NCBI GenBank assembly: GCA_913019905.1
Contig: CAJVZD010000020.1
Span: forward strand, 28,284-92,283
Length of the DNA stretch: 64,000 nt
Source of the DNA: an uncultured Cellvibrionales bacterium
GTDB lineage: Bacteria > Pseudomonadota > Gammaproteobacteria > Pseudomonadales > Dasaniaceae
Direction: 5' to 3'
Position numbers and translations under genes: made by a program. This document shows, in pieces, positions 1-64,000 of the stretch. Within the stretch, counting starts at the first letter, position 1. The number at the start of each line of letters is the position of its first letter. The notes under the pieces were generated by a model. The model was not told where the DNA came from. It saw only the letters and a list, made by a program, of their open reading frames with translations, and made no database searches.

Positions 1-2010
1 CCTCGTGACGAGATGGGACAGGGCGTTACCACCGGACTCGGCACATTGATTGGCGAAGAACTAGACGTGCATCCAAAAGACATGGAGATCGAATTCTCCG
101 GCGTTCACAGCGACTACAACAATCCGGATTTTGGCGTTCAGGCTACTGGTGGCAGCAGTTCACTCAAAGCGCATTACCTTCATTTGCGCCAAGTTGGAGC
201 CAATACTCGCGCACTGTTAGTTGACGCGGCATCGAAAAATCTCGGTGTCTCAGTCGGAGATATTGCCACCGAAGACGGGCACATAGTGGTCGCAGGCAAG
301 CGCTACCCCTACGGCCAGTTTGTCGGCACAGCTGCAACGATGAACACCAGCGACGAAGCACCCCTAAAATCCAATACGAACTTCCGCTACATCGGTAAAG
401 AATTTTCCCGCGTTGATGCCACGGTCAAATCCACCGGAACCGCGGAATACGGTATTGATATCGATATACCCGGTATGCATCACGCGGTTGTTAAACGTTC
501 ACCGGTGGCCGGCGCAAAACTCAAATCCGTTGACAAGTCAAAGGCCCAAAACATGCCGGGCGTCACGGATGTTGTTGAGATATCCAGTGGTGTCGCCGTG
601 GTCGCTGAAAAATACTGGCAGGCGAAAACCGCCGCCGAAAAACTCTCACCGGTGTGGGAAGAAGTGGCATTGGCAAAGGTAGACACCGAAACAGTACGGC
701 AAGATTACATCGCTGCGATGAAGAATGATGACGGTATTTCCGATACCGATGAGGGCGATGTGGAAGCCGGGCTTGACACGGCAGACCACATCATTGAAGC
801 AGAGTACTGGGCACCTTACCTTGCCCACGCGCCATTGGAACCAATGAATGCCGTCGTTCGGATTGAAAATGGCGAGGCAGACGTTTGGTCCGGCACTCAG
901 GGTATCGTTGCGGCACGGGGTCTGGTATCTCGTTTCTCAGACATTCCCGTAGAAAAGGTTCGTGCCCACAATACCTATCTTGGTGGAGCCTTTGGCCGCC
1001 GCGGCACGCTAACCCATGTTATTGAGGCGACGGAAGTTGCCGTCGCAACGAATAAGCCGATCCACCTTCTTTGGTCCCGGGAAGACGATATTCGCAACGG
1101 CGTATACCGTCCAGCGTCACTGATGAAGATTAGAGCAGGCCTGAAAGACGATGGCAGCATTACCGCCTGGCAGGCAAAAAGGGTCGGGGGCAACATAACA
1201 CCCAAGACGCTGGAAAATATGATGCCGGCACTGTTCCCCGGTCTAGGCGATGGCACCATTGACTTCATGGTGGGTTTATCCCGTAATGTTTTTGCCGGCT
1301 GGATGGTCGATCATTCAAGCGTCGAAGGACTCTTCGAAGACTATGATACCGCCAATAAAACGGTCGATCATGTCACTGTCGAACACGATGTACCACTCAC
1401 CTTCTGGCGCTCAGTCGGGCACTCTTACACCTCTTTTGCCAAAGAAGGCATGGTCGATGAGTTAGCAGAAAAAGCCGGTATGGATCCCGTTGAGTTTCGG
1501 GTCAAAAATACCCAGAACAATCCTCGCCTCAACAATGTCATCAGAGTGGCACAGCAACGTATGGAAAAAATGCGCCCAGCCGATGGTCATTACCTGGGGT
1601 TTGCTGCGCACAATTCATTTTCTACCGATGTTGCGGAGATCGCTGAAATCTCTATCGAAGGGAATGAGATCAAAGTACATAAGGTCACCTGTGTTGTGGA
1701 TTGTGGTATCGCTGTTAATCCGGATATCGTTCGCGCGCAAATGGAGGGCGCGGTCATGTTTGGTTTGACCGCCGCATTATATGGGGATCTGGATCTGGAA
1801 AAAGGTGCCTTCAAGCAGAGCAACTTCCACGATTATCCCATTCTGAGAATGAGTGAAGCGCCAGCAGTTGAAGTCATTATTATCGACAGCGGCACTGAAC
1901 CCACCGGGGTCGGTGAACCAGGATTACCGCCGATCGCTCCAGCGGTAGCGAGCGCCGTATTTAAAGCTACCGGGCAACGACTGCGATCCCTACCTCTCAA
2001 ATTGGCCTGA
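1..2010 (+). CDS. Xanthine dehydrogenase family protein, molybdopterin-binding subunit (isoquinoline 1-oxidoreductase beta-like), 5' truncated by window edge
   Basis: Translation shows MoCo-subunit motifs (GGAFGRRG, CVVDCGIAVNPDIVRAQMEGA, GVGEPGLPPIAPAVASAVFKATG); reading frame is open to the window edge. Confidence 0.9.
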   Translation, partial: PRDEMGQGVTTGLGTLIGEELDVHPKDMEIEFSGVHSDYNNPDFGVQATGGSSSLKAHYLHLRQVGANTRALLVDAASKNLGVSVGDIATEDGHIVVAGKRYPYGQFVGTAATMNTSDEAPLKSNTNFRYIGKEFSRVDATVKSTGTAEYGIDIDIPGMHHAVVKRSPVAGAKLKSVDKSKAQNMPGVTDVVEISSGVAVVAEKYWQAKTAAEKLSPVWEEVALAKVDTETVRQDYIAAMKNDDGISDTDEGDVEAGLDTADHIIEAEYWAPYLAHAPLEPMNAVVRIENGEADVWSGTQGIVAARGLVSRFSDIPVEKVRAHNTYLGGAFGRRGTLTHVIEATEVAVATNKPIHLLWSREDDIRNGVYRPASLMKIRAGLKDDGSITAWQAKRVGGNITPKTLENMMPALFPGLGDGTIDFMVGLSRNVFAGWMVDHSSVEGLFEDYDTANKTVDHVTVEHDVPLTFWRSVGHSYTSFAKEGMVDELAEKAGMDPVEFRVKNTQNNPRLNNVIRVAQQRMEKMRPADGHYLGFAAHNSFSTDVAEIAEISIEGNEIKVHKVTCVVDCGIAVNPDIVRAQMEGAVMFGLTAALYGDLDLEKGAFKQSNFHDYPILRMSEAPAVEVIIIDSGTEPTGVGEPGLPPIAPAVASAVFKATGQRLRSLPLKLA

Positions 2011-2017
2011 AGCTATT

Positions 2018-2046
2018 AACTGCGCCGGTGTAATACAGGCGCAGTT
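2018..2046 (+). terminator. Candidate terminator hairpin after the XDH-type gene
   Basis: AACTGCGCC-N11-GGCGCAGTT, 9-bp stem 8 nt after the stop codon; only a weak U tract follows. Confidence 0.5.
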
Positions 2047-2146
2047 ATTCCATCTCTTTTTCGCCCATAATTCGACATTGCCAGTAAGACAAACAGATTA
2101 TAATTGAGTTATGCTACGCGTATCTTTTGTTAAATCCGAGCAGCCA

Positions 2147-3109
2147 ATGATTGAAATTAAACACCGCACCGTCTCTGCAAACAACATCCGCATCCACTTA
2201 GCCGAAGCAGGAGAAGGCCCCACTGTCTTGATGATTCATGGTTTTCCCGAATCCTGGTACTCGTGGCGCGAACAACTACCGGTGTTAGCTGAACAGGGCT
2301 ATCACGCCGTTGCAATGGATGTACGAGGCTACGGCCGCTCTTCAAAACCCGATCAGGTTGAAGACTACCGCATGTTAAAGAAAGTGGCTGATGTCGCCGG
2401 TGTTGTGCAAGCTATCGACAATGGTAAGGTCACTGTCGTAGGTCACGATTGGGGCGCGCCAATCGCATGGAACTCCGCTCTGCTGCGGCCTGACTTGTTT
2501 AACGGCGTCGCCGGTTTATCTGTCCCCTTCTCTCCGGGTGGCGGCGCAATGCGGCCTACGGAAATGTTTGCCCTAATGTCTCAAGAAGAGGACTTTTATA
2601 TTAACCATTTCCAAAAAGTCGGCAAAGCGGAGAAAGAGATAGAAGAGGACATCAAGCAATGGATTCTAGGCTTTTACTGGTGCGCAGGGGGTGACATCGT
2701 CAATGGACCCAATGTCAGTGCGGTGACAAAAGGCGGGAAATTAAAGGACAAGTTCGTCTATCCAGAAAAAATGCCAGCCTGGATGTCGGAACAAGACCTG
2801 GATATTTACACGAGGGAATTCGAGTATTCGGGGTTTTTCGGACCTCTCAACCGCTATCGCAATGTCGATCGTGACTGGGAAGACCTTGCCGCGTTTGCAG
2901 GCCAGCCGATTACCATTCCAGCGATGTTTATCGGTGGTGAGAAAGACGGACCTACCCAGTGGGGAGCAGCGGCCATTGCAAAATATAATGAAACCCTGCC
3001 AAAATTATTCAAGAGTGAAATTTTGCCGGGTGCCGGCCACTGGATCCAACAAGAACGTGCTTCGCGCACCAATGAACTCTTGTTGGAATTTTTGGACAGC
3101 CTGAAGTAG
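2147..3109 (+). CDS. Alpha/beta hydrolase, epoxide-hydrolase-like
   Basis: HGFPESWYSWR, GHDWGAP nucleophile elbow, GAGHWIQQE C-terminal His; internal ATG at 2147 preferred over 2111. Confidence 0.9.
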   Translation: MIEIKHRTVSANNIRIHLAEAGEGPTVLMIHGFPESWYSWREQLPVLAEQGYHAVAMDVRGYGRSSKPDQVEDYRMLKKVADVAGVVQAIDNGKVTVVGHDWGAPIAWNSALLRPDLFNGVAGLSVPFSPGGGAMRPTEMFALMSQEEDFYINHFQKVGKAEKEIEEDIKQWILGFYWCAGGDIVNGPNVSAVTKGGKLKDKFVYPEKMPAWMSEQDLDIYTREFEYSGFFGPLNRYRNVDRDWEDLAAFAGQPITIPAMFIGGEKDGPTQWGAAAIAKYNETLPKLFKSEILPGAGHWIQQERASRTNELLLEFLDSLK

Positions 3110-3306
3110 CCAATAATTTATTGGACTATCGACTGGCCATCCGTCCGAGTGCGTAATTTTCTTTGCGCCTTTAAATCCAAGGGGCTCGCAAACATAACCA
3201 CACACATTGTTACTGTCCATGAGCTGAACTTTACCGACACCTAATGATGCTAGTGCCGCTCACGAAACTGCCACGCTGAATGGTAGGAATGGATCAGAAT
3301 ACTGCA

Positions 3307-4236
3307 TTAGCGCAAATTACATGAGTTTCTCAACCTTTCGGCTATCTCTCCCGCGCCCTGAACACATAGGGCATCATTTGGTGCCACCACTTTTAAATTC
3401 ATGATACTGCATCCGTTCTGAACATAGGGCGAAAGATAGTCCGCAACGTCCTCCGGTGTACCGTAAGGTGTGTACTTTTCAAACCTCTCGAAAGGTATTT
3501 TGTAAAATGCCTCCATTTCTCGCGCAACCAATGCACGAGCTTCGGCTTTAGTATCGGCAATGCCAACCCAAGGTTGATAACCATGTTGCCAATCAACCTG
3601 ACGACCTGACTCAGAGGCGAAGTTATCAATTATTGCCAAGGCGTCTTTAAAACGCTTTACTGAACACCAAGTAGCAATCCAGCCATCACCAAAGTGCGCC
3701 GCGCGTTTTAGTGCAGCGTCGGAACGCCCACCGATGATGATCGGGATCTGGTCGCCAACAACTGGCTGAATACGGGCATTATCGACAGAAAATATCTCAC
3801 CTTCAAAATCGACTGTCTCTCCAGCCATTAATCCTCGCAAAATCTGCAGCGACTCGTTTGTTCGCTTGCCGCGAGTAGTCGGATCGACACCACAGACTTC
3901 GATTTCATGGCGGTCCTCACCACCAATGCCAACTCCAAACATTGTGCGACCCGGTGCGATTTTATGCATCGTAGCAAGTTGCCTTGCAACCGGAAGCGGG
4001 TGCCGAAGCGGTAACAAATAAATGCTAATCATCACGCCCAAACTAGGATTTAATTGCGAGAGCGCCGCAATTTCAACGAATCCATCAGTACCGGAACCAT
4101 CGTGAAAAGAGACGTGATCGGCCATATACATATGATCGATTTTGGCTTGATCCACCGCCTCGAGCAGGGCAGTTTTTTCTTTAAAAGAACTATTCCAGAA
4201 GTTGGACGGTGTTGCCAGACCTATTTTAAGTGCCAT
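3307..4236 (-). CDS. LLM-class (F420/FMN) flavin-dependent oxidoreductase
   Basis: Luciferase-like motifs (MYMADHVSF, FGVGIGGEDRHE, PIIIGGRSDAALKRAAHFGDGWIA); start with AGGAA SD at 4236. Confidence 0.9.
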   Translation of the reverse strand: MALKIGLATPSNFWNSSFKEKTALLEAVDQAKIDHMYMADHVSFHDGSGTDGFVEIAALSQLNPSLGVMISIYLLPLRHPLPVARQLATMHKIAPGRTMFGVGIGGEDRHEIEVCGVDPTTRGKRTNESLQILRGLMAGETVDFEGEIFSVDNARIQPVVGDQIPIIIGGRSDAALKRAAHFGDGWIATWCSVKRFKDALAIIDNFASESGRQVDWQHGYQPWVGIADTKAEARALVAREMEAFYKIPFERFEKYTPYGTPEDVADYLSPYVQNGCSIMNLKVVAPNDALCVQGAGEIAERLRNSCNLR

Positions 4237-4373
4237 TATTATTCCTATTAGTAAGCGCTCCGGCAATCTTCGATGCGACTTAGCGGTTTTATCGCATAAG
4301 CGACAAAGGGTTAACGGATATTGATCTTCCTATTCGAATAAAGGTCTGTCAAAAGCAGATCTATTCGACACGT

Positions 4374-5561
4374 TCAAAGCTGATCAACATTGGTATCAAT
4401 ACCCACCAACAACCTACCGACGAGTTCGAGCGTCGATTCATTCACCATCATATGCTGTGTGGCGACGTGTACATCGCGAAAATACCGCTGTATCGGGCTA
4501 CGTAGATAGACAGAGGTTCCTCCAGCCAACTTATAGATACTATCGACAACCTCTGCAGCCGATTGCACAGCATGCGTAGTGGCTAGTCGCACATCACGCC
4601 TTGCTTCAACGGTTGGTGCATCATTTTCTAACGCCAATTGCCAGGCGGTTGAAATGGCATCATAGAAAAAAAGTCGAGCAGAACGTAATTTTGCTTCTGC
4701 CTCAGCCACTTGTTTATGAGTGGCGGGTTTCATAGCCAAGGGCTTCGAACTACCCTGAGGCGTTTTCTGTTTGGCGAGAGCGATAAATTCATTCAAACTT
4801 GCCCTGGCAATACCCAGCGCGACTGCACCGATGCCAATACCTAAAAAGGCAAAAAGCGGGAAACTATGGATGGCACCTTGCGGTGTATTTTCTCGAAAAG
4901 CATCAAACGTCATAAATTCAGGAACAAATACGCCCTCTACTTTAAAATCCGTAGATCCGGTACCTTTTAATCCAGTAACGTGCCAGGTATCTAGAAGTTC
5001 AACATCGCTAACAGGCATAAAGAATGAACGCTGATCGGGTCGACCATTTGCTAGTTTAAGTAGCTCTCCCGATTCGTCGACGAGGAAACCACCAGCGGAG
5101 AGGTAGGTCGCATTCCGCGACCCGGAACCCCATTGCCATTGTCCGGTTAGTTTAAAACCTTTCATGCCATTTTCTTCACAGGCAATCGCACGCCCCATCG
5201 GCGCAAACACACCCGCTGTAATTGCCTGCGTATCAGACAGTAATTCGACTGCAACCTGGGTCGGCAAATTCGTCACCGACAAAGCTGAGGTAATACCAAT
5301 GAAAACCACCCAGGCTGTCGAAGCGTCTGATTGGGCCAGCGCTTCTACCAACAGCGCGTAGTCCAGCGGTGACCTGCCCAGCCCACCGAATTTTTTGGGG
5401 TTACATAATCGATACAAGCCCAATTCTGCAAGACGGTCAGCGATATCCTGAGAAACAAACCCTTGTCCCTCAAATTCCTCCGCCCTACTTCGTAACTCTT
5501 CCGCAAACGTACCCGCCAAAGCGACCACATCCACATCATCTTCTATAAATTTATTATTCAT
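4374..5561 (-). CDS. Acyl-CoA dehydrogenase family flavoprotein (HsaA/DszC-type monooxygenase-like)
   Basis: ADH-like fold motifs (ASTAWVVFIG, GKWQWGSGSRNATY-like, RYFRDVHVATQHMMV); start with AAGGAG SD at 5561. Confidence 0.88.
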   Translation of the reverse strand: MNNKFIEDDVDVVALAGTFAEELRSRAEEFEGQGFVSQDIADRLAELGLYRLCNPKKFGGLGRSPLDYALLVEALAQSDASTAWVVFIGITSALSVTNLPTQVAVELLSDTQAITAGVFAPMGRAIACEENGMKGFKLTGQWQWGSGSRNATYLSAGGFLVDESGELLKLANGRPDQRSFFMPVSDVELLDTWHVTGLKGTGSTDFKVEGVFVPEFMTFDAFRENTPQGAIHSFPLFAFLGIGIGAVALGIARASLNEFIALAKQKTPQGSSKPLAMKPATHKQVAEAEAKLRSARLFFYDAISTAWQLALENDAPTVEARRDVRLATTHAVQSAAEVVDSIYKLAGGTSVYLRSPIQRYFRDVHVATQHMMVNESTLELVGRLLVGIDTNVDQL

Positions 5562-5708
5562 TATTAACTCCTTGGTGAAATGTGACGACATCAGTTTCGT
5601 CACGTGTTTTTTGGCATTTTCCCAAATTCAAGAATTGATAATTATTGTGTGATATCGTGCACCATCCACATAGGGCATTTTGGGCCAGACAAGTAGGCAT
5701 TATAGGTC

Positions 5709-6686
5709 ATGATTAAACATCTGGCGTTCGAAAACTATCTCTACGACTTCCTTGCAGAAGAAAATATTGCAACTCACGCCATTAAATCGCAGATCCGCCA
5801 GCATGCAAAAGATCGGCACGAGCGCCTGCAAATGCTTGCCAATTATGCCATCAATCGATCTGGCGAAACATTATTGGGCCTTATCATTGGGCAGCGTATT
5901 ACTAATACCGCTTTTGGCATTCTTGGCCACGCACTAATCAACTGCTCCAGCTTATTAGAATCACAGCGTTTTTTGTTGAAACACATCTGGATATGGCAGG
6001 AGCATCCTCGCGATGCAGTAAGTCTACATCTCGATAAAGATCGTATTTATTTGCGTTATAACTATCCCACCCAATGGCCCCAGAACAGTCACTTTTTGGT
6101 TGATCTGTTTTTTTCGTCTAATCTAAAACGGTCGACGGAACTAATCGAAGGCGACATCAAGGGAGCATGCCTACAACTAAAACGCGAAACGCCCAAGAAC
6201 AAAAATACCTATAAACAGATTCTCAAAATCCCCGTGACATTTAACCACGATGTCGATCAACTTGTGTTTCCACGACGGCTCGCCGAAACCCCATTGTCAT
6301 CATCTTTTCTCATCCACTCACAGGGGTATCAGCGCCATTGCGAAAACTTACTCCTGCAAATGCAATCGGCCTCTGGTCTGACGGAAAAAATTCGCAGGGC
6401 AATTATGCACAGTGGTAAATCAAAATTGAAAGAGCCGCAAATGGCTTCCAAGTTACACATGAGTGTAAGAACTTTACGCCGCCGATTAAATGCAGAAGAA
6501 ACAAGCTACCGGGAAATACAGCGGCAAATCCAACTTCACCTAGCGCGTTCTTATTTAAGCGACACGGAATTATCAGTGGCCGATATTGCCAGCCTGGTGG
6601 GATATTTTGATACAGCAACCTTCAGCCGCGCCTTCAAAGCGTGGACCGGATATACTCCACCGCAATATCGACGAACTGACTTTTAA
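5709..6686 (+). CDS. AraC family transcriptional regulator
   Basis: C-terminal AraC HTH (MSVRTLRRRLNAEETSYREI...VADIASLVGYFDTATFSRAFKAWTGYTPPQYR). Confidence 0.93.
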   Translation: MIKHLAFENYLYDFLAEENIATHAIKSQIRQHAKDRHERLQMLANYAINRSGETLLGLIIGQRITNTAFGILGHALINCSSLLESQRFLLKHIWIWQEHPRDAVSLHLDKDRIYLRYNYPTQWPQNSHFLVDLFFSSNLKRSTELIEGDIKGACLQLKRETPKNKNTYKQILKIPVTFNHDVDQLVFPRRLAETPLSSSFLIHSQGYQRHCENLLLQMQSASGLTEKIRRAIMHSGKSKLKEPQMASKLHMSVRTLRRRLNAEETSYREIQRQIQLHLARSYLSDTELSVADIASLVGYFDTATFSRAFKAWTGYTPPQYRRTDF

Positions 6687-7639
6687 CCAGCATCCAAATT
6701 CTTTAAAAACTCAACGTCATTAATAGCCGGTTTTTCTCCACAATGACCACATACAACATCAACGACTAAGGTTTGGTCGCAATAATTATGCGTTAGTTGC
6801 TCCGCAGCTTCCGATTGCGGCAACCAGTCAATCACCCATTGCCGTATCGACATGACTAACAGATAAAGTGATTCACCTTTTGCCGTTAAGCGGTATTCGC
6901 TCCGCGGCGGATTTTCCTGATACTGGCTTCTGGTCAACACCTCTTCACTCAGCAGTAAGTTCAAGCGATCGATTAAAATATTAGAGGCAATATTTAATTG
7001 TTTCAAAAATTCATCATAGCGCTTTAAACCAAAAAACAAGGCAATTAATAACAATAAGGTCCAGCGGTCTCCGATCAGGTCACTGACTTTAGATAGCGCT
7101 AAATCCTGCTTCTCTTTAGGAAGAGATGTTCGGACCCGGCGTCTGTTAAAGGATTGAATTTCTTCCAGCTGATTATCTATCTGTGCGGTGAACGGAGACC
7201 ATTCAACATCACCCATATGAAAATCAGTCTGACAATGATGGCAGACAGCTCTTGGCTGTAGGGCATGACCACACTTGCTGTGGAAAAGCCGAGCCGGCAA
7301 TTGATGAGCTCCTGTAACACTCCACTCAGACTCCCACTGCCAACATAAAAGGGAAGCAAAAAACAAACCCGCTCCCTTTTCGGTCAACTTATACTCAAAC
7401 CGCTTCCCGCTCGAAGAATACGGCCTTTTATACAAAACATCGGCCTCTAACAATGACGCTAACCGTCTAGTCAGAGTCGTTTTACTCGCTCCTGTGTATT
7501 GGCGAAACTCTTCAAAACGGCTGCGCCCTAAAAAAGCATCTCTCAAGATGAGCAGCGCCCAGCGGTCTCCAATCACATCGAGACCGGTTGCCATGGAGTG
7601 ACTAATTATAAAACGATTATCTTTCATGGGGCGCATCAT
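6683..7639 (-). CDS. Tandem HxlR-type winged-helix transcriptional regulator
   Basis: Two HxlR domains in one ORF (VIGDRWALLILRDAFLG... and LIGDRWTLLLLIALFFG...), each followed by a Cys-rich zinc-ribbon-like segment. Confidence 0.9.
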   Translation of the reverse strand: MMRPMKDNRFIISHSMATGLDVIGDRWALLILRDAFLGRSRFEEFRQYTGASKTTLTRRLASLLEADVLYKRPYSSSGKRFEYKLTEKGAGLFFASLLCWQWESEWSVTGAHQLPARLFHSKCGHALQPRAVCHHCQTDFHMGDVEWSPFTAQIDNQLEEIQSFNRRRVRTSLPKEKQDLALSKVSDLIGDRWTLLLLIALFFGLKRYDEFLKQLNIASNILIDRLNLLLSEEVLTRSQYQENPPRSEYRLTAKGESLYLLVMSIRQWVIDWLPQSEAAEQLTHNYCDQTLVVDVVCGHCGEKPAINDVEFLKNLDAG

Positions 7640-7836
7640 ACTTAAAATCGGGCTTGCGCATAAGGTTGAAAAAAAGTGGACAGATTTAACAGCGCGTACT
7701 TTTAGCGTCGCAGCGAGGATAAAATTGGCTCCTGGGGTTTATTAGTTTCGCAATGCAAGCTACTATAGCCTCATAGTGCAAGTTAGTAGCAAGCAGAAAG
7801 CGACTGCCACCGCCCGTATTTATCGAGGAGAAAGAA

Positions 7837-9315
7837 GTGCCTAATACATTGGAAAAAAAGTTCAAAAGTACGCTCAAGCCCAGCATACATCCGTACCTTA
7901 ACGGAGCCTGGACTCCCAATTCGGAAGAGCATACGGCTACCGACATGGAAGTGATTGGCGAAATCCCGACAGATATCGACGGTGTCTACGTACGAAATAC
8001 AGAGAACCCTATTCACGAAGCTAAGGGAAATTATCACCCATTTGACGGTGACGGCATGTTACACAGCGTCAGTTTCAAAGACGGGAAGGCAGAATATCGT
8101 AATCGTTTTGTCCGTACCAAAGGGTTTCAAGCGGAACAAGAAGCCGGTCAATCCCTCTGGAAAGGCATTGCCAATTCGGTTAAAGCAGACAGCCGCCGGG
8201 GTTGGGGCGCACAAGGATTCGTAAAAGATTCATCGAGTACCGATGTGGTCATTCACGCGGGTCAAATCATGTCGACCTTTTGGCAATGCGGTGACGGCTA
8301 TCGGCTCGACCCCTATACGCTAGAACAGCATGGCACCGAAAGCTGGGCACCCGTTGATGGTATTTCCGCCCACCCGAAAATTGATGAAAATACCGGTGAA
8401 ATGTTATTTTTCAACTATTCTATCTACCCTCCTTACCAACACTATGGTGTGGTCGACAAACACAATAATCTAGTCCATTACACACCGGTACCATTACCCG
8501 GCCCACGGCTTCCTCACGATATGGCATTTACTAAAAACTATTCTATTTTGGCCGATCTACCGATGTTTTGGGACCCAGAACTTATTCCGGACAATGTATT
8601 CCAACCACATTACCACCCAGAGCTGCCCACCCGTTTTGCTATTATTCCGCGCTACGGCAATGAACAAGACATTCAATGGTTCGAAGCAAAACCTACCTAC
8701 GTATTGCACTGGATGAATGCCTTTGAGGAAGGTGATGAAATAATTCTGGACGGTTATTTTCAAGACCAACCTAACCCTCCGCCATTAGCAGGCTTACCGG
8801 CCGGGCCGGGTAAAATGATGGCAAACATCGATCTTATGTCTCTGCAGACTAAATTACACCGCTGGCGCTTTAACCTAAAAACCGGTGACGTCCACGAGGA
8901 ACATCTGGATGAACAAGTCTTAGAGTTTGGCAGTTTCAACCAAAAATATGCCGGCATCAAGAACCGTTATTATTACAGCGTTTGGAACAAACCCGGCTGG
9001 TTCCTGTTTTCTGGGATTAAAAAATATGACTGTGAAACCGGAGAAACATCTAGCCTGGAGTTCGGCGAAGACCGCTTCGGCAGCGAGGCACCCTTTGTTC
9101 CGAGAATCGATGCGAAAGATGAAGACGACGGCTATTTAGTCAGTTTTATCACCGACATGAAAGAAGACCGTTCCGAGTGCGTACTCATCGATGCCAAAGA
9201 TATTGAAGCAGGCCCGGTCTGTCGCATTATATTGCCCCACCGTATCTCTAGCGGAACACACGCGTGCTGGGGAAATGGTACCGATATTCGCGCAGCGCAA
9301 ACCCAGAACAAATAA
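7837..9315 (+). CDS. Carotenoid oxygenase family protein (carotenoid/lignostilbene cleavage-like)
   Basis: RPE65/CCD motifs (GVYVRNTENP, FDGDGMLH, ISAHPKIDENTGEMLFFNY, LPHDMAFTKNYSILADLP). Confidence 0.9.
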   Translation: MPNTLEKKFKSTLKPSIHPYLNGAWTPNSEEHTATDMEVIGEIPTDIDGVYVRNTENPIHEAKGNYHPFDGDGMLHSVSFKDGKAEYRNRFVRTKGFQAEQEAGQSLWKGIANSVKADSRRGWGAQGFVKDSSSTDVVIHAGQIMSTFWQCGDGYRLDPYTLEQHGTESWAPVDGISAHPKIDENTGEMLFFNYSIYPPYQHYGVVDKHNNLVHYTPVPLPGPRLPHDMAFTKNYSILADLPMFWDPELIPDNVFQPHYHPELPTRFAIIPRYGNEQDIQWFEAKPTYVLHWMNAFEEGDEIILDGYFQDQPNPPPLAGLPAGPGKMMANIDLMSLQTKLHRWRFNLKTGDVHEEHLDEQVLEFGSFNQKYAGIKNRYYYSVWNKPGWFLFSGIKKYDCETGETSSLEFGEDRFGSEAPFVPRIDAKDEDDGYLVSFITDMKEDRSECVLIDAKDIEAGPVCRIILPHRISSGTHACWGNGTDIRAAQTQNK

Positions 9316-9328
9316 CTGAGAAATAGCT

Positions 9329-10561
9329 ATGACAGCAAAGAAAATTTACATTTTAGGTGGTGACCAGACCGACTTCTCACGAAATTGGGGCAGAGAGAAT
9401 TTATCGATTTTTGACCTGTTTTCAAGCACCGTGCAAAAGGGCCTACAGTCTTGTGAACTCGACCCGGAAGAAATTGCCGTTGGCCACGTTGGCAATTTCG
9501 TGGGTGACTTATTCACCGGGCAGGCAATGCTCGGCGGATTTTTTGGTCACATTGATCCAGCGCTGACCTACCTGCCCGCTAGCAGGCACGAAGCGGCATG
9601 CGCGTCAGGCTCAATGGCAATAATGGCTGCCATGGCTGATCTGGAATCTGGCCGGTACGACTTAGCCTGTGTTATCGGCTTAGAAATGATGCGTAATGTT
9701 AGCGGTAAACAAGCGGGTGAATATTTGCGGCCTGCGGCCTGGGCGGATAAAGAGTGGCAGGACACGCCGTTCGTATGGCCTTGCGCATTCGACCAGTTGA
9801 TCGATATTTATCAACAAAAGCACGGGGTCGACATGGCCCACTTAAGAGCTATTTCAGAAAAAAACTTGTCACAAGCTAAGTTAAATCCAAATGCTCAGGG
9901 ACGCAATTGGGAATTCAACGATAAAAGTTTCAGCAACGACAATGATGCGAACCCACAAGTTAGTGGACAAATCCGTCGTCAAGATTGCGGTCAAATCACC
10001 GATGGAGCCGCCGTGGTCTTTTTAGCCACTGAAGAACGCGCAAAGCAATACGCAAATGATCGCGACATTAATTTTAGCGAAATTCCATATATTAAAGGTT
10101 GGGGCCACATTAATGCCCCGATGCTCATGCAGGAAAAAATTAAACTGTCTGAACACAGCAATGATGTTTTCCCCCACGTGCGCGAATTATTTAAGCAAAC
10201 ACTAAACCGCGCCGGAATGGATAATTTCGATGCTATCAGCGGCTTAGAGGTCCACGATTGTTTTAACATCACCGAATATATGATTCTCGACCACACAGGA
10301 TTGTATGATCCGGGTAAAGCATGGCAGGGAATTGAAGCTGGGGATACTGTCTCGGGCGGGCGTCTGCCGATTAACATGAGCGGCGGTCTCATCGGACAGG
10401 GCCACCCCGTCGGAGCAACGGGTGTTCGCATGTTATTGGATGCTTTTAAACAAGTAACCAACAAAGCGGGCGATTACCAAATAGATAACGCGCAAAACAT
10501 GATGACGTTTAATTTGGGAGGAAGTACCACCACCTGCGCCAGTTTCATCGTGGGTAGCTAA
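9329..10561 (+). CDS. Thiolase family protein (acetyl-CoA acetyltransferase-like)
   Basis: Thiolase motifs (HEAACASGSMAIMAA, EVHDCFNITEYM, NMSGGLIGQGHPVGATGVRM). Confidence 0.9.
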   Translation: MTAKKIYILGGDQTDFSRNWGRENLSIFDLFSSTVQKGLQSCELDPEEIAVGHVGNFVGDLFTGQAMLGGFFGHIDPALTYLPASRHEAACASGSMAIMAAMADLESGRYDLACVIGLEMMRNVSGKQAGEYLRPAAWADKEWQDTPFVWPCAFDQLIDIYQQKHGVDMAHLRAISEKNLSQAKLNPNAQGRNWEFNDKSFSNDNDANPQVSGQIRRQDCGQITDGAAVVFLATEERAKQYANDRDINFSEIPYIKGWGHINAPMLMQEKIKLSEHSNDVFPHVRELFKQTLNRAGMDNFDAISGLEVHDCFNITEYMILDHTGLYDPGKAWQGIEAGDTVSGGRLPINMSGGLIGQGHPVGATGVRMLLDAFKQVTNKAGDYQIDNAQNMMTFNLGGSTTTCASFIVGS

Positions 10562-10570
10562 TTTTTCGAT

Positions 10571-10613
10571 CTACTGTGAAGCGTTGCGGCTTATCGTGAA
10601 TGACTGCAACGCA
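10571..10613. repeat. Inverted repeat / possible terminator
   Basis: GCGTTGC...GCAACGC flanked by CTGTGAA direct repeats just after the thiolase stop. Confidence 0.35.
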
Positions 10614-10946
10614 CTGTGAATTATCGCCACCGTCAGAACGCCAGCATCTAATAAGGGCATTCCACTAAAGTGATATGATGGTGGGCTATCTTTCTAAACA
10701 GAAGCTCCGCCTCAATCTGACGGTGCAACCCTTTCTATACTCAGCTTGCGTCGAGAAAACCGAAAGGCGCGCAATTTTACCCTGAAAACCATTCTAAGCT
10801 TTACATTCAATACCCTGCGGCCGCAATATTGCAGCCGGCACCCAGTCACCATTCCTACAATGGGATGGATTCATAATGCTCAAAACGCCCGAGTCGGCCC
10901 AGCAGATATTGGCGTAAAACCAGTGACCCAACACCGGATATAAGAA

Positions 10947-12002
10947 ATGATTTTCAGACAGCTTTTTGATAGTAAATCATCCACATATACTTACTTACTA
11001 GCAGACGAACTGAGCGCCGAAGCGGTATTGATTGATCCTGTACTAGAACAAGTTAGCCGGGACCTGGCCTTAGTTAAAGAACTAGGTTTAACGCTCAAAA
11101 CAACCTTAGACACTCACTGTCATGCGGACCATGTCACCGGCGCATGGCTGATCAAACAAAAAACCAGCAGCAAAATTGCCTGTGCCGGTATTACAAATGC
11201 CACCAATGTCGATTTGGAGTTATCGCACGGGGATATTATAACGGTTGGAAAATACCAAATTGAAGTACTCGCTACACCGGGCCACACAGAAGGATGTTTA
11301 AGCTATGTCTGTCATTCTGAGAAAATGGTGTTCAGCGGCGATACGCTACTAATTAGAGGCTGTGGCCGCTGCGACTTTCAAGGAGGTGATGCCAGTAAAC
11401 TTTTTGATTCGATCAATCAACACATCTTTTCTTTGCCCGATCATTACGCCTTATATCCGGGACACGACTACGCTGGCCGCTGTTCAAGCTCCATCGCTGA
11501 AGAAAAACAGTACAATACTCGACTCGGCGGTCAAGCGAGTAAAAGCGATTTCGTTGGTTTTATGAACAATATGACGCTGCAACACCCTAAACATATTGAA
11601 GTAGCTGTGCCAGCCAATCTCAAATGCGGCGAAATACCCAACGTACCCACTGCGCCAGACTGGGCGCCGGTAGAAATAACCTATGCGGGAATTTATGAAG
11701 TCACTCCTATTTGGGTGAGCCACCATATCGAACAACTTACGGTAATAGATGTACGCGATACCAATGAAACCGACGAAGGAAAAATTGCCCATTCCCTGTT
11801 GATTCCTCTGAGCGAATTAACGGGAGAAGTAGACCAAATCCCCAATGATAAACCGATTGTGACCTTCTGCCGCTCCGGGCGCCGTTCGGCCTTAGCCGTC
11901 AGTATTTTAAACGCCGCTGGATTTATTAAAGTCGCCAATATCAACGGAGGACTGTTGAATTGGAAGGAACAAGGTCTGCCGTTAGAAAATTTGTCACAAT
12001 AA
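10947..12002 (+). CDS. MBL-fold persulfide dioxygenase fused to C-terminal rhodanese domain (ETHE1-rhodanese type)
   Basis: THCHADHVTGAW, GHTEGCLSYV, YPGHDYAGRCSSSIAEEK plus rhodanese VDQIPNDKPIVTFCRSGRRSALAVSIL. Confidence 0.9.
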   Translation: MIFRQLFDSKSSTYTYLLADELSAEAVLIDPVLEQVSRDLALVKELGLTLKTTLDTHCHADHVTGAWLIKQKTSSKIACAGITNATNVDLELSHGDIITVGKYQIEVLATPGHTEGCLSYVCHSEKMVFSGDTLLIRGCGRCDFQGGDASKLFDSINQHIFSLPDHYALYPGHDYAGRCSSSIAEEKQYNTRLGGQASKSDFVGFMNNMTLQHPKHIEVAVPANLKCGEIPNVPTAPDWAPVEITYAGIYEVTPIWVSHHIEQLTVIDVRDTNETDEGKIAHSLLIPLSELTGEVDQIPNDKPIVTFCRSGRRSALAVSILNAAGFIKVANINGGLLNWKEQGLPLENLSQ

Positions 12003-12461
12003 GATTTTGCAGTACTCCACCTCGAGTTATTACTAAATCAGCTCGCAAGCAATCTTCACGGTCACGGTGTTTTCATTCTCGCCTCATTCCAAAAGAGACG
12101 ACGGGCTGACTTTACAAGCCATTGTTCAGAGTCAACTTCATCGAATAACTCGTACATAATACACTTACTTAAGGCACGACAAATCTGCGCCGAACGTTTC
12201 ATCTAAAGTAAACTAAATATCACGTTACGCCTATCAACTACCAACTACCAATTATCAACTACCCATTATCGTTCCACCGAATAGATACGTGTAGTAATGA
12301 GGTAGTAAAAAGGACAGCTTTCAATTCGTTTGATACGAATGGGTTCGTCGTTGCTTCCCCCTATGGCATCAATCGATTACCATAAGCCTTGATATACTCC
12401 CGTTTCCCTAACATCGAACCGATATACGCATGTTTACCCCCTAGACCCTCATAGACTTATT

Positions 12462-13259
12462 GTGAAAAAACCGACCGTAAACAGATTAGAGTTTTCACCT
12501 ACACCCCTGTATTCCAGGCGAATGAGATTGCGGCACGACAGTTTTTGGCCCCTGGTGCTGTCGATTTTCTTTTATTGTTGTCCGCCGAGCCTACTGGCCG
12601 AGCCTTTGAAATTTTCCGTTGTTAGTGTGGACAAGGACTCTAGTGGCTTTTACATCGCTCAATCGCTCGCTGACGAAATCGGCAAACGCATCAACCGGGA
12701 AATCCAGTTAATTGCACTGCCCCCCTTACGCGCAAAAGAATATCTGAGAAGCGGGGAAATCGATGCTGACTTTGCGCGCGCTGATGGGTTCGGCACCGAC
12801 ATTCCGGGATTGATACAAGTATCTGAGCCTATAGCGAAATTTCCGTATTACGCATACACAATAAGAAAAGACATTCTCGTTGACGATTGGCAAAGCCTCC
12901 TCACTTATAAAGTGGCCTACATAATGGGTGCGACCGTACCCTCTGCCAAACTGGGGTCTCGCCACGCTCAAGTTAATCCCATTAACACGGCTGTCGCAGC
13001 CCTCAACTTTTTAGTAGCCGGACGTGTCGATATATTCGTCAGTATCCCAATTGTTGTTGATTCACTATTAAACAGGAAAGAATTTAAAAACAAAGGTATT
13101 ACTGCACTCAAAACGCCTATCGAGGTTGTTTACGAATATATTTATGTAAACCCAAAACAAGCCGTACTTGCCGAAGAAATCGACGCCGCACTAAAGGAAA
13201 TGAAAAAAGACAAGACCTATGATTTTTTGATGAACCGACCGCACCCAATCCAAGAGTAA
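12462..13259 (+). CDS. Solitary periplasmic substrate-binding protein (SBP_bac_3/PBPb-like)
   Basis: Signal peptide then SBP-like fold; paralogous to ORFs at 38339 and 51089 (RAKEYLRSGEIDADFARADGF, EPIAKFPYYAYT); GTG start, internal ATG at 12522 possible. Confidence 0.78.
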   Translation: MKKPTVNRLEFSPTPLYSRRMRLRHDSFWPLVLSIFFYCCPPSLLAEPLKFSVVSVDKDSSGFYIAQSLADEIGKRINREIQLIALPPLRAKEYLRSGEIDADFARADGFGTDIPGLIQVSEPIAKFPYYAYTIRKDILVDDWQSLLTYKVAYIMGATVPSAKLGSRHAQVNPINTAVAALNFLVAGRVDIFVSIPIVVDSLLNRKEFKNKGITALKTPIEVVYEYIYVNPKQAVLAEEIDAALKEMKKDKTYDFLMNRPHPIQE

Positions 13260-13389
13260 TTTTTTGCTTTACACTTCATCACGATTATCCGACCATCTCT
13301 TCAACATTTAGAGCTTATGTTTTAACCAGCATATAGCCCCAAAATACGATAACGGTTACCGCAAAATTCATTACAGAAGGAAACTGATA

Positions 13390-13647
13390 ATGTGCAGAAA
13401 TATTAAGACCTTATTCAATTTCGATCCACCTGCCTCCAACGAAGAAATCCGGGCCTCCGCACGACAATTTGTCAGTAAATTAAGCGGCACAGCACGTCCA
13501 TCCAAGGCAAACGAAACTGCCTTTGACTTAGCTGTCGTTGAAATTGAAGAAGCAACGCGAAAACTTATTGATTCTCTCGTCACCTCGGCTCAGCCTAGAA
13601 ATCGGGAACTCGAAGCTGATAAAAGAAAACGGAGAACGGCGCAGTAA
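13390..13647 (+). CDS. DUF2277 domain-containing protein
   Basis: MCRNIKTLFNFDPPASNEEIRASARQFVSKLSG characteristic N-terminus. Confidence 0.88.
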   Translation: MCRNIKTLFNFDPPASNEEIRASARQFVSKLSGTARPSKANETAFDLAVVEIEEATRKLIDSLVTSAQPRNRELEADKRKRRTAQ

Positions 13648-13791
13648 TACAGTCCGATCTAAACTACGGGTTTAATTGATGTCAGAAAATGAAAAAGTGA
13701 CGCTACCAGCAGACAAATACCACACAATAGACTTAGCACCGATACAACCCTAATAACGACTGTGTGCTAGTAGGCACTGATAGAGCACAAT

Positions 13792-14244
13792 ATGGACATA
13801 CAACTAGCAACCGTAAATGATGCCAAAGAAATCGCCAACATGTCGCGAGACTATATTGAAGAAGGCCTTGACTGGTCCTGGACCGAAGCAAAAGTTGCTT
13901 ACGCGGTAAGAGAACCAGAAACAATTGTAGCCGTCGCGAAAACAGGCGATTTACTCACCGGCTTTTCAATTATGTTCTTTAAAGAGAGTACCGCACATTT
14001 AAGTTTGCTAGCGGTGAAACCCATATACCGTAGATTGGGTATTGGAAGAGAGCTGGTTAGCTGGCTGGAAGAATCAGCAAAAACAGCCGGAACCTTCTAC
14101 ATTTCATTAGAAGTTCGCAAAAATAATACTGTCGCACAAAATTTCTATCAGAATTTAGGTTACATCCCAAATAATATTGTGGAAGGATATTACCAACAAA
14201 AAGAAGCCGCGATAAAAATGGTTAAAGATCTAAGCGTCGCATAA
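13792..14244 (+). CDS. GNAT family N-acetyltransferase
   Basis: LLAVKPIYRRLGIGRELVSWLEE and EVRKNNTVAQNFYQNLGY motifs. Confidence 0.92.
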   Translation: MDIQLATVNDAKEIANMSRDYIEEGLDWSWTEAKVAYAVREPETIVAVAKTGDLLTGFSIMFFKESTAHLSLLAVKPIYRRLGIGRELVSWLEESAKTAGTFYISLEVRKNNTVAQNFYQNLGYIPNNIVEGYYQQKEAAIKMVKDLSVA

Positions 14245-14365
14245 AACGATTCAATTCAGATTCACTATCAGATCATTCATTTCCCATAAGGAAAACTTGG
14301 GGAATAGGGTCCGATAGAAAGCCTAAATTCGGCAATTTAGGCTACAGGCTATTGTCTGCGCAAGT

Positions 14366-14581
14366 CGTAGAAAAAATTCTCAACCACTGACTGTCGACGA
14401 CAAAGATGTGTCCACGTGGGCATCGCTCTCAGTTTTCAACCTCGAAGCAGAACATCGTTTAGGCAACAGTATCAGTCTGGAGGCCAGAATAAGAATATTC
14501 TCTCATATTAACCAATACGACGGCCTTTATAGTATTAGAAATGACGACTACGGGCAGCTTCGGTTAAGTTGGTTTGTCTAG
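14366..14581 (+). pseudogene. Degraded 3' end of an outer-membrane beta-barrel-like protein gene
   Basis: Frame reads RRKNSQPLTVDDKDVSTWASLSVFNLEAEHRLGNSISLEARIRIFSHINQYDGLYSIRNDDYGQLRLSWFV*, alternating barrel-strand pattern with OMP-like end; no start codon or 5' portion. Confidence 0.5.
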
Positions 14582-14654
14582 GTTTCAAAGTAGTAAACGG
14601 AGAATATTTAACGCCTTCGGTGTTAAGGCATGTCTCATATTAGATTTGTTCGTT

Positions 14655-15374
14655 TTATTCTCTATTGTGGGATGCTAAAAACTCTCTAAACTTTCGGTCT
14701 CTTATCTCTTTATGCTCTCCAGAGACCCACATTTCTCTTAAAACCTGATCAATTTTCGGCACTAAGCTGGCGTTCTTTTTGTGCAAGTAATGATAGAGTT
14801 TTATCGGCTCAAATGGTGGAGGAGACAGCAAATGGACGGACTCCATATTGTGCCTAATGATACCCGACATTCCGTTGACTTTGGCCGCAATCACGACATC
14901 TAGGCGCCCGGAATCGACAAGTTTCATCAGGACGTCGAAGTCGTCTACTACTCGCACTTTATTGGCTCCCTCGGCACATTGCTCCTGGTAGATAATCCCT
15001 CTTATTATTCCGATCGAATAATTTTCTAAAGCCTGACAATCATCCAAGGTGATATTTTTGTCGTTTGAGAAGAAATGTGGTTCGACGTAATTAACAGGGG
15101 TGGCAACTCGGATTAAATTAGGATAGTCCTGTTCCAGGCCAATAACTCTTTGGATTTCGCCATCGATGTTACCAAGATTTGCTTCGTATAATGATCGTCT
15201 TCCCGGATATTCTACCGTCGATATTTGCAGATCAACTCGTCGATACGCAATCGTCAGAATTTCGGCTCCAATTACATCCATCGTGTTGGCAAACGTTGGG
15301 AAAACAAGCGGTTCCCGTGAATGAACACAGGCGGCAAAAAAAATACCGATGCAGAACGATGTTAGTCTTATCAT
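14655..15374 (-). CDS. Solitary periplasmic substrate-binding protein
   Basis: Signal peptide, PBPb-like sequence (GRRSLYEANLGNIDGEIQRVIGL, DVLMKLVDSGRLDVVIAAKVNG). Confidence 0.7.
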   Translation of the reverse strand: MIRLTSFCIGIFFAACVHSREPLVFPTFANTMDVIGAEILTIAYRRVDLQISTVEYPGRRSLYEANLGNIDGEIQRVIGLEQDYPNLIRVATPVNYVEPHFFSNDKNITLDDCQALENYSIGIIRGIIYQEQCAEGANKVRVVDDFDVLMKLVDSGRLDVVIAAKVNGMSGIIRHNMESVHLLSPPPFEPIKLYHYLHKKNASLVPKIDQVLREMWVSGEHKEIRDRKFREFLASHNRE

Positions 15375-15645
15375 AGTTTTTAGCTTACGAAGAAACGTGC
15401 ATTAATGCGTATGTTCAATACTGAGAGGAAAAGTTACTTCAGAATCTTGGGAGCATAGTACAAGTATTTGGACCAGAAGAAAACCGAGGTTATAACAGCG
15501 AATAGCTGGCGGAGGGTGGAGTTATCATCAGCCGAAGGGAAAGCAGAGAAATTGAGTTTCGGGATACTTAAAGCCTGGCTTCTGAAGGCACAACAATAGA
15601 GATTCTGCTACCTTTAACAGATAGCGCGAACGCGGAGAATGCGAC

Positions 15646-16176
15646 ATGACTCTTAATCACCACGAAATCGAACAACTGACTCAAGTTGTAACGCAGAGAA
15701 CCATCGATTTTTTGTCCGAAGAAGTTGCTATTCCCACGATAGGCCGAGGATTACATGCTGAAGATGTTCAACAGCTCAATTTGCGAGAGTTCAACGCCTT
15801 GGTCAGCGTAGGAGGTACGATCAACCTGCTGATAGTATTTAGTTTCGCAATGCCGCTAATGGACGAATTATTTGTAAAGTATACTTCTGACATTGATGTA
15901 CCTGCCGACAAACATGAAACTTACCGAGAGGCGACTGCTGCCGAAGTAATCAATATCATCGTCGGAAATTGTACAACCGCTATGCTCGGGGATGAATCCT
16001 TGATCACATTGTCTCCACCCGTGGTCTTTAAAGAGGCAAAAAGCATCTATCGCAGCAACGGCGCAAATTTTTACGCCATTACGCTGAACACAAAATACGG
16101 CTGCATGGATATCGATTTTATAGGACCGAAGGACTTATTCGATGATTATTTGAACTACCTGGAGAAAAAAGCATGA
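15646..16176 (+). CDS. CheX-like chemotaxis phosphatase family protein
   Basis: CheX-like fold features (AAEVINIIVGNCTTAML) and direct overlap with CheY-like gene (stop/start overlap at 16173-16176). Confidence 0.78.
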   Translation: MTLNHHEIEQLTQVVTQRTIDFLSEEVAIPTIGRGLHAEDVQQLNLREFNALVSVGGTINLLIVFSFAMPLMDELFVKYTSDIDVPADKHETYREATAAEVINIIVGNCTTAMLGDESLITLSPPVVFKEAKSIYRSNGANFYAITLNTKYGCMDIDFIGPKDLFDDYLNYLEKKA

Positions 16177-16547
16177 AGGCGCTAAAGATTATGGTGGTCG
16201 ATGACTCAATAATCACCGTAGAAAAAATCTCGGCAATGCTGGAGAATATGGGCCACACCGTGGTAAGTACCGCGAAAACTGGCAGCGAAGCTTTGACCAA
16301 ATATCCCGAAGTGAAACCCGACTTGATGACTATGGATATTACGATGCCTGAACTTGACGGAATTGAGACCACCAAACAAATTATCTCGATTGACCCCAGT
16401 GCGTTGATCGTGATGGTCACATCTCAAGGTCAGGAACGTATGGTAATGGATTCTTTGGATGCCGGGGCCAAAGGATATGTCCTTAAACCCATCAAGCCAG
16501 ACAAGTTACAGTTGATTTTGGAGCAGATAGTGGACAAATACACATAG
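16173..16547 (+). CDS. CheY-like single-domain response regulator
   Basis: MVVDDS, DLMTMDITMPELDGIE, MVTSQG, GAKGYVLKPI. Confidence 0.95.
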   Translation: MKALKIMVVDDSIITVEKISAMLENMGHTVVSTAKTGSEALTKYPEVKPDLMTMDITMPELDGIETTKQIISIDPSALIVMVTSQGQERMVMDSLDAGAKGYVLKPIKPDKLQLILEQIVDKYT

Positions 16548-16575
16548 GACATATAGGACATATAGGCTCAGCGAA

Positions 16576-17481
16576 ATGGACAGAATTGAACCCGTTTTTG
16601 AAACACTATTTGATGTCATTCCCTTTGGTATCTACATCGTTGATGTCGAAACTTATGAGATTGTCTACATTAATCGTGTGATGCAGCAACGAGTCGGCGA
16701 ACCGAATGGTAGCAAATGTTGGCAAGCAATTTATCGACAGAATTCTCCATGCTTACACTGCCCCATTCAGGATATTCTTAGCCGAGAAAGCAATGCCTTA
16801 AATGAGTCCGTTGTGCTGGAGTTGTTTAGCGATGTTGATGATTGTTGGTATCAACTGCAGGAAAAGATCATTAGCTGGCCGGACGGCCGCAAGGTGAAAT
16901 ATTCTATTGCAGTCGATATTTCTGAACTCAAGGGAATGCAGAACGAGCTTTCAGAAGCGCACGCCGAATTGTCTTTGGCCCATAGAGAATTGGAACGTAC
17001 GGCGGTCACCGATGTTTTAACGAAAATCTATAATCGCGCCAAACTGGATCAGGTGTTAAGGGACGAGAACCAACGAAAGAATCGCTACAGCACACCTCTA
17101 TCGCTGATATTGCTGGATATCGATCGCTTTAAGTCTGTCAACGATACCCATGGTCATATGGTGGGTGACAGCGTACTGATGGAGACCGCCGACATCATGC
17201 GTAAGCATATACGCAACACGGATACACTGGGACGCTGGGGCGGCGAGGAATTTTTGATAATCTGCCCAAATACAGATCTTGAAAATGCGAAAATCGTTGC
17301 GGAAAAATTACGCAGCGCTTTGGACGATCATATTTTTGACGTGGTAGAGAGCTGTACGGGTAGCTTTGGCGTCGCCCTTTTTGGCGCTGAAGAAGACAGC
17401 GAAAGTGTATTGCGACGAGCAGACGAGGCATTGTATCGGGCGAAGGAACGCGGCCGAAATCGGGTTGAAGTAAGTTTTTGA
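16576..17481 (+). CDS. PAS-GGDEF diguanylate cyclase
   Basis: PAS N-terminus (FETLFDVIPFGIYIVDVETYEIVYIN) and GGEEF active site (GRWGGEEFLIICP). Confidence 0.94.
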   Translation: MDRIEPVFETLFDVIPFGIYIVDVETYEIVYINRVMQQRVGEPNGSKCWQAIYRQNSPCLHCPIQDILSRESNALNESVVLELFSDVDDCWYQLQEKIISWPDGRKVKYSIAVDISELKGMQNELSEAHAELSLAHRELERTAVTDVLTKIYNRAKLDQVLRDENQRKNRYSTPLSLILLDIDRFKSVNDTHGHMVGDSVLMETADIMRKHIRNTDTLGRWGGEEFLIICPNTDLENAKIVAEKLRSALDDHIFDVVESCTGSFGVALFGAEEDSESVLRRADEALYRAKERGRNRVEVSF

Positions 17482-17581
17482 TTTAGCACGGTAGCCCTCT
17501 TCCCCTCGTAAGCAATGCCATTGCTAATAGGCGCTTCCGGTTTTATCGGGCTTCGTGTTCGCAGCGCGTCAATTAAATCGA

Positions 17582-20131
17582 CTAAACAATTATCCTTTCA
17601 ACAGCACTATTATTGTCGATAAGTCTCTCCACAATAATGTGCTCTGTTATCGGCAGAAGAATTTCGATAGTTGTTCCCCGGTCTTCCTCACTGCTAATTT
17701 TTATTCGTCCGTCTAGTTTTTCCACTTCAGCTCTGACGGCAGCCAAGCCAACGCCGCGTCCGGAAGAATCGGAAACATCGACACGACTACTAACACCGTC
17801 CTCAAAGAGAAAATTGAGTACTTGCTCGTCAGTCATAATTGATACCTTCTCGCCGGTCAAGAAATTTCGTGTGACCAGTACCTGTCGTAATTTCTTAACA
17901 TTGACACCAGCACCATCGTCGCTTATGCGAATGCAAACGTTTGAATCGTCGCTTGTGACATAACAAGCTATCGTACCGGCAAGAGGCTTTCCATTGATTC
18001 GCCGTTCCTCCGGCGACTCCAAGCCATGATCAACGGCATTGCGAAATACCATGCCTAGCGATGCGAGAACGGCATTGTAAACATTGGACTCGATAAAGAC
18101 ATTCGTCCCTTCAATAATCATCGGAGAAACCTTCTTCTCAAGCGTTCCCGCAAACCGCTTAACAAAACGCTTGAAGGGAACTAACACTTCTTTAATATTG
18201 GCAGATCTCAGGCATTTTACTTGCTGCATAACTGTTTTGTAGTTCAAATCCGCGAGGTCAAGCGAATTGCTTTGCGCGTATTTTTCCAGCGACAATTCTA
18301 AGGTTCTAATCTGGCTGCGAGAAATGGTTTGCCTTCCTCGTTTATCCAAAAAGTCGTCACCCAAAGATTCAAAAACGGGTTCGAGGTCACTGGCCAGCAA
18401 CGATTCGAAATCTACCTCATCGAATAATTGCCTAACTCGTTGAATGTCTACATCTCCAGCTTGGTCGCGCAAGATCGCTAGCTTCGACTCAACTTGGTGT
18501 AACACGACGGGTAGACCGGAAAAGAAGACTTGATTGAAAATACCTTTAAAGCTGTGAATTCTACGAAAAAGCTCCTGGACTACGTCGTGTGCTGACTTGT
18601 CGGAGTCAAGAATCTTAGGTAGTTCACCCTGATAAAAAGCTTTAAAATCTCGAACCAGTATGTAAAAGTACCGGCTTTCTGACACCGCGGAAACAATCAA
18701 TTCCAAGCGTTGCCGTTCGATTCGAACTTTTTCTTTTAACCTGTATTCGTTGGTGAGATCTCGTAAAATCAGCACCATCTTATTTTTTTCTACCAGATTG
18801 AACGATACGTGCAATACCTTATCTTTGCTAACAAGCTCCGACGGTAGTAAAGACAATTTCATTTGTTGTTTGAAGTCATCTTCTTCCGCAAATACGCGCC
18901 TCAGCATGTCACTTAAAACTGCGGCTTCTTCAGCTTTTTCCGGATACAACACGGCTTGTACCGTCCGACCATCGGGGTTTAATCCCAACATTTCCCTACA
19001 GGCGCTGCTGTATTCCGAGTGAATAACCAAATCGTCCCCGCAAGATAAGAAGCCCTCCCCCGACGTTTCGAGAAGATCGCTTTTTGCTTTGTTGGCTGCC
19101 TGTGCTCGCTCGGTTGCTACGGTAAGATTGTGCGTGCGTAATTTTACTTGGGCTTCTAAATGTTGCTGTTGTTGCTCCAAATCTTGATTGTTTATTCTTA
19201 GTAAAGAGGACTGATCCCGAATGTGTATCAGTAAGGCGTTAAAAGCGCGAGATAATACGCCAATTTCATCCCTGTTTTTGTCATCTAGTTCTTGGTCAAA
19301 ATCTCCATTTGACGCCAAAGACTCTATTGTTTTCATGGTATCGCGAAGAGGTTGGGTAATTGAGGACGATATAACCAATGCCATCAAAGTAATAATTATA
19401 GCTCCTAACAATACGGGAACAATCAATTCGATTACTAAGCCACGAAAAATCTGATCCAGATCGTCGAGAAAAACGCCACCAAAAATCACCCAATCCCAAG
19501 GTTCGAAGTGGGTCCCATAGGCCATTTTACGTTCAGAGCTGTCGGGGGCATTAACATCGCCTATTTTGGCGGTTGCACCGATGCTGTTTTCGTCGACGTA
19601 ATAAAGATATTCGAAGAAGCCTGATTTTAAACCAGGTAGTTCATCGTTAAATAACTCGACAGATGCAACTATTCTCGAGGGAAAGTTATGTGATTTCGCA
19701 AATTCGTCCAATTGGTCAACAAACTTCTGATGAGATTGCTCGACGATTTCCGGAGGTTCATCGCTATAGGTTTGGGCTTTCAAAAAGGGATGCATGACGA
19801 TGAAATTGGAGGAGTGGTAGACATAGAAGTAGGTGCGCTCGTCAGGCCGAAGCGCTTCTACTGCATTCAAAGCTTGACGTTTCGCTTCCGCTCTACTCAA
19901 TTCACCGCTTTGCGAGCGTAGATAGAAATGCTCAACAATCTTACGCGCCCCCTCCACTTGAGTTAACGTATTTTGTTTTTGCATCGCGATAAATTGAAGA
20001 GATGAAAAGTTGACCGTTTCTAAAGTTACAAGAAGAAATCCAATCATAGCGAGAGCGACTAACAACCATAGCCGTTGGCGAATTTGTAGTCGTCTTAAGA
20101 AGCGATCAAACATATATGGCGCTAGCGACAA
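17582..20131 (-). CDS. Cache-HAMP-PAS-Hpt-HATPase histidine kinase, CheA-like
   Basis: Single-Cache region (YFYVYHSSNFIVMHPFLK), HAMP, Hpt-like RRIHSFKG, CheA-type ATPase box (VFRNAVDHGLESPEER, SGRGVGLAAV). Confidence 0.88.
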   Translation of the reverse strand: MSLAPYMFDRFLRRLQIRQRLWLLVALAMIGFLLVTLETVNFSSLQFIAMQKQNTLTQVEGARKIVEHFYLRSQSGELSRAEAKRQALNAVEALRPDERTYFYVYHSSNFIVMHPFLKAQTYSDEPPEIVEQSHQKFVDQLDEFAKSHNFPSRIVASVELFNDELPGLKSGFFEYLYYVDENSIGATAKIGDVNAPDSSERKMAYGTHFEPWDWVIFGGVFLDDLDQIFRGLVIELIVPVLLGAIIITLMALVISSSITQPLRDTMKTIESLASNGDFDQELDDKNRDEIGVLSRAFNALLIHIRDQSSLLRINNQDLEQQQQHLEAQVKLRTHNLTVATERAQAANKAKSDLLETSGEGFLSCGDDLVIHSEYSSACREMLGLNPDGRTVQAVLYPEKAEEAAVLSDMLRRVFAEEDDFKQQMKLSLLPSELVSKDKVLHVSFNLVEKNKMVLILRDLTNEYRLKEKVRIERQRLELIVSAVSESRYFYILVRDFKAFYQGELPKILDSDKSAHDVVQELFRRIHSFKGIFNQVFFSGLPVVLHQVESKLAILRDQAGDVDIQRVRQLFDEVDFESLLASDLEPVFESLGDDFLDKRGRQTISRSQIRTLELSLEKYAQSNSLDLADLNYKTVMQQVKCLRSANIKEVLVPFKRFVKRFAGTLEKKVSPMIIEGTNVFIESNVYNAVLASLGMVFRNAVDHGLESPEERRINGKPLAGTIACYVTSDDSNVCIRISDDGAGVNVKKLRQVLVTRNFLTGEKVSIMTDEQVLNFLFEDGVSSRVDVSDSSGRGVGLAAVRAEVEKLDGRIKISSEEDRGTTIEILLPITEHIIVERLIDNNSAVERIIV

Positions 20132-20983
20132 TCATTGTCGTAGACTCTCTTTTTTGCCTAAGACTAGCAGCGGTTTTAACATCTGTAAACGTGAGCATTG
20201 ACTGGAAAGAATCGCTCTCATTTACAGAAGAAGGGATAACTCCAGTCGATGATGTAAGACACAAAGGAATTCCGCGTTCGCAGTAAAGAAAGAACAAAGC
20301 GATTTAATTTCACGCTGCACACAATTTACATGCGACTTCCTATGGTCGCCATCCATTAGAAGACTCTAGCCGGGCTCAAAGGCGGCTTTTTCCAGGCAAT
20401 ATTGGCGTGAAAAGTAAACCATGTACGTAGAGTAAGTTGCTTGACTCGTCTACCGATCGAATCGACGCCTCCCGTTTTAGTCGATAAGGAATGCGGCATA
20501 ATGTTACTTTCCGAGGAATCTGTTTTGTCTACGATAAGCTGCGCCAGCTATCGTCACCTCTAAAGCAGAAAGTGTGGCGGGAATTATTGGAACGAGTAAT
20601 CACGGTTCTCGCCTTCCAAAAAGAAACGAGACAGCCGACGAATTATTGTCGCGAATAATCGGGCCAGCGATGTCGAGAAGATCCCAAGGAAATATCAGTA
20701 TCGAGTAAACGAGATTATCTACAGATAAACGAATATTTGACATTATCTCGCTATTCAATATTATGGCAGCTGCTTTGGCAACTTAGTTATCTCGATTTTT
20801 AAGCGATATTTATGATTTATGTAATTTCAAAACTTCTCTCTTTTTTCAGACCCTCGCGGTCCGATGCGGCGGTCGCCTGTCCGCAAGTATTGCGTACAAT
20901 AGTTTTGCGCCCGCAAAGCCCGCGCCGACCCGGCTCTTCATCTGTGGAGATACTTCGAGAGTAAATTAAACACTGTTTAAAAG

Positions 20984-21029
20984 AACCTCCAGAAGATCTG
21001 CACAACGGATTTTCTGGAGGTTTTTTTTT
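20984..21029 (+). terminator. Rho-independent terminator or attenuator hairpin upstream of argC
   Basis: AACCTCCAGAA-N17-TTCTGGAGGTT, 11-bp stem followed by a run of T; 37 nt before the argC start; no annotated + strand gene upstream for it to terminate. Confidence 0.8.
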
Positions 21030-21065
21030 GCCTAAATTTATCAAATTCAATCAGGAGAATAGATA

Positions 21066-22121
21066 ATGATCAACGTAGGAATTGTAGGAGCCGCCGGTTA
21101 CATGGGCGGTGAAGTTTTACGAGTGCTATTAGACCACCCGCATGTAAATATCGCCTGGATAACAAGTCGTCAAGGCGGATGGATCGGCGATCATCACCCA
21201 AACTTATTTGGCATCGAATTAGACCTAATACGGCCAGAAAAAATTACCCCATGTGATGTTGCTTTTCTCGCCTTACCGACTTCAGCGACCCTGGAAATTG
21301 TTGACACCTTATTGAATCAGGGGACCAAGGTCATTGATCTGGGCTCGGCATTTAGACTAAAAGATCGAAAAGTATGGGAGAGGGTTTATGGTCAAACTCA
21401 CAGTCATTGGCATCTTGTTGAAGAAGCGGTTTATGGTATTACGGAGCTAAACGCAGAGGCGGCAGCCAATGCCAGACTCATCGCCAATCCAGGTTGCTTT
21501 GCCTCAGCGGCAATATTAGCGCTTGCGCCTTTGCTTAAAGAACAATTAGTCGAAACGAAACACATCATGATAGACGGCTTGTCGGGAACTACCGGAGCAG
21601 GCGCTGAACTTGCGAGACCGGCTCTTCATGCGGAAATTGGGAATAATCTGGTTCCCTATAATGTCGTCGACCATCGGCATAGTTATGAAATAGAACAAGA
21701 GCTATCATTATTATCGGGCGAAAATGTGCAAGTCCACTTCACCCCCACTTACGTACCAATCACTCGGGGAATATTAGATATTTGCCATGTATTTCCAAAA
21801 ATTAAGACAAGCCGGTCAGAACTATTGAAGCTCTTCAAAGACCATTACCGTGATCATGAATTTATTAAAATCATTGATCACGAAAAGGAACAAGGTGTCG
21901 GCTGGCAGTACCGACCCTACCCGTGGGTTAGTGCCATCAATGGTACCAACTACTGCCATATCGGTATCGACTACGACGTACGACGCAATAGAGCAGTGAT
22001 TTTTTCAGCACTGGACAATGTCGGCAAAGGCGGCGCCCAGGTAGGCATCGAAAATATGAACTTAATGTTTGGATTGAACAGGACTACGGGACTGAGTCGT
22101 CGAGGCCTACATCCGGGGTGA
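21066..22121 (+). CDS. argC: N-acetyl-gamma-glutamyl-phosphate reductase
   Basis: GIVGAAGYMGGEVLRVLLDHP, NPGCFASAAILALAPL, GLSGTTGAGAE motifs; SD AGGAGA. Confidence 0.93.
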   Translation: MINVGIVGAAGYMGGEVLRVLLDHPHVNIAWITSRQGGWIGDHHPNLFGIELDLIRPEKITPCDVAFLALPTSATLEIVDTLLNQGTKVIDLGSAFRLKDRKVWERVYGQTHSHWHLVEEAVYGITELNAEAAANARLIANPGCFASAAILALAPLLKEQLVETKHIMIDGLSGTTGAGAELARPALHAEIGNNLVPYNVVDHRHSYEIEQELSLLSGENVQVHFTPTYVPITRGILDICHVFPKIKTSRSELLKLFKDHYRDHEFIKIIDHEKEQGVGWQYRPYPWVSAINGTNYCHIGIDYDVRRNRAVIFSALDNVGKGGAQVGIENMNLMFGLNRTTGLSRRGLHPG

Positions 22122-22285
22122 AGCAACATGGCGGTGGTTATGTGAATACTTTAAGTGAACGTTTTAAGCTTGTGTTTTAACCTTATATTTTAAGCTGATG
22201 TATTAAGTTAAGGTTTTAGGTGAATGTCCCTGTTGAAATGTATCTTCGAAGTCACGCTGATTTAAAAGCCGTTCTATTTGCTTTT

Positions 22286-22324
22286 TTCATTTAAGTTAGT
22301 TAGTCTAACTAACTTAAATGAAAA
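22286..22324. promoter_or_regulatory. Long palindrome, candidate MarR-family operator
   Basis: TTTCATTTAAGTTAGTTAGTCTAACTAACTTAAATGAAA immediately upstream of the MarR gene start. Confidence 0.6.
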
Positions 22325-22333
22325 GGCCGACCT

Positions 22334-22774
22334 ATGAGCGAAACTATAGAACAAAACCAAGACCTTATTATTAGCCGTTCCAGCCAGTTAAGCCGACTAG
22401 CTGCCAAGGTTCTGGAAAAGGAACTCGCGTCTATAGGAATTTCATTTCAGGAGTTTCGCATTGCCGGTCTGCTAATTGGGGATGATCAGATCACTCAAAA
22501 AGATCTCGCGGAAAAATTGTCGGTTCGTCCCGCGACCTTGTCCGTTGCGATTTCGAAGCTGGAACGCCGAGGTATTGTTCAGCGAGTTTCCAGCGAAAAG
22601 GACAAGCGAGTCAATTTTCTTCGACTAACGCCCAATAGTGATATATCGCAGATGCATTTGTTGTTAAACAATCTGGAAACAAAAATAAGTGCAGGCGTTA
22701 GTGAAAGAGAATTAAAAATCACCCGCAAAGTCATGGGGCTTTTAAGTGCTAACCTTGCACAATTAAATCAATAG
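22334..22774 (+). CDS. MarR family transcriptional regulator
   Basis: wHTH (ITQKDLAEKLSVRPATLSVAISKLERRGIVQRVSSEKDKR); preceded by inverted repeat TTTCATTTAAGTTAGTTAGTCTAACTAACTTAAATGAAA. Confidence 0.92.
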   Translation: MSETIEQNQDLIISRSSQLSRLAAKVLEKELASIGISFQEFRIAGLLIGDDQITQKDLAEKLSVRPATLSVAISKLERRGIVQRVSSEKDKRVNFLRLTPNSDISQMHLLLNNLETKISAGVSERELKITRKVMGLLSANLAQLNQ

Positions 22775-22782
22775 AGGAAATA

Positions 22783-23337
22783 GTGATGAGTTTTCTAATC
22801 TTAGGTGTTGTGTTATTTTTTGCGATCCATTTTGTGCCCGCTACATCATTGAAAGCGAATGTAGTTGCGAGCATCGGAACCGGTCCATTTAAGGGGATTT
22901 TTAGCCTGATATCGGCGTTAGGATTGGCGCTAATTATCTATGGACTTACCCAGGCCAGTTTTCAGGCGTTATGGTCTCCGCCAAGCTGGGCAAGAGGACT
23001 GCTCATAGCGGTCATGCCCGTCACGGTCATTTTGTGGTGCGCAGCCGAAATGCCCAACAACTTGAAACGATGGGTACGACACCCAATGTTAATCGGCATG
23101 ACGTTGTGGGGAGCGGGCCATCTCATTGCAAATGGTGACTTGGCTTCAACCATTTTATTTGCCAGTTTCGCGGTTTATTCAGTAATAAATATTATTAGCG
23201 TAAACGCGCGGGGCAGCTATGAGGCACCACCACCGGTCAGCAAGCTCTGGGATCTTGGCGTGATTACGATCGGACTTGGTGTTTATGCCTTACTTTTTAA
23301 TTTCCATGGCTGGTTCACGGGCATGCCATTGTTATAG
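22783..23337 (+). CDS. NnrU family membrane protein
   Basis: Multi-TM, GTGPFKGIFSLISALGLALIIYG and RWVRHPMLIGMTLWGAGHLIANGD motifs. Confidence 0.9.
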   Translation: MMSFLILGVVLFFAIHFVPATSLKANVVASIGTGPFKGIFSLISALGLALIIYGLTQASFQALWSPPSWARGLLIAVMPVTVILWCAAEMPNNLKRWVRHPMLIGMTLWGAGHLIANGDLASTILFASFAVYSVINIISVNARGSYEAPPPVSKLWDLGVITIGLGVYALLFNFHGWFTGMPLL

Positions 23338-23455
23338 AAATCGCCGTGGATTTTGCACTACTATCCGCGCATTTAAGCCGGTGAGGCATTTGGCCGCCGG
23401 CTGCACTACCCTCTTCACCGCACGCCAGGATAACACCATCTCGCGCTCGCCATTT

Positions 23456-23527
23456 TACGAGGTGTATAGCTACGAGGTGAATTGCTACGAGATGTATTGC
23501 CACGAGGTTCACTGCTACGGGCTGTAG
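23456..23527. repeat. Degenerate 15-bp tandem repeat, about 5 units
   Basis: TACGAGGTGTATAGC / TACGAGGTGAATTGC / TACGAGATGTATTGC / CACGAGGTTCACTGC / TACGGGCTGTAG. Confidence 0.8.
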
Positions 23528-23578
23528 TACCACTGAATTTACAGATAAAAAATGGTTTTGCCCAAATATTTCCCGGGC

Positions 23579-24541
23579 TCAACCTCTTTCAATACGATCG
23601 AGTGTTTCTCGACATATTTGGACAAAGTACTCTCCTGCAGGCGCTCGCGACCGGCCGCTAAGTTCAACCACTCTAAGGTCAATGCTCGGTTCAAATTCTT
23701 CGATTGTTAGCTGAATCAATTCACCGCGTTCGATTTCATGCGCAAATTGCAGGTAGGGCGCGAGTAGCCAGTTATCGGTTTGCAAGACTATCCTCTGAAG
23801 CGCGATGTAATCGCTACACATAACGCTGTTGATCATTGACAATCCAGAGGCGCTATTCTCTATTAAATTATGTAAGGGGTGAGAATGGCTAATGTTAGTC
23901 GCACTGACAAGAGAGTAACTTGCAATACGCGACAAACTTATTGTGCCGCACCCTACCAGCGGGTGCTCCGGTCTGACCAACGCAACCAATGACAAGGTTT
24001 TAATTTTCTCATCTTTGATGCCGTCAACATGGGTAAAACTCCCGAGTCCAGTCACGCACATATCCACCTGACGGTTTTTCAACTGAAAGAGTAAATCTTC
24101 AGGTTTACCTTCGTTCACTGAAATTTGTAACCGCGGATATCGAACGACAAACAACGGTAGTGCCTCTCTCAGTATCAGCTCCTTTGCCCCTCGTCCGACC
24201 CCAACCTTGAGTGTACCCGTCTCTGCATTGTTGTAGAGCTTAGCTTCGCGCTCAATATCCTGCGCATCGTATAACAACTGTTGAGAGCGCTGTTTGATCA
24301 CTAAACAAAATTCGCTGGGGGTCATGCCTGACCTGGAGCGGTGAAATAAGGTAACACCTAACTGTTCTTCCAAATTGTGTAGGCTTCGAGTTAAAGCAGG
24401 TTGGGTGATATGTAGAATTTCAGCGGCGCGGTGGATAGTTTTGTGCTGAACAATAGCATTCAGATGGGTTATTTGTTTTAAAGTGAGCATGTGTCTGTCG
24501 GCCATTTTCTGAATAATCAACAAAGATGGGTGTTCAACCAA
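23579..24541 (-). CDS. LysR family transcriptional regulator
   Basis: MLTLKQITHLNAIVQHKTIHRAAEILHITQPALTRSLHNLEEQLGVTLFHRSRSG; start may be internal (24505 or 24490). Confidence 0.93.
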   Translation of the reverse strand: MVEHPSLLIIQKMADRHMLTLKQITHLNAIVQHKTIHRAAEILHITQPALTRSLHNLEEQLGVTLFHRSRSGMTPSEFCLVIKQRSQQLLYDAQDIEREAKLYNNAETGTLKVGVGRGAKELILREALPLFVVRYPRLQISVNEGKPEDLLFQLKNRQVDMCVTGLGSFTHVDGIKDEKIKTLSLVALVRPEHPLVGCGTISLSRIASYSLVSATNISHSHPLHNLIENSASGLSMINSVMCSDYIALQRIVLQTDNWLLAPYLQFAHEIERGELIQLTIEEFEPSIDLRVVELSGRSRAPAGEYFVQICRETLDRIERG

Positions 24542-24651
24542 TATGAATGTATATCAGTGATAACAAAAATGCATCAATAAATAATAACTAGGCATTATTA
24601 ATTATACGATGTAGCTTTTATAGTGAGTTGCTACGACGTTATTAGAAAGGC

Positions 24652-26310
24652 ATGCAACGACCAATGAATAAGCTATCGACCCAAACGAAGGTAATCAATC
24701 GCCGTAATGTCATAAAAATGGGACTCGGAGTTTCGGCCGCTGCTATGGCAGCTTGTTCCGGAGATTATCCCGCTGCAGACAATTGGAACAAGGGGGATTT
24801 AGCCCATTTAATACCTATGGTGTCCCATTCGGCGCTGGCCATTAAGGCCTCTTTTAACAAAGTGCTCAACACCGCGCCTCTACTAATGGTCAATGGTCAG
24901 GCTGTGAAGGGAACTCGCCAGGATACTCGCGGACGCTTCTGGGCATTTCGCCTCGGCAGCCTTAGCGCCAACACCGTATACACGCTTCAACTAGTCGATC
25001 AGTCAGATAATGCCCTGTGCGCTCCCTGGCCGCTTAAAACGTTTCCGGCCCCCACCGATCAACCGACGCAATTGAAAATGATCACTTATACCTGCGCGGG
25101 AGGACCGGACCTTCCCGTATTGCCCGGTAATCGACACGCATTTAAATCGGTGGCTTATCGGCAAAGAATGTATGACTTGATGCTGGAAAAAAATCCCGAC
25201 CTAATTATTGCAAATGGCGACCACATTTATTGGGATTACCGTTCGTGGGTCGATAATCAAGATGGCGATCTCGCAAAGACGGCAATGAAATGGTTTCTTG
25301 AAAGCTACGGCAGTTTTGACAACCAGATCCCCGTGCTTGGCACCGCTAACGAGGCCACCTTGCAGGCAGTTGCAGACGAACAGATAGCACGGCCTTACGG
25401 TGTTCGCTTTCGGTCTACGCCGGTTTTCTTCGTCACCGATGATCACGACTATTTTGATAACGACGACGCGACCCCGGAGCTGGTCACGTTTCCGCCCAAC
25501 AGCTTTCATCAAGAGCTGCGTAACACTTTACAGCAGTTGTACTTCCCTGAATTTATTGTGAATGAAGTCTTGCCTGATAATTTCCCTGGACTAGTACCGA
25601 CCGAAGACATGCAACTGTCCACACACTTTGGATCGTTTCAATACGGGGATCTTTTCCGCGGCCTAATCTATGACTGCGGAGGTCTGTTAAGCCTGGGCGA
25701 TGACGCCCGTTTATTTCCTGCCGTCGTGGAAGACTGGCTACTCGGAAAAACGCGAGATGAAACCACACGACACATGGCGCATATCCCCTCTCACCCGATG
25801 GGCTGGACCGCAGGAAAGTGGCGTGAATGGTACCCGGATTTACTAACGAGTAGTGGTACGTTACTGGCTGCAGTTACAAGTGATCAACAGGGTGGAAAAT
25901 ATCTCTGGCAGCAAGGTTGGTGGGAACAGCATCAGCGTATCCTGAACGCACTGTCTGCGCAGAAGAAGCGTACTCCGTTAATGCTATCGGGCGACTTACA
26001 TGCGCTAGGATCGGCACGTATCGAGCGTAGTGACGAACTGGATTTGAGCAAAAATCCCGTTTATACAGTACTTACAGGCCCCGTCGGCGTTGGTGGTCTA
26101 GGATGGATTTCCAGTGCAAGAGGTGTATCTGCGACCATCGCCAAAAAATTGCAATTACAAGAGTTTTTGACGCCCGAGGAGCGCAATGGGTTCACCGTAG
26201 TCGATTTCACTCGGCAGCATGGCACAATAACCCAATTTCGCAGCACCACACCATCCGCTGACCCGGATTATCTCAGCATGGAAATTGCGACATCGTTTCA
26301 ATTGAGCTAA
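24652..26310 (+). CDS. PhoD-like metallophosphatase with Tat/lipoprotein-type signal
   Basis: NRRNVIKMGLGVSAAAMAACSG signal; NGDHIYWDYR, VTDDHDYFDND, LSGDLHALGS metal motifs. Confidence 0.88.
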   Translation: MQRPMNKLSTQTKVINRRNVIKMGLGVSAAAMAACSGDYPAADNWNKGDLAHLIPMVSHSALAIKASFNKVLNTAPLLMVNGQAVKGTRQDTRGRFWAFRLGSLSANTVYTLQLVDQSDNALCAPWPLKTFPAPTDQPTQLKMITYTCAGGPDLPVLPGNRHAFKSVAYRQRMYDLMLEKNPDLIIANGDHIYWDYRSWVDNQDGDLAKTAMKWFLESYGSFDNQIPVLGTANEATLQAVADEQIARPYGVRFRSTPVFFVTDDHDYFDNDDATPELVTFPPNSFHQELRNTLQQLYFPEFIVNEVLPDNFPGLVPTEDMQLSTHFGSFQYGDLFRGLIYDCGGLLSLGDDARLFPAVVEDWLLGKTRDETTRHMAHIPSHPMGWTAGKWREWYPDLLTSSGTLLAAVTSDQQGGKYLWQQGWWEQHQRILNALSAQKKRTPLMLSGDLHALGSARIERSDELDLSKNPVYTVLTGPVGVGGLGWISSARGVSATIAKKLQLQEFLTPEERNGFTVVDFTRQHGTITQFRSTTPSADPDYLSMEIATSFQLS

Positions 26311-26315
26311 TTAGT

Positions 26316-26554
26316 GCCTATCCATAAACTAACAAGCTCAGTCATTGCGAGCGTTAGCGCGGCAATCTCATCCAGCATTGGCGAGCGGCTGCGGGAGATT
26401 GCCGCGCTTCGCTCGCAATGACATCGTTGAAAACACCTATTTCTGGATGGGCACTAATTAGTGCCCATCCAGAAATAGTGTGATTGCCAGGAGCGTAGCG
26501 ACGCGGCATCGAACCGTTCGCGCAATGGCGAGATTATGCTAGGTATGGATAGGC
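26316..26554. repeat. MITE-like nested palindromic element (about 239 bp)
   Basis: Bounded by 11-bp inverted repeats GCCTATCCATA...TATGGATAGGC; contains an approximately 80-nt TCATTGCGAGCG...CGCTCGCAATGA hairpin and a perfect 42-bp palindrome at 26437-26478. Confidence 0.75.
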
Positions 26555-26571
26555 TCGGGCTGAAGCTCTGG

Positions 26572-27354
26572 CTAGTATCGTTCAAAGCTAGCAAACTCTT
26601 CATCGCGCAAAGTCAAAATCTCGAAACCTGACTCGGTAACCAGAATCGTGTGCTCCCATTGTGCCGATAGGCGTTTGTCTCTGGTGGTAACTGTCCAGCC
26701 GTCTTTGTGTTGTTTTATGTGCCGGCTACCCTGATTCAGCATCGGTTCTATCGTAAATATCATCCCAGGCTCAAGAGTTAAGCCGGTACCCGCCCGCCCG
26801 TAATGCAATACCTGTGGCTCCTCGTGCATTTTTTGGCCAATACCATGACCGCAAAATTCCCGGACTACGCTGTAGTGGTTAGTTTCTGCATATTGCTGAA
26901 TCGAAAATCCGATATCACCCAGAGTCGACCCGGGCTTTACTTGGCGAATGGCCTCATAGAGCGCTTGCTGCGTGATATCAACCAATCGCTGCGCGTGTTG
27001 TGCCACAGGACCCACGCAGAACATCTTACTGCTATCGCCAATATATCCGCCTTTCTCAACGGTAACATCCACATTGACAATATCACCTTTCTTTAAATAC
27101 TCAGAGGGCGAAGGCATGCCGTGACAAATAACATGATTAGGCGAAGTGTTGACGCTGTAAAGGTAGCCGTATTGTCCTTTACTAGCTGGGCGGGCATTCA
27201 GCGTGTTAACAATGTATTCTTCGCAGAAGGTGTCGATTTCAGCCGTAGTAATACCCGGTTTAATAATATCGCCAACAGCGCTTAATACTTGCCCTGTCAG
27301 TTTCCCCGCAATACGCATGGCGTCGATTGCCGGCCGATCCTTGATAACAATCAA
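26572..27354 (-). CDS. map: Type I methionyl aminopeptidase
   Basis: HGMPS, NVDVTVEKGGYIGDSSKMF, GHGIGQKMHEEPQV, FTIEPML, WEHTILVTESG. Confidence 0.94.
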   Translation of the reverse strand: MIVIKDRPAIDAMRIAGKLTGQVLSAVGDIIKPGITTAEIDTFCEEYIVNTLNARPASKGQYGYLYSVNTSPNHVICHGMPSPSEYLKKGDIVNVDVTVEKGGYIGDSSKMFCVGPVAQHAQRLVDITQQALYEAIRQVKPGSTLGDIGFSIQQYAETNHYSVVREFCGHGIGQKMHEEPQVLHYGRAGTGLTLEPGMIFTIEPMLNQGSRHIKQHKDGWTVTTRDKRLSAQWEHTILVTESGFEILTLRDEEFASFERY

Positions 27355-27566
27355 CTGGCAAACCTTTTCAAATCGTCTGCTCGGCTTTGTGCTATCAATA
27401 ACTGGCAGGCTTCGGTGTAGGTAATTTCGTGATTCGCCTCTATTAACATTCCAATCTTCAGCCAGTGCTCGGCTTGAGCATTGATTGATCGAGTCATAGC
27501 TTTACTCGCAATACGCAATTCGTGATGCATCGCTTCAGAAATTTTAACAATACCCATAATATACAC
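27351..27566 (-). CDS. ParD-like antitoxin family protein
   Basis: MGIVKISEAMHHELRIASKAMTRSINAQAEHWLKIGMLIEANHEITYTEACQLLI; 4-bp overlap with map. Confidence 0.75.
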   Translation of the reverse strand: MYIMGIVKISEAMHHELRIASKAMTRSINAQAEHWLKIGMLIEANHEITYTEACQLLIAQSRADDLKRFAS

Positions 27567-28120
27567 TCTATATACGTTCTATCTACAATTCACAGCCAGT
27601 ATATATCAAATCGAGAGGAGTAAAATAGGGATGTTTAGCTTTTATGCCTTCGTTTAGTATTTTACGTCGTTGTGGCCCTCAACTGTGCATTTCTCAATCC
27701 CCGTAAGCTCTTTTGTCGCGGAAGTTGAACTCTTCCGTTTTATTGAACGAAAACGCGCTGCACCGGCCGTACCGTCCGTCCTTCGCTAACCTCTTAGTGC
27801 AGTATGAGTCTACTTTAGGGCTATCACCGGGTAGCCGTTAACGTCAGTTTGTCATCGCCACGCGGGAATGGTTCACGATGATTACAGATGCACTATGTCC
27901 CTCATCGGTGAGCCCGATAGCAAGACTCTTCCAATCGGGATTGAGGTTCGTTAGCCGTAAATTAGCGGTATTTTCGGAAGGGGTGAAATCTCAATGATTC
28001 AAGTGATTGATGCAATTTACGTATCCCAATTAAAGCTTGTGATTTATAAAGAACTTTCAGCGGCCTTATTGACAGCGCACTGCTTTACGCACATTGCTTT
28101 CACTGTGTCAGGTGGACAAA

Positions 28121-29569
28121 TTATCGAGCCAAAAACTTCATGGCCTGTTCAATTCCATCGACACTCAGGTGATACATTTTTTCTTCCAGCAAACGATTGA
28201 TCATTTGAGCCGAATAGGAGTTTGGCCACTGCGCCTTGTCCACTGGGTTCAGCCAAACAATCTTATTAAATTGATCTTGGATTCGCTGCAACCACACTTG
28301 ACCAGATTCTTTGTTAAAGTGTTCTACGCTGCCCCCAGGATCGGCAATTTCTTCTCGCGCCATATTGGCGTCACCAACAAAAATGATTTTATAGTCGCGA
28401 CCATACTTGTGGATCAAGTCCATCGTATTCGTTTGTTCGTCCCGACGTCCCTCATTACTGGACCACAGCTGTCCGTATATGAAATTATGAAAATAAAAAG
28501 TCTCAAGATGTTTGAACTCTGACTTTGCCGCGACAAACAATTGTTTACACAACTCGATATGATCGTCCATCGATCCACCGACATCGAGAAAAAGTAAGAC
28601 CTTGACATTATTGCGGCGTTCGGGAACTTCTCTAATATCCAACAAGCCCGCATTGCGCGCTGTACAGCGAATCGTATCTGCCAAATCCAGTTCGAATTCA
28701 GCCCCGGTGCGAGCAAACTTCCTCAACCGCCGCAATGCCATTTTTAAATTGCGTGTTCCCAGCTCATTGTCGGTATCATAATCTTCAAACTGGCGCAGCA
28801 GCCAAACCTTGTTCGCCGACCGCTGTCCTTCACCTTCAAACTCAGTGCGAATACCCCGTCCCTTCACATTGCCCTCGCCAGCTCCGATGAGGCCATTTTT
28901 TCCATCGCCGTTAAGACCGTCCTCTCCCACACCCTCTTTTCCGCTCTCTCCAACACCCTCCTTTCCGTTCTCTCCAACCCCCTCCTTTCCGTTCTCTCCA
29001 ACACCCTCCTTTTCCTTCTCTCCACTGCCAAGCTCATCTGTGCCTCCTTCTCCCGCGTCGTCGCGTCGCTCTTCAATATTCACTGGAACGCGCTCACCCA
29101 AAGAATCTGAGTTGCCCGGAGATTCAAGCTGATCTGATGAAAAAGCAATCTGAATGTCTGTACCGCCATCTTCACGAGGAGCCAAGGACTGCTCATATGT
29201 CGAATTTGAAAGCTCACCCTCACTTTCATGGAGGAATTCTTTATAGAAATCATCCAAGAGATCCTGTCGGTGTTGATCTGAATAGTTTGGGAAATGCTGC
29301 ACAAGAAAATCAGCTAACACAGGTAACTGAATAGCCTCGTCGAAAAAAATCGAGTGTCCATTGAGGTCATTCAGAAACGCATCGAAGGCCAGATCGAAAC
29401 GATCATAATATTTTTCGTCTTTGACTAGAGTCATGCGGCTTAAAAAATAGAATGCCTGCATATCGATAAAAGCTAAATGGCGATGCATCAAACTTATGCA
29501 ATCCAACGATTCCCGAATTGACACGGGCACGCGAAAGTCTCTTAGATGGCTAAAAAAACTGACTAACAA
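28121..29569 (-). CDS. VWA domain-containing protein (CoxE-like) with Gly/Glu/Lys repeat linker
   Basis: VLLFLDVGGSMDDHIELCKQLF (MIDAS-like), YKIIFVGDANM; low-complexity GVGENGKEGVGENGKEG linker. Confidence 0.85.
   Translation of the reverse strand: MLVSFFSHLRDFRVPVSIRESLDCISLMHRHLAFIDMQAFYFLSRMTLVKDEKYYDRFDLAFDAFLNDLNGHSIFFDEAIQLPVLADFLVQHFPNYSDQHRQDLLDDFYKEFLHESEGELSNSTYEQSLAPREDGGTDIQIAFSSDQLESPGNSDSLGERVPVNIEERRDDAGEGGTDELGSGEKEKEGVGENGKEGVGENGKEGVGESGKEGVGEDGLNGDGKNGLIGAGEGNVKGRGIRTEFEGEGQRSANKVWLLRQFEDYDTDNELGTRNLKMALRRLRKFARTGAEFELDLADTIRCTARNAGLLDIREVPERRNNVKVLLFLDVGGSMDDHIELCKQLFVAAKSEFKHLETFYFHNFIYGQLWSSNEGRRDEQTNTMDLIHKYGRDYKIIFVGDANMAREEIADPGGSVEHFNKESGQVWLQRIQDQFNKIVWLNPVDKAQWPNSYSAQMINRLLEEKMYHLSVDGIEQAMKFLAR
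28929..29024. repeat. Four 24-bp tandem repeats within the VWA gene
   Basis: Consensus ACACCCTCCTTTCCGTTCTCTCCA x4, encodes GENGKEGV repeats. Confidence 0.9.
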
Positions 29570-29835
29570 ATGTTTATACTCAGATCTTTAAGCTTAGATC
29601 TTTAAGCTTAGATATTTAAATTCAGGTCTTTACACTCAATTCTACAGTCCCTTGCTCCATCACTAACACAACAGAAACACTCAGGAAGAGAAGGCAGATA
29701 GTATCTGAGTATAGTCAGATACAACTGGCGCTGTCTACGCCCCGTGACCGTTACCATGTCACTCATTATAAGACCTGCCAATGTCATTCAAGAAAAATCC
29801 ATAGCGTTATAATGTGGCTGTAGGATCGACTCAAT

Positions 29836-31920
29836 TTACTTGAGAACAGAATCCAAAGCTGGCAAGTAGTCTTTGATCTTTATCGGTTTTGTTAATTTTC
29901 CGTTCATACCTACATCCAAACACCGCTGTGTATTTTCCGCTAACACATGAGCTGTGAGCGCAAAAATCGGAACCGCTGTGACGCTGTTTTCCCTCTCCCA
30001 AGCTCGAATACGGGTCGTTGCTTCATAGCCATCCATCACCGGCATCTCACAATCCATCAACACGAGATCGAAGGACTTTCCCTCTCCACAAATGCATTTA
30101 AGCGCCTCAGAACCGTCTGCTGCCAAAACGGGATTAATACCAAGTTTACTGAGTTGCCCCTTTGCAACGAGTTGATTAGTCGGGTTATCTTCCACTAACA
30201 AGACCTTGAGGCTTGTGTAGTCATTGTCCAGATGTAGCGTTGGAGAAACAGTAGGAACAACACTTCCAAGATCCAAACACAAATCAAAAAAGAAAGAACT
30301 GCCCTTGCCACTAACGCTATCAATGTGAATTTCGCTATTCATTGCTTCGACGAGGTTTTTGCAAATAGGCAAGCCCAGGCCAGTACCACCATACTTCCGA
30401 GTAGTGGTAATTTCAGCTTGAGTAAAAGGCAATAGAATGTTGTCAATCTGGTCTGAAGGAATTCCAATGCCAGTATCGGTGACGGATATACGAATTAAGC
30501 ATTGCCGATCATCGAGACTGAGTTTTTGTGCTTTCAACTCAATACTACCTTCGGTAGTAAATTTGATCGCATTGGTCAGTAAATTACTAATGATTTGTTG
30601 CAAGCGAGTCACATCACCCCGCAGCATTTTTGGTAAATCAGGATCAATGGTTAATATCAAATTGACACTATCATCGTTCGAATTGAAGAAAGTTGTGGCC
30701 ATTGATTCTAACCAGCGATGTATATCAAAATCGATCAATTCTAATTCAATGTCTCCCCCGACGATTTTCGAATAATCCAGAATGTCATTGACCACGGCCA
30801 TCATAATGTCGCCAGACTGAGTTAGCGACTGTAAATAGCTTCGTTGTTGATCGTTTAAGGTCGAGCGGTTCAACAATTCCGCCATCCCCAGAACACCATT
30901 CATTGGGGTTCGTATTTCATGAGACATTGCGGCAAGAAATATTCCCTTCGCAGCATTCGCTATTTCAGCTTTTGTTTTCTCCTCCTCAAGCTCACTTGTT
31001 CTTTCCTGAACTCGCAGTTCAAGCATTGAGCGATATTCATTCAATTCCTCCACGGTACCTTGTAAGGCGGTGTATGGCTTTTTCAAATTCGAATATACGA
31101 TCGCATTAAAGACCAGCCAAAAAGAAAACAGCTTAAAAATGTGACCTATAAAATTTTGGAAGCCGACAGCGCTAGTATACAAACTGAAGGCTAGCTCCGC
31201 ACACATTGTCAACACCGTGGCAGCGGCAATAATCACCTTCTCTCTCTGACTAATATCCCGGCCATAACTGAACAGAGTGACCAATGACAAACCCAATAAA
31301 AGAATGATTAGATATTCGCTATAGACTTTGAAATCAGAGAGACCTTTACCCTCGACAAAGCCGTCGGGAAATCTCCCGCTAAAGATCATAATACTAAGGA
31401 CAACGGCAACTCCGCCGAATCCAATAATCAACCAGTGGTCATTTAACTTTTTTGATACAACAAAGGGCGCTATGAGTAATAACAGAGCCTCAGAATACCG
31501 GGATCCAAGCCAAAACTGTGAGGCCAAATTATTGTTTCCAATCACAAAAAAGTCGACATTCTTTGCCACAAAGGTGTGGATAAAGTCTAAAGAACCAATC
31601 CAGAAGTAACCGCAGGCCAAAATTAACAGATAGTTATTTTGATTAAAGCTCCGTGTTGACCATGCAAATGCGAACAAAATATAGGACATTATAATGGCAA
31701 ACAATTCAACCAATATATGAAATCCGCCATAGCTAAACTGGGCCACCACCACCAAAAGAGCCGTCATAGCCATCGGCACAGTCCAAAGACGCCAGTCCGT
31801 CAGCGAATCAAACCATTTCTCGTTACTACTTGCCGTGACTTGCATAGTTTCTTTTACTTTTCTTAATTTAAAGTGTGTTTTTATCAACCATATAATTAGC
31901 GTTACTGTTGATGTGGACAA
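29836..31920 (-). CDS. MASE3-type membrane sensor hybrid histidine kinase/response regulator
   Basis: MASE3-like TM region, MSHEIRTPMNGVLGMAELL H-box, GGTGLGLPICKNLVEAM, receiver VLMDCEMPVMDGYEATTRIR; start may be internal (31845). Confidence 0.88.
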   Translation of the reverse strand: MSTSTVTLIIWLIKTHFKLRKVKETMQVTASSNEKWFDSLTDWRLWTVPMAMTALLVVVAQFSYGGFHILVELFAIIMSYILFAFAWSTRSFNQNNYLLILACGYFWIGSLDFIHTFVAKNVDFFVIGNNNLASQFWLGSRYSEALLLLIAPFVVSKKLNDHWLIIGFGGVAVVLSIMIFSGRFPDGFVEGKGLSDFKVYSEYLIILLLGLSLVTLFSYGRDISQREKVIIAAATVLTMCAELAFSLYTSAVGFQNFIGHIFKLFSFWLVFNAIVYSNLKKPYTALQGTVEELNEYRSMLELRVQERTSELEEEKTKAEIANAAKGIFLAAMSHEIRTPMNGVLGMAELLNRSTLNDQQRSYLQSLTQSGDIMMAVVNDILDYSKIVGGDIELELIDFDIHRWLESMATTFFNSNDDSVNLILTIDPDLPKMLRGDVTRLQQIISNLLTNAIKFTTEGSIELKAQKLSLDDRQCLIRISVTDTGIGIPSDQIDNILLPFTQAEITTTRKYGGTGLGLPICKNLVEAMNSEIHIDSVSGKGSSFFFDLCLDLGSVVPTVSPTLHLDNDYTSLKVLLVEDNPTNQLVAKGQLSKLGINPVLAADGSEALKCICGEGKSFDLVLMDCEMPVMDGYEATTRIRAWERENSVTAVPIFALTAHVLAENTQRCLDVGMNGKLTKPIKIKDYLPALDSVLK

Positions 31921-32220
31921 GCTTCAGCTCAGCGAATGAAGCGAGAATATAGCGGATTTTCTAAAAGTCCTTACCCTCTCTTATTCTTTACCAAGTAACA
32001 ACAATGCTTAATTCATCCGGATCCAAAGGTTATATCATTACTCGACAAACAATTCATCTAAACTATTTTTTACCCAAACATTGAAAAATGTTTGGGCTGA
32101 TATCGCAATAGCAGAGAAAGCGACGGAATTCCTATAGCATCTTATTACAGCCCTCCATTCTTTTGGGTTCGAATCAATAAAAATCGAAAATGGATATACG
32201 CACAAAAAGGTAACCTATAC

Positions 32221-32898
32221 TTGAAACAAATGCGCCTCTATCCACTTTCACTCGCCGCCAGCCTGCTACCTTTGGCCACTATTCATGTCTGCTATATATG
32301 GGCAGCCACCAACGGCCATGTCGACTGGTGTATTCCGTACATCGACAGCTGTGTTTCAATCAGCGCAACCGGTCGAAAGACACCGGAATACTATCTTTTT
32401 AAAGCCCTAATGATACCTTCGGCCCTCATTTTTGTCGCTTATTGGTGGCTGTCTTGTCGTTGGCTAGTAACGCTTGGTTGCTCTGCCCACAAGAGCCGAT
32501 CCACTTTATTTTGTATTGGCATTATAGCGAGTATTGGGCTCATTCTTTACAGTATCGTTTTAGGTTCCATCGGTGACACGTATCGTCTACAGCGACGCAT
32601 AGGTGTCACAACTTTTTTCGGAATGACTTATTTGGCACAATTACTGTTAACCTATCTATTGGGAAAAACCTCGAATCTATGCACACAGCACAGGCCGTGG
32701 CTGAGGATAATGGAACGAGTCTCGATCACGATTCTTATCGTTGGAATGTCGAGCGTAGCATTGTCAATTTACGACTACGAGCTGTACAAAAGCACTGACA
32801 ATGCCTTTGAGTGGGTATTCACATTACTTCTCTGTTTACATGTCACTATCACTGCTGCCATGTGGAAGAAAACCAATTTCATCTACACGCCGGACTAA
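32221..32898 (+). CDS. Multi-pass membrane protein, possibly Frag1/DRAM/Sfk1-like
   Basis: Six predicted hydrophobic segments and CIPYIDSCVSISATGRKTPEYYLFKALMIPSA signature; TTG or internal ATG start. Confidence 0.55.
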   Translation: MKQMRLYPLSLAASLLPLATIHVCYIWAATNGHVDWCIPYIDSCVSISATGRKTPEYYLFKALMIPSALIFVAYWWLSCRWLVTLGCSAHKSRSTLFCIGIIASIGLILYSIVLGSIGDTYRLQRRIGVTTFFGMTYLAQLLLTYLLGKTSNLCTQHRPWLRIMERVSITILIVGMSSVALSIYDYELYKSTDNAFEWVFTLLLCLHVTITAAMWKKTNFIYTPD

Positions 32899-33195
32899 TT
32901 TTTGCTCGCCCCGCGCACCTCCTACAACAACCTTCGATTCTGAGTATCCACGGAAGTGACAATAATCCGTGGAACCGGCAACAAAAAATACTGACGGAGC
33001 GCGACTAAAATATACCAGACATTTTCAAAAAAAGAGTCGTCCAGATATTGTAGACTTTCCATTCACTGTCAGTTCGCGCGTGTGCCGTCGAGTACGTATT
33101 GCCAAATGCATTCGCTGAATCTAACAGCGACGCTAGCCGCAGCTTTTACACAGCTGGCATACGTTGCCCATAAAATTCCTTACACGATATTTCCG

Positions 33196-33918
33196 TTAGT
33201 CGTTTCCCCCATACTTTGTCAAACGCCCTATCATGATGAGTGACGCAATTGCTCCGGTCTTGGGGTTTATTGGCTCTCGACATTCGACTATGTCGAAAGC
33301 GCTACGATCGAAAAGAGCCCGCCATGTTTCCATTGTTCGAAAATACCACGGAGCTGGATCGCGAAACTCGCTATCGAAACCTGTCCACGAGCCTTCTCTC
33401 CACCCGTCTGCGTAAGGATGGTTATCGGTGACTGTATGAGGATGCAAAGTCTGCACGATGAAATGGCCGTTATTCGTTAACAGCTTCGGGACTATGTTAA
33501 ATACATGGTCAACGGATTCTTTCCCTAGTAGAGAAAAATTACATATCGCCAGATCAAACTTTTCGGTTATTGTTGTTTCAGACATTTCTTCATAAGGCAG
33601 CAGATATAATTTACCGTTTCCAGCTGTTTCAGCTTCCGTCACTAAATCGGAAATAACATCCAAACCGGATACGGACAAGCCCCCTGAGGATAATTCACGC
33701 ATCAACCACCCTTCTCCACACCCGATATCCAGTACAGACTCCATTGGCCTTTCATTCGCGAGCTTTCTAGTCACGAGAACGGATCTTACAGACTCAATAA
33801 TTGCGCTGTTGGTGATAAGGGCTCTACTTTCGATTTGATTTTCTCGAACGGCGGCGATCCACGGAATGGCATTCTTTCCCCAAGAGTCAATTATCTTCTT
33901 ATCACTTAAGGGATCCAT
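33196..33918 (-). CDS. Class I SAM-dependent methyltransferase
   Basis: VLDIGCGEGWLMRELSSGGLSVSGLDV motif I and FDLAICNFSLL. Confidence 0.92.
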   Translation of the reverse strand: MDPLSDKKIIDSWGKNAIPWIAAVRENQIESRALITNSAIIESVRSVLVTRKLANERPMESVLDIGCGEGWLMRELSSGGLSVSGLDVISDLVTEAETAGNGKLYLLPYEEMSETTITEKFDLAICNFSLLGKESVDHVFNIVPKLLTNNGHFIVQTLHPHTVTDNHPYADGWREGSWTGFDSEFRDPAPWYFRTMETWRALFDRSAFDIVECREPINPKTGAIASLIMIGRLTKYGGND

Positions 33919-33926
33919 AAATTTGC

Positions 33927-34295
33927 CTATATGGGTGATTCATTCTGCAAAGTACCCTGGTGATAAAGCAAGCGCCACTCATTGGATTCTTTTATCCAGA
34001 TTGAGCTACGATAAGCGCTCAGTCCCTCGCAGTGTGATTGATATTTGACTAAAATTGACGTTTCACTTAATGGTCGAAATCGAAAATCATTCAATACGAT
34101 TTTTTGATATTTCTCAGTGGTAAGCATTGATAGCAAATCCTTTTTTGTAAATATTCTTCCGGACTTACCGACTTCTTCAAAATCGTCAGCGAGCAATCTA
34201 GCCAATCGCTTAATGCTTTTCCGTGTCCCGGCATCTGCCAACTCTTGCTCTAAGCGTTCAAGTTTTAGATATTCATTTTCCATTAAGAGGGGCAA
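33927..34295 (-). CDS. Nuclear transport factor 2 / DUF4440-like protein
   Basis: Short SnoaL/NTF2-like pattern (LERLEQELADAGTRKSIKRLARLLADDFEEVGKSGRIFTKKDLLSML). Confidence 0.75.
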   Translation of the reverse strand: MPLLMENEYLKLERLEQELADAGTRKSIKRLARLLADDFEEVGKSGRIFTKKDLLSMLTTEKYQKIVLNDFRFRPLSETSILVKYQSHCEGLSAYRSSIWIKESNEWRLLYHQGTLQNESPI

Positions 34296-34344
34296 TTCCT
34301 ACAGTCAAAAATGGACGAATGGCGCGACATCGCTAAGGTGGTCG

Positions 34345-34830
34345 TTATCCTAGCGCCTTTTCCCAAAACAGCGCTTTTCCCATGGTGGGGTCTAGCTCAT
34401 AGCCCTGATAACCGAATTTAATATAAGCATTCTGGGCAACTTTGTTTCCCTCCAGGACTTCCAATGTTAACTTACAACAACCGCGCTCAATGGCGATCTT
34501 TTCAACTTCATTCAACATAAGCTGACTGATGCCTAAACCTCGAAAACCGTTTGCCACGACGATATCATGAATGTTAATTAAGGGTTTACATTTAAACGTT
34601 GAAAACCCCTGAAAACAGTTCACTAATCCTGCGGGCTTACCATCGGCATAACAAATAATGCTAAACGCATTAGGGACGTCGGCAAGTTCGGACGCGAGAT
34701 TTTTCAATACATAGTCAGACAAGGGTTTTCCTCCCCCCATGGAGTCTTCCGCATAGCAATTTAACAAAAAAGAAATATCACGGGAATGTGCTGCGCTTCT
34801 ATAATCTGCTACCAATACTTCAACTGTCAT
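34345..34830 (-). CDS. GNAT family N-acetyltransferase
   Basis: IVVANGFRGLGISQLMLNEVEKIA and LEVLEGNKVAQNAYIKFGY. Confidence 0.92.
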   Translation of the reverse strand: MTVEVLVADYRSAAHSRDISFLLNCYAEDSMGGGKPLSDYVLKNLASELADVPNAFSIICYADGKPAGLVNCFQGFSTFKCKPLINIHDIVVANGFRGLGISQLMLNEVEKIAIERGCCKLTLEVLEGNKVAQNAYIKFGYQGYELDPTMGKALFWEKALG

Positions 34831-34839
34831 TCTCTTTCC

Positions 34840-34888
34840 TCATTTCTCATTTCTCATTTCTCATTTCTCATTTCTCATTTCTCATTTC
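34840..34888. repeat. Heptanucleotide tandem repeat (TCATTTC)7
   Basis: Seven uninterrupted copies, ending 9 bp upstream of the GNAT start codon (minus strand GAAATGA repeats). Confidence 0.97.
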
Positions 34889-34986
34889 TGCGCTCAAACA
34901 TAGGTAAAAATTGCAATATGAAGCATTGTTTTCCCATTTATAAAACTCACGCAGAGGCTTTCTATTGCTTCCGCCTACAAGCCATT

Positions 34987-35469
34987 TTACTCTGGAAATC
35001 CAGAAAAGTGCTTTGCTTTTATTCCGTCAGCCAACCACGCTGCTTGCTCCGAGCTAAAAATATTTGCATCGGGTACGATACCTGGCGATTCAAACAATGA
35101 TCCGGCAGGCACAATGAGCGAAGTTCCGCTCTTATTCACAAACGGAACGCCCGAGCCACAATGTCTACAAAACGCTTTTGTAAATTCTCGCGTTGGGTGT
35201 TCGTAGATTTCAACATCATCAGTTCCGGACAACCACTCGATACTTTCTTTGTGAGCGATTATGTTTGAGGCAAATGCAGAACCGGTGACATGCTGGCACT
35301 GCTTACAATGACACTGGTAGAAAGCTTTAAAGTCACTTCCTAGGGCAAATTTCACCGCACCACACAGACATCCACCCAATAGTTTACTTCCCGAAACATT
35401 GGCTTCCATAACATCACCTTCCAATAAATGGCTTTCTAATAAATGGCTTTCCTGTAAATTGCTTTCCAA
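34987..35469 (-). CDS. GFA (glutathione-dependent formaldehyde-activating-like) family protein
   Basis: GGCLCGAVKF, YQCHCKQCQHVTGSAFASN, FCRHCGSGVPF zinc-binding Cys; start could be 35409 (MEANVSG). Confidence 0.9.
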   Translation of the reverse strand: MESNLQESHLLESHLLEGDVMEANVSGSKLLGGCLCGAVKFALGSDFKAFYQCHCKQCQHVTGSAFASNIIAHKESIEWLSGTDDVEIYEHPTREFTKAFCRHCGSGVPFVNKSGTSLIVPAGSLFESPGIVPDANIFSSEQAAWLADGIKAKHFSGFPE

Positions 35470-35484
35470 AACACTGCATCCTAA
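35379..35484. repeat. 15-bp periodic repeat at the 5' end of the GFA gene
   Basis: Pentapeptide-period reading ESNLQ ESHLL ESHLL EGDVM EANVS GSKLL. Confidence 0.6.
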
Positions 35485-35599
35485 AATACTAGCTGCAATA
35501 ATGTTGATTTTTGTTACTACATATTGATCGTCACTGCGCTTTTTTCTTTTAGCCGCAGCATTATCTGCTTACCGCATTCTCTGTTTATCTCAGTCTCTA

Positions 35600-36190
35600 T
35601 TATTTCAATAATTCATCGAGCGTCAAGGAGTAGCTCATTGAAAACACGTCTAAAAAATAGCGAACTTCAGGTAAATCTATTTCGTCTAATCGTTTTTTAA
35701 CTTCCTCCGCAGCCTTGGTGAATTCCGAATTTCCTGCATTCACTTCCATCTGACACTTTAAATAGGCCGATAGCGTATCTGCCGCCTTGATGATATGGTG
35801 ATTGGCTTTCGGTATGTTATCCTCAATAATTACGTCTTTATAATCATCCTGAAGTTCCGATGGCAGTAAATTCAACAATTCTCGTTCGGCTTGTCGCTCA
35901 ATAGACTTGTAAGCTTTGGTAATTTCTTTGGAATGGTATTTAATGGGTGACGGCATATCTCCAGTGATAATTTCTCCACAATCATGATACAAAGCAGCGA
36001 CCGCCACAGCATTTACATCCAGATCGCCACCAAAGAATCTATTTCTTATTAGGGCTAAGGCATGGGATATGGTTGCGACCTCCCAACTATGCTCCATAAC
36101 ATTTTCCGAGACGGTATTACGCTTCAAGCCCCAACGTTGCAACCAGCGAATTTTGCTTATATAGGCATAAAAATGGCTTTTTGTCAGCAA
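35600..36190 (-). CDS. yfbR: 5'-deoxynucleotidase YfbR-like (HD domain)
   Basis: SENVMEHSWEVATISHALALI, YHDCGEIITGDMPSPIKYH. Confidence 0.9.
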   Translation of the reverse strand: MLTKSHFYAYISKIRWLQRWGLKRNTVSENVMEHSWEVATISHALALIRNRFFGGDLDVNAVAVAALYHDCGEIITGDMPSPIKYHSKEITKAYKSIERQAERELLNLLPSELQDDYKDVIIEDNIPKANHHIIKAADTLSAYLKCQMEVNAGNSEFTKAAEEVKKRLDEIDLPEVRYFLDVFSMSYSLTLDELLK

Positions 36191-36552
36191 TGGGTAACCC
36201 TCTCAAATAGAATTTGCAATAGTAGAAAAATTGGTAGATTTTAACAAAAAATGGCCGCATAAATCATTAGTGAGCCCCTTGAATCGAAAATCAGCTAGGC
36301 ACGTGTGCTGATATTTCAATTGCCCCCTCTCGAAGCAAAGTCCACAAACAATCCGCCTCAAATTTACCGCATCGATATATCCATTAAAAACAAGCACTTA
36401 GCCTCGCTCGAACAGTACTTAAAATGGGCTTTGAGTAAAAAAAAACGATTTGAACTCTCGTTTAACATCAGTCTCTTTTGACATTAACAGAGTGAAAGTC
36501 AATCCAATTAATGTAACAATCCAAGAACCTGTTAAAGACTGAGAATAATAAC

Positions 36553-38187
36553 ATGCCCGCAACATCATCGAACAGCGCGACGAACACTCCGGACTATGAA
36601 GTCATCATTATTGGCGCGGGAGTTTGCGGGATCTATTTATCTTATAAAATGCGCGAACTCGGTTTCAATTTCACCGTATTAGAAGCTGGAGATGATCTCG
36701 GTGGAACATGGTATTGGAACCGCTATCCCGGAGCGCGATTCGATTCTGAAAGTTATACCTACGGTTATTCTTTTTCAAAAGAGCTGTTAGATGAATGGAG
36801 CTGGAGCGAGCATTTTGCCGGGCAGGCAGAGACTGAACAGTACTTACATTATGTCGCGAAGAAATTCGATTTGCGCCAACACATGCAATTCAACAGTAAA
36901 GTAAAATCAGCCACCTTTAACGAGTCATCTTCCTATTGGACATTACTGACGGAAGACGGCCGTACCTTGACTACACAGTACTTACTCACAGCTATCGGTA
37001 TGTTGTCCGCGGCAACGATGCCAAAGATTGCCGGTGTCGAAACGTTTCAGGGACAATCTTTCCACACTTATAACTGGCCAAAAGAAAGAATCAATCTCGA
37101 AGGGAAAAAGGTTGCCGTCATCGGAACAGGGGCAACCGGGGTACAACTCATATCGGAAATTGCCGACAAAGTCGCCGACCTTACCGTATTCCAAAGACGG
37201 CCAAACTGGTGCGCGCCCCTTCACAATAGCCCAATTGATAATGATGCTCAGACTAAGATCAAAGCATCTTATGATGAGATTTTTGCGCGCTGTAAAAAGA
37301 CACCCGGCGGGTTTATTCACGGACCAGACCGACGTGAATATAGCGAGGTGCCCGAAAAAGACAGATTGGAATTCTGGGAACAGCTATACAGTTCACCCGG
37401 GTTCGGGGTATGGCTCGGTAATTTCCGCGACGTATTAATGGACGAAACCGCTAATGCCGAGTACACACAATTTATCGCCGGGAAAATTCGCGAAAGAGTT
37501 AAAGACCCCGCCACCGCCAATAAGCTAATTCCCACCGATCACGGCTTTGGCAGTCGCAGGGTTCCTCTTGAAACCAGATATTACGAAGCCTACAATCGTG
37601 ACAATGTTCATTTAGTCGACATCAATGAAACGCCAATAGAGCAAGTGACCCCAAAAGGAATTACAACATCGAAAACAGATTATGAGTTCGACATAATCAT
37701 TTACGCGACGGGATTCGATGCGATTACAGGGGCGTTTGATCGCATCGATATCATTGGAGAAAGCGGCCAGTCCTTACGGGATAAGTGGCGTGATGGCCCC
37801 ATTACATTCCTCGGTCTACAGACCACGGGCTTCCCCAATCTAGTGACTTTGGCGGGCCCACAAAGTGCATCAGTGTCGACGAATTTTCCCCGCGGAATTG
37901 AAGAGTCGGTAGACTGGACGGCAAACCTTCTCAAGCATATGCGCGACAATGATTATAAGTCGATTCGACCCTCGCTCGATGCAGAAAGAGAATGGACGGA
38001 ACATGTGAAGAGTATGTACGAGGGCGGGCTGGCAAGTACAACTAAATCCTGGTTTACAGGTTACAACTCCAATGTCGAGGGCCATGATATTTTACGCTAT
38101 ATGGTCTATTTTGGCGGTGCGCTCAAGTACAGGGAACGGCTAGCCGAAATTGTCGAAAGTAACTATCAAGGTTTTGAATTGAAATAG
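36553..38187 (+). CDS. Flavin-containing monooxygenase (Baeyer-Villiger type)
   Basis: GAGVCGIYLSYKM, GGTWYWNRYPGARFDSESYTY, FxGxxxHTxxW-like FQGQSFHTYNWP, VIGTGATGVQ. Confidence 0.93.
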   Translation: MPATSSNSATNTPDYEVIIIGAGVCGIYLSYKMRELGFNFTVLEAGDDLGGTWYWNRYPGARFDSESYTYGYSFSKELLDEWSWSEHFAGQAETEQYLHYVAKKFDLRQHMQFNSKVKSATFNESSSYWTLLTEDGRTLTTQYLLTAIGMLSAATMPKIAGVETFQGQSFHTYNWPKERINLEGKKVAVIGTGATGVQLISEIADKVADLTVFQRRPNWCAPLHNSPIDNDAQTKIKASYDEIFARCKKTPGGFIHGPDRREYSEVPEKDRLEFWEQLYSSPGFGVWLGNFRDVLMDETANAEYTQFIAGKIRERVKDPATANKLIPTDHGFGSRRVPLETRYYEAYNRDNVHLVDINETPIEQVTPKGITTSKTDYEFDIIIYATGFDAITGAFDRIDIIGESGQSLRDKWRDGPITFLGLQTTGFPNLVTLAGPQSASVSTNFPRGIEESVDWTANLLKHMRDNDYKSIRPSLDAEREWTEHVKSMYEGGLASTTKSWFTGYNSNVEGHDILRYMVYFGGALKYRERLAEIVESNYQGFELK

Positions 38188-38338
38188 CTTAGCATTCAAA
38201 TTGGGTTAGAATTCTAATAGGCTCCGAATTAGGCCAACTTTCAGAAAAGCGGCCCCAAATAATCACCATTTACTACCGACAATCGCAGCGTAAAACACAG
38301 GCATCACGAATGAAATCAAGCAGTAAAAAATTCAAGCT

Positions 38339-39043
38339 ATGAATAAACTTATAGTCACACTTATTCTTTCTCTTAACGTCTCTTTGGCCTACGGGGAATC
38401 ATTGTTACTTTCAATTGGTGCCGTAGACGAAGGAACGGATAGTGCCCGCATTGGCCACCGCCTTGCGAAAGAAATAAGTCAGCGGGGCGGAGTCGATATT
38501 ATTTTAGTTCCCGTTCCCGAAAACCGTTTAATAACGTTGCTAAAAAGCGGCCGGATTGATGGTGACTTTACTCGTATCGGTGAATTTCAAGACGCTGAGC
38601 CGGCCTTAATTCAAGTTGCGGAACCCATTGGCAGTTTTTCTTATTTCGCTTACACCATGAAAGACGATATTGAGATCGACGATTGGAACAGTCTAATAGA
38701 TTACCGTGTCGCCTATATCGAAGGCTCCAAAATCATGGCAAAAAAATTGAAACCGATACACGACAACATTTTCCCCGTTAAAAACACGGAAGCGGGACTC
38801 CACTTTTTAGCCGCCGGACGAGCGGACATTTTCGTGCACATTGAATTTCTCGTAGAGCCGCTACTCAAAGAAAAAGAATTTAGGAAAATGGAAATTAGAG
38901 CGCTTAAACCACGGCTTCATTACGTGCAAACATACATGCACCTGTTAACCAAACACGCGGAGCTTGCAAAGAAAATCGATAAAACATTAAGAGAAATGAA
39001 AGCTGATAAAACCTACGACAAGCTGTTAAGGACATTAGATTGA
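38339..39043 (+). CDS. Solitary periplasmic substrate-binding protein
   Basis: Signal peptide; paralogue of ORFs at 12462 and 51089 (IGAVDEGTDSARIGHRLAKEISQR, EPIGSFSYFAYTMKDDIEIDDWNSL). Confidence 0.8.
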   Translation: MNKLIVTLILSLNVSLAYGESLLLSIGAVDEGTDSARIGHRLAKEISQRGGVDIILVPVPENRLITLLKSGRIDGDFTRIGEFQDAEPALIQVAEPIGSFSYFAYTMKDDIEIDDWNSLIDYRVAYIEGSKIMAKKLKPIHDNIFPVKNTEAGLHFLAAGRADIFVHIEFLVEPLLKEKEFRKMEIRALKPRLHYVQTYMHLLTKHAELAKKIDKTLREMKADKTYDKLLRTLD

Positions 39044-39621
39044 GGTTTCATTGACCCTCATTAATTACCCATAGTAGCAATACGACTGAATGGAAAAAGA
39101 TCAAGGCACTAGCCTCGGTTCAATCGCGGCTTTTTAACAAAACAAACACTACTCTGTACCAGACGTAATCTCTGCCAACACTGTTATCGACGACACTGAG
39201 AATATCGTCAATTTTCCCTAAATGAGAAAGTCTGCAGGCTGCCGCTTCAATATTTGTCTTTATTGCCTACCTCAAGGAAACGGTCACATAGAGGATCGTT
39301 ACCCATATCAATAGATCGGCCCTGCAATAGAGGCTCTAAATCTGATAACTCGACTGGATTTCTCCAGTTTTTCCCGCCAGACTAAATAAACCATTGGTCT
39401 CCTTGATGGAGATCAATACCGATTGCCGGGTTTCCAGATCATACTAAACCCACTATTCGTTATTTTGCCTGCATCACCAATGCGGGTATGCAGTCTGCCT
39501 ATCAGTTCATGAACTGACTGATCAAGAATCGTCTTTCAACGGAAAAAGAAAATGATGGGAAACCTATTGAATATCTGAAAGATGTTGAATAGCGACAACC
39601 CGCAGGTTAAAGAGGCTGATC

Positions 39622-40035
39622 ATGTACAAACTCACCGAAGCGGCCATTGATGACTTTCACGATAGTCTTGAGCGTTGTGGTTTATCCTCCAAATTCTTAC
39701 AAGATTTCTATAAAAGGTTTGTTGCATCATCACCGGAAATCGCCGATAAATTTGCTTCAACCAATTTCAAGACCCAGGCCAGGGTTCTAAAAACATCATT
39801 ATATATGGCTATGCTAGCATCAGATCGGAATCACGAAGCCCGCGAATATCTGGATCGTATTGCGGAACGGCATGGGCGCGAAGTGCTAAATATTAAACCT
39901 GAATATTACGACCTCTGGCTCGAGAGTATGATCGCGACTGTACAAGAGCATGATCCTTTGTATAGTAGCGATGTCGAGCAGGTTTGGCGAAATTTCATGC
40001 TGCCGGCCATTGAATACATGAAGTCTCGATATTAG
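39622..40035 (+). CDS. Globin family protein
   Basis: Single-domain globin-like sequence (DFYKRFVASSPEIADKFASTNFKTQARVLKTSLYMAML...IAERHGREVLNIKPEYYDLWLESMIATVQEHDP). Confidence 0.85.
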   Translation: MYKLTEAAIDDFHDSLERCGLSSKFLQDFYKRFVASSPEIADKFASTNFKTQARVLKTSLYMAMLASDRNHEAREYLDRIAERHGREVLNIKPEYYDLWLESMIATVQEHDPLYSSDVEQVWRNFMLPAIEYMKSRY

Positions 40036-40220
40036 CGGCAACATTTCGGCCAAAGAAATTTTGATGCCATTAAATGAGACAGGCCCTATTCACGTTAAGA
40101 GTCGAGCCGAACATTCTTGTCGATGGGGGCTTAGCTTCCGTCAAAGCGAAAAAACTTCGGCAACGGCCCCCTTAATTCTGCAACTGTCTGAACGTGCTAC
40201 AAACCAAGAATGTGGAAACG

Positions 40221-40757
40221 TCAATCGATTTTCATTATCACTAAAGTTAGCTGACCGACTTCAACGCCCCATTTGGTCATACTCGACTCGTTTAAAAGAA
40301 CTCGTTCCGTAACGAGATACATCCTGTCGTCAACATCGACATCTATCGTTCCATCATCGTATGGGATCCGCAATGTATACCTTAAAAAAACGCTGTTTCC
40401 AGAAACCGCTAGTTTCGACTCTCCAACAACGTCATTAGCGGTACCGATATATTCACCTTGATTACCCGGTGCCAACGTCCATACCCGCTGCTGTTTTTCA
40501 CCGTCATCGAAGACAAAATTTTCGTCTAAAATCCCAATACCGTCCTTCCAGCTAGCTGAAATAGTCGCGTTGAAATGTCGGATCACTTTTCCACCACGGT
40601 CTTTTAGTATGCCGTGAGCTACTAGCTCTCCTTTGAAAAAATCTTGAACTACCATTTCGGGTTTCTTTTCGGCGTAGTCTTCCACCTTCACAGATCCGCA
40701 GGCAGCAAGGGTCAGGCAGCACCCAAGAATGCAGAGTCGCTTAATCATCAATTTCAT
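40221..40757 (-). CDS. DUF3833 family lipoprotein
   Basis: Lipobox LTLAACGS; FFKGELVAHGILKDRGGKVIRHFNATISASW typical of DUF3833. Confidence 0.88.
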   Translation of the reverse strand: MKLMIKRLCILGCCLTLAACGSVKVEDYAEKKPEMVVQDFFKGELVAHGILKDRGGKVIRHFNATISASWKDGIGILDENFVFDDGEKQQRVWTLAPGNQGEYIGTANDVVGESKLAVSGNSVFLRYTLRIPYDDGTIDVDVDDRMYLVTERVLLNESSMTKWGVEVGQLTLVIMKID

Positions 40758-41547
40758 TGTTTCTTGCTCCTCGTAATAGTGGACCGTCTTTTAGACATAT
40801 TTCAAAGGGGGTATTTTGATAATGGTATTTTATTTCGACGATATTGCTCTCTCGATTTTTATCCTCGATATTTGATAACCCCCTGTATCGGCTTAAGCGT
40901 TTTATCTCCTGGTTATATCCAAGCTCTATCGGATCCGCGAGAATTCTAATCAACCAATTAGATGCTTCCAGCGAGAAACACGCGTCGCTTCGAGTATCAT
41001 AACTACAGCGTGAAGGCTTCACTCGAAGTTCAATCAACCTTAACCTCGACACCAAAGGAAACAGAAAGTGTACGTCAGTACCGAGTAGCAACTGATCCCA
41101 ATTGCGCTGAATGAAAGCGTCAAATCCTGAATCAATAACCAGCGGCGAATTATCTCGCTCCTTTACGGAAAGGAAAATTACTTTGCTCTTGTCCTCTGGA
41201 AAAGAGTACCTTAAATCAATTTTCCGACCGCTTAAGCCAGCTGATATCTCATCATTCGTCAGGATATTTTTCTGGACAAAACTTGGCGTCGTCAAGCCGG
41301 TTTGATAGTTAAGTCTTTTGTACGCTATCGGGAAACCCGTTGAATCGACGTAATGCACGTCCTGGTATTGATTAGAATCGATACGACAGTGATACTCGCT
41401 GTATATTTTTTCGCCACTCACCATATCGAAAGCCTCACCGTAGACAAAATCAGTGAGATGACTTTCACTGGTAGACAATGCATCTGCGAATGCACTTAAC
41501 ACTGTCAAAAAAACCGAAATCAAGATACGAGCCAAGAGAGGCTTCAT
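40741..41547 (-). CDS. Secreted protein of unknown function in the ECF-linked operon
   Basis: Signal peptide MKPLLARILISVFLTVLSAFADA; start overlaps DUF2878 stop by 4 bp. Confidence 0.75.
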   Translation of the reverse strand: MKPLLARILISVFLTVLSAFADALSTSESHLTDFVYGEAFDMVSGEKIYSEYHCRIDSNQYQDVHYVDSTGFPIAYKRLNYQTGLTTPSFVQKNILTNDEISAGLSGRKIDLRYSFPEDKSKVIFLSVKERDNSPLVIDSGFDAFIQRNWDQLLLGTDVHFLFPLVSRLRLIELRVKPSRCSYDTRSDACFSLEASNWLIRILADPIELGYNQEIKRLSRYRGLSNIEDKNRESNIVEIKYHYQNTPFEICLKDGPLLRGARNNEIDD

Positions 41548-42011
41548 GTGCGAGCTCTTTTGACTAACAGGAGTCCGCAGGGAAAAAGAAATAGCCAACC
41601 CAAGGCCAAGACAGTGACAGAAATGAATAGCGGCTCTCCAATTTGCGAACCGTTCATTAGTCCTCCCGACCAATAGCTTGCTGGGCCAAATAGTGCAGCA
41701 GCCATTCCCGCTAGCCACCAATGATTGCTCAACCAGTACATCGAGTGACTAAAGGTTGTTGCAAAGAGTACCCACAGACTTATCAACCAAACCGGAATTC
41801 CCAGCGATAGTGCCCCAGGAAAGACAAGCACCCCTGTATTAATCATCAGTAAATCCCACAGACAACCAACCAGAGCAATGATTCCAATTAGCATCCATTC
41901 CCGTTGGTTTTCCATCACGACATTGTGATGAACGATCAAACCAAAGACGACAACAACGATAGCGACTAAATCGCCACCCAGTACACAGGAAAACCACCCA
42001 ATCTGGAACAC
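41544..42011 (-). CDS. DUF2878 domain-containing membrane protein
   Basis: Multi-TM with GIPVWLISLWVLFATTFSHSMYWL typical of DUF2878. Confidence 0.85.
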   Translation of the reverse strand: MFQIGWFSCVLGGDLVAIVVVVFGLIVHHNVVMENQREWMLIGIIALVGCLWDLLMINTGVLVFPGALSLGIPVWLISLWVLFATTFSHSMYWLSNHWWLAGMAAALFGPASYWSGGLMNGSQIGEPLFISVTVLALGWLFLFPCGLLLVKRART

Positions 42012-42045
42012 TAACAGATTGAGTAATTGCTTTTTGTTTACCAGG

Positions 42046-43320
42046 CTATCGATTTTTGTTTGCCGGAATATTAGTATCTCTCCAGTCCGGCTTTGCTAAC
42101 AGAATCTGTGAGGTTCCGATAACCCTCTCTTCAAATGCGCCTTGGCAATAGGATAGATAGTAGTTCCACATTCTCACGAATTGATCGTCAAATCCCATCG
42201 CAGTAACATCTTTTACCCGACCCATGAATCGTTCTCGCCAAACACTCAGAGTCCGCGCATAATCGCCGCCTATCTCGTGCATATCCACCATTTGCATATC
42301 AGTATGTTGTTTTACCGATGTCATTATCGCACCGTGACTGGGTAGCGATCCTCCCGGGAAAATATAGCGCTGTATAAAATCGACCGACTTTATTGCATCG
42401 TTATATCGTTGATCGGGAATGGTAATCGCCTGCAGCAGCATCAGTCCATCTGAATTCAACAAGGAAGAACACATCGAAAAGTACTTATCGTAAAACTCAT
42501 GACCAACAGCCTCTATCATTTCGATCGAAACAATTTTGTCGAAGCTCCCCTCGAGGTTTCGATAATCTTCGAACAAAACCGTTACACGGTCACTCAGAGA
42601 GGCTTGCTCAACCTTTAGACAGGTCGCTTGATACTGTTCTCGAGAAATAGTGGTAGTAGTGACACGACATCCGTAATGACGAGCAGCATAAATGGCCATT
42701 CCTCCCCAACCGCTACCAATTTCAAGAAGGTGATCACTCGGCTCCAATTTTAGCTTTCGACAAACGAGGTCAAGCTTGTAAACGGCGGCTTCGTCAAGAT
42801 CCATCAAGGGCGTTTCGAATACGGCTGATGAGTACATCATTTCCGGATCAAGAAACAATGCAAAAAATTCATTGCTCAAATCATAATGGGCGGAAATGTT
42901 CTCCTTTGAGCGAGATTCCGTATTTCTATTAAACCAGTGGAACGTTTTTTTAGCCAAGCGTTTGACCAGAAACCGGGAATCGTCCAACGCATTCAAAAAC
43001 TCGATGTTTATCGACATCAAACGAATCAAATCCACGAGATTAGGTGATGTCCACTTACCGGCCATGTACGCTTCGGCCGAGCCGATAGATCCGCCAAAAG
43101 CGATATCCGAATAGGCCGCTTGGTCATGAATAATAATGCTGGCCTTAATTTCAGCAAGCTCGTTGCTAGCACCAAAAGCGTGAATTTGGCTACCATCTTC
43201 TACTAACAATCGCCCTCGAGGAATTCCATCTAGCCGCTTGAAAAGCTGTTTCATAGCGAAATCTTTGAAAATCCCAGGCCGCTCATTACTAACTACTTCA
43301 GAATGATTTGTTTGAGTCAT
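42046..43320 (-). CDS. Cyclopropane-fatty-acyl-phospholipid synthase family methyltransferase
   Basis: ENISAHYDLSNEFFALFLDPEMMYSSAVFE, LEIGSGWGGMAIYAA, YIFPGGSLPS. Confidence 0.93.
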   Translation of the reverse strand: MTQTNHSEVVSNERPGIFKDFAMKQLFKRLDGIPRGRLLVEDGSQIHAFGASNELAEIKASIIIHDQAAYSDIAFGGSIGSAEAYMAGKWTSPNLVDLIRLMSINIEFLNALDDSRFLVKRLAKKTFHWFNRNTESRSKENISAHYDLSNEFFALFLDPEMMYSSAVFETPLMDLDEAAVYKLDLVCRKLKLEPSDHLLEIGSGWGGMAIYAARHYGCRVTTTTISREQYQATCLKVEQASLSDRVTVLFEDYRNLEGSFDKIVSIEMIEAVGHEFYDKYFSMCSSLLNSDGLMLLQAITIPDQRYNDAIKSVDFIQRYIFPGGSLPSHGAIMTSVKQHTDMQMVDMHEIGGDYARTLSVWRERFMGRVKDVTAMGFDDQFVRMWNYYLSYCQGAFEERVIGTSQILLAKPDWRDTNIPANKNR

Positions 43321-44108
43321 AATTTTCTTTTTGGATGGCTAAGTGGGTGATTGTCTTCCATATCCCGGTATACAGTCTTTGGATGGTCATAAACCGGGGT
43401 CTTTTTTATCCATAATCTAACGGCTTGCCAGTAAATAGCTGCAGCTACCTTCGCTGTCATCCATGGATGACTCAACAATATACCTGAGAGGGTTTTCGAG
43501 TCTATTTCGATTCGATTCAATACCATCGTTGCGTTGGTATGATTTTGTCCGCGGCATTCTGTTTCGAGATTTAAAGTCAACTTTTCCTCGGGATTGTTAC
43601 TGCGCCAGCTGTAGTTCATCTGCATTGGGTTGAACGGCGAAACATGCAGCTCCTTTTGGAACTGTATACGTTGAAAGCGCTCATTTGGATCGCAAGAAAG
43701 TACATAACTGGTCTTTTCTGTCCACGGAGTATTGGTAACTTCAGCGACAATTGTCTGCAAGTCCTGGTTTTCGTCAAAACAATAGTAGCTTGAAATTGGA
43801 TTAATATTGAAACCGAAATATCTCCAGTTAGCGAGCATCCGAATCGGCCCCTTATGCCACTTACCTGTCTGCTGATGTATTCGCTGCCTAACAGCCTCAT
43901 TAAGTGGAACGCTTTTATCACCAAGAAAGTCGCCCCGTTCAAACCTGGCGGGACGCCATGGTTTGTCGGACCAGAAAGCCGACAAATCTAATACACGCTG
44001 CAACTCATCGAGATCCAGATACATCATGAATATTTGATAACGGAAATGATGTTCCGTTGGGTAAAACCGACGGTGCTGGAGCCAGCCTTTGTAGATTGCA
44101 CTATTCAT
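43317..44108 (-). CDS. DUF1365 domain-containing protein
   Basis: HRRFYPTEHHFRYQIFMMYLDLDEL, FGFNINPISSYYCFDEN, HVSPFNPMQMNYSW. Confidence 0.93.
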   Translation of the reverse strand: MNSAIYKGWLQHRRFYPTEHHFRYQIFMMYLDLDELQRVLDLSAFWSDKPWRPARFERGDFLGDKSVPLNEAVRQRIHQQTGKWHKGPIRMLANWRYFGFNINPISSYYCFDENQDLQTIVAEVTNTPWTEKTSYVLSCDPNERFQRIQFQKELHVSPFNPMQMNYSWRSNNPEEKLTLNLETECRGQNHTNATMVLNRIEIDSKTLSGILLSHPWMTAKVAAAIYWQAVRLWIKKTPVYDHPKTVYRDMEDNHPLSHPKRKL

Positions 44109-45408
44109 AAACCGGTTCTACCTCTTTAATCCAGGCACCGGCACCCGTCATTGACATGCCAGACATTACATTAATGGCCTCGGCAACACGACGCCCACTA
44201 ACAACGCCGTCTTCGTGAAACCCATTGCCTAGATAGGCACCCGCATACCAGGTGTTATTGGTCCCATTGAACTCTTGGATCTGATCAGCAGCCTTAATTC
44301 CGTCCAGGGAAAATACGGGATGGCTGTAGCTGAACCGCTCCATAATCTTAGAAGGATCGATAAACTCCGTAGCATTCAAGCTAACACAGAATGTCGATGG
44401 CGCTTCTAAGCCTTGTAAAATATTCATGTTGTAGGTCAGCATCGGCCTTTCCTGCACCCCTTTGCGTAACCAGTAATTCCAGCTCGACCAGGTTAACTTA
44501 TTAGCGGGAAGCAGGCTTTCATCCGAGTGTAAAACAACGTCATTTTCACGATACGGTATGGCGGAGAGCGCTGCAAGCTCTTCATCAGAAATGTCAGCCA
44601 ACAGTGCCAACGCCTGGTCACTATGGCAGGCAAAGATCAATTGATCGTACAATTCAACACTGCCGTCAGATAGGGTAACTCGCACCGCTTTTTCATCGCG
44701 GCAGACAGATGTTATTTTTGAATTCAACGCAATAGCGCCCTTAAAATCACTAATTAGTGGCTCGAGGTAGCTGCGCGACCCACCTTTGATAACACGCCAT
44801 TGAGGCCGATCGTTCACACTAAGAAGGCCGTGATTTTTAAAAAACCGCACAAAAAATAGCAACGGAAAATCCATCATACTTTGGGTCGAAGCGGACCATA
44901 TTGCACACCCCATAGGCACAAGATATTGATGGATAAAACTGTGGCCATAGCCATTCGCCTGCAAGTAATCCGCCAGCGTCGTGGAGGCCGAAATGAAACC
45001 GCTATCAAGATCTTTTATCGCTTCTCGGTTGAACCGCAAAATATCATTCAGCATTGTGTAAAATGACGGACGTAAAAGGTTTCTCCGTTGGGCGAACATC
45101 GTATTTAGATTATTGCCCCCGTACTCTAATCCGGTGGCGTCGCATCGAACACTAAAGCTCATTTCGGTCGGTTGCGACTCGACGTTTAATTCGTCCATCA
45201 ACTCAATGAAATTGGGATAGGTCCAGTCATTAAATACGATAAATCCGGTATCAATGGCATACCGTCGACCAAGATGATCGATATCAACAGTGGCTGTATG
45301 ACCACCTATTTTTTCAGCGACTTCATACAGAGTGATTTCGTGATTTGCCTTTAAATAATAGGCGGCGGTTAATCCGGAAATACCTGCACCAATGATAGCA
45401 ACTTTCAT
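44101..45408 (-). CDS. NAD(P)/FAD-dependent oxidoreductase (amine-oxidase-like)
   Basis: VAIIGAGISGLTAAYYLKANHEITLYEVAEKIGGHTATVDI; GSRSYLEPL. Confidence 0.93.
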   Translation of the reverse strand: MKVAIIGAGISGLTAAYYLKANHEITLYEVAEKIGGHTATVDIDHLGRRYAIDTGFIVFNDWTYPNFIELMDELNVESQPTEMSFSVRCDATGLEYGGNNLNTMFAQRRNLLRPSFYTMLNDILRFNREAIKDLDSGFISASTTLADYLQANGYGHSFIHQYLVPMGCAIWSASTQSMMDFPLLFFVRFFKNHGLLSVNDRPQWRVIKGGSRSYLEPLISDFKGAIALNSKITSVCRDEKAVRVTLSDGSVELYDQLIFACHSDQALALLADISDEELAALSAIPYRENDVVLHSDESLLPANKLTWSSWNYWLRKGVQERPMLTYNMNILQGLEAPSTFCVSLNATEFIDPSKIMERFSYSHPVFSLDGIKAADQIQEFNGTNNTWYAGAYLGNGFHEDGVVSGRRVAEAINVMSGMSMTGAGAWIKEVEPVYE

Positions 45409-46214
45409 TCACCCACCTTTTCGTTTAAAACATCCTGCCGAGCTTTTCCATCCGCGCCATTTAAGACTATTTTTTGCCATAATGCCGGTAAAATTTTAGA
45501 CACCGCTAAAAGACAAAGTAGTCTTTTAGGAAAAGAATAGTTTTTCGGCCTTGATTCGAGGTTTTCTATAATTCGTCGACTAGCGTCTTCAGCGCTCAAC
45601 AAAAATGGCATAGGGAAATTATTTTTTTGGGTCAAAGGCGTATCCACAAAACCCGGGTTCACGACGCTTACGTCGATGTGCTCAGATCGTAGATCCAGCC
45701 GCAAACAATCAAAAAAGTACCGCATCGCAGCCTTAGATGCCCCATAGGCCTCTGCTCTTGGAAAAGGAGCATCAGTTACCATCGATGCAACCGCAACAAT
45801 ATGGGGTCGTTCAGCTGCGCTTTGGCGTAGTAGTGGCAAAGCAGTTTTTACGCAATTAACCGCACCGAAATAGTTAACCTCCATGACCCGCGTTACCATA
45901 TCCCAGTCGGGTTCAGGGAAATCCAGATACTCGCAATTACCGGCACAGAGGATAATCTGGTCGAGGTGAGAAGACAGATGGGATAGTCTGGCCCTTAGAA
46001 ACGATAGCCCACTTGCGTCGGTAATATCACAAGGCAGCGCTGTAATATTCGATGACAAGGTTTCCAGGACTGCCAATTCAACGTCGCTTCTAGCTGAAGC
46101 GATAACTTGATGGCCCTCTGCGGCTAACCCAAGCGCAAGGCTACGACCAATACCACTACTGGCACCGGTTAGCCAAATTACTTTGCGCACTTCGTTTAAT
46201 TGCTCACCTGACAT
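45405..46214 (-). CDS. SDR family NAD(P)-dependent oxidoreductase
   Basis: WLTGASSGIGRSLALGLA, YGASKAAMRYF. Confidence 0.93.
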   Translation of the reverse strand: MSGEQLNEVRKVIWLTGASSGIGRSLALGLAAEGHQVIASARSDVELAVLETLSSNITALPCDITDASGLSFLRARLSHLSSHLDQIILCAGNCEYLDFPEPDWDMVTRVMEVNYFGAVNCVKTALPLLRQSAAERPHIVAVASMVTDAPFPRAEAYGASKAAMRYFFDCLRLDLRSEHIDVSVVNPGFVDTPLTQKNNFPMPFLLSAEDASRRIIENLESRPKNYSFPKRLLCLLAVSKILPALWQKIVLNGADGKARQDVLNEKVGE

Positions 46215-46238
46215 TCTTTTTTGTGCTCCGATATTTCA

Positions 46239-46667
46239 TTATTGAGCGAGGCGGAGACGTAACCAGCGGATGACTCTGCCCAACAGGGGAATCTGCTCAT
46301 AGAGCATCGCGCCCATATCGTATACATCCTCGTGAAAAATCACCTTGTCGGTGAATTTGAGATGGCTTACGCCTCTGACGCTAATCAAGCGATTACTGAG
46401 TTTGGGATGCCTAAAATGCATAATCCAAGTCACATAAGCAGACGTGCCGGACACCATTTCATCGAGATACTCAAAACGGCATTCACTGACGTTTTTACAC
46501 ACTTCTGTAAAATAGTCCTCGAGCGCTACCAGACGTTTTACGTCGTGCACGGGATCTTTGAAAACGATGTCGTCATCATAGATTGTACGAAGCTGACTCA
46601 AATCTGCGTTATGTAGCTCACCAAAAAACGCTTTGAAGCGCTCGACGAGCAAGTAGCTATTATTCAT
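46239..46667 (-). CDS. Nuclear transport factor 2 family (SnoaL-like) protein
   Basis: LRTIYDDDIVFKDPVHDVKRLVALEDYF and FHEDVYDMGAMLYEQIPLLGRVIRWLRLRL. Confidence 0.9.
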   Translation of the reverse strand: MNNSYLLVERFKAFFGELHNADLSQLRTIYDDDIVFKDPVHDVKRLVALEDYFTEVCKNVSECRFEYLDEMVSGTSAYVTWIMHFRHPKLSNRLISVRGVSHLKFTDKVIFHEDVYDMGAMLYEQIPLLGRVIRWLRLRLAQ

Positions 46668-46708
46668 GTCGTAAAACCAGTTTCAGAATTAAATGCGTGT
46701 TTGATATA

Positions 46709-46738
46709 GATATACGGAACGTATGGTAATTCGGATCA
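46709..46738 (-). promoter_or_regulatory. Candidate ECF (ChrR-associated sigma) promoter for the lipid operon
   Basis: Minus strand TGATCC (46733-46738) - 18 nt - TATATC (46709-46714), preceded by CG (CGTATATC). Confidence 0.75.
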
Positions 46739-46746
46739 TCGGAAAG

Positions 46747-46776
46747 TGATCCAGTTTTTCCGACAACGCGTATAAT
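46747..46776 (+). promoter_or_regulatory. Candidate ECF autoregulatory promoter
   Basis: TGATCC (46747-46752) - 18 nt - TATAAT (46771-46776), preceded by CG (CGTATAAT). Confidence 0.78.
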
Positions 46777-46813
46777 AACTATCAAATACACCTTAGATAG
46801 AAAGATTCAGCTT

Positions 46814-47392
46814 ATGCAGCAGAATAAACCATCAAACGACTACCTCGTTTCGCTTCGAGAAAAGATGCAGAAGGTGGCGGTAAATCGCGACAAAACAGCG
46901 TTTGCGGAACTATTCGATCACTATGCGCCGCAAATTCGTGCCTATAGTTTAGCCCGAGAACCTGGCGCTGACCTCGTCGCTGACGATTTAACTCAAGATG
47001 TAATGTCTCGTGTCTGGCTAAAGGCAGGAACGTATAATGCCGATCTCGCAAACCTAAATACCTGGATATTTACCTTGGCGAGAAATTGCCGAGTCGACTA
47101 TTTGCGGCGCAACAGTCGCCACATCAGCAACATCGACCCGAGCTTTATATTTGATGAAATGGAAGATGACAACCCCGGTCCTTTTCAATTGGTGAATCAG
47201 ACCAGAGCTGAAGACACGGTTCGAACAAGTCTGCAAAAGCTGCCATTTGAGCAATCGGACGTACTAACCAAAATCTACCTGGAAGGCAAAACCCACCAAC
47301 AAACAAGCATTGAGTTAAAACTACCGTTGGGAACCGTTAAATCACGGGTACGGCTAGCATTAAAAAAACTCCAAGTTCTAGTAGCGAGATAA
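46814..47392 (+). CDS. ECF RNA polymerase sigma factor (ChrR-associated, RpoE-like)
   Basis: DDLTQDVMSRVWLKAGTYN, WIFTLARNCRVDYLRR, GKTHQQTSIELKLPLGTVKSRVRLALKKL. Confidence 0.93.
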   Translation: MQQNKPSNDYLVSLREKMQKVAVNRDKTAFAELFDHYAPQIRAYSLAREPGADLVADDLTQDVMSRVWLKAGTYNADLANLNTWIFTLARNCRVDYLRRNSRHISNIDPSFIFDEMEDDNPGPFQLVNQTRAEDTVRTSLQKLPFEQSDVLTKIYLEGKTHQQTSIELKLPLGTVKSRVRLALKKLQVLVAR

Positions 47393-47394
47393 TC

Positions 47395-48057
47395 ATGGAA
47401 AAAATTCTTACTCACCCTGTTGACGAACTACTGGCCTCGTTTTCAGCCGCAAGTTTGCCGTTAAGTCAAGCGCTGTGCATTTCTTCACACCTTGAACGCT
47501 GCGCCGCTTGCCACCAGAAAGTTCAACGCCTGAATGGCCTAGGTAGCGAGTTAATGCAGCAACTTAAGCCTTCCCCAGCTTCTTCTGAACTGAAGGAGCG
47601 GATGATTAATCGATTAGACATATTGACTCAGGAGACGCATGCAAGACCACAGGAAACTCATGTCTCTTCAGTTCCTAGATGCTTGCAGCAGTTTATTCAA
47701 ACCGGTTACGACAAACTCCCATGGCGACGTGTTTCGCCCGATATACACAACTACGAACTGTGCCGTGACAGCAACGGTGCAAAGGTTGAATTATTACGCA
47801 TTAAGGCTGGAGGTTCGCCGACGACACATACCCATATGGGTGATGAGTACACGGTGATACTGGAGGGCAGTTTTTCGGACGAGACAGGCCTTTATCACCA
47901 AGGGGATTTTTTAGTGAGAGATGCACGGCATAAACATACTCCCGTCGCATCCCAAGATCGCGAATGCATCTGCCTCGCGGTGACAGAAGGGCCTATCCAG
48001 TTTACCGGTTTTTTCAGCCGTTTATTGAATCCCTTTGTACGGCGAAGTTACACGTAA
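47395..48057 (+). CDS. chrR: ChrR-type zinc anti-sigma factor with cupin domain
   Basis: Zinc-binding HLERCAACHQKVQRLNGLG and cupin THTHMGDEYTVILEGSFSDETGLYHQGDFLVRD. Confidence 0.92.
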   Translation: MEKILTHPVDELLASFSAASLPLSQALCISSHLERCAACHQKVQRLNGLGSELMQQLKPSPASSELKERMINRLDILTQETHARPQETHVSSVPRCLQQFIQTGYDKLPWRRVSPDIHNYELCRDSNGAKVELLRIKAGGSPTTHTHMGDEYTVILEGSFSDETGLYHQGDFLVRDARHKHTPVASQDRECICLAVTEGPIQFTGFFSRLLNPFVRRSYT

Positions 48058-48070
48058 AACCATTGCCCGG

Positions 48071-48625
48071 TTACTCTTTTACTAGATCATTCCGGTCGGT
48101 ATGTTCGAACATCTTTCCGTATATGTCGATGAGAGTCGTTTGTTCATAGGACAGACAATCACTGGTAATGTTCATGGTCTGACTAAAGGCCATTGTTAGC
48201 GCATTTCCTTTCATAAACGGTGATTGAGTGATAGTCCAATTACTACTATCGAGGCTTGCGGATACTGTTAACACAGACCCTGCTAGATCGGAAGGCTGTT
48301 CGTACCGCCCACCTGCCAGCACCGTAACCCCGCGAGGAATTGTAAAAGAGTGCATAACAAGTTCGGCTTCTGCATCCCAGATCCAGTAACCTGTCTGATC
48401 GTGGATTTTCTTGTCGTCAGAAATTCGGTTTACTAACTGGTGGTAATGCACCGCGACAAGCTCTTGCGTCTCCGCGTTATCGAGATCACCCGCCGCCGAA
48501 AAAACGATGTTTTCTCTGTAGCTATTCGTCTCTGTACCGTCGGGTAAGGGTGCAATATCCTCGCCTTTACTACCGTGCCAGCGTCCAATAAGCCCCGTCA
48601 GAGGGCCATAATCAACATTACTCAT
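48071..48625 (-). CDS. Heme-binding beta-barrel (nitrobindin/FABP-like) protein
   Basis: GPLTGLIGRWHGSKGEDIAP and QTGYWIWDAEAELVMHSFTIPRGVTVLAGG. Confidence 0.82.
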   Translation of the reverse strand: MSNVDYGPLTGLIGRWHGSKGEDIAPLPDGTETNSYRENIVFSAAGDLDNAETQELVAVHYHQLVNRISDDKKIHDQTGYWIWDAEAELVMHSFTIPRGVTVLAGGRYEQPSDLAGSVLTVSASLDSSNWTITQSPFMKGNALTMAFSQTMNITSDCLSYEQTTLIDIYGKMFEHTDRNDLVKE

Positions 48626-48875
48626 TGTGTTTCACCTCATATCTTAATTGGTTTTTAGTTTAACACCTCAGGTCTCGATCAACCGCCATTGACGCAGATA
48701 ATGATTTATACGATTTGATAGAAAAATCCAGTTTAATACGGAGCCCAATAGACTGATGGATCTTGAGTATTTCAAATACACGATTCGAATGGTTCACAAT
48801 TTCAGAGAAAGCACACAAGCACTGCATTCAATTACGCTAGATTGCTTCAAAAACGCTGAAGCAACTATCCTGCAA

Positions 48876-49412
48876 CTATAAGGAGGGCTTTTTGTAAAGC
48901 TTCCGTTGTAAGGTCCGGCGATGCATTTTTAGTTGTTTGGCTGTGGCAGCAATATTGCCGTTATTTTCCGCCAATACTTGTTGAATGTGCTCCCATTCAA
49001 TTCTTTTTAGCGAAAGCAGCTCGTCCTCTTTATCAGGCTCAACCTGTGGCTGCGTAAAAGAGGGATCAAAAGCAGTGATAATTTGATCAATGGTCGCTGG
49101 CTTTACCAGATAATTGGTCGCACCCATCTTAATCGCCTGCACGGTCGTCGCAATACTTGCATACCCGGTGAGTATCAGAATTTTCATAGTCGGATTTGCT
49201 GCGATAAGATCACTGATGAGGGGCAGTGAGTAACCGTCTTCAAGCTTTAAGTCCAATAGCGCGTGAGAATATCCAGAAATATTCTCAATCTCTTTGAACT
49301 CATTTAACGACGGAGAATGGGTTACCGAAAAACCACGTTTACGCAGCCCGCGTTCCGTCACAAAGGCCAGCGCTTCATCGTCCTCTAAATATAAGCATTG
49401 CAAATTCGTCAT
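48876..49412 (-). CDS. RegA/PrrA/RoxR-type response regulator
   Basis: Receiver (YLEDDEAL, ALLDLKLEDGYSL, ILTGYASIATTVQAIKMGATNYLVKP) with Fis-like HTH (NNGNIAATAKQLKMHRRTLQRKL). Confidence 0.92.
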   Translation of the reverse strand: MTNLQCLYLEDDEALAFVTERGLRKRGFSVTHSPSLNEFKEIENISGYSHALLDLKLEDGYSLPLISDLIAANPTMKILILTGYASIATTVQAIKMGATNYLVKPATIDQIITAFDPSFTQPQVEPDKEDELLSLKRIEWEHIQQVLAENNGNIAATAKQLKMHRRTLQRKLYKKPSL

Positions 49413-50800
49413 ATAATCCGACTTTCAGGCTTCAAACTAGAGCCTGCAGTATCGTCAGGCCTTCCGTATCGAGCATTTGGTACAGGGCCGTCCATGTAGG
49501 GGATGTCAACGCAAACTGTCGTCCCTGCATCTGCATTATTCTGGGTATTGGTCACCATGGTGACCGCACCGCCAAAACGTTCGATAGTGCTGTTTGCCAG
49601 AAATATTCCGACACCTAAACCCCCTTCCTTTTTCGAAAAAAAAGGCTTCCCCCAATTAACAGCAATATCAGGCGGGATTCCCGGCCCGTCATCCGAAATC
49701 TTAATTGACAAAAATCCTTTCGCCTCTTCCGATTGAACAAGTACACTCGATTTCGCAGCATGTATGGCGTTGTCTATCAGACTTTGAACCGCTTGCTGAA
49801 GCAATATATGGGTCTCTATGACTAGCTGGTCATTGGGTGACTCTTGGTTTATTAAGTTTTGGCTCATTAAGTGCTGGTTAAGCGCTGCAAAGGAAAACGT
49901 CGGCATGATAGACGGATTGATGAGTAGATAGTGCTCTTCCAGACTATCGATAAACGTAGCCGAAAATTCGAAAGATTTTTCATCTTCAGAGGTATCCGCT
50001 AATGCCGCTAACCGGTCGGTCGTTTGCTTACAACGGTCAACTTGCCTCAGTAGTAAATCAATGTCCTCTTCAAGTTCAGTATTTTTATTTTCCGTTTTCA
50101 TGTCACTTAACAATATCGCAATCGTCGATAGAGGCGTTCGCAATGCATGGACCGTTGAGGCAGCCAAGGTACCGATACCAACGAGCTGTTCCTGTCTCAA
50201 TCCGTTTTCGCGCGCTTGGGCAAGGAGAATCTGTCGATCTCTCAATGCATAAGCCAGCCTAGATATGAAAAAACAGATGAGTATTGCACTGCCGACGAAA
50301 TTTACCCACATACCGACCAAGTGCAACTGAAAATCGCTAAACAAATGATTCACATGCCCCTGCATGTCCAAAAAAAGCAAAACCGTGTACGCAGCGATTG
50401 CCATAAAGCAAAAACTCCAACTCATGGTCTTTTCAAACAAGGTAGAACTAATGGCGACCATCACTAAAAGGTAATAAATGAAAGGATTACTAGCGCCTCC
50501 CGATAAGGAGACCAATATAACGATCAATAGTGAATCGGCAACAATGTGTAGAAATAACTCGACATCCGTAACTGGAGTCATTTTTCGCAAGCGACTGTAA
50601 GTGGCTAATGAATAAATATAAGCTGAAAACACAATACCCAGTAAAGCGCCAAAAGCGAGGCTTCTCTCGAGCACGAAATAGAAGAACAATATCGAGGCTA
50701 GCGCAATCGTTAGTACCATCACCCGTAGTAGTAGCAACCGATTTAAGACAACCGTATGGTTTCCGGCAAGGTGATCATGGGAGGTGGCTGTAGTCATCAA
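49409..50800 (-). CDS. RegB/PrrB/RoxS-type sensor histidine kinase
   Basis: Six TM segments, SGGASNPFIYYLLV redox-box-like region, VHALRTPLSTIAI H-box; 4-bp overlap with RegA-type gene. Confidence 0.92.
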   Translation of the reverse strand: MMTTATSHDHLAGNHTVVLNRLLLLRVMVLTIALASILFFYFVLERSLAFGALLGIVFSAYIYSLATYSRLRKMTPVTDVELFLHIVADSLLIVILVSLSGGASNPFIYYLLVMVAISSTLFEKTMSWSFCFMAIAAYTVLLFLDMQGHVNHLFSDFQLHLVGMWVNFVGSAILICFFISRLAYALRDRQILLAQARENGLRQEQLVGIGTLAASTVHALRTPLSTIAILLSDMKTENKNTELEEDIDLLLRQVDRCKQTTDRLAALADTSEDEKSFEFSATFIDSLEEHYLLINPSIMPTFSFAALNQHLMSQNLINQESPNDQLVIETHILLQQAVQSLIDNAIHAAKSSVLVQSEEAKGFLSIKISDDGPGIPPDIAVNWGKPFFSKKEGGLGVGIFLANSTIERFGGAVTMVTNTQNNADAGTTVCVDIPYMDGPVPNARYGRPDDTAGSSLKPESRII

Positions 50801-51088
50801 TTTTCACGGAAACACTTATCCTCGGGACAAAGAATCGTACCACATTAGGTGCCCATGCTACATCCCTGTGCACTCCGTTTGTATAAACTCGACAATATGC
50901 CATTTCGCCAAGAAGGAATTACATGACTGGTCCACCAGCTTAATACAATGATTAATTCTGTGATTTTCAAGAAAGACTCGCTCGAAGACAGAGCGGTGGC
51001 ATTTTACTCCTTCCCACAAACAATGATTTCGGCGTTTGCGAGATATCGACACAGATTCGAAATTGTAGACTACAATTGTCTAGATCCG

Positions 51089-51823
51089 ACCATTAAACAG
51101 GAAGAGTTAAACCTGAAAAAACTATTAGTACTATGGGTATTTTACTGTTTAACAGGCGTACCCGTCACAGCTTCTGAACCACTAAAGATTGCAGTGGGAG
51201 GCATTGAAGAGGGAACAGACAGTTTCCGTATTGCCCAATCCATTGCCAGTGAGATCGGAGTGAGAAGCGGCACCGAAATCAACCTTATAGCTATCCCGGC
51301 AAAGCGCGCAACTGAATACCTGCTATCCGGAGAAATTGACGGTGACTTGTCTAGAATCGAAGGCTTTGGCGAAGAAATCCCCTGGCTAATACGAGTGTCA
51401 GAGCCCATCGCCATGTTCCCCTACTATGCCTACTCAAAAGAGAGAAATATACAGATAGATGGCTGGAATAGTATTAAGCGCTATAAGGTTGCGTATATTG
51501 AAGACTCCGCTGTCATTGAAGCTATGCTAGGACCCGAGACAACAAATCTATATTCTTTTAGCAGCGCCGAAGCCGGCCTGAACTTTGTTGCATCGGGGAG
51601 AGCCGATATTTTCGTGCATATACCTTTTGCCATTGAACCCTTACTAAAAAAAGAGAGCATGAAAAACAAGGGGATTAAAGCGCTTCTGCCGGCCGTCGAT
51701 TTTCTTCCCATTTATTTACACCTCCTGCCTAAACACAAAGAACTTGCTGAAAAAATTGCTTACGAATTGAAAATCATGAAGGAAGACCAAACGTATTTTA
51801 AGATCATGAGTGGTGTATTTTGA
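51089..51823 (+). CDS. Solitary periplasmic substrate-binding protein (ORF opens at 50948; exact start uncertain)
   Basis: Signal-peptide-like LLVLWVFYCLTGVPVTASEP then VGGIEEGTDSFRIAQSIASEIGVRSGTEINLIAIPAKRATEYLLSGEIDGDLSRIEGF. Confidence 0.78.
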   Translation, partial: TIKQEELNLKKLLVLWVFYCLTGVPVTASEPLKIAVGGIEEGTDSFRIAQSIASEIGVRSGTEINLIAIPAKRATEYLLSGEIDGDLSRIEGFGEEIPWLIRVSEPIAMFPYYAYSKERNIQIDGWNSIKRYKVAYIEDSAVIEAMLGPETTNLYSFSSAEAGLNFVASGRADIFVHIPFAIEPLLKKESMKNKGIKALLPAVDFLPIYLHLLPKHKELAEKIAYELKIMKEDQTYFKIMSGVF

Positions 51824-52194
51824 GAAAGTCCCTCGCCTAATAGTCTTTCCTGTTACAACTCCTGTCAATAAGTTGTCCGAATAGATCGGTCATTACTGCT
51901 ATCAAGGCAATGACCAGCGTAATGACCAAACTAGCGAGGATGAATTTATGGCACACGGTTATCAGCTGTAATCGTGTGGATTTGTGTCTTGTCAGTCTAA
52001 GCGCCGACATTCAAAATCATCCGCTCGCTATACGGTAAACTCTCCTACATTAAAATTGATGATTATTGACCTGCAGAACGCTCGCGAATAATATAGTGAT
52101 GAATCGCGACGATAAGGCAACTCACCCGCTTTAGTCAGTCCTGATACAGCAGTACACGTAGGATATTTTTAAAAGTCGGTATTTTGGGGATGAA

Positions 52195-52602
52195 ATGAAA
52201 TCGCTGCTCATTGTAGCTCACGGCAGCCGTCGAGCGGCATCAAATGAAGAAGTTATTACACTGGCAAGCGGGTTGGAAGAACGCTTGCGCGATCAATACT
52301 CGACAGTATCAGTGGGGTTTCTTGAACTTGCTGAACCGTCTATTCCCATGGCCCTTCAGGCCTGCGTTAACCAGGGCGCAGCCACAATCACAGTACTACC
52401 CTATTTTTTGTCAGCAGGCAGACATGTTTTCGAAGATTTACCCCGTGAAGTAAACAAATTCAGACGTGAAAAACACGACGTTGTCATAGACGTATTGCAA
52501 CATGTGGGAAGCATGCCGACAATGGTCGACTTAATTCATCAGGCAGCGGTGAATCCAAGTTTATATCAGGCTAACGAAGCTGGAACTAACGCGCAATCAT
52601 GA
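52195..52602 (+). CDS. CbiX/SirB-type sirohydrochlorin chelatase
   Basis: SLLIVAHGSRRAASNEEVITLA, FLELAEPSIPMALQACVNQGA, VLPYFLSAGRHVFEDLP. Confidence 0.9.
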   Translation: MKSLLIVAHGSRRAASNEEVITLASGLEERLRDQYSTVSVGFLELAEPSIPMALQACVNQGAATITVLPYFLSAGRHVFEDLPREVNKFRREKHDVVIDVLQHVGSMPTMVDLIHQAAVNPSLYQANEAGTNAQS

Positions 52603-52748
52603 TAAATGAGAGTTTTTGATGCACTGCCAACATTTTTTAATGGCGCCCATAAAAACAGCAGCAATATTGTAGTGCACAATACCGATGGTCTACTTTTATT
52701 GAAAACAATGAATTTTTAAATGAATATGAAACACAATAAGGACCTAAG

Positions 52749-53228
52749 TTGAAACTATCATTGATGGCAGCAAAATCGAGAAATGGAGTCATCGGCAATG
52801 GCCCGGATATACCCTGGAGCGCAAAGGGAGAGCAACTGCTGTTCAAAGCAATGACGTACAATCAATGGCTGTTAGTAGGACGCAAAACCTTTGAGTCGAT
52901 GGGCGTACTGCCAAACAGAAAATATGCAGTTGTTACAAGGTCTGATTTTCAGTCTAGCGACGACAATGTTATGGTATTTTCATCCATCGATGAGGCCTTA
53001 AGAGAATTACCTAAATTTACTAACCACCTCATGATATCGGGCGGCGGCGAGATCTATAAAAGCTTAATCGCACACGTCGATACACTACATTTATCGACCA
53101 TAGAAACGGAAGTCGAAGGCAATATTGTATTCCCCTCTATTCCAGACACATTCCAGTTGGTATTTGAGCAATGGTTCGATTCCAACATTAGTTACAATTA
53201 TCAAATCTGGCAAAAAAAGACTCATTAA
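52749..53228 (+). CDS. folA: Dihydrofolate reductase
   Basis: [46 protein letters not shown] start with AAGGA SD. Confidence 0.92.
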
Positions 53229-53305
53229 TGCCCATCCAGAAATGGTGTTTTTCCAAGCTGTCATTGCGAGCGTTACGGTGCCTATTAGTTTCTGGATGAG
53301 CACAA
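53225..53305. repeat. Second, shorter copy of the MITE-like repeat
   Basis: TGCCCATCCAGAAATGGTG ... GTCATTGCGAGCGTTACGGTG ... TTTCTGGATGAGCAC; shares end and internal motifs with 26316-26554. Confidence 0.7.
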
Positions 53306-53417
53306 ATTTGAGCCTATATTTCGGGACAATAATAGGTCGGAGCTCAGCTAGCAATTTTTGCCTGCGACCGATTACAATAAGAACATTTTAAAAATTCATA
53401 TTACCTACGGAGTTACG

Positions 53418-54575
53418 ATGGAATACTTCACCTATATTGACTCGCCGTTTAACATTCGAGAAGACATAAAAATTGCTCATCGAAACTATTGGAAAGCGCT
53501 GGCGGCACCAGGCAGCTGGTGGACTGGAGAGCAAAGAATATCGATCGCCCAGGAAGTTCGCAATGCAACTGCTTGTGGATTCTGCGAGGAGCGTAAAAAA
53601 GCGCTTTCGCCCTATGCGGTGACAGGTGAACACGAGCACAGTACCGCCGAATTGTTAAGCACAGAAGCAATCGATGCAATACATAGAGTAGTGACTGATC
53701 AAGATCGAATTACCCAGGCCTATATTGATTCCAATGAGCAGCATGGCTTGAGCCCTGAAGCTTACGTAGAGTTGGTGGGTGTTGTTGTCACGGTATTTAG
53801 TATTGATGAGTTTCATCGTGGCCTCGGGCTAAAGGCCGAGCTTCTTCCAGAACCAACCGAGGGCGTATGTAGCAAATACCGACCCAAGCAAGCAGCGCGC
53901 GGAATAGGATTTGTGCCAATGATCCCCGCTGATGGCGCAACCGGCGCCGAAGCAGACCTATGGCCGGCGGGTATTTCGGCGAATGTGCTCCGAGCGCTGA
54001 GTTTGGTACCCAACGCCTTCAGAGAATGGTATCAGGTAAGCAAAGCTCAATATCTTTCACTTGAAGGAATGGGGAATTTTGTAAAACAGGATGATCGAGC
54101 GATAAACCGTATGCAAATGGAATTGGTTGCAGGCAGAGTTTCGGCAATTAATGAATGTTTTTACTGAACTAGCGCACATGCGACGATGCTCCGTGTGAGC
54201 GCGACAACGACAGAAACAAATATCGACCTACAAATGATTAACGGTGATAAAACCGCGGCAGCAGAACAGACCGGCGTCGAATATGGCCTGGAATTAATGA
54301 AATTTGCCGAGAGTCTTGCCACGCGCAATAACAGTGATTTGGCCAGAGATCGCCAAACACTCTTGGACGTTGCCGGTGAAAAAGTGCTGGTCGACGCTGC
54401 TGGAGTGGCAGCCAATTTCCAAAGAATGGTCCGAATCGCTGACTCTACAGGCATACCGGTTGACAATATGAACGCAAAGGTCAGTCAATTAGTTCGCGAG
54501 GAACTCGATCTAAATCGTTTTGGATCGGCACAAAATACGCTGTCAGCAGCTAAAGTACCCGTACCTGAAGTATAA
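53418..54575 (+). CDS. Alkylhydroperoxidase (AhpD/CMD)-related probable selenoprotein, Sec at in-frame TGA 54165-54167
   Basis: ORFs 53358..54167 and 54186..54575 share one frame separated only by TGA; junction reads NECFY-[TGA]-TSAHATMLR, i.e. CxxUxxxH at the AhpD CxxCxxxH site; GGAG SD before ATG 53418; downstream hairpin compatible with SECIS. Confidence 0.85.
54172..54202 (+). promoter_or_regulatory. Candidate bacterial SECIS element
   Basis: Manual fold: GCG+CACAUG pairs with CGUGUG+CGC (2-nt bulge), extended by GA:UC; apical loop CGAUGC begins about 17 nt after UGA with G at the second loop position. Confidence 0.55.
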
Positions 54576-54660
54576 GTAGCTTAAGTATTAGTACCGTAAG
54601 CTGGGTACGATATGCACAACAGCTTTAGAATGGGTCCTACCACAAAACGGAAAACATCGT

Positions 54661-54698
54661 CGATCGGCTAATCACTGTTAGCTTAGGCTAGCCGATCG
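54661..54698. terminator. Candidate bidirectional terminator between convergent genes
   Basis: CGATCGGCTA ... TAGCCGATCG inverted repeat between AhpD-like (+) and desaturase (-) genes. Confidence 0.55.
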
Positions 54699-54756
54699 CG
54701 ATAAAAGCACTAAACCCTGCATTATCTCTAAGCCAAGACAATCTCCGATCATAAAA

Positions 54757-55986
54757 TTAAGCCATGTCTTGTTTGTAAGCCGATAATGTATCAAAAAAGC
54801 TCATACGCGCTTCCTGCATATTAACCTTGGCTTGCTGAATTTCAGCTTTAAGTTTTTCAATACGCTGCTGAAGCTCGAAGTCGGGTAACGACATTTTTTT
54901 CAGTTTCTTTACCTGTTGGCAGTATTGCTCCCACTGCCTGGTCTTTTCCAGCCAATCAGCTTTAGCGCTAATAAGTTTCTGCTCCCAAAGAGACCATAGA
55001 GGGCTTGGGGACTTGGTTTCCAGCTCACGTAATCGCCGCTGTGCAATGATTTCACTTTCTACATGCTTACTGGCGCTACGCAAACCCTTAACCAAACCAA
55101 GGCCACGCAAGCTCAATAATAAATACCGAGTCGGATCCAATAACCACCCTGTCCAGCCAAAACCATTGCGATAGTCGGTTTGACAATCGTGATGATCCGC
55201 GTGGTGATTACCCTCTCCTAGAGGACCGAGCCACAGATAGTTATTCAGCGCTGAACTGTGTAAACCTCGAGTAAATCCCCACATATGCGTAATACTATTC
55301 ACGGTCCAGGTATTGTGCTGTACGAGTATCATTCCCACGAGCGACGCTGCTAACAATCCGAGGCCACCGGCTAGTGTTCCCGTTAAAAAATAACCCACAG
55401 AAAACGGCGTTATGTATACCCATAAAACAATAAGCGGTACATAAAGACGCCGTTGAATCCTCAAGATTTTGACCTTCTCTTTTGCAGCAATCGCCCGATC
55501 TTTTTCTTCACTATCGGGATGGTTAATAAGGTGTGCGATCGTGTGAGACCAAATAAAATTTTGCCAAGTGCTGGGAAACCAGGTTGCGCTGTAGGGATCT
55601 AGTAAGTGCTTACCACTCTTGTCAGCGCCGTGGTGCAAGACATGATTCGACGACCAGCGAATGATGTGGCCCTGCATCGCCAACACCTGGCCGACAAAAC
55701 CAAAGAATAAGTGGACAGGCAAACTAATGTCGTTTGCGGCTTGATGGGTGATCAAGCGGTGACAATAAGCCGTAATCGAGACGCCTCCGAACACAAAATA
55801 GATGGCAATCCATCCAATAATGACAGGAGTTAATTCGGACGGAGCGTAATAAAACGCAAACGGGGCACCAATAAGCGCAATAAGGTGAGTTAGGCTTACA
55901 TAAATAGTGCTGATCCAATCCACGGTAAACCCTTGATCGAAAATATCACGAATACGGCTAAAGAGGGGTGTTTGATTAACTGCCAT
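54757..55986 (-). CDS. Acyl-CoA/fatty acid desaturase with C-terminal coiled-coil extension
   Basis: Three His boxes (HRLITH, HVLHHGADK-type, GEGNHHADHH); about 90-aa charged helical tail. Confidence 0.92.
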   Translation of the reverse strand: MAVNQTPLFSRIRDIFDQGFTVDWISTIYVSLTHLIALIGAPFAFYYAPSELTPVIIGWIAIYFVFGGVSITAYCHRLITHQAANDISLPVHLFFGFVGQVLAMQGHIIRWSSNHVLHHGADKSGKHLLDPYSATWFPSTWQNFIWSHTIAHLINHPDSEEKDRAIAAKEKVKILRIQRRLYVPLIVLWVYITPFSVGYFLTGTLAGGLGLLAASLVGMILVQHNTWTVNSITHMWGFTRGLHSSALNNYLWLGPLGEGNHHADHHDCQTDYRNGFGWTGWLLDPTRYLLLSLRGLGLVKGLRSASKHVESEIIAQRRLRELETKSPSPLWSLWEQKLISAKADWLEKTRQWEQYCQQVKKLKKMSLPDFELQQRIEKLKAEIQQAKVNMQEARMSFFDTLSAYKQDMA

Positions 55987-56173
55987 GGGGAACTACCTTA
56001 ATGCGCTCTGATTTCTGGATTATTCGCGCAATGTAGCGTAAATCAGGACCAGAGGCAAAATTACCTGTTGCTCCGTATTCGAACAGGTGTTATGGTCATA
56101 TATATCACCATACGTGCAACGGCCACTGCTTTCAAAAATGCGCGGTCTATTTGATTCAAATCAGGAGTTTAGA

Positions 56174-57283
56174 ATGAAGTTAAGATACAAAATTTTGGGC
56201 GGTGTCGCGCTCTTTCTCGTGGTCGCCATTTCTTCCTTGGCTATGACATTAGCTTACACAGAAACATGCGACCCCAAACTGGTAGCTTCGAGTCAAAAGG
56301 AGCAAATGAAGTCTGTCACTTATCGCTGCTACGGCCCCTCAACCGTACTGGAATACGGCGATGTCGAAAAACCCGTTCCCGCTAACGACGAAGTCCTTGT
56401 AAAAGTTCAGGCTGCATCTGTTAACCCAATGGACTGGCATTATATGAGGGGATCGCCCTATTTCATGAGGCTTATATCGGGAATCGGAGCCCCCTCCAAC
56501 ATCAATATAGGCACGGATTTTTCCGGGACAATTGAAGCGATTGGGGAAAATGTTACCAAGTTCAAGGTTGGAGACGACGTTTTCGGAGGAGCAAGCGGTG
56601 CATTCGGACAATACATCACCATCCGGGAGAATCGAGCACTAACACTAAAACCCGCCAACGTTACTTTTGAGCAGGCAGCAGCGGTTCCTGTTGCAGCCTT
56701 ATCGGCACTGCAAGCACTGCGCGATGCCGGCAAGTTGCAGGCGGGGCAGAAGGTTTTAATTAACGGCGCCTCTGGAGGAGTCGGCACCTATGCCGTGCAA
56801 ATTGCTAAAGCCTACGGCGCCGAAGTACATGGTGTGTGCAGTTCACGCAATACGGAAATGGTTAGATCGATCGGTGCAGATCATGTCTTCGATTACAAAA
56901 AAGAAGACTACACCGAGAGTGGTGAAATCTATGATTTAATCATCGACAACGTTTCCAACCATTCTCCGCTAGACAATATCCGTGTGCTAAAACCTGAGGG
57001 CATATTGGTCAATGTCGGCGGCGCAGCGGGAGATTGGATTGGCCCAGTTTTAGGACCAATAAAAGCCATGCTTGTTGAACCCTTTGTATCGCAGAAATTA
57101 CCCTCGTTAATGGCTGGATTAAAGAGTTCTGACCTTGTCGTTTTAGCCGAATTAATGGAATCCGGAAAAATGACCTCAGTCATCGATCGCCGTTATTCGC
57201 TGAAAGAGGTGCCAGCAGCGATCACCTACTCGGAATCGGGGCGCGCAAGAGGAAAGATCATTATCAATATGCACGACGCCTAG
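56174..57283 (+). CDS. NAD(P)-dependent zinc-type alcohol dehydrogenase/quinone oxidoreductase-like with N-terminal TM segment
   Basis: INGASGGVGTYAVQIAKAYGAEVHGVCSSRN, GTDFSGTIEAIGENVTKFKVGDDVFG; SD AGGAG before ATG 56174. Confidence 0.92.
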   Translation: MKLRYKILGGVALFLVVAISSLAMTLAYTETCDPKLVASSQKEQMKSVTYRCYGPSTVLEYGDVEKPVPANDEVLVKVQAASVNPMDWHYMRGSPYFMRLISGIGAPSNINIGTDFSGTIEAIGENVTKFKVGDDVFGGASGAFGQYITIRENRALTLKPANVTFEQAAAVPVAALSALQALRDAGKLQAGQKVLINGASGGVGTYAVQIAKAYGAEVHGVCSSRNTEMVRSIGADHVFDYKKEDYTESGEIYDLIIDNVSNHSPLDNIRVLKPEGILVNVGGAAGDWIGPVLGPIKAMLVEPFVSQKLPSLMAGLKSSDLVVLAELMESGKMTSVIDRRYSLKEVPAAITYSESGRARGKIIINMHDA

Positions 57284-57353
57284 TTCGCATTTCTCACAAC
57301 GATTTGGAGTTTTGAGCGAGAGATTGTGCTCTGTACCGGTTTTTCCAACTCAA

Positions 57354-57373
57354 CCCATAGCCGTGGCTATGGG
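57354..57373. repeat. Perfect palindrome CCCATAGCCGTGGCTATGGG
   Basis: Direct sequence inspection, 9-bp arms. Confidence 0.8.
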
Positions 57374-57724
57374 TGCAGGAGAAAAATTCAGTACGGAATA
57401 CAAGATCCATTCGAAAGCCAAATAGGTGAAATACACCGAAATAGCAGTACCAAACTGATTATAGTAGGCCGCCTTGTGAGAAATCCGGGCTAGTTTACAG
57501 ACCTTCAACTTAGTGACGTTGAGCACACATTCTTATCAATCTACGAATCGCGGTCATCGTCATTACATGTTTTTGAAGATTTCTCACAGATAGTAAGCCT
57601 TACCAAAAACGAGAGTTTAGTTGTCGACAACAGGCCACTTCAAAATTGCAGTTAGCTTCCTGTTCTCTGTCTTTTATCAACCCTTCAAAAACCTTGGATG
57701 AGTTTAACAACAGCAGCTCTTCGG

Positions 57725-57754
57725 GTGGCGTATACCCTTTAGAATATACGCCAC
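57725..57754. repeat. Inverted repeat GTGGCGTATA-N10-TATACGCCAC
   Basis: Direct sequence inspection, 10-bp arms. Confidence 0.8.
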
Positions 57755-57934
57755 ACGAACCCTAGACTCGATCAATAGCCTGGAAGATGTTGGCTCTCAC
57801 ATTGGCTGAAAAAAATAATTAGCTACTTCCAATTATTGGCCATCCAGGCACACCTCAGTTACTGTAAGTCAGTTCAAAGCCCGAGCTACATCAGCAACAC
57901 CAGCTTTGAATCGATATTTCTGGACAGGCCCTAG

Positions 57935-60328
57935 CTATTCACCTCTCTTCAAAACTCTCTCCAGTACTAATCGGATGTCGGACTGCCGAACAGGTTTCAC
58001 CATCACATCACTCATACCAACATCCGTACATTGCCGACGCACCTGAGAATCACTGTTTGCCGTAACTGCTACAATTGGCGTGGCGATACCCCGTTGCTTA
58101 ATCCAACGAGTCGCCGTAATACCATCCATGACGGGCATTTGGATGTCCATTAAGATCAGACTATAAACTTGATCCTCGAGGTTTTTCAGGGCTTCCTGTC
58201 CAGAGTAAGTCACGTCAACTTGACAACCCAACTGAGCCACCATGTGTTCGAGCACCTGAGCATTAACCACATTGTCCTCCACTATTAAAACGCGCCCTCT
58301 TGTCATTACTTCAGTGGGGACTAACACCAGATCTTCGTTAGAGCACTCTAGAGGAAACTTGATACGAACATGAGTACCCTCTCCCAACGCCGAATCTATC
58401 GCAAAATCTGCGGACAAGATTTCACAAAGACGATAACAAATGGTTAACCCCAAACCCAGACCTTCGGACTCACGATCTAGCCCTCGACTCACTTGAACAA
58501 ATTCGTTAAACACCGTCTTTTGCTGGTCCTGTGTCATACCACAACCGGTATCGATGACATCAACCGTTAGCCGCTCATTATCAGCATCCCAACCAACGTT
58601 AAACTCTACCTTTCCTTGAACAGTGTATTTGCATGCGTTTTCTAATACAGACCGCATTAAATGCTCAATTAAATAGGCGTCACCTCTCAAATAGATCGGT
58701 AATTTCGAAGAATCTATCGCAGAGTTTTCGCCAATAGTTTGGCAAACAAACTCTACATCCGGCTGAACCAATTCAGCTATATTACTGCAAACCTTGATGA
58801 TCAATGGTCGAATTTCAAAATCACTAACAGAAGTCTTTAAATTCAAATCATCTGTTTCTGCCAGTAATACCATGTTGTCAATTTGGGAACGGAGCCGGTG
58901 CGCGCCGTGACTAACAAAATTAATCAAATCTAGCTTATCCCACTCGTCACCACTATCATTCCATTGTTCAACCGATGAAACTATCGAATGTAACGGCGTC
59001 CTCAATTCATGGCTCACCATCCGCAGAAATTCACTTTTTTTCTTGCTGTCGCGCTCCGAAATCTCGAGAGCCTGATGTAGCTTAACATTGGCTTCTTTCT
59101 CAGTTTTCATCGCACGGTGTTCAACTTCATAAGACTGTGTTAACGCGGATTCTCTCTCTTTACGATAGATATTAATTCGGTCGGCGAGCGCTAAGGACAA
59201 CAGTAGCATATCAATTGTTTGTGCAATCAAAGTTACGATGTAGCTATTTTTGGTCAAGGGAGGGAGACCGAATAAATGCATGATAGACAATAGCATACCG
59301 AAAAATACAACGACGAAGGCAGCGACAAAAAAACGGGCCGGCTTATACCCATCATGAAGCCTGATAAGACCACAACTCAGCCCGCTAACAATCCAGATTG
59401 AACTTGTTAAGCCGAACAGCATTAAATAGACACCGGGAGAAAATAACGGGAATGTCACTGTCATTGCAAAACACCAAACAACCATTGCATACGATAAGCG
59501 ACTCAACGTTGGATTATTATCTGCAAGTTCAAGAAAATGAATGTAATAAAGCGTATTGAAAAAAATCGTGAGGAAAAAGGGCGGCAATAACAGATAATAG
59601 GAATACCACTCAAACCATTCTGCCAGTGCATTAAAAGCTGCAGACCATGCGAATACGCTAAAAAGCAAATACAAAGCGTAGTAGAGATAACTTTTGTCCT
59701 TAAGCGACCCAGCCAGGAACAGATTATAAAAAGCCAAAATAATAATCGCGCCAAAACAGCCAATAATCAAAAAGTTCTCTATCAGTGTTTCTTGTTGATA
59801 ACGCAATTTGTCGACAATTTCGAACTGCGGCAAGCCAGAGAAATACCGACTCTCGATCAACACCAGTACTTCATGCACTCGATCGCGAGGAAGCTCCAAT
59901 TCCATACCATAATGAAGGCTTTGCTCGTGCGGATAGAGATAACCACCTGTGTATTCGCGTATGTTCTGCCCGTTATACAAATAGACATGGAGACGATCAA
60001 TAACCGAGTTATAGGGATTTAACACCCATTGGTTAACATCTGTACGATTTTGCAGCTTGGCATATAACCAATAACGTCCGCCGCTTATCTGATTAACCTG
60101 GGACACAGGCTCTAATTTGGCTACAAATTCTGAAGCGGAAATTGGCGCAAGTGGGGCGAGCGTGCGATCACCCGATATATGCCCCGAATTCAGGTCTTCC
60201 TGATATAACTGTCCTCCCGCGCTTAACAAGTCAACTAAATTTGTTGGATTTTCCAGCACTACTAGACGCTCACCGTTCGCGAAAAGAGGTACAAGCAAAG
60301 AGAGGAAAACTAGAAACCATCGCAGCAT
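57935..60328 (-). CDS. 7TMR-DISM sensor hybrid histidine kinase/response regulator
   Basis: 7TMR-DISM extracellular and 7TM regions, MVSHELRTPLHSIVSSVEQ H-box, GLGLGLTICYRL, receiver LILMDIQMPVMDGITATRWI. Confidence 0.92.
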   Translation of the reverse strand: MLRWFLVFLSLLVPLFANGERLVVLENPTNLVDLLSAGGQLYQEDLNSGHISGDRTLAPLAPISASEFVAKLEPVSQVNQISGGRYWLYAKLQNRTDVNQWVLNPYNSVIDRLHVYLYNGQNIREYTGGYLYPHEQSLHYGMELELPRDRVHEVLVLIESRYFSGLPQFEIVDKLRYQQETLIENFLIIGCFGAIIILAFYNLFLAGSLKDKSYLYYALYLLFSVFAWSAAFNALAEWFEWYSYYLLLPPFFLTIFFNTLYYIHFLELADNNPTLSRLSYAMVVWCFAMTVTFPLFSPGVYLMLFGLTSSIWIVSGLSCGLIRLHDGYKPARFFVAAFVVVFFGMLLSIMHLFGLPPLTKNSYIVTLIAQTIDMLLLSLALADRINIYRKERESALTQSYEVEHRAMKTEKEANVKLHQALEISERDSKKKSEFLRMVSHELRTPLHSIVSSVEQWNDSGDEWDKLDLINFVSHGAHRLRSQIDNMVLLAETDDLNLKTSVSDFEIRPLIIKVCSNIAELVQPDVEFVCQTIGENSAIDSSKLPIYLRGDAYLIEHLMRSVLENACKYTVQGKVEFNVGWDADNERLTVDVIDTGCGMTQDQQKTVFNEFVQVSRGLDRESEGLGLGLTICYRLCEILSADFAIDSALGEGTHVRIKFPLECSNEDLVLVPTEVMTRGRVLIVEDNVVNAQVLEHMVAQLGCQVDVTYSGQEALKNLEDQVYSLILMDIQMPVMDGITATRWIKQRGIATPIVAVTANSDSQVRRQCTDVGMSDVMVKPVRQSDIRLVLERVLKRGE

Positions 60329-60999
60329 ATTTCTTCCTGTAAAATTGCAGACGTGTAACAGACAATCTTAGCACACCAAACTACTACCCGTAGCATAAGG
60401 GCTACCCCATTAATACAAGTCCTGTACTAATGTAATAGTCTCGATGCCAACAGAATGAGGACTTCAAAGGAAAACGAAACCTTTATTGAATTAACATCGA
60501 TTATGGAAAGAAACTCGCACTCTACAGATCAAAATGCACATTTTCCGCACTAATTGCTGCTTTTATGAGCAAAATTATTTCTACTTTCTTATCACACTCG
60601 CTAATGAGGCACGCCCAGTTAACACCCGTATTGTTCATCTCAAAATCGTTAAAGTCCGAATAGTTAGAGCCTGCACGTGGTCCTTTTCGCAACGATCATC
60701 CTGGTCCAGCTGGTGGCTAATTATTCAATATAAGCAGACAGAGCCTCTCACCTGTCCGAGCTCCCAGAATCCCATGGTGAAAATAAGTGGCTTCACAATT
60801 GCCGGCAATAGCTATCAGCGCAAATCGCGATAGCGCTTAGACCCGGTCCAGATTAGGTCACTAGGAATCGGGTATCTTTAATTTTGCCCATGCCATAGCG
60901 ATACTACCTCTCGCGATCAGCGTCATCATAAACTCTCACACTGCCCTACTGTCCTTTTTTCGGGATATTTCCAACAGATTATTATGAAGACGACTGCCT

Positions 61000-61464
61000 T
61001 TAAGCTCTCTCAACTTGACATTGGAAACAGTTGAATTTTGACCTGATGTGAACGTAGGCAATACTTTGATCCGACAAAATCTCACAACACTTTTCTGTTA
61101 GGGTCTTTCCTGGAACGACGTCTCCCGTATCGTATCTGATCCAGCTGTTTTCATCATAACCTCTGATAATGGCAGGTTCCAAGAATGAAAACCAAGCAGG
61201 AATCGTGCTTTTCTTATAGTGTTGGCAGCCATTTTTATGTAAAAAAATGGGGCCGGTTTCAGCATAGGGTTGCAAAGATTGAAACGGCCGATAAGATAAA
61301 ATTAACATTTCGTCGCCATCATTGATTAGTTCAAGGCAGTGGCGGCAGGGATTGGCAAGCCCTTCGGCATAGCGATGCTGAGCAGGCTGGCCGTTAGCAT
61401 CGCTACCACCGTCCCTGATTGATCTGACAAAGCTTGATTGAATTCCTTGGACGCTGAGTTTCAT
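61000..61464 (-). CDS. DUF1203 domain-containing protein
   Basis: NPCRHCLELINDGDEMLILSYRPF...PYAETGPIFLHKNGCQHY. Confidence 0.9.
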   Translation of the reverse strand: MKLSVQGIQSSFVRSIRDGGSDANGQPAQHRYAEGLANPCRHCLELINDGDEMLILSYRPFQSLQPYAETGPIFLHKNGCQHYKKSTIPAWFSFLEPAIIRGYDENSWIRYDTGDVVPGKTLTEKCCEILSDQSIAYVHIRSKFNCFQCQVERA

Positions 61465-61927
61465 ATTGATGTACTCCTTAAAAAGAATACATTTGAACAC
61501 CTCCCCCCAATAATCTCTGGCCAATTCCGGACTTCTTTTTATTGGCTGTTACAGCCATCGCAAAAGGAAAGCAGACTGTAAATTACCTAGAGAAGAAATA
61601 AGACCGAAATGTCTCATAAAAAAGTAAGGAACCTCTGGGAAAACGGTTGAACGGCGGCCCAAGACGTTTAGTATCCGGAGGGAAAGATTAGTTAGATTCT
61701 TTAGCAAGGAGGCGCTCTATCAAAAAGATTTTGACTCAATCATAACCTTGGGTTTTATTGCGCTCTTCGACTAATTTATCGTCATTGTATTTACTATATT
61801 AGAAAGACTTTTTCGAGCCGCAGGGCGGAGGAGGAATCTCACAACCAGCCTAACGGATAAGTAAAGCTGAATAGAATTGAAGAGGAATTTTCATTTTGAT
61901 ATTTTTATGAGTTCTCGAGACCAGGCA

Positions 61928-62713
61928 TCAGTCCCTCGAATACAAATTAATACGTTGTTTGGTTTGACGTAATTTTTCAAGAGTGTCGGAGGACAGACCT
62001 TTTGATACCCCGATGTAAACCGGCGAGGAAAAGCCAAAAAAGCTCGAACAAGCTATATGGCGGTAATATTTGCTATTCACATTATAAACAGAAAATATAT
62101 TAGCGACGTACGCCGCATCCGCCCGCCCGGACGCAACGAGATTTATGGTTCTATCCAAAACATCCTCTCCAAAAACAGGGGAAATTTGTTCTCCGTATTT
62201 TTTTAAGATAGGTACAGGTTCTACTCCACCAGGATAAACGGTATTTAGAAAACGCCAGTGTTTTACAGTACTGAGAAACGGGACAAAGTTTTCTTTTCGA
62301 AAACAAAGTCCGGGGATTTCAAATAGAACCGGCTCTGGCGTTAGTAGCGAGACATCATCAATACTATCGCTATATAAAGGAAAAGCCAGATCGATATTGT
62401 TTGCGATCAATGCCTGTTTTAGTCGCTTGGGGGGTAGGGTTTTAAATTTTGCAGCATACCCTGACCCTGCCTCGCGAAGCATTTTGCTTAAGTCTTCAAC
62501 GGCAGTGCCTCCTATAACTCCATTCGTGACTGTAATGAGGGGAGGATAATCAAAGACCCCGATGGTTAAGGATGAATCATCATTTGCGGCGACCTCCTGA
62601 TTGTTAGCCACCGTACTTGTGAGAGCTACGACAAGCGGCAAAATCCATCGTGTAAAGGTCCTCCTGCCCAGAAATGGATTGAATGATCTAGGCTGTGCTT
62701 GTTCAATCAACAT
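61928..62713 (-). CDS. Solitary periplasmic substrate-binding protein
   Basis: TIGVFDYPPLITVTNGVIGGTAVEDLSKMLREAGSGYAAKF, typical SBP_bac_3-like start. Confidence 0.78.
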   Translation of the reverse strand: MLIEQAQPRSFNPFLGRRTFTRWILPLVVALTSTVANNQEVAANDDSSLTIGVFDYPPLITVTNGVIGGTAVEDLSKMLREAGSGYAAKFKTLPPKRLKQALIANNIDLAFPLYSDSIDDVSLLTPEPVLFEIPGLCFRKENFVPFLSTVKHWRFLNTVYPGGVEPVPILKKYGEQISPVFGEDVLDRTINLVASGRADAAYVANIFSVYNVNSKYYRHIACSSFFGFSSPVYIGVSKGLSSDTLEKLRQTKQRINLYSRD

Positions 62714-62743
62714 ATTTTCAATACTTACCTGCTGATAGCAAAA

Positions 62744-63535
62744 TTACTGATCGCGTAAAAGGCGGTCTTTGACATCAAACCCGATAGAGAGGCTAACACC
62801 GCCTGCGAGCTCATTAAGCTTGAAGTTCTGCATTGTGAAGCCCGCCATGTTTTCTGCACTCCACGTCTCCCTGGATTTTCCAGAATTAGAAGGATTGTCT
62901 TCAATACTTCCGTGGCAACTAAGGCATTGGCGTTTGTGATAGATTGGACGCAGGGTCCTCAAAAACTTGCCCTGTCTTGATATTGTCACCTCCCGAAAAG
63001 CCTGATCTCTGGACCACCGTGAATCTTGCATTTTCTTCAATACACCTGTTTCCCATTGGTCAGGTACATTTAGCTCATTAACCAATCGGTTTTTTAGACC
63101 AACAAACTTAATTGATACCGAGTAACCCCCGTTTGAAAACCGCTGCGACAACTGAAAAGCAAAACCCGCAGGGATAAAACCCTTGAAATCAATTTCCTTA
63201 TCTAAAATTAGCGCACGATTATCATCCATGACGCCGACCATCGAATTAAGCAAATAAGCCTTGATCGGGTGATCTGCAACAGGAAACGGAGAATGATAGG
63301 TTTCCCGGTGGACATTTTTAACCTGGGCGATGAACTCATCACCGAAGAGTAAATTTTTATTCGGTTGTTTCGAATTGATAAGAGCTTGATTTCTAAAAAT
63401 ATAAATCTGCGCAGCGCCAAAAATGTTAGTAATTTCATCAGACAGTTTACGGGCCTGGTCAAGATCTAAACCGAAGCAACTGCCAGCATATAAAGTCATC
63501 AATATGAGTATTTTCGAATTCATAAAGATTTGCAC
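62744..63535 (-). CDS. Secreted Tll0287-like (DUF3365) heme-binding sensor-domain protein
   Basis: Signal peptide, CLSCHG c-type heme motif, KFLRTLRPIYHKRQCLSCHGSIEDNPS. Confidence 0.82.
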   Translation of the reverse strand: MQIFMNSKILILMTLYAGSCFGLDLDQARKLSDEITNIFGAAQIYIFRNQALINSKQPNKNLLFGDEFIAQVKNVHRETYHSPFPVADHPIKAYLLNSMVGVMDDNRALILDKEIDFKGFIPAGFAFQLSQRFSNGGYSVSIKFVGLKNRLVNELNVPDQWETGVLKKMQDSRWSRDQAFREVTISRQGKFLRTLRPIYHKRQCLSCHGSIEDNPSNSGKSRETWSAENMAGFTMQNFKLNELAGGVSLSIGFDVKDRLLRDQ

Positions 63536-64000
63536 TGTTACGCCGATCTACAAGAATCGTTCATGAGATATGTCAGCTGCAGTGATATAACACTCATGGA
63601 CTCGCGGTTAGGACATTATTTCTATTTAAAGAAGTATAGTAGAGATTGGGTAGGTCTACTTTGGTTGATATGACTGTAGCTTACAGGTGTGATTTGGATC
63701 CTCTCGGTGAGCGTTCCATTTCGAAATTTATGATAAATATCGCCGCTACGAACACATTTATTTTTTGTATTTCAGAACACTCAGGGCGTGTACATAATTC
63801 GGTGGTAGAGTTTTTCGCAATCAGCTCTGGACATAGTATATAGCGGGCAATATGGCGGACGAGGCGGGGAAAAACATGTAGCTTTAGTAAGCTCCATATA
63901 TCGTCAGCATAATCAGCATTCAATTTTATTCTTTTGATTTCAATCCACGCCCAGCAACATGCTCAAGCGTGCCGTTGTGGGCTTTGCACTGTAGCGCATC

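Follow-up and report, generated by a model that had tools for sequence, protein, structure and literature searches.

The locus and its reading frame

The window analysed here, a 64,000-nucleotide stretch of DNA from an uncultured Cellvibrionales bacterium (assembly G000), contains on its forward strand a gene whose single reading frame is interrupted once. Translation starts at the ATG at 53418 and ends at the TAA at 54573-54575, and the sole in-frame stop between them, the TGA at 54165-54167, falls at codon 250 and is followed by 135 sense codons. The features discussed in this study are as follows, with U standing for selenocysteine (Sec); the last two are at other loci.

53418-54575, + strand: complete predicted selenoprotein gene of the NF041238 (AhpD_rel_CFYUT) family, 385 aa, with Sec at codon 250; 457 bits against a cut-off of 175
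53574-53585, + strand: N-terminal Cys pair C53-G-F-C56, kept in 6/7 members and lost in L082, which retains the TGA
54120-54179, + strand: AhpD-like catalytic set E235, C247, U250, H254 (E-x11-C-x2-U-x3-H), invariant in 7/7; Pfam CMD match at residues 221-266, and matches to TIGR01926 and TIGR00778
54165-54167, + strand: in-frame TGA, predicted Sec (U250), at the second position of a CxxC-type active site, C247-F-Y-U250-T-x2-H254; TGA at the same codon in 6/6 homologues
54187-54201, + strand: putative bacterial SECIS hairpin UGCUC / CGUGU / GAGCG, with the apical loop 24 nt after the UGA, G at loop position 2, then U
L082 1441-2625, + strand: divergent NF041238 member by sequence comparison, with CFYU kept and the N-terminal Cys pair lost
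L061 (G000:C88) 4159-6408, + strand: fusion gene for a 749-aa protein, an NDH-type FAD oxidoreductase at the N-terminus followed by SelD, whose active site (CGGCGAK) has Cys

Mechanical ORF calling divides the gene into two pieces, one ending at 54167 and the other starting at 54186. These are the two ORFs that the initial annotation had joined into one selenoprotein gene, with the prediction that standard gene callers would truncate it. Its reading of one open frame with a single TGA break at codon 250 is correct by translation, and the junction that it gave (AINECFY-[TGA]-TSAHATMLR), the downstream stretch that it quoted, and the N-terminal segment ACGFCEERK all match the sequence. Although split by standard callers, the gene is recoverable by plain sequence reading.

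The gene is preceded by a dihydrofolate reductase (DHFR) gene (52749-53228, + strand), which scores 290 bits against a cut-off of 250 for the DfrA1-like trimethoprim-resistance family NF000330 and whose product is 76% identical to the plasmid-borne DfrA16. It is the sole DHFR found in the assembly, and the DHFRs of 10 relatives reach at most 97 bits with the same model. Judged by its sequence, it may be related, as a chromosomal gene, to the mobile dfrA1 group. Shortly 3' of the selenoprotein gene lies an inverted repeat, GATCGGCTA...TAGCCGATC (54661-54700), which is perhaps a terminator.

Decoding of the in-frame UGA

The initial annotation had pointed to the homologues as a check on codon 250, and TGA is kept at this position in all six homologues from other genomes, at identities down to about 31%. 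The four close homologues (L005-L008, 57-66% identity) are from gammaproteobacterial, K189A-clade, and Woeseiaceae MAGs. Each has this TGA and scores above the NF041238 cut-off, and selA is present in each of the four genomes tested, i.e., those of L005-L008. The distant members L081 and L082 (31-33% identity) have TGA at the same codon too. Across the homologues, the sequence is conserved at the protein level on both sides of the TGA. A nonsense mutation in a recently broken pseudogene, or a sequencing error, would fit the two ORFs obtained by gene calling, but an explanation of this kind is extremely improbable in the face of six independent genomes with the same TGA, flanks that are conserved as protein, and a full set of Sec genes. 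The TGA is not due to chance, and a sequencing error would need to recur in each independent assembly.

The genes for Sec synthesis and insertion, selA, selB, selC, and selD, whose presence had likewise been proposed as a check, all occur in the assembly. The genes selA, selB, and that of tRNA-Sec (anticodon TCA) are side by side on contig C6, and SelD is encoded at L061 as a SelD-NDH fusion, which is a known type. Since the reported contamination of the assembly is 5.1% and the Sec machinery is located on contigs other than that of the selenoprotein gene, their occurrence in one assembly falls short of absolute proof; the Sec conclusion, however, has other support besides. At locus L008 (Woeseiaceae), selA-selB-selC is followed directly by the selenoprotein gene, and selD is close by; at locus L007, the selenoprotein gene is near selD and a tRNA-Sec gene.

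Another locus of the assembly, L059 (G000:C35, 1421-5369, - strand), comprises a second SelB-like gene (671 aa, 387 bits), separate from the selB on C6, and two genes that follow it, one of an unknown family and one for a UGSC-family selenoprotein with an in-frame TGA (...LAD-U-GSC). The SelB-like gene is explained either by two Sec decoding factors within the same genome or by contaminating sequence in the assembly, at the level given above.

A bacterial SECIS search, also suggested at the outset, revealed a SECIS-like hairpin after the TGA. The published bSECIS model has a loop of 3-9 nt at 16-37 nt from the UGA, an upper stem of 4-16 bp, and a G at loop position 1 or 2, the next base being mostly G or U (PMC13188914). 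The hairpin in the window fits this model, with its 5-nt loop CGUGU 24 nt from the UGA and a 5-bp stem whose outermost pair is U-G. The stem is possible in all seven sequences (columns 23-27 with 33-37; four of the five pairs in L082), and the loop reads CGUGN or AGUUU. In the hairpin alignment, 97% of the cells are paired, and two pairs have compensatory changes on both sides, in L081; this covariation comes from few, related sequences and was equalled by 24 of 500 shuffles. Synonymous recoding of the seven sequences, done 20,000 times, never gave the observed pairing, a result whose significance is overstated because related sequences were treated as independent. Single-sequence probabilities of the hairpin ranged from 0.04 to 0.13, and an Rfam search of the region gave no RNA-family match.

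A different account of the locus would have the UGA read through without Sec, as Trp or by unspecific suppression, or would have two separate proteins made, for which a start codon is available shortly downstream, at 54186. We regard this account as very improbable, as the catalytic Cys column is where the TGA falls, no recovered member has TAA or TAG there, the machinery for Sec is encoded in the assembly, and the hairpin obeys the bSECIS rules; two separate proteins would, in addition, have C247 split from H254. Sec is very probably the residue inserted at codon 250, as first proposed from the DNA alone, a reading that is supported by the sel genes, the six homologues with TGA, and the SECIS-like hairpin. 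The UGA would be decoded by SelB and tRNA-Sec, with the hairpin just downstream assisting.

The putative active site and the N-terminal half

The catalytic set of AhpD is E-x11-C-x2-C-x3-H, and the window protein has Sec at the second Cys. Residues E235, C247, F248, Y249, Sec250, T251, and H254 are invariant in all seven proteins, i.e., the window protein and its six homologues. In alignments, the Sec column is occupied by Cys in the AhpD-like proteins of known structure 6k40 and 3c1l, in agreement with the original placement of the TGA exactly at the second Cys of a CxxC motif. The CMD domain (PF02627) is matched with 23.2 bits, marginally above its gathering threshold of 23.

On the basis of these similarities, the protein is most likely a peroxidase or thiol oxidoreductase, in which Sec250 would be the attacking residue and Cys247 the resolving one. 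If it acts as AhpD does, a Glu235/His254 relay would activate the Sec250 selenolate for attack on a hydroperoxide (or disulfide), the resulting selenenic acid would be resolved by Cys247 to give a selenenylsulfide, and the latter would be reduced by a dithiol donor. The N-terminal C53/C56 pair could serve as this donor in most members, but not in all of them, because it is missing in L082. We slightly favour hydroperoxide reduction as the main activity. A Sec protein that is not a peroxidase, but a thiol-disulfide oxidoreductase or an enzyme for an unrelated substrate on the CMD/AhpD fold, is somewhat less probable and would affect the enzymatic step only. Peroxidase activity is deduced solely from distant homologues, the peroxidase-related proteins being the sole functional link, and the 2005 Sargasso Sea study described the family as a candidate redox protein of unknown function (PMC1088965); against this stands the invariance of the entire AhpD catalytic set of Glu, Cys, Sec, and His. 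As no assay of the enzymatic role of NF041238 was found in the literature, its members would be sensible subjects for initial biochemical testing.

The proposal in the initial annotation of a double-domain protein with CxxC plus CxxU holds in part: both the CxxU site and the N-terminal Cys pair (6/7) are there, whereas a second AhpD domain in the N-terminal half is less well supported. Pfam and NCBIfam profile searches gave no CMD/AhpD match over the N-terminal half, hhalign gave no signal of homology between the N-terminal and C-terminal halves (0.6%), and the pair is absent in L082. A structure prediction with five sequences reached a pLDDT of 34, too low for a reliable model, and a helix-Cys pair-helix arrangement appears in both halves in low-confidence secondary structure, which provides a lead only. 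The sole matches of the N-terminal profile were to chaperonins; they were weak and taken as chance. That C53/C56 is a built-in reductant of the Cys247-Sec250 bond, making the protein a self-contained two-site selenoperoxidase, is an unlikely though conceivable arrangement. If it were true, an external donor would serve L082 and any other member lacking the pair.

Relation to known families

The window gene is a new member of the catalogued family NF041238, alkylhydroperoxidase-related (seleno)protein. In a profile search, the read-through protein matched this NCBIfam equivalog with 457.1 bits (4.3e-137), and residues 13-369 aligned to positions 1-356 of 357, essentially the entire model. The motif C-F-Y-[U/C]-T is present at the active site, its Sec version (CFYUT) forming part of the family name itself, and the two marks of the Sec form, an in-frame UGA and the Sec machinery, occur in one assembly. 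According to a 2026 review, this CxxU selenoprotein family is the same as 'hypothetical protein 1' from the selenoproteome of the Sargasso Sea (PMC13188914). Given this equivalence and the NF041238 match, the family, its CxxU motif, and its Sec form are already in the literature, and the early caution about the family's novelty was well placed. The 2005 study described four Sec forms, with CXXU motifs and SECIS predictions, and its table of homologues extends beyond these four sequences (PMC1088965). Among the members recovered here, none is a full-length Cys form.

No further full-length member turned up in broad sampling of the class and the phylum, so that NF041238 is rare, and a scan of viral contigs found no relative. 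Within the taxonomic family of the window, a full-length NF041238 gene is present in one of 11 genomes and selA in two of 11, a distribution suggesting that the trait has been gained or lost. Taken as a whole, the reading of the locus as an NF041238 selenoprotein gene with UGA decoded as Sec and an AhpD-like product is highly probable. It adds a bacterium that has the complete Sec machinery to the hosts of this rare selenoprotein family, and leaves the understanding of selenium biology unchanged.

With the other recovered members of NF041238, the window protein shares the full-length match, the CFYUT motif, and the TGA at the same codon; nothing essential differs, its C-terminal tail being slightly longer. 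The AhpD-like/peroxidase-related proteins of TIGR01926 and COG2128 are matched by its C-terminal half (residues 185-348, 6.8e-10), with Sec aligned to their second Cys. However, the window protein stays well under the TIGR01926 cut-off (39 vs 81.8 bits), and these proteins lack its N-terminal region of about 180 residues. A Sec form of this group, 'AhpD-like 1' with CxxU, is known as well. The AhpD of M. tuberculosis (TIGR00777) has Glu, Cys, Cys/Sec, and His in the same order and spacing, whereas the window protein is far below the cut-off of that model (19.1 vs 191.95 bits) and differs from it in having Sec in place of Cys and an extra N-terminal half.
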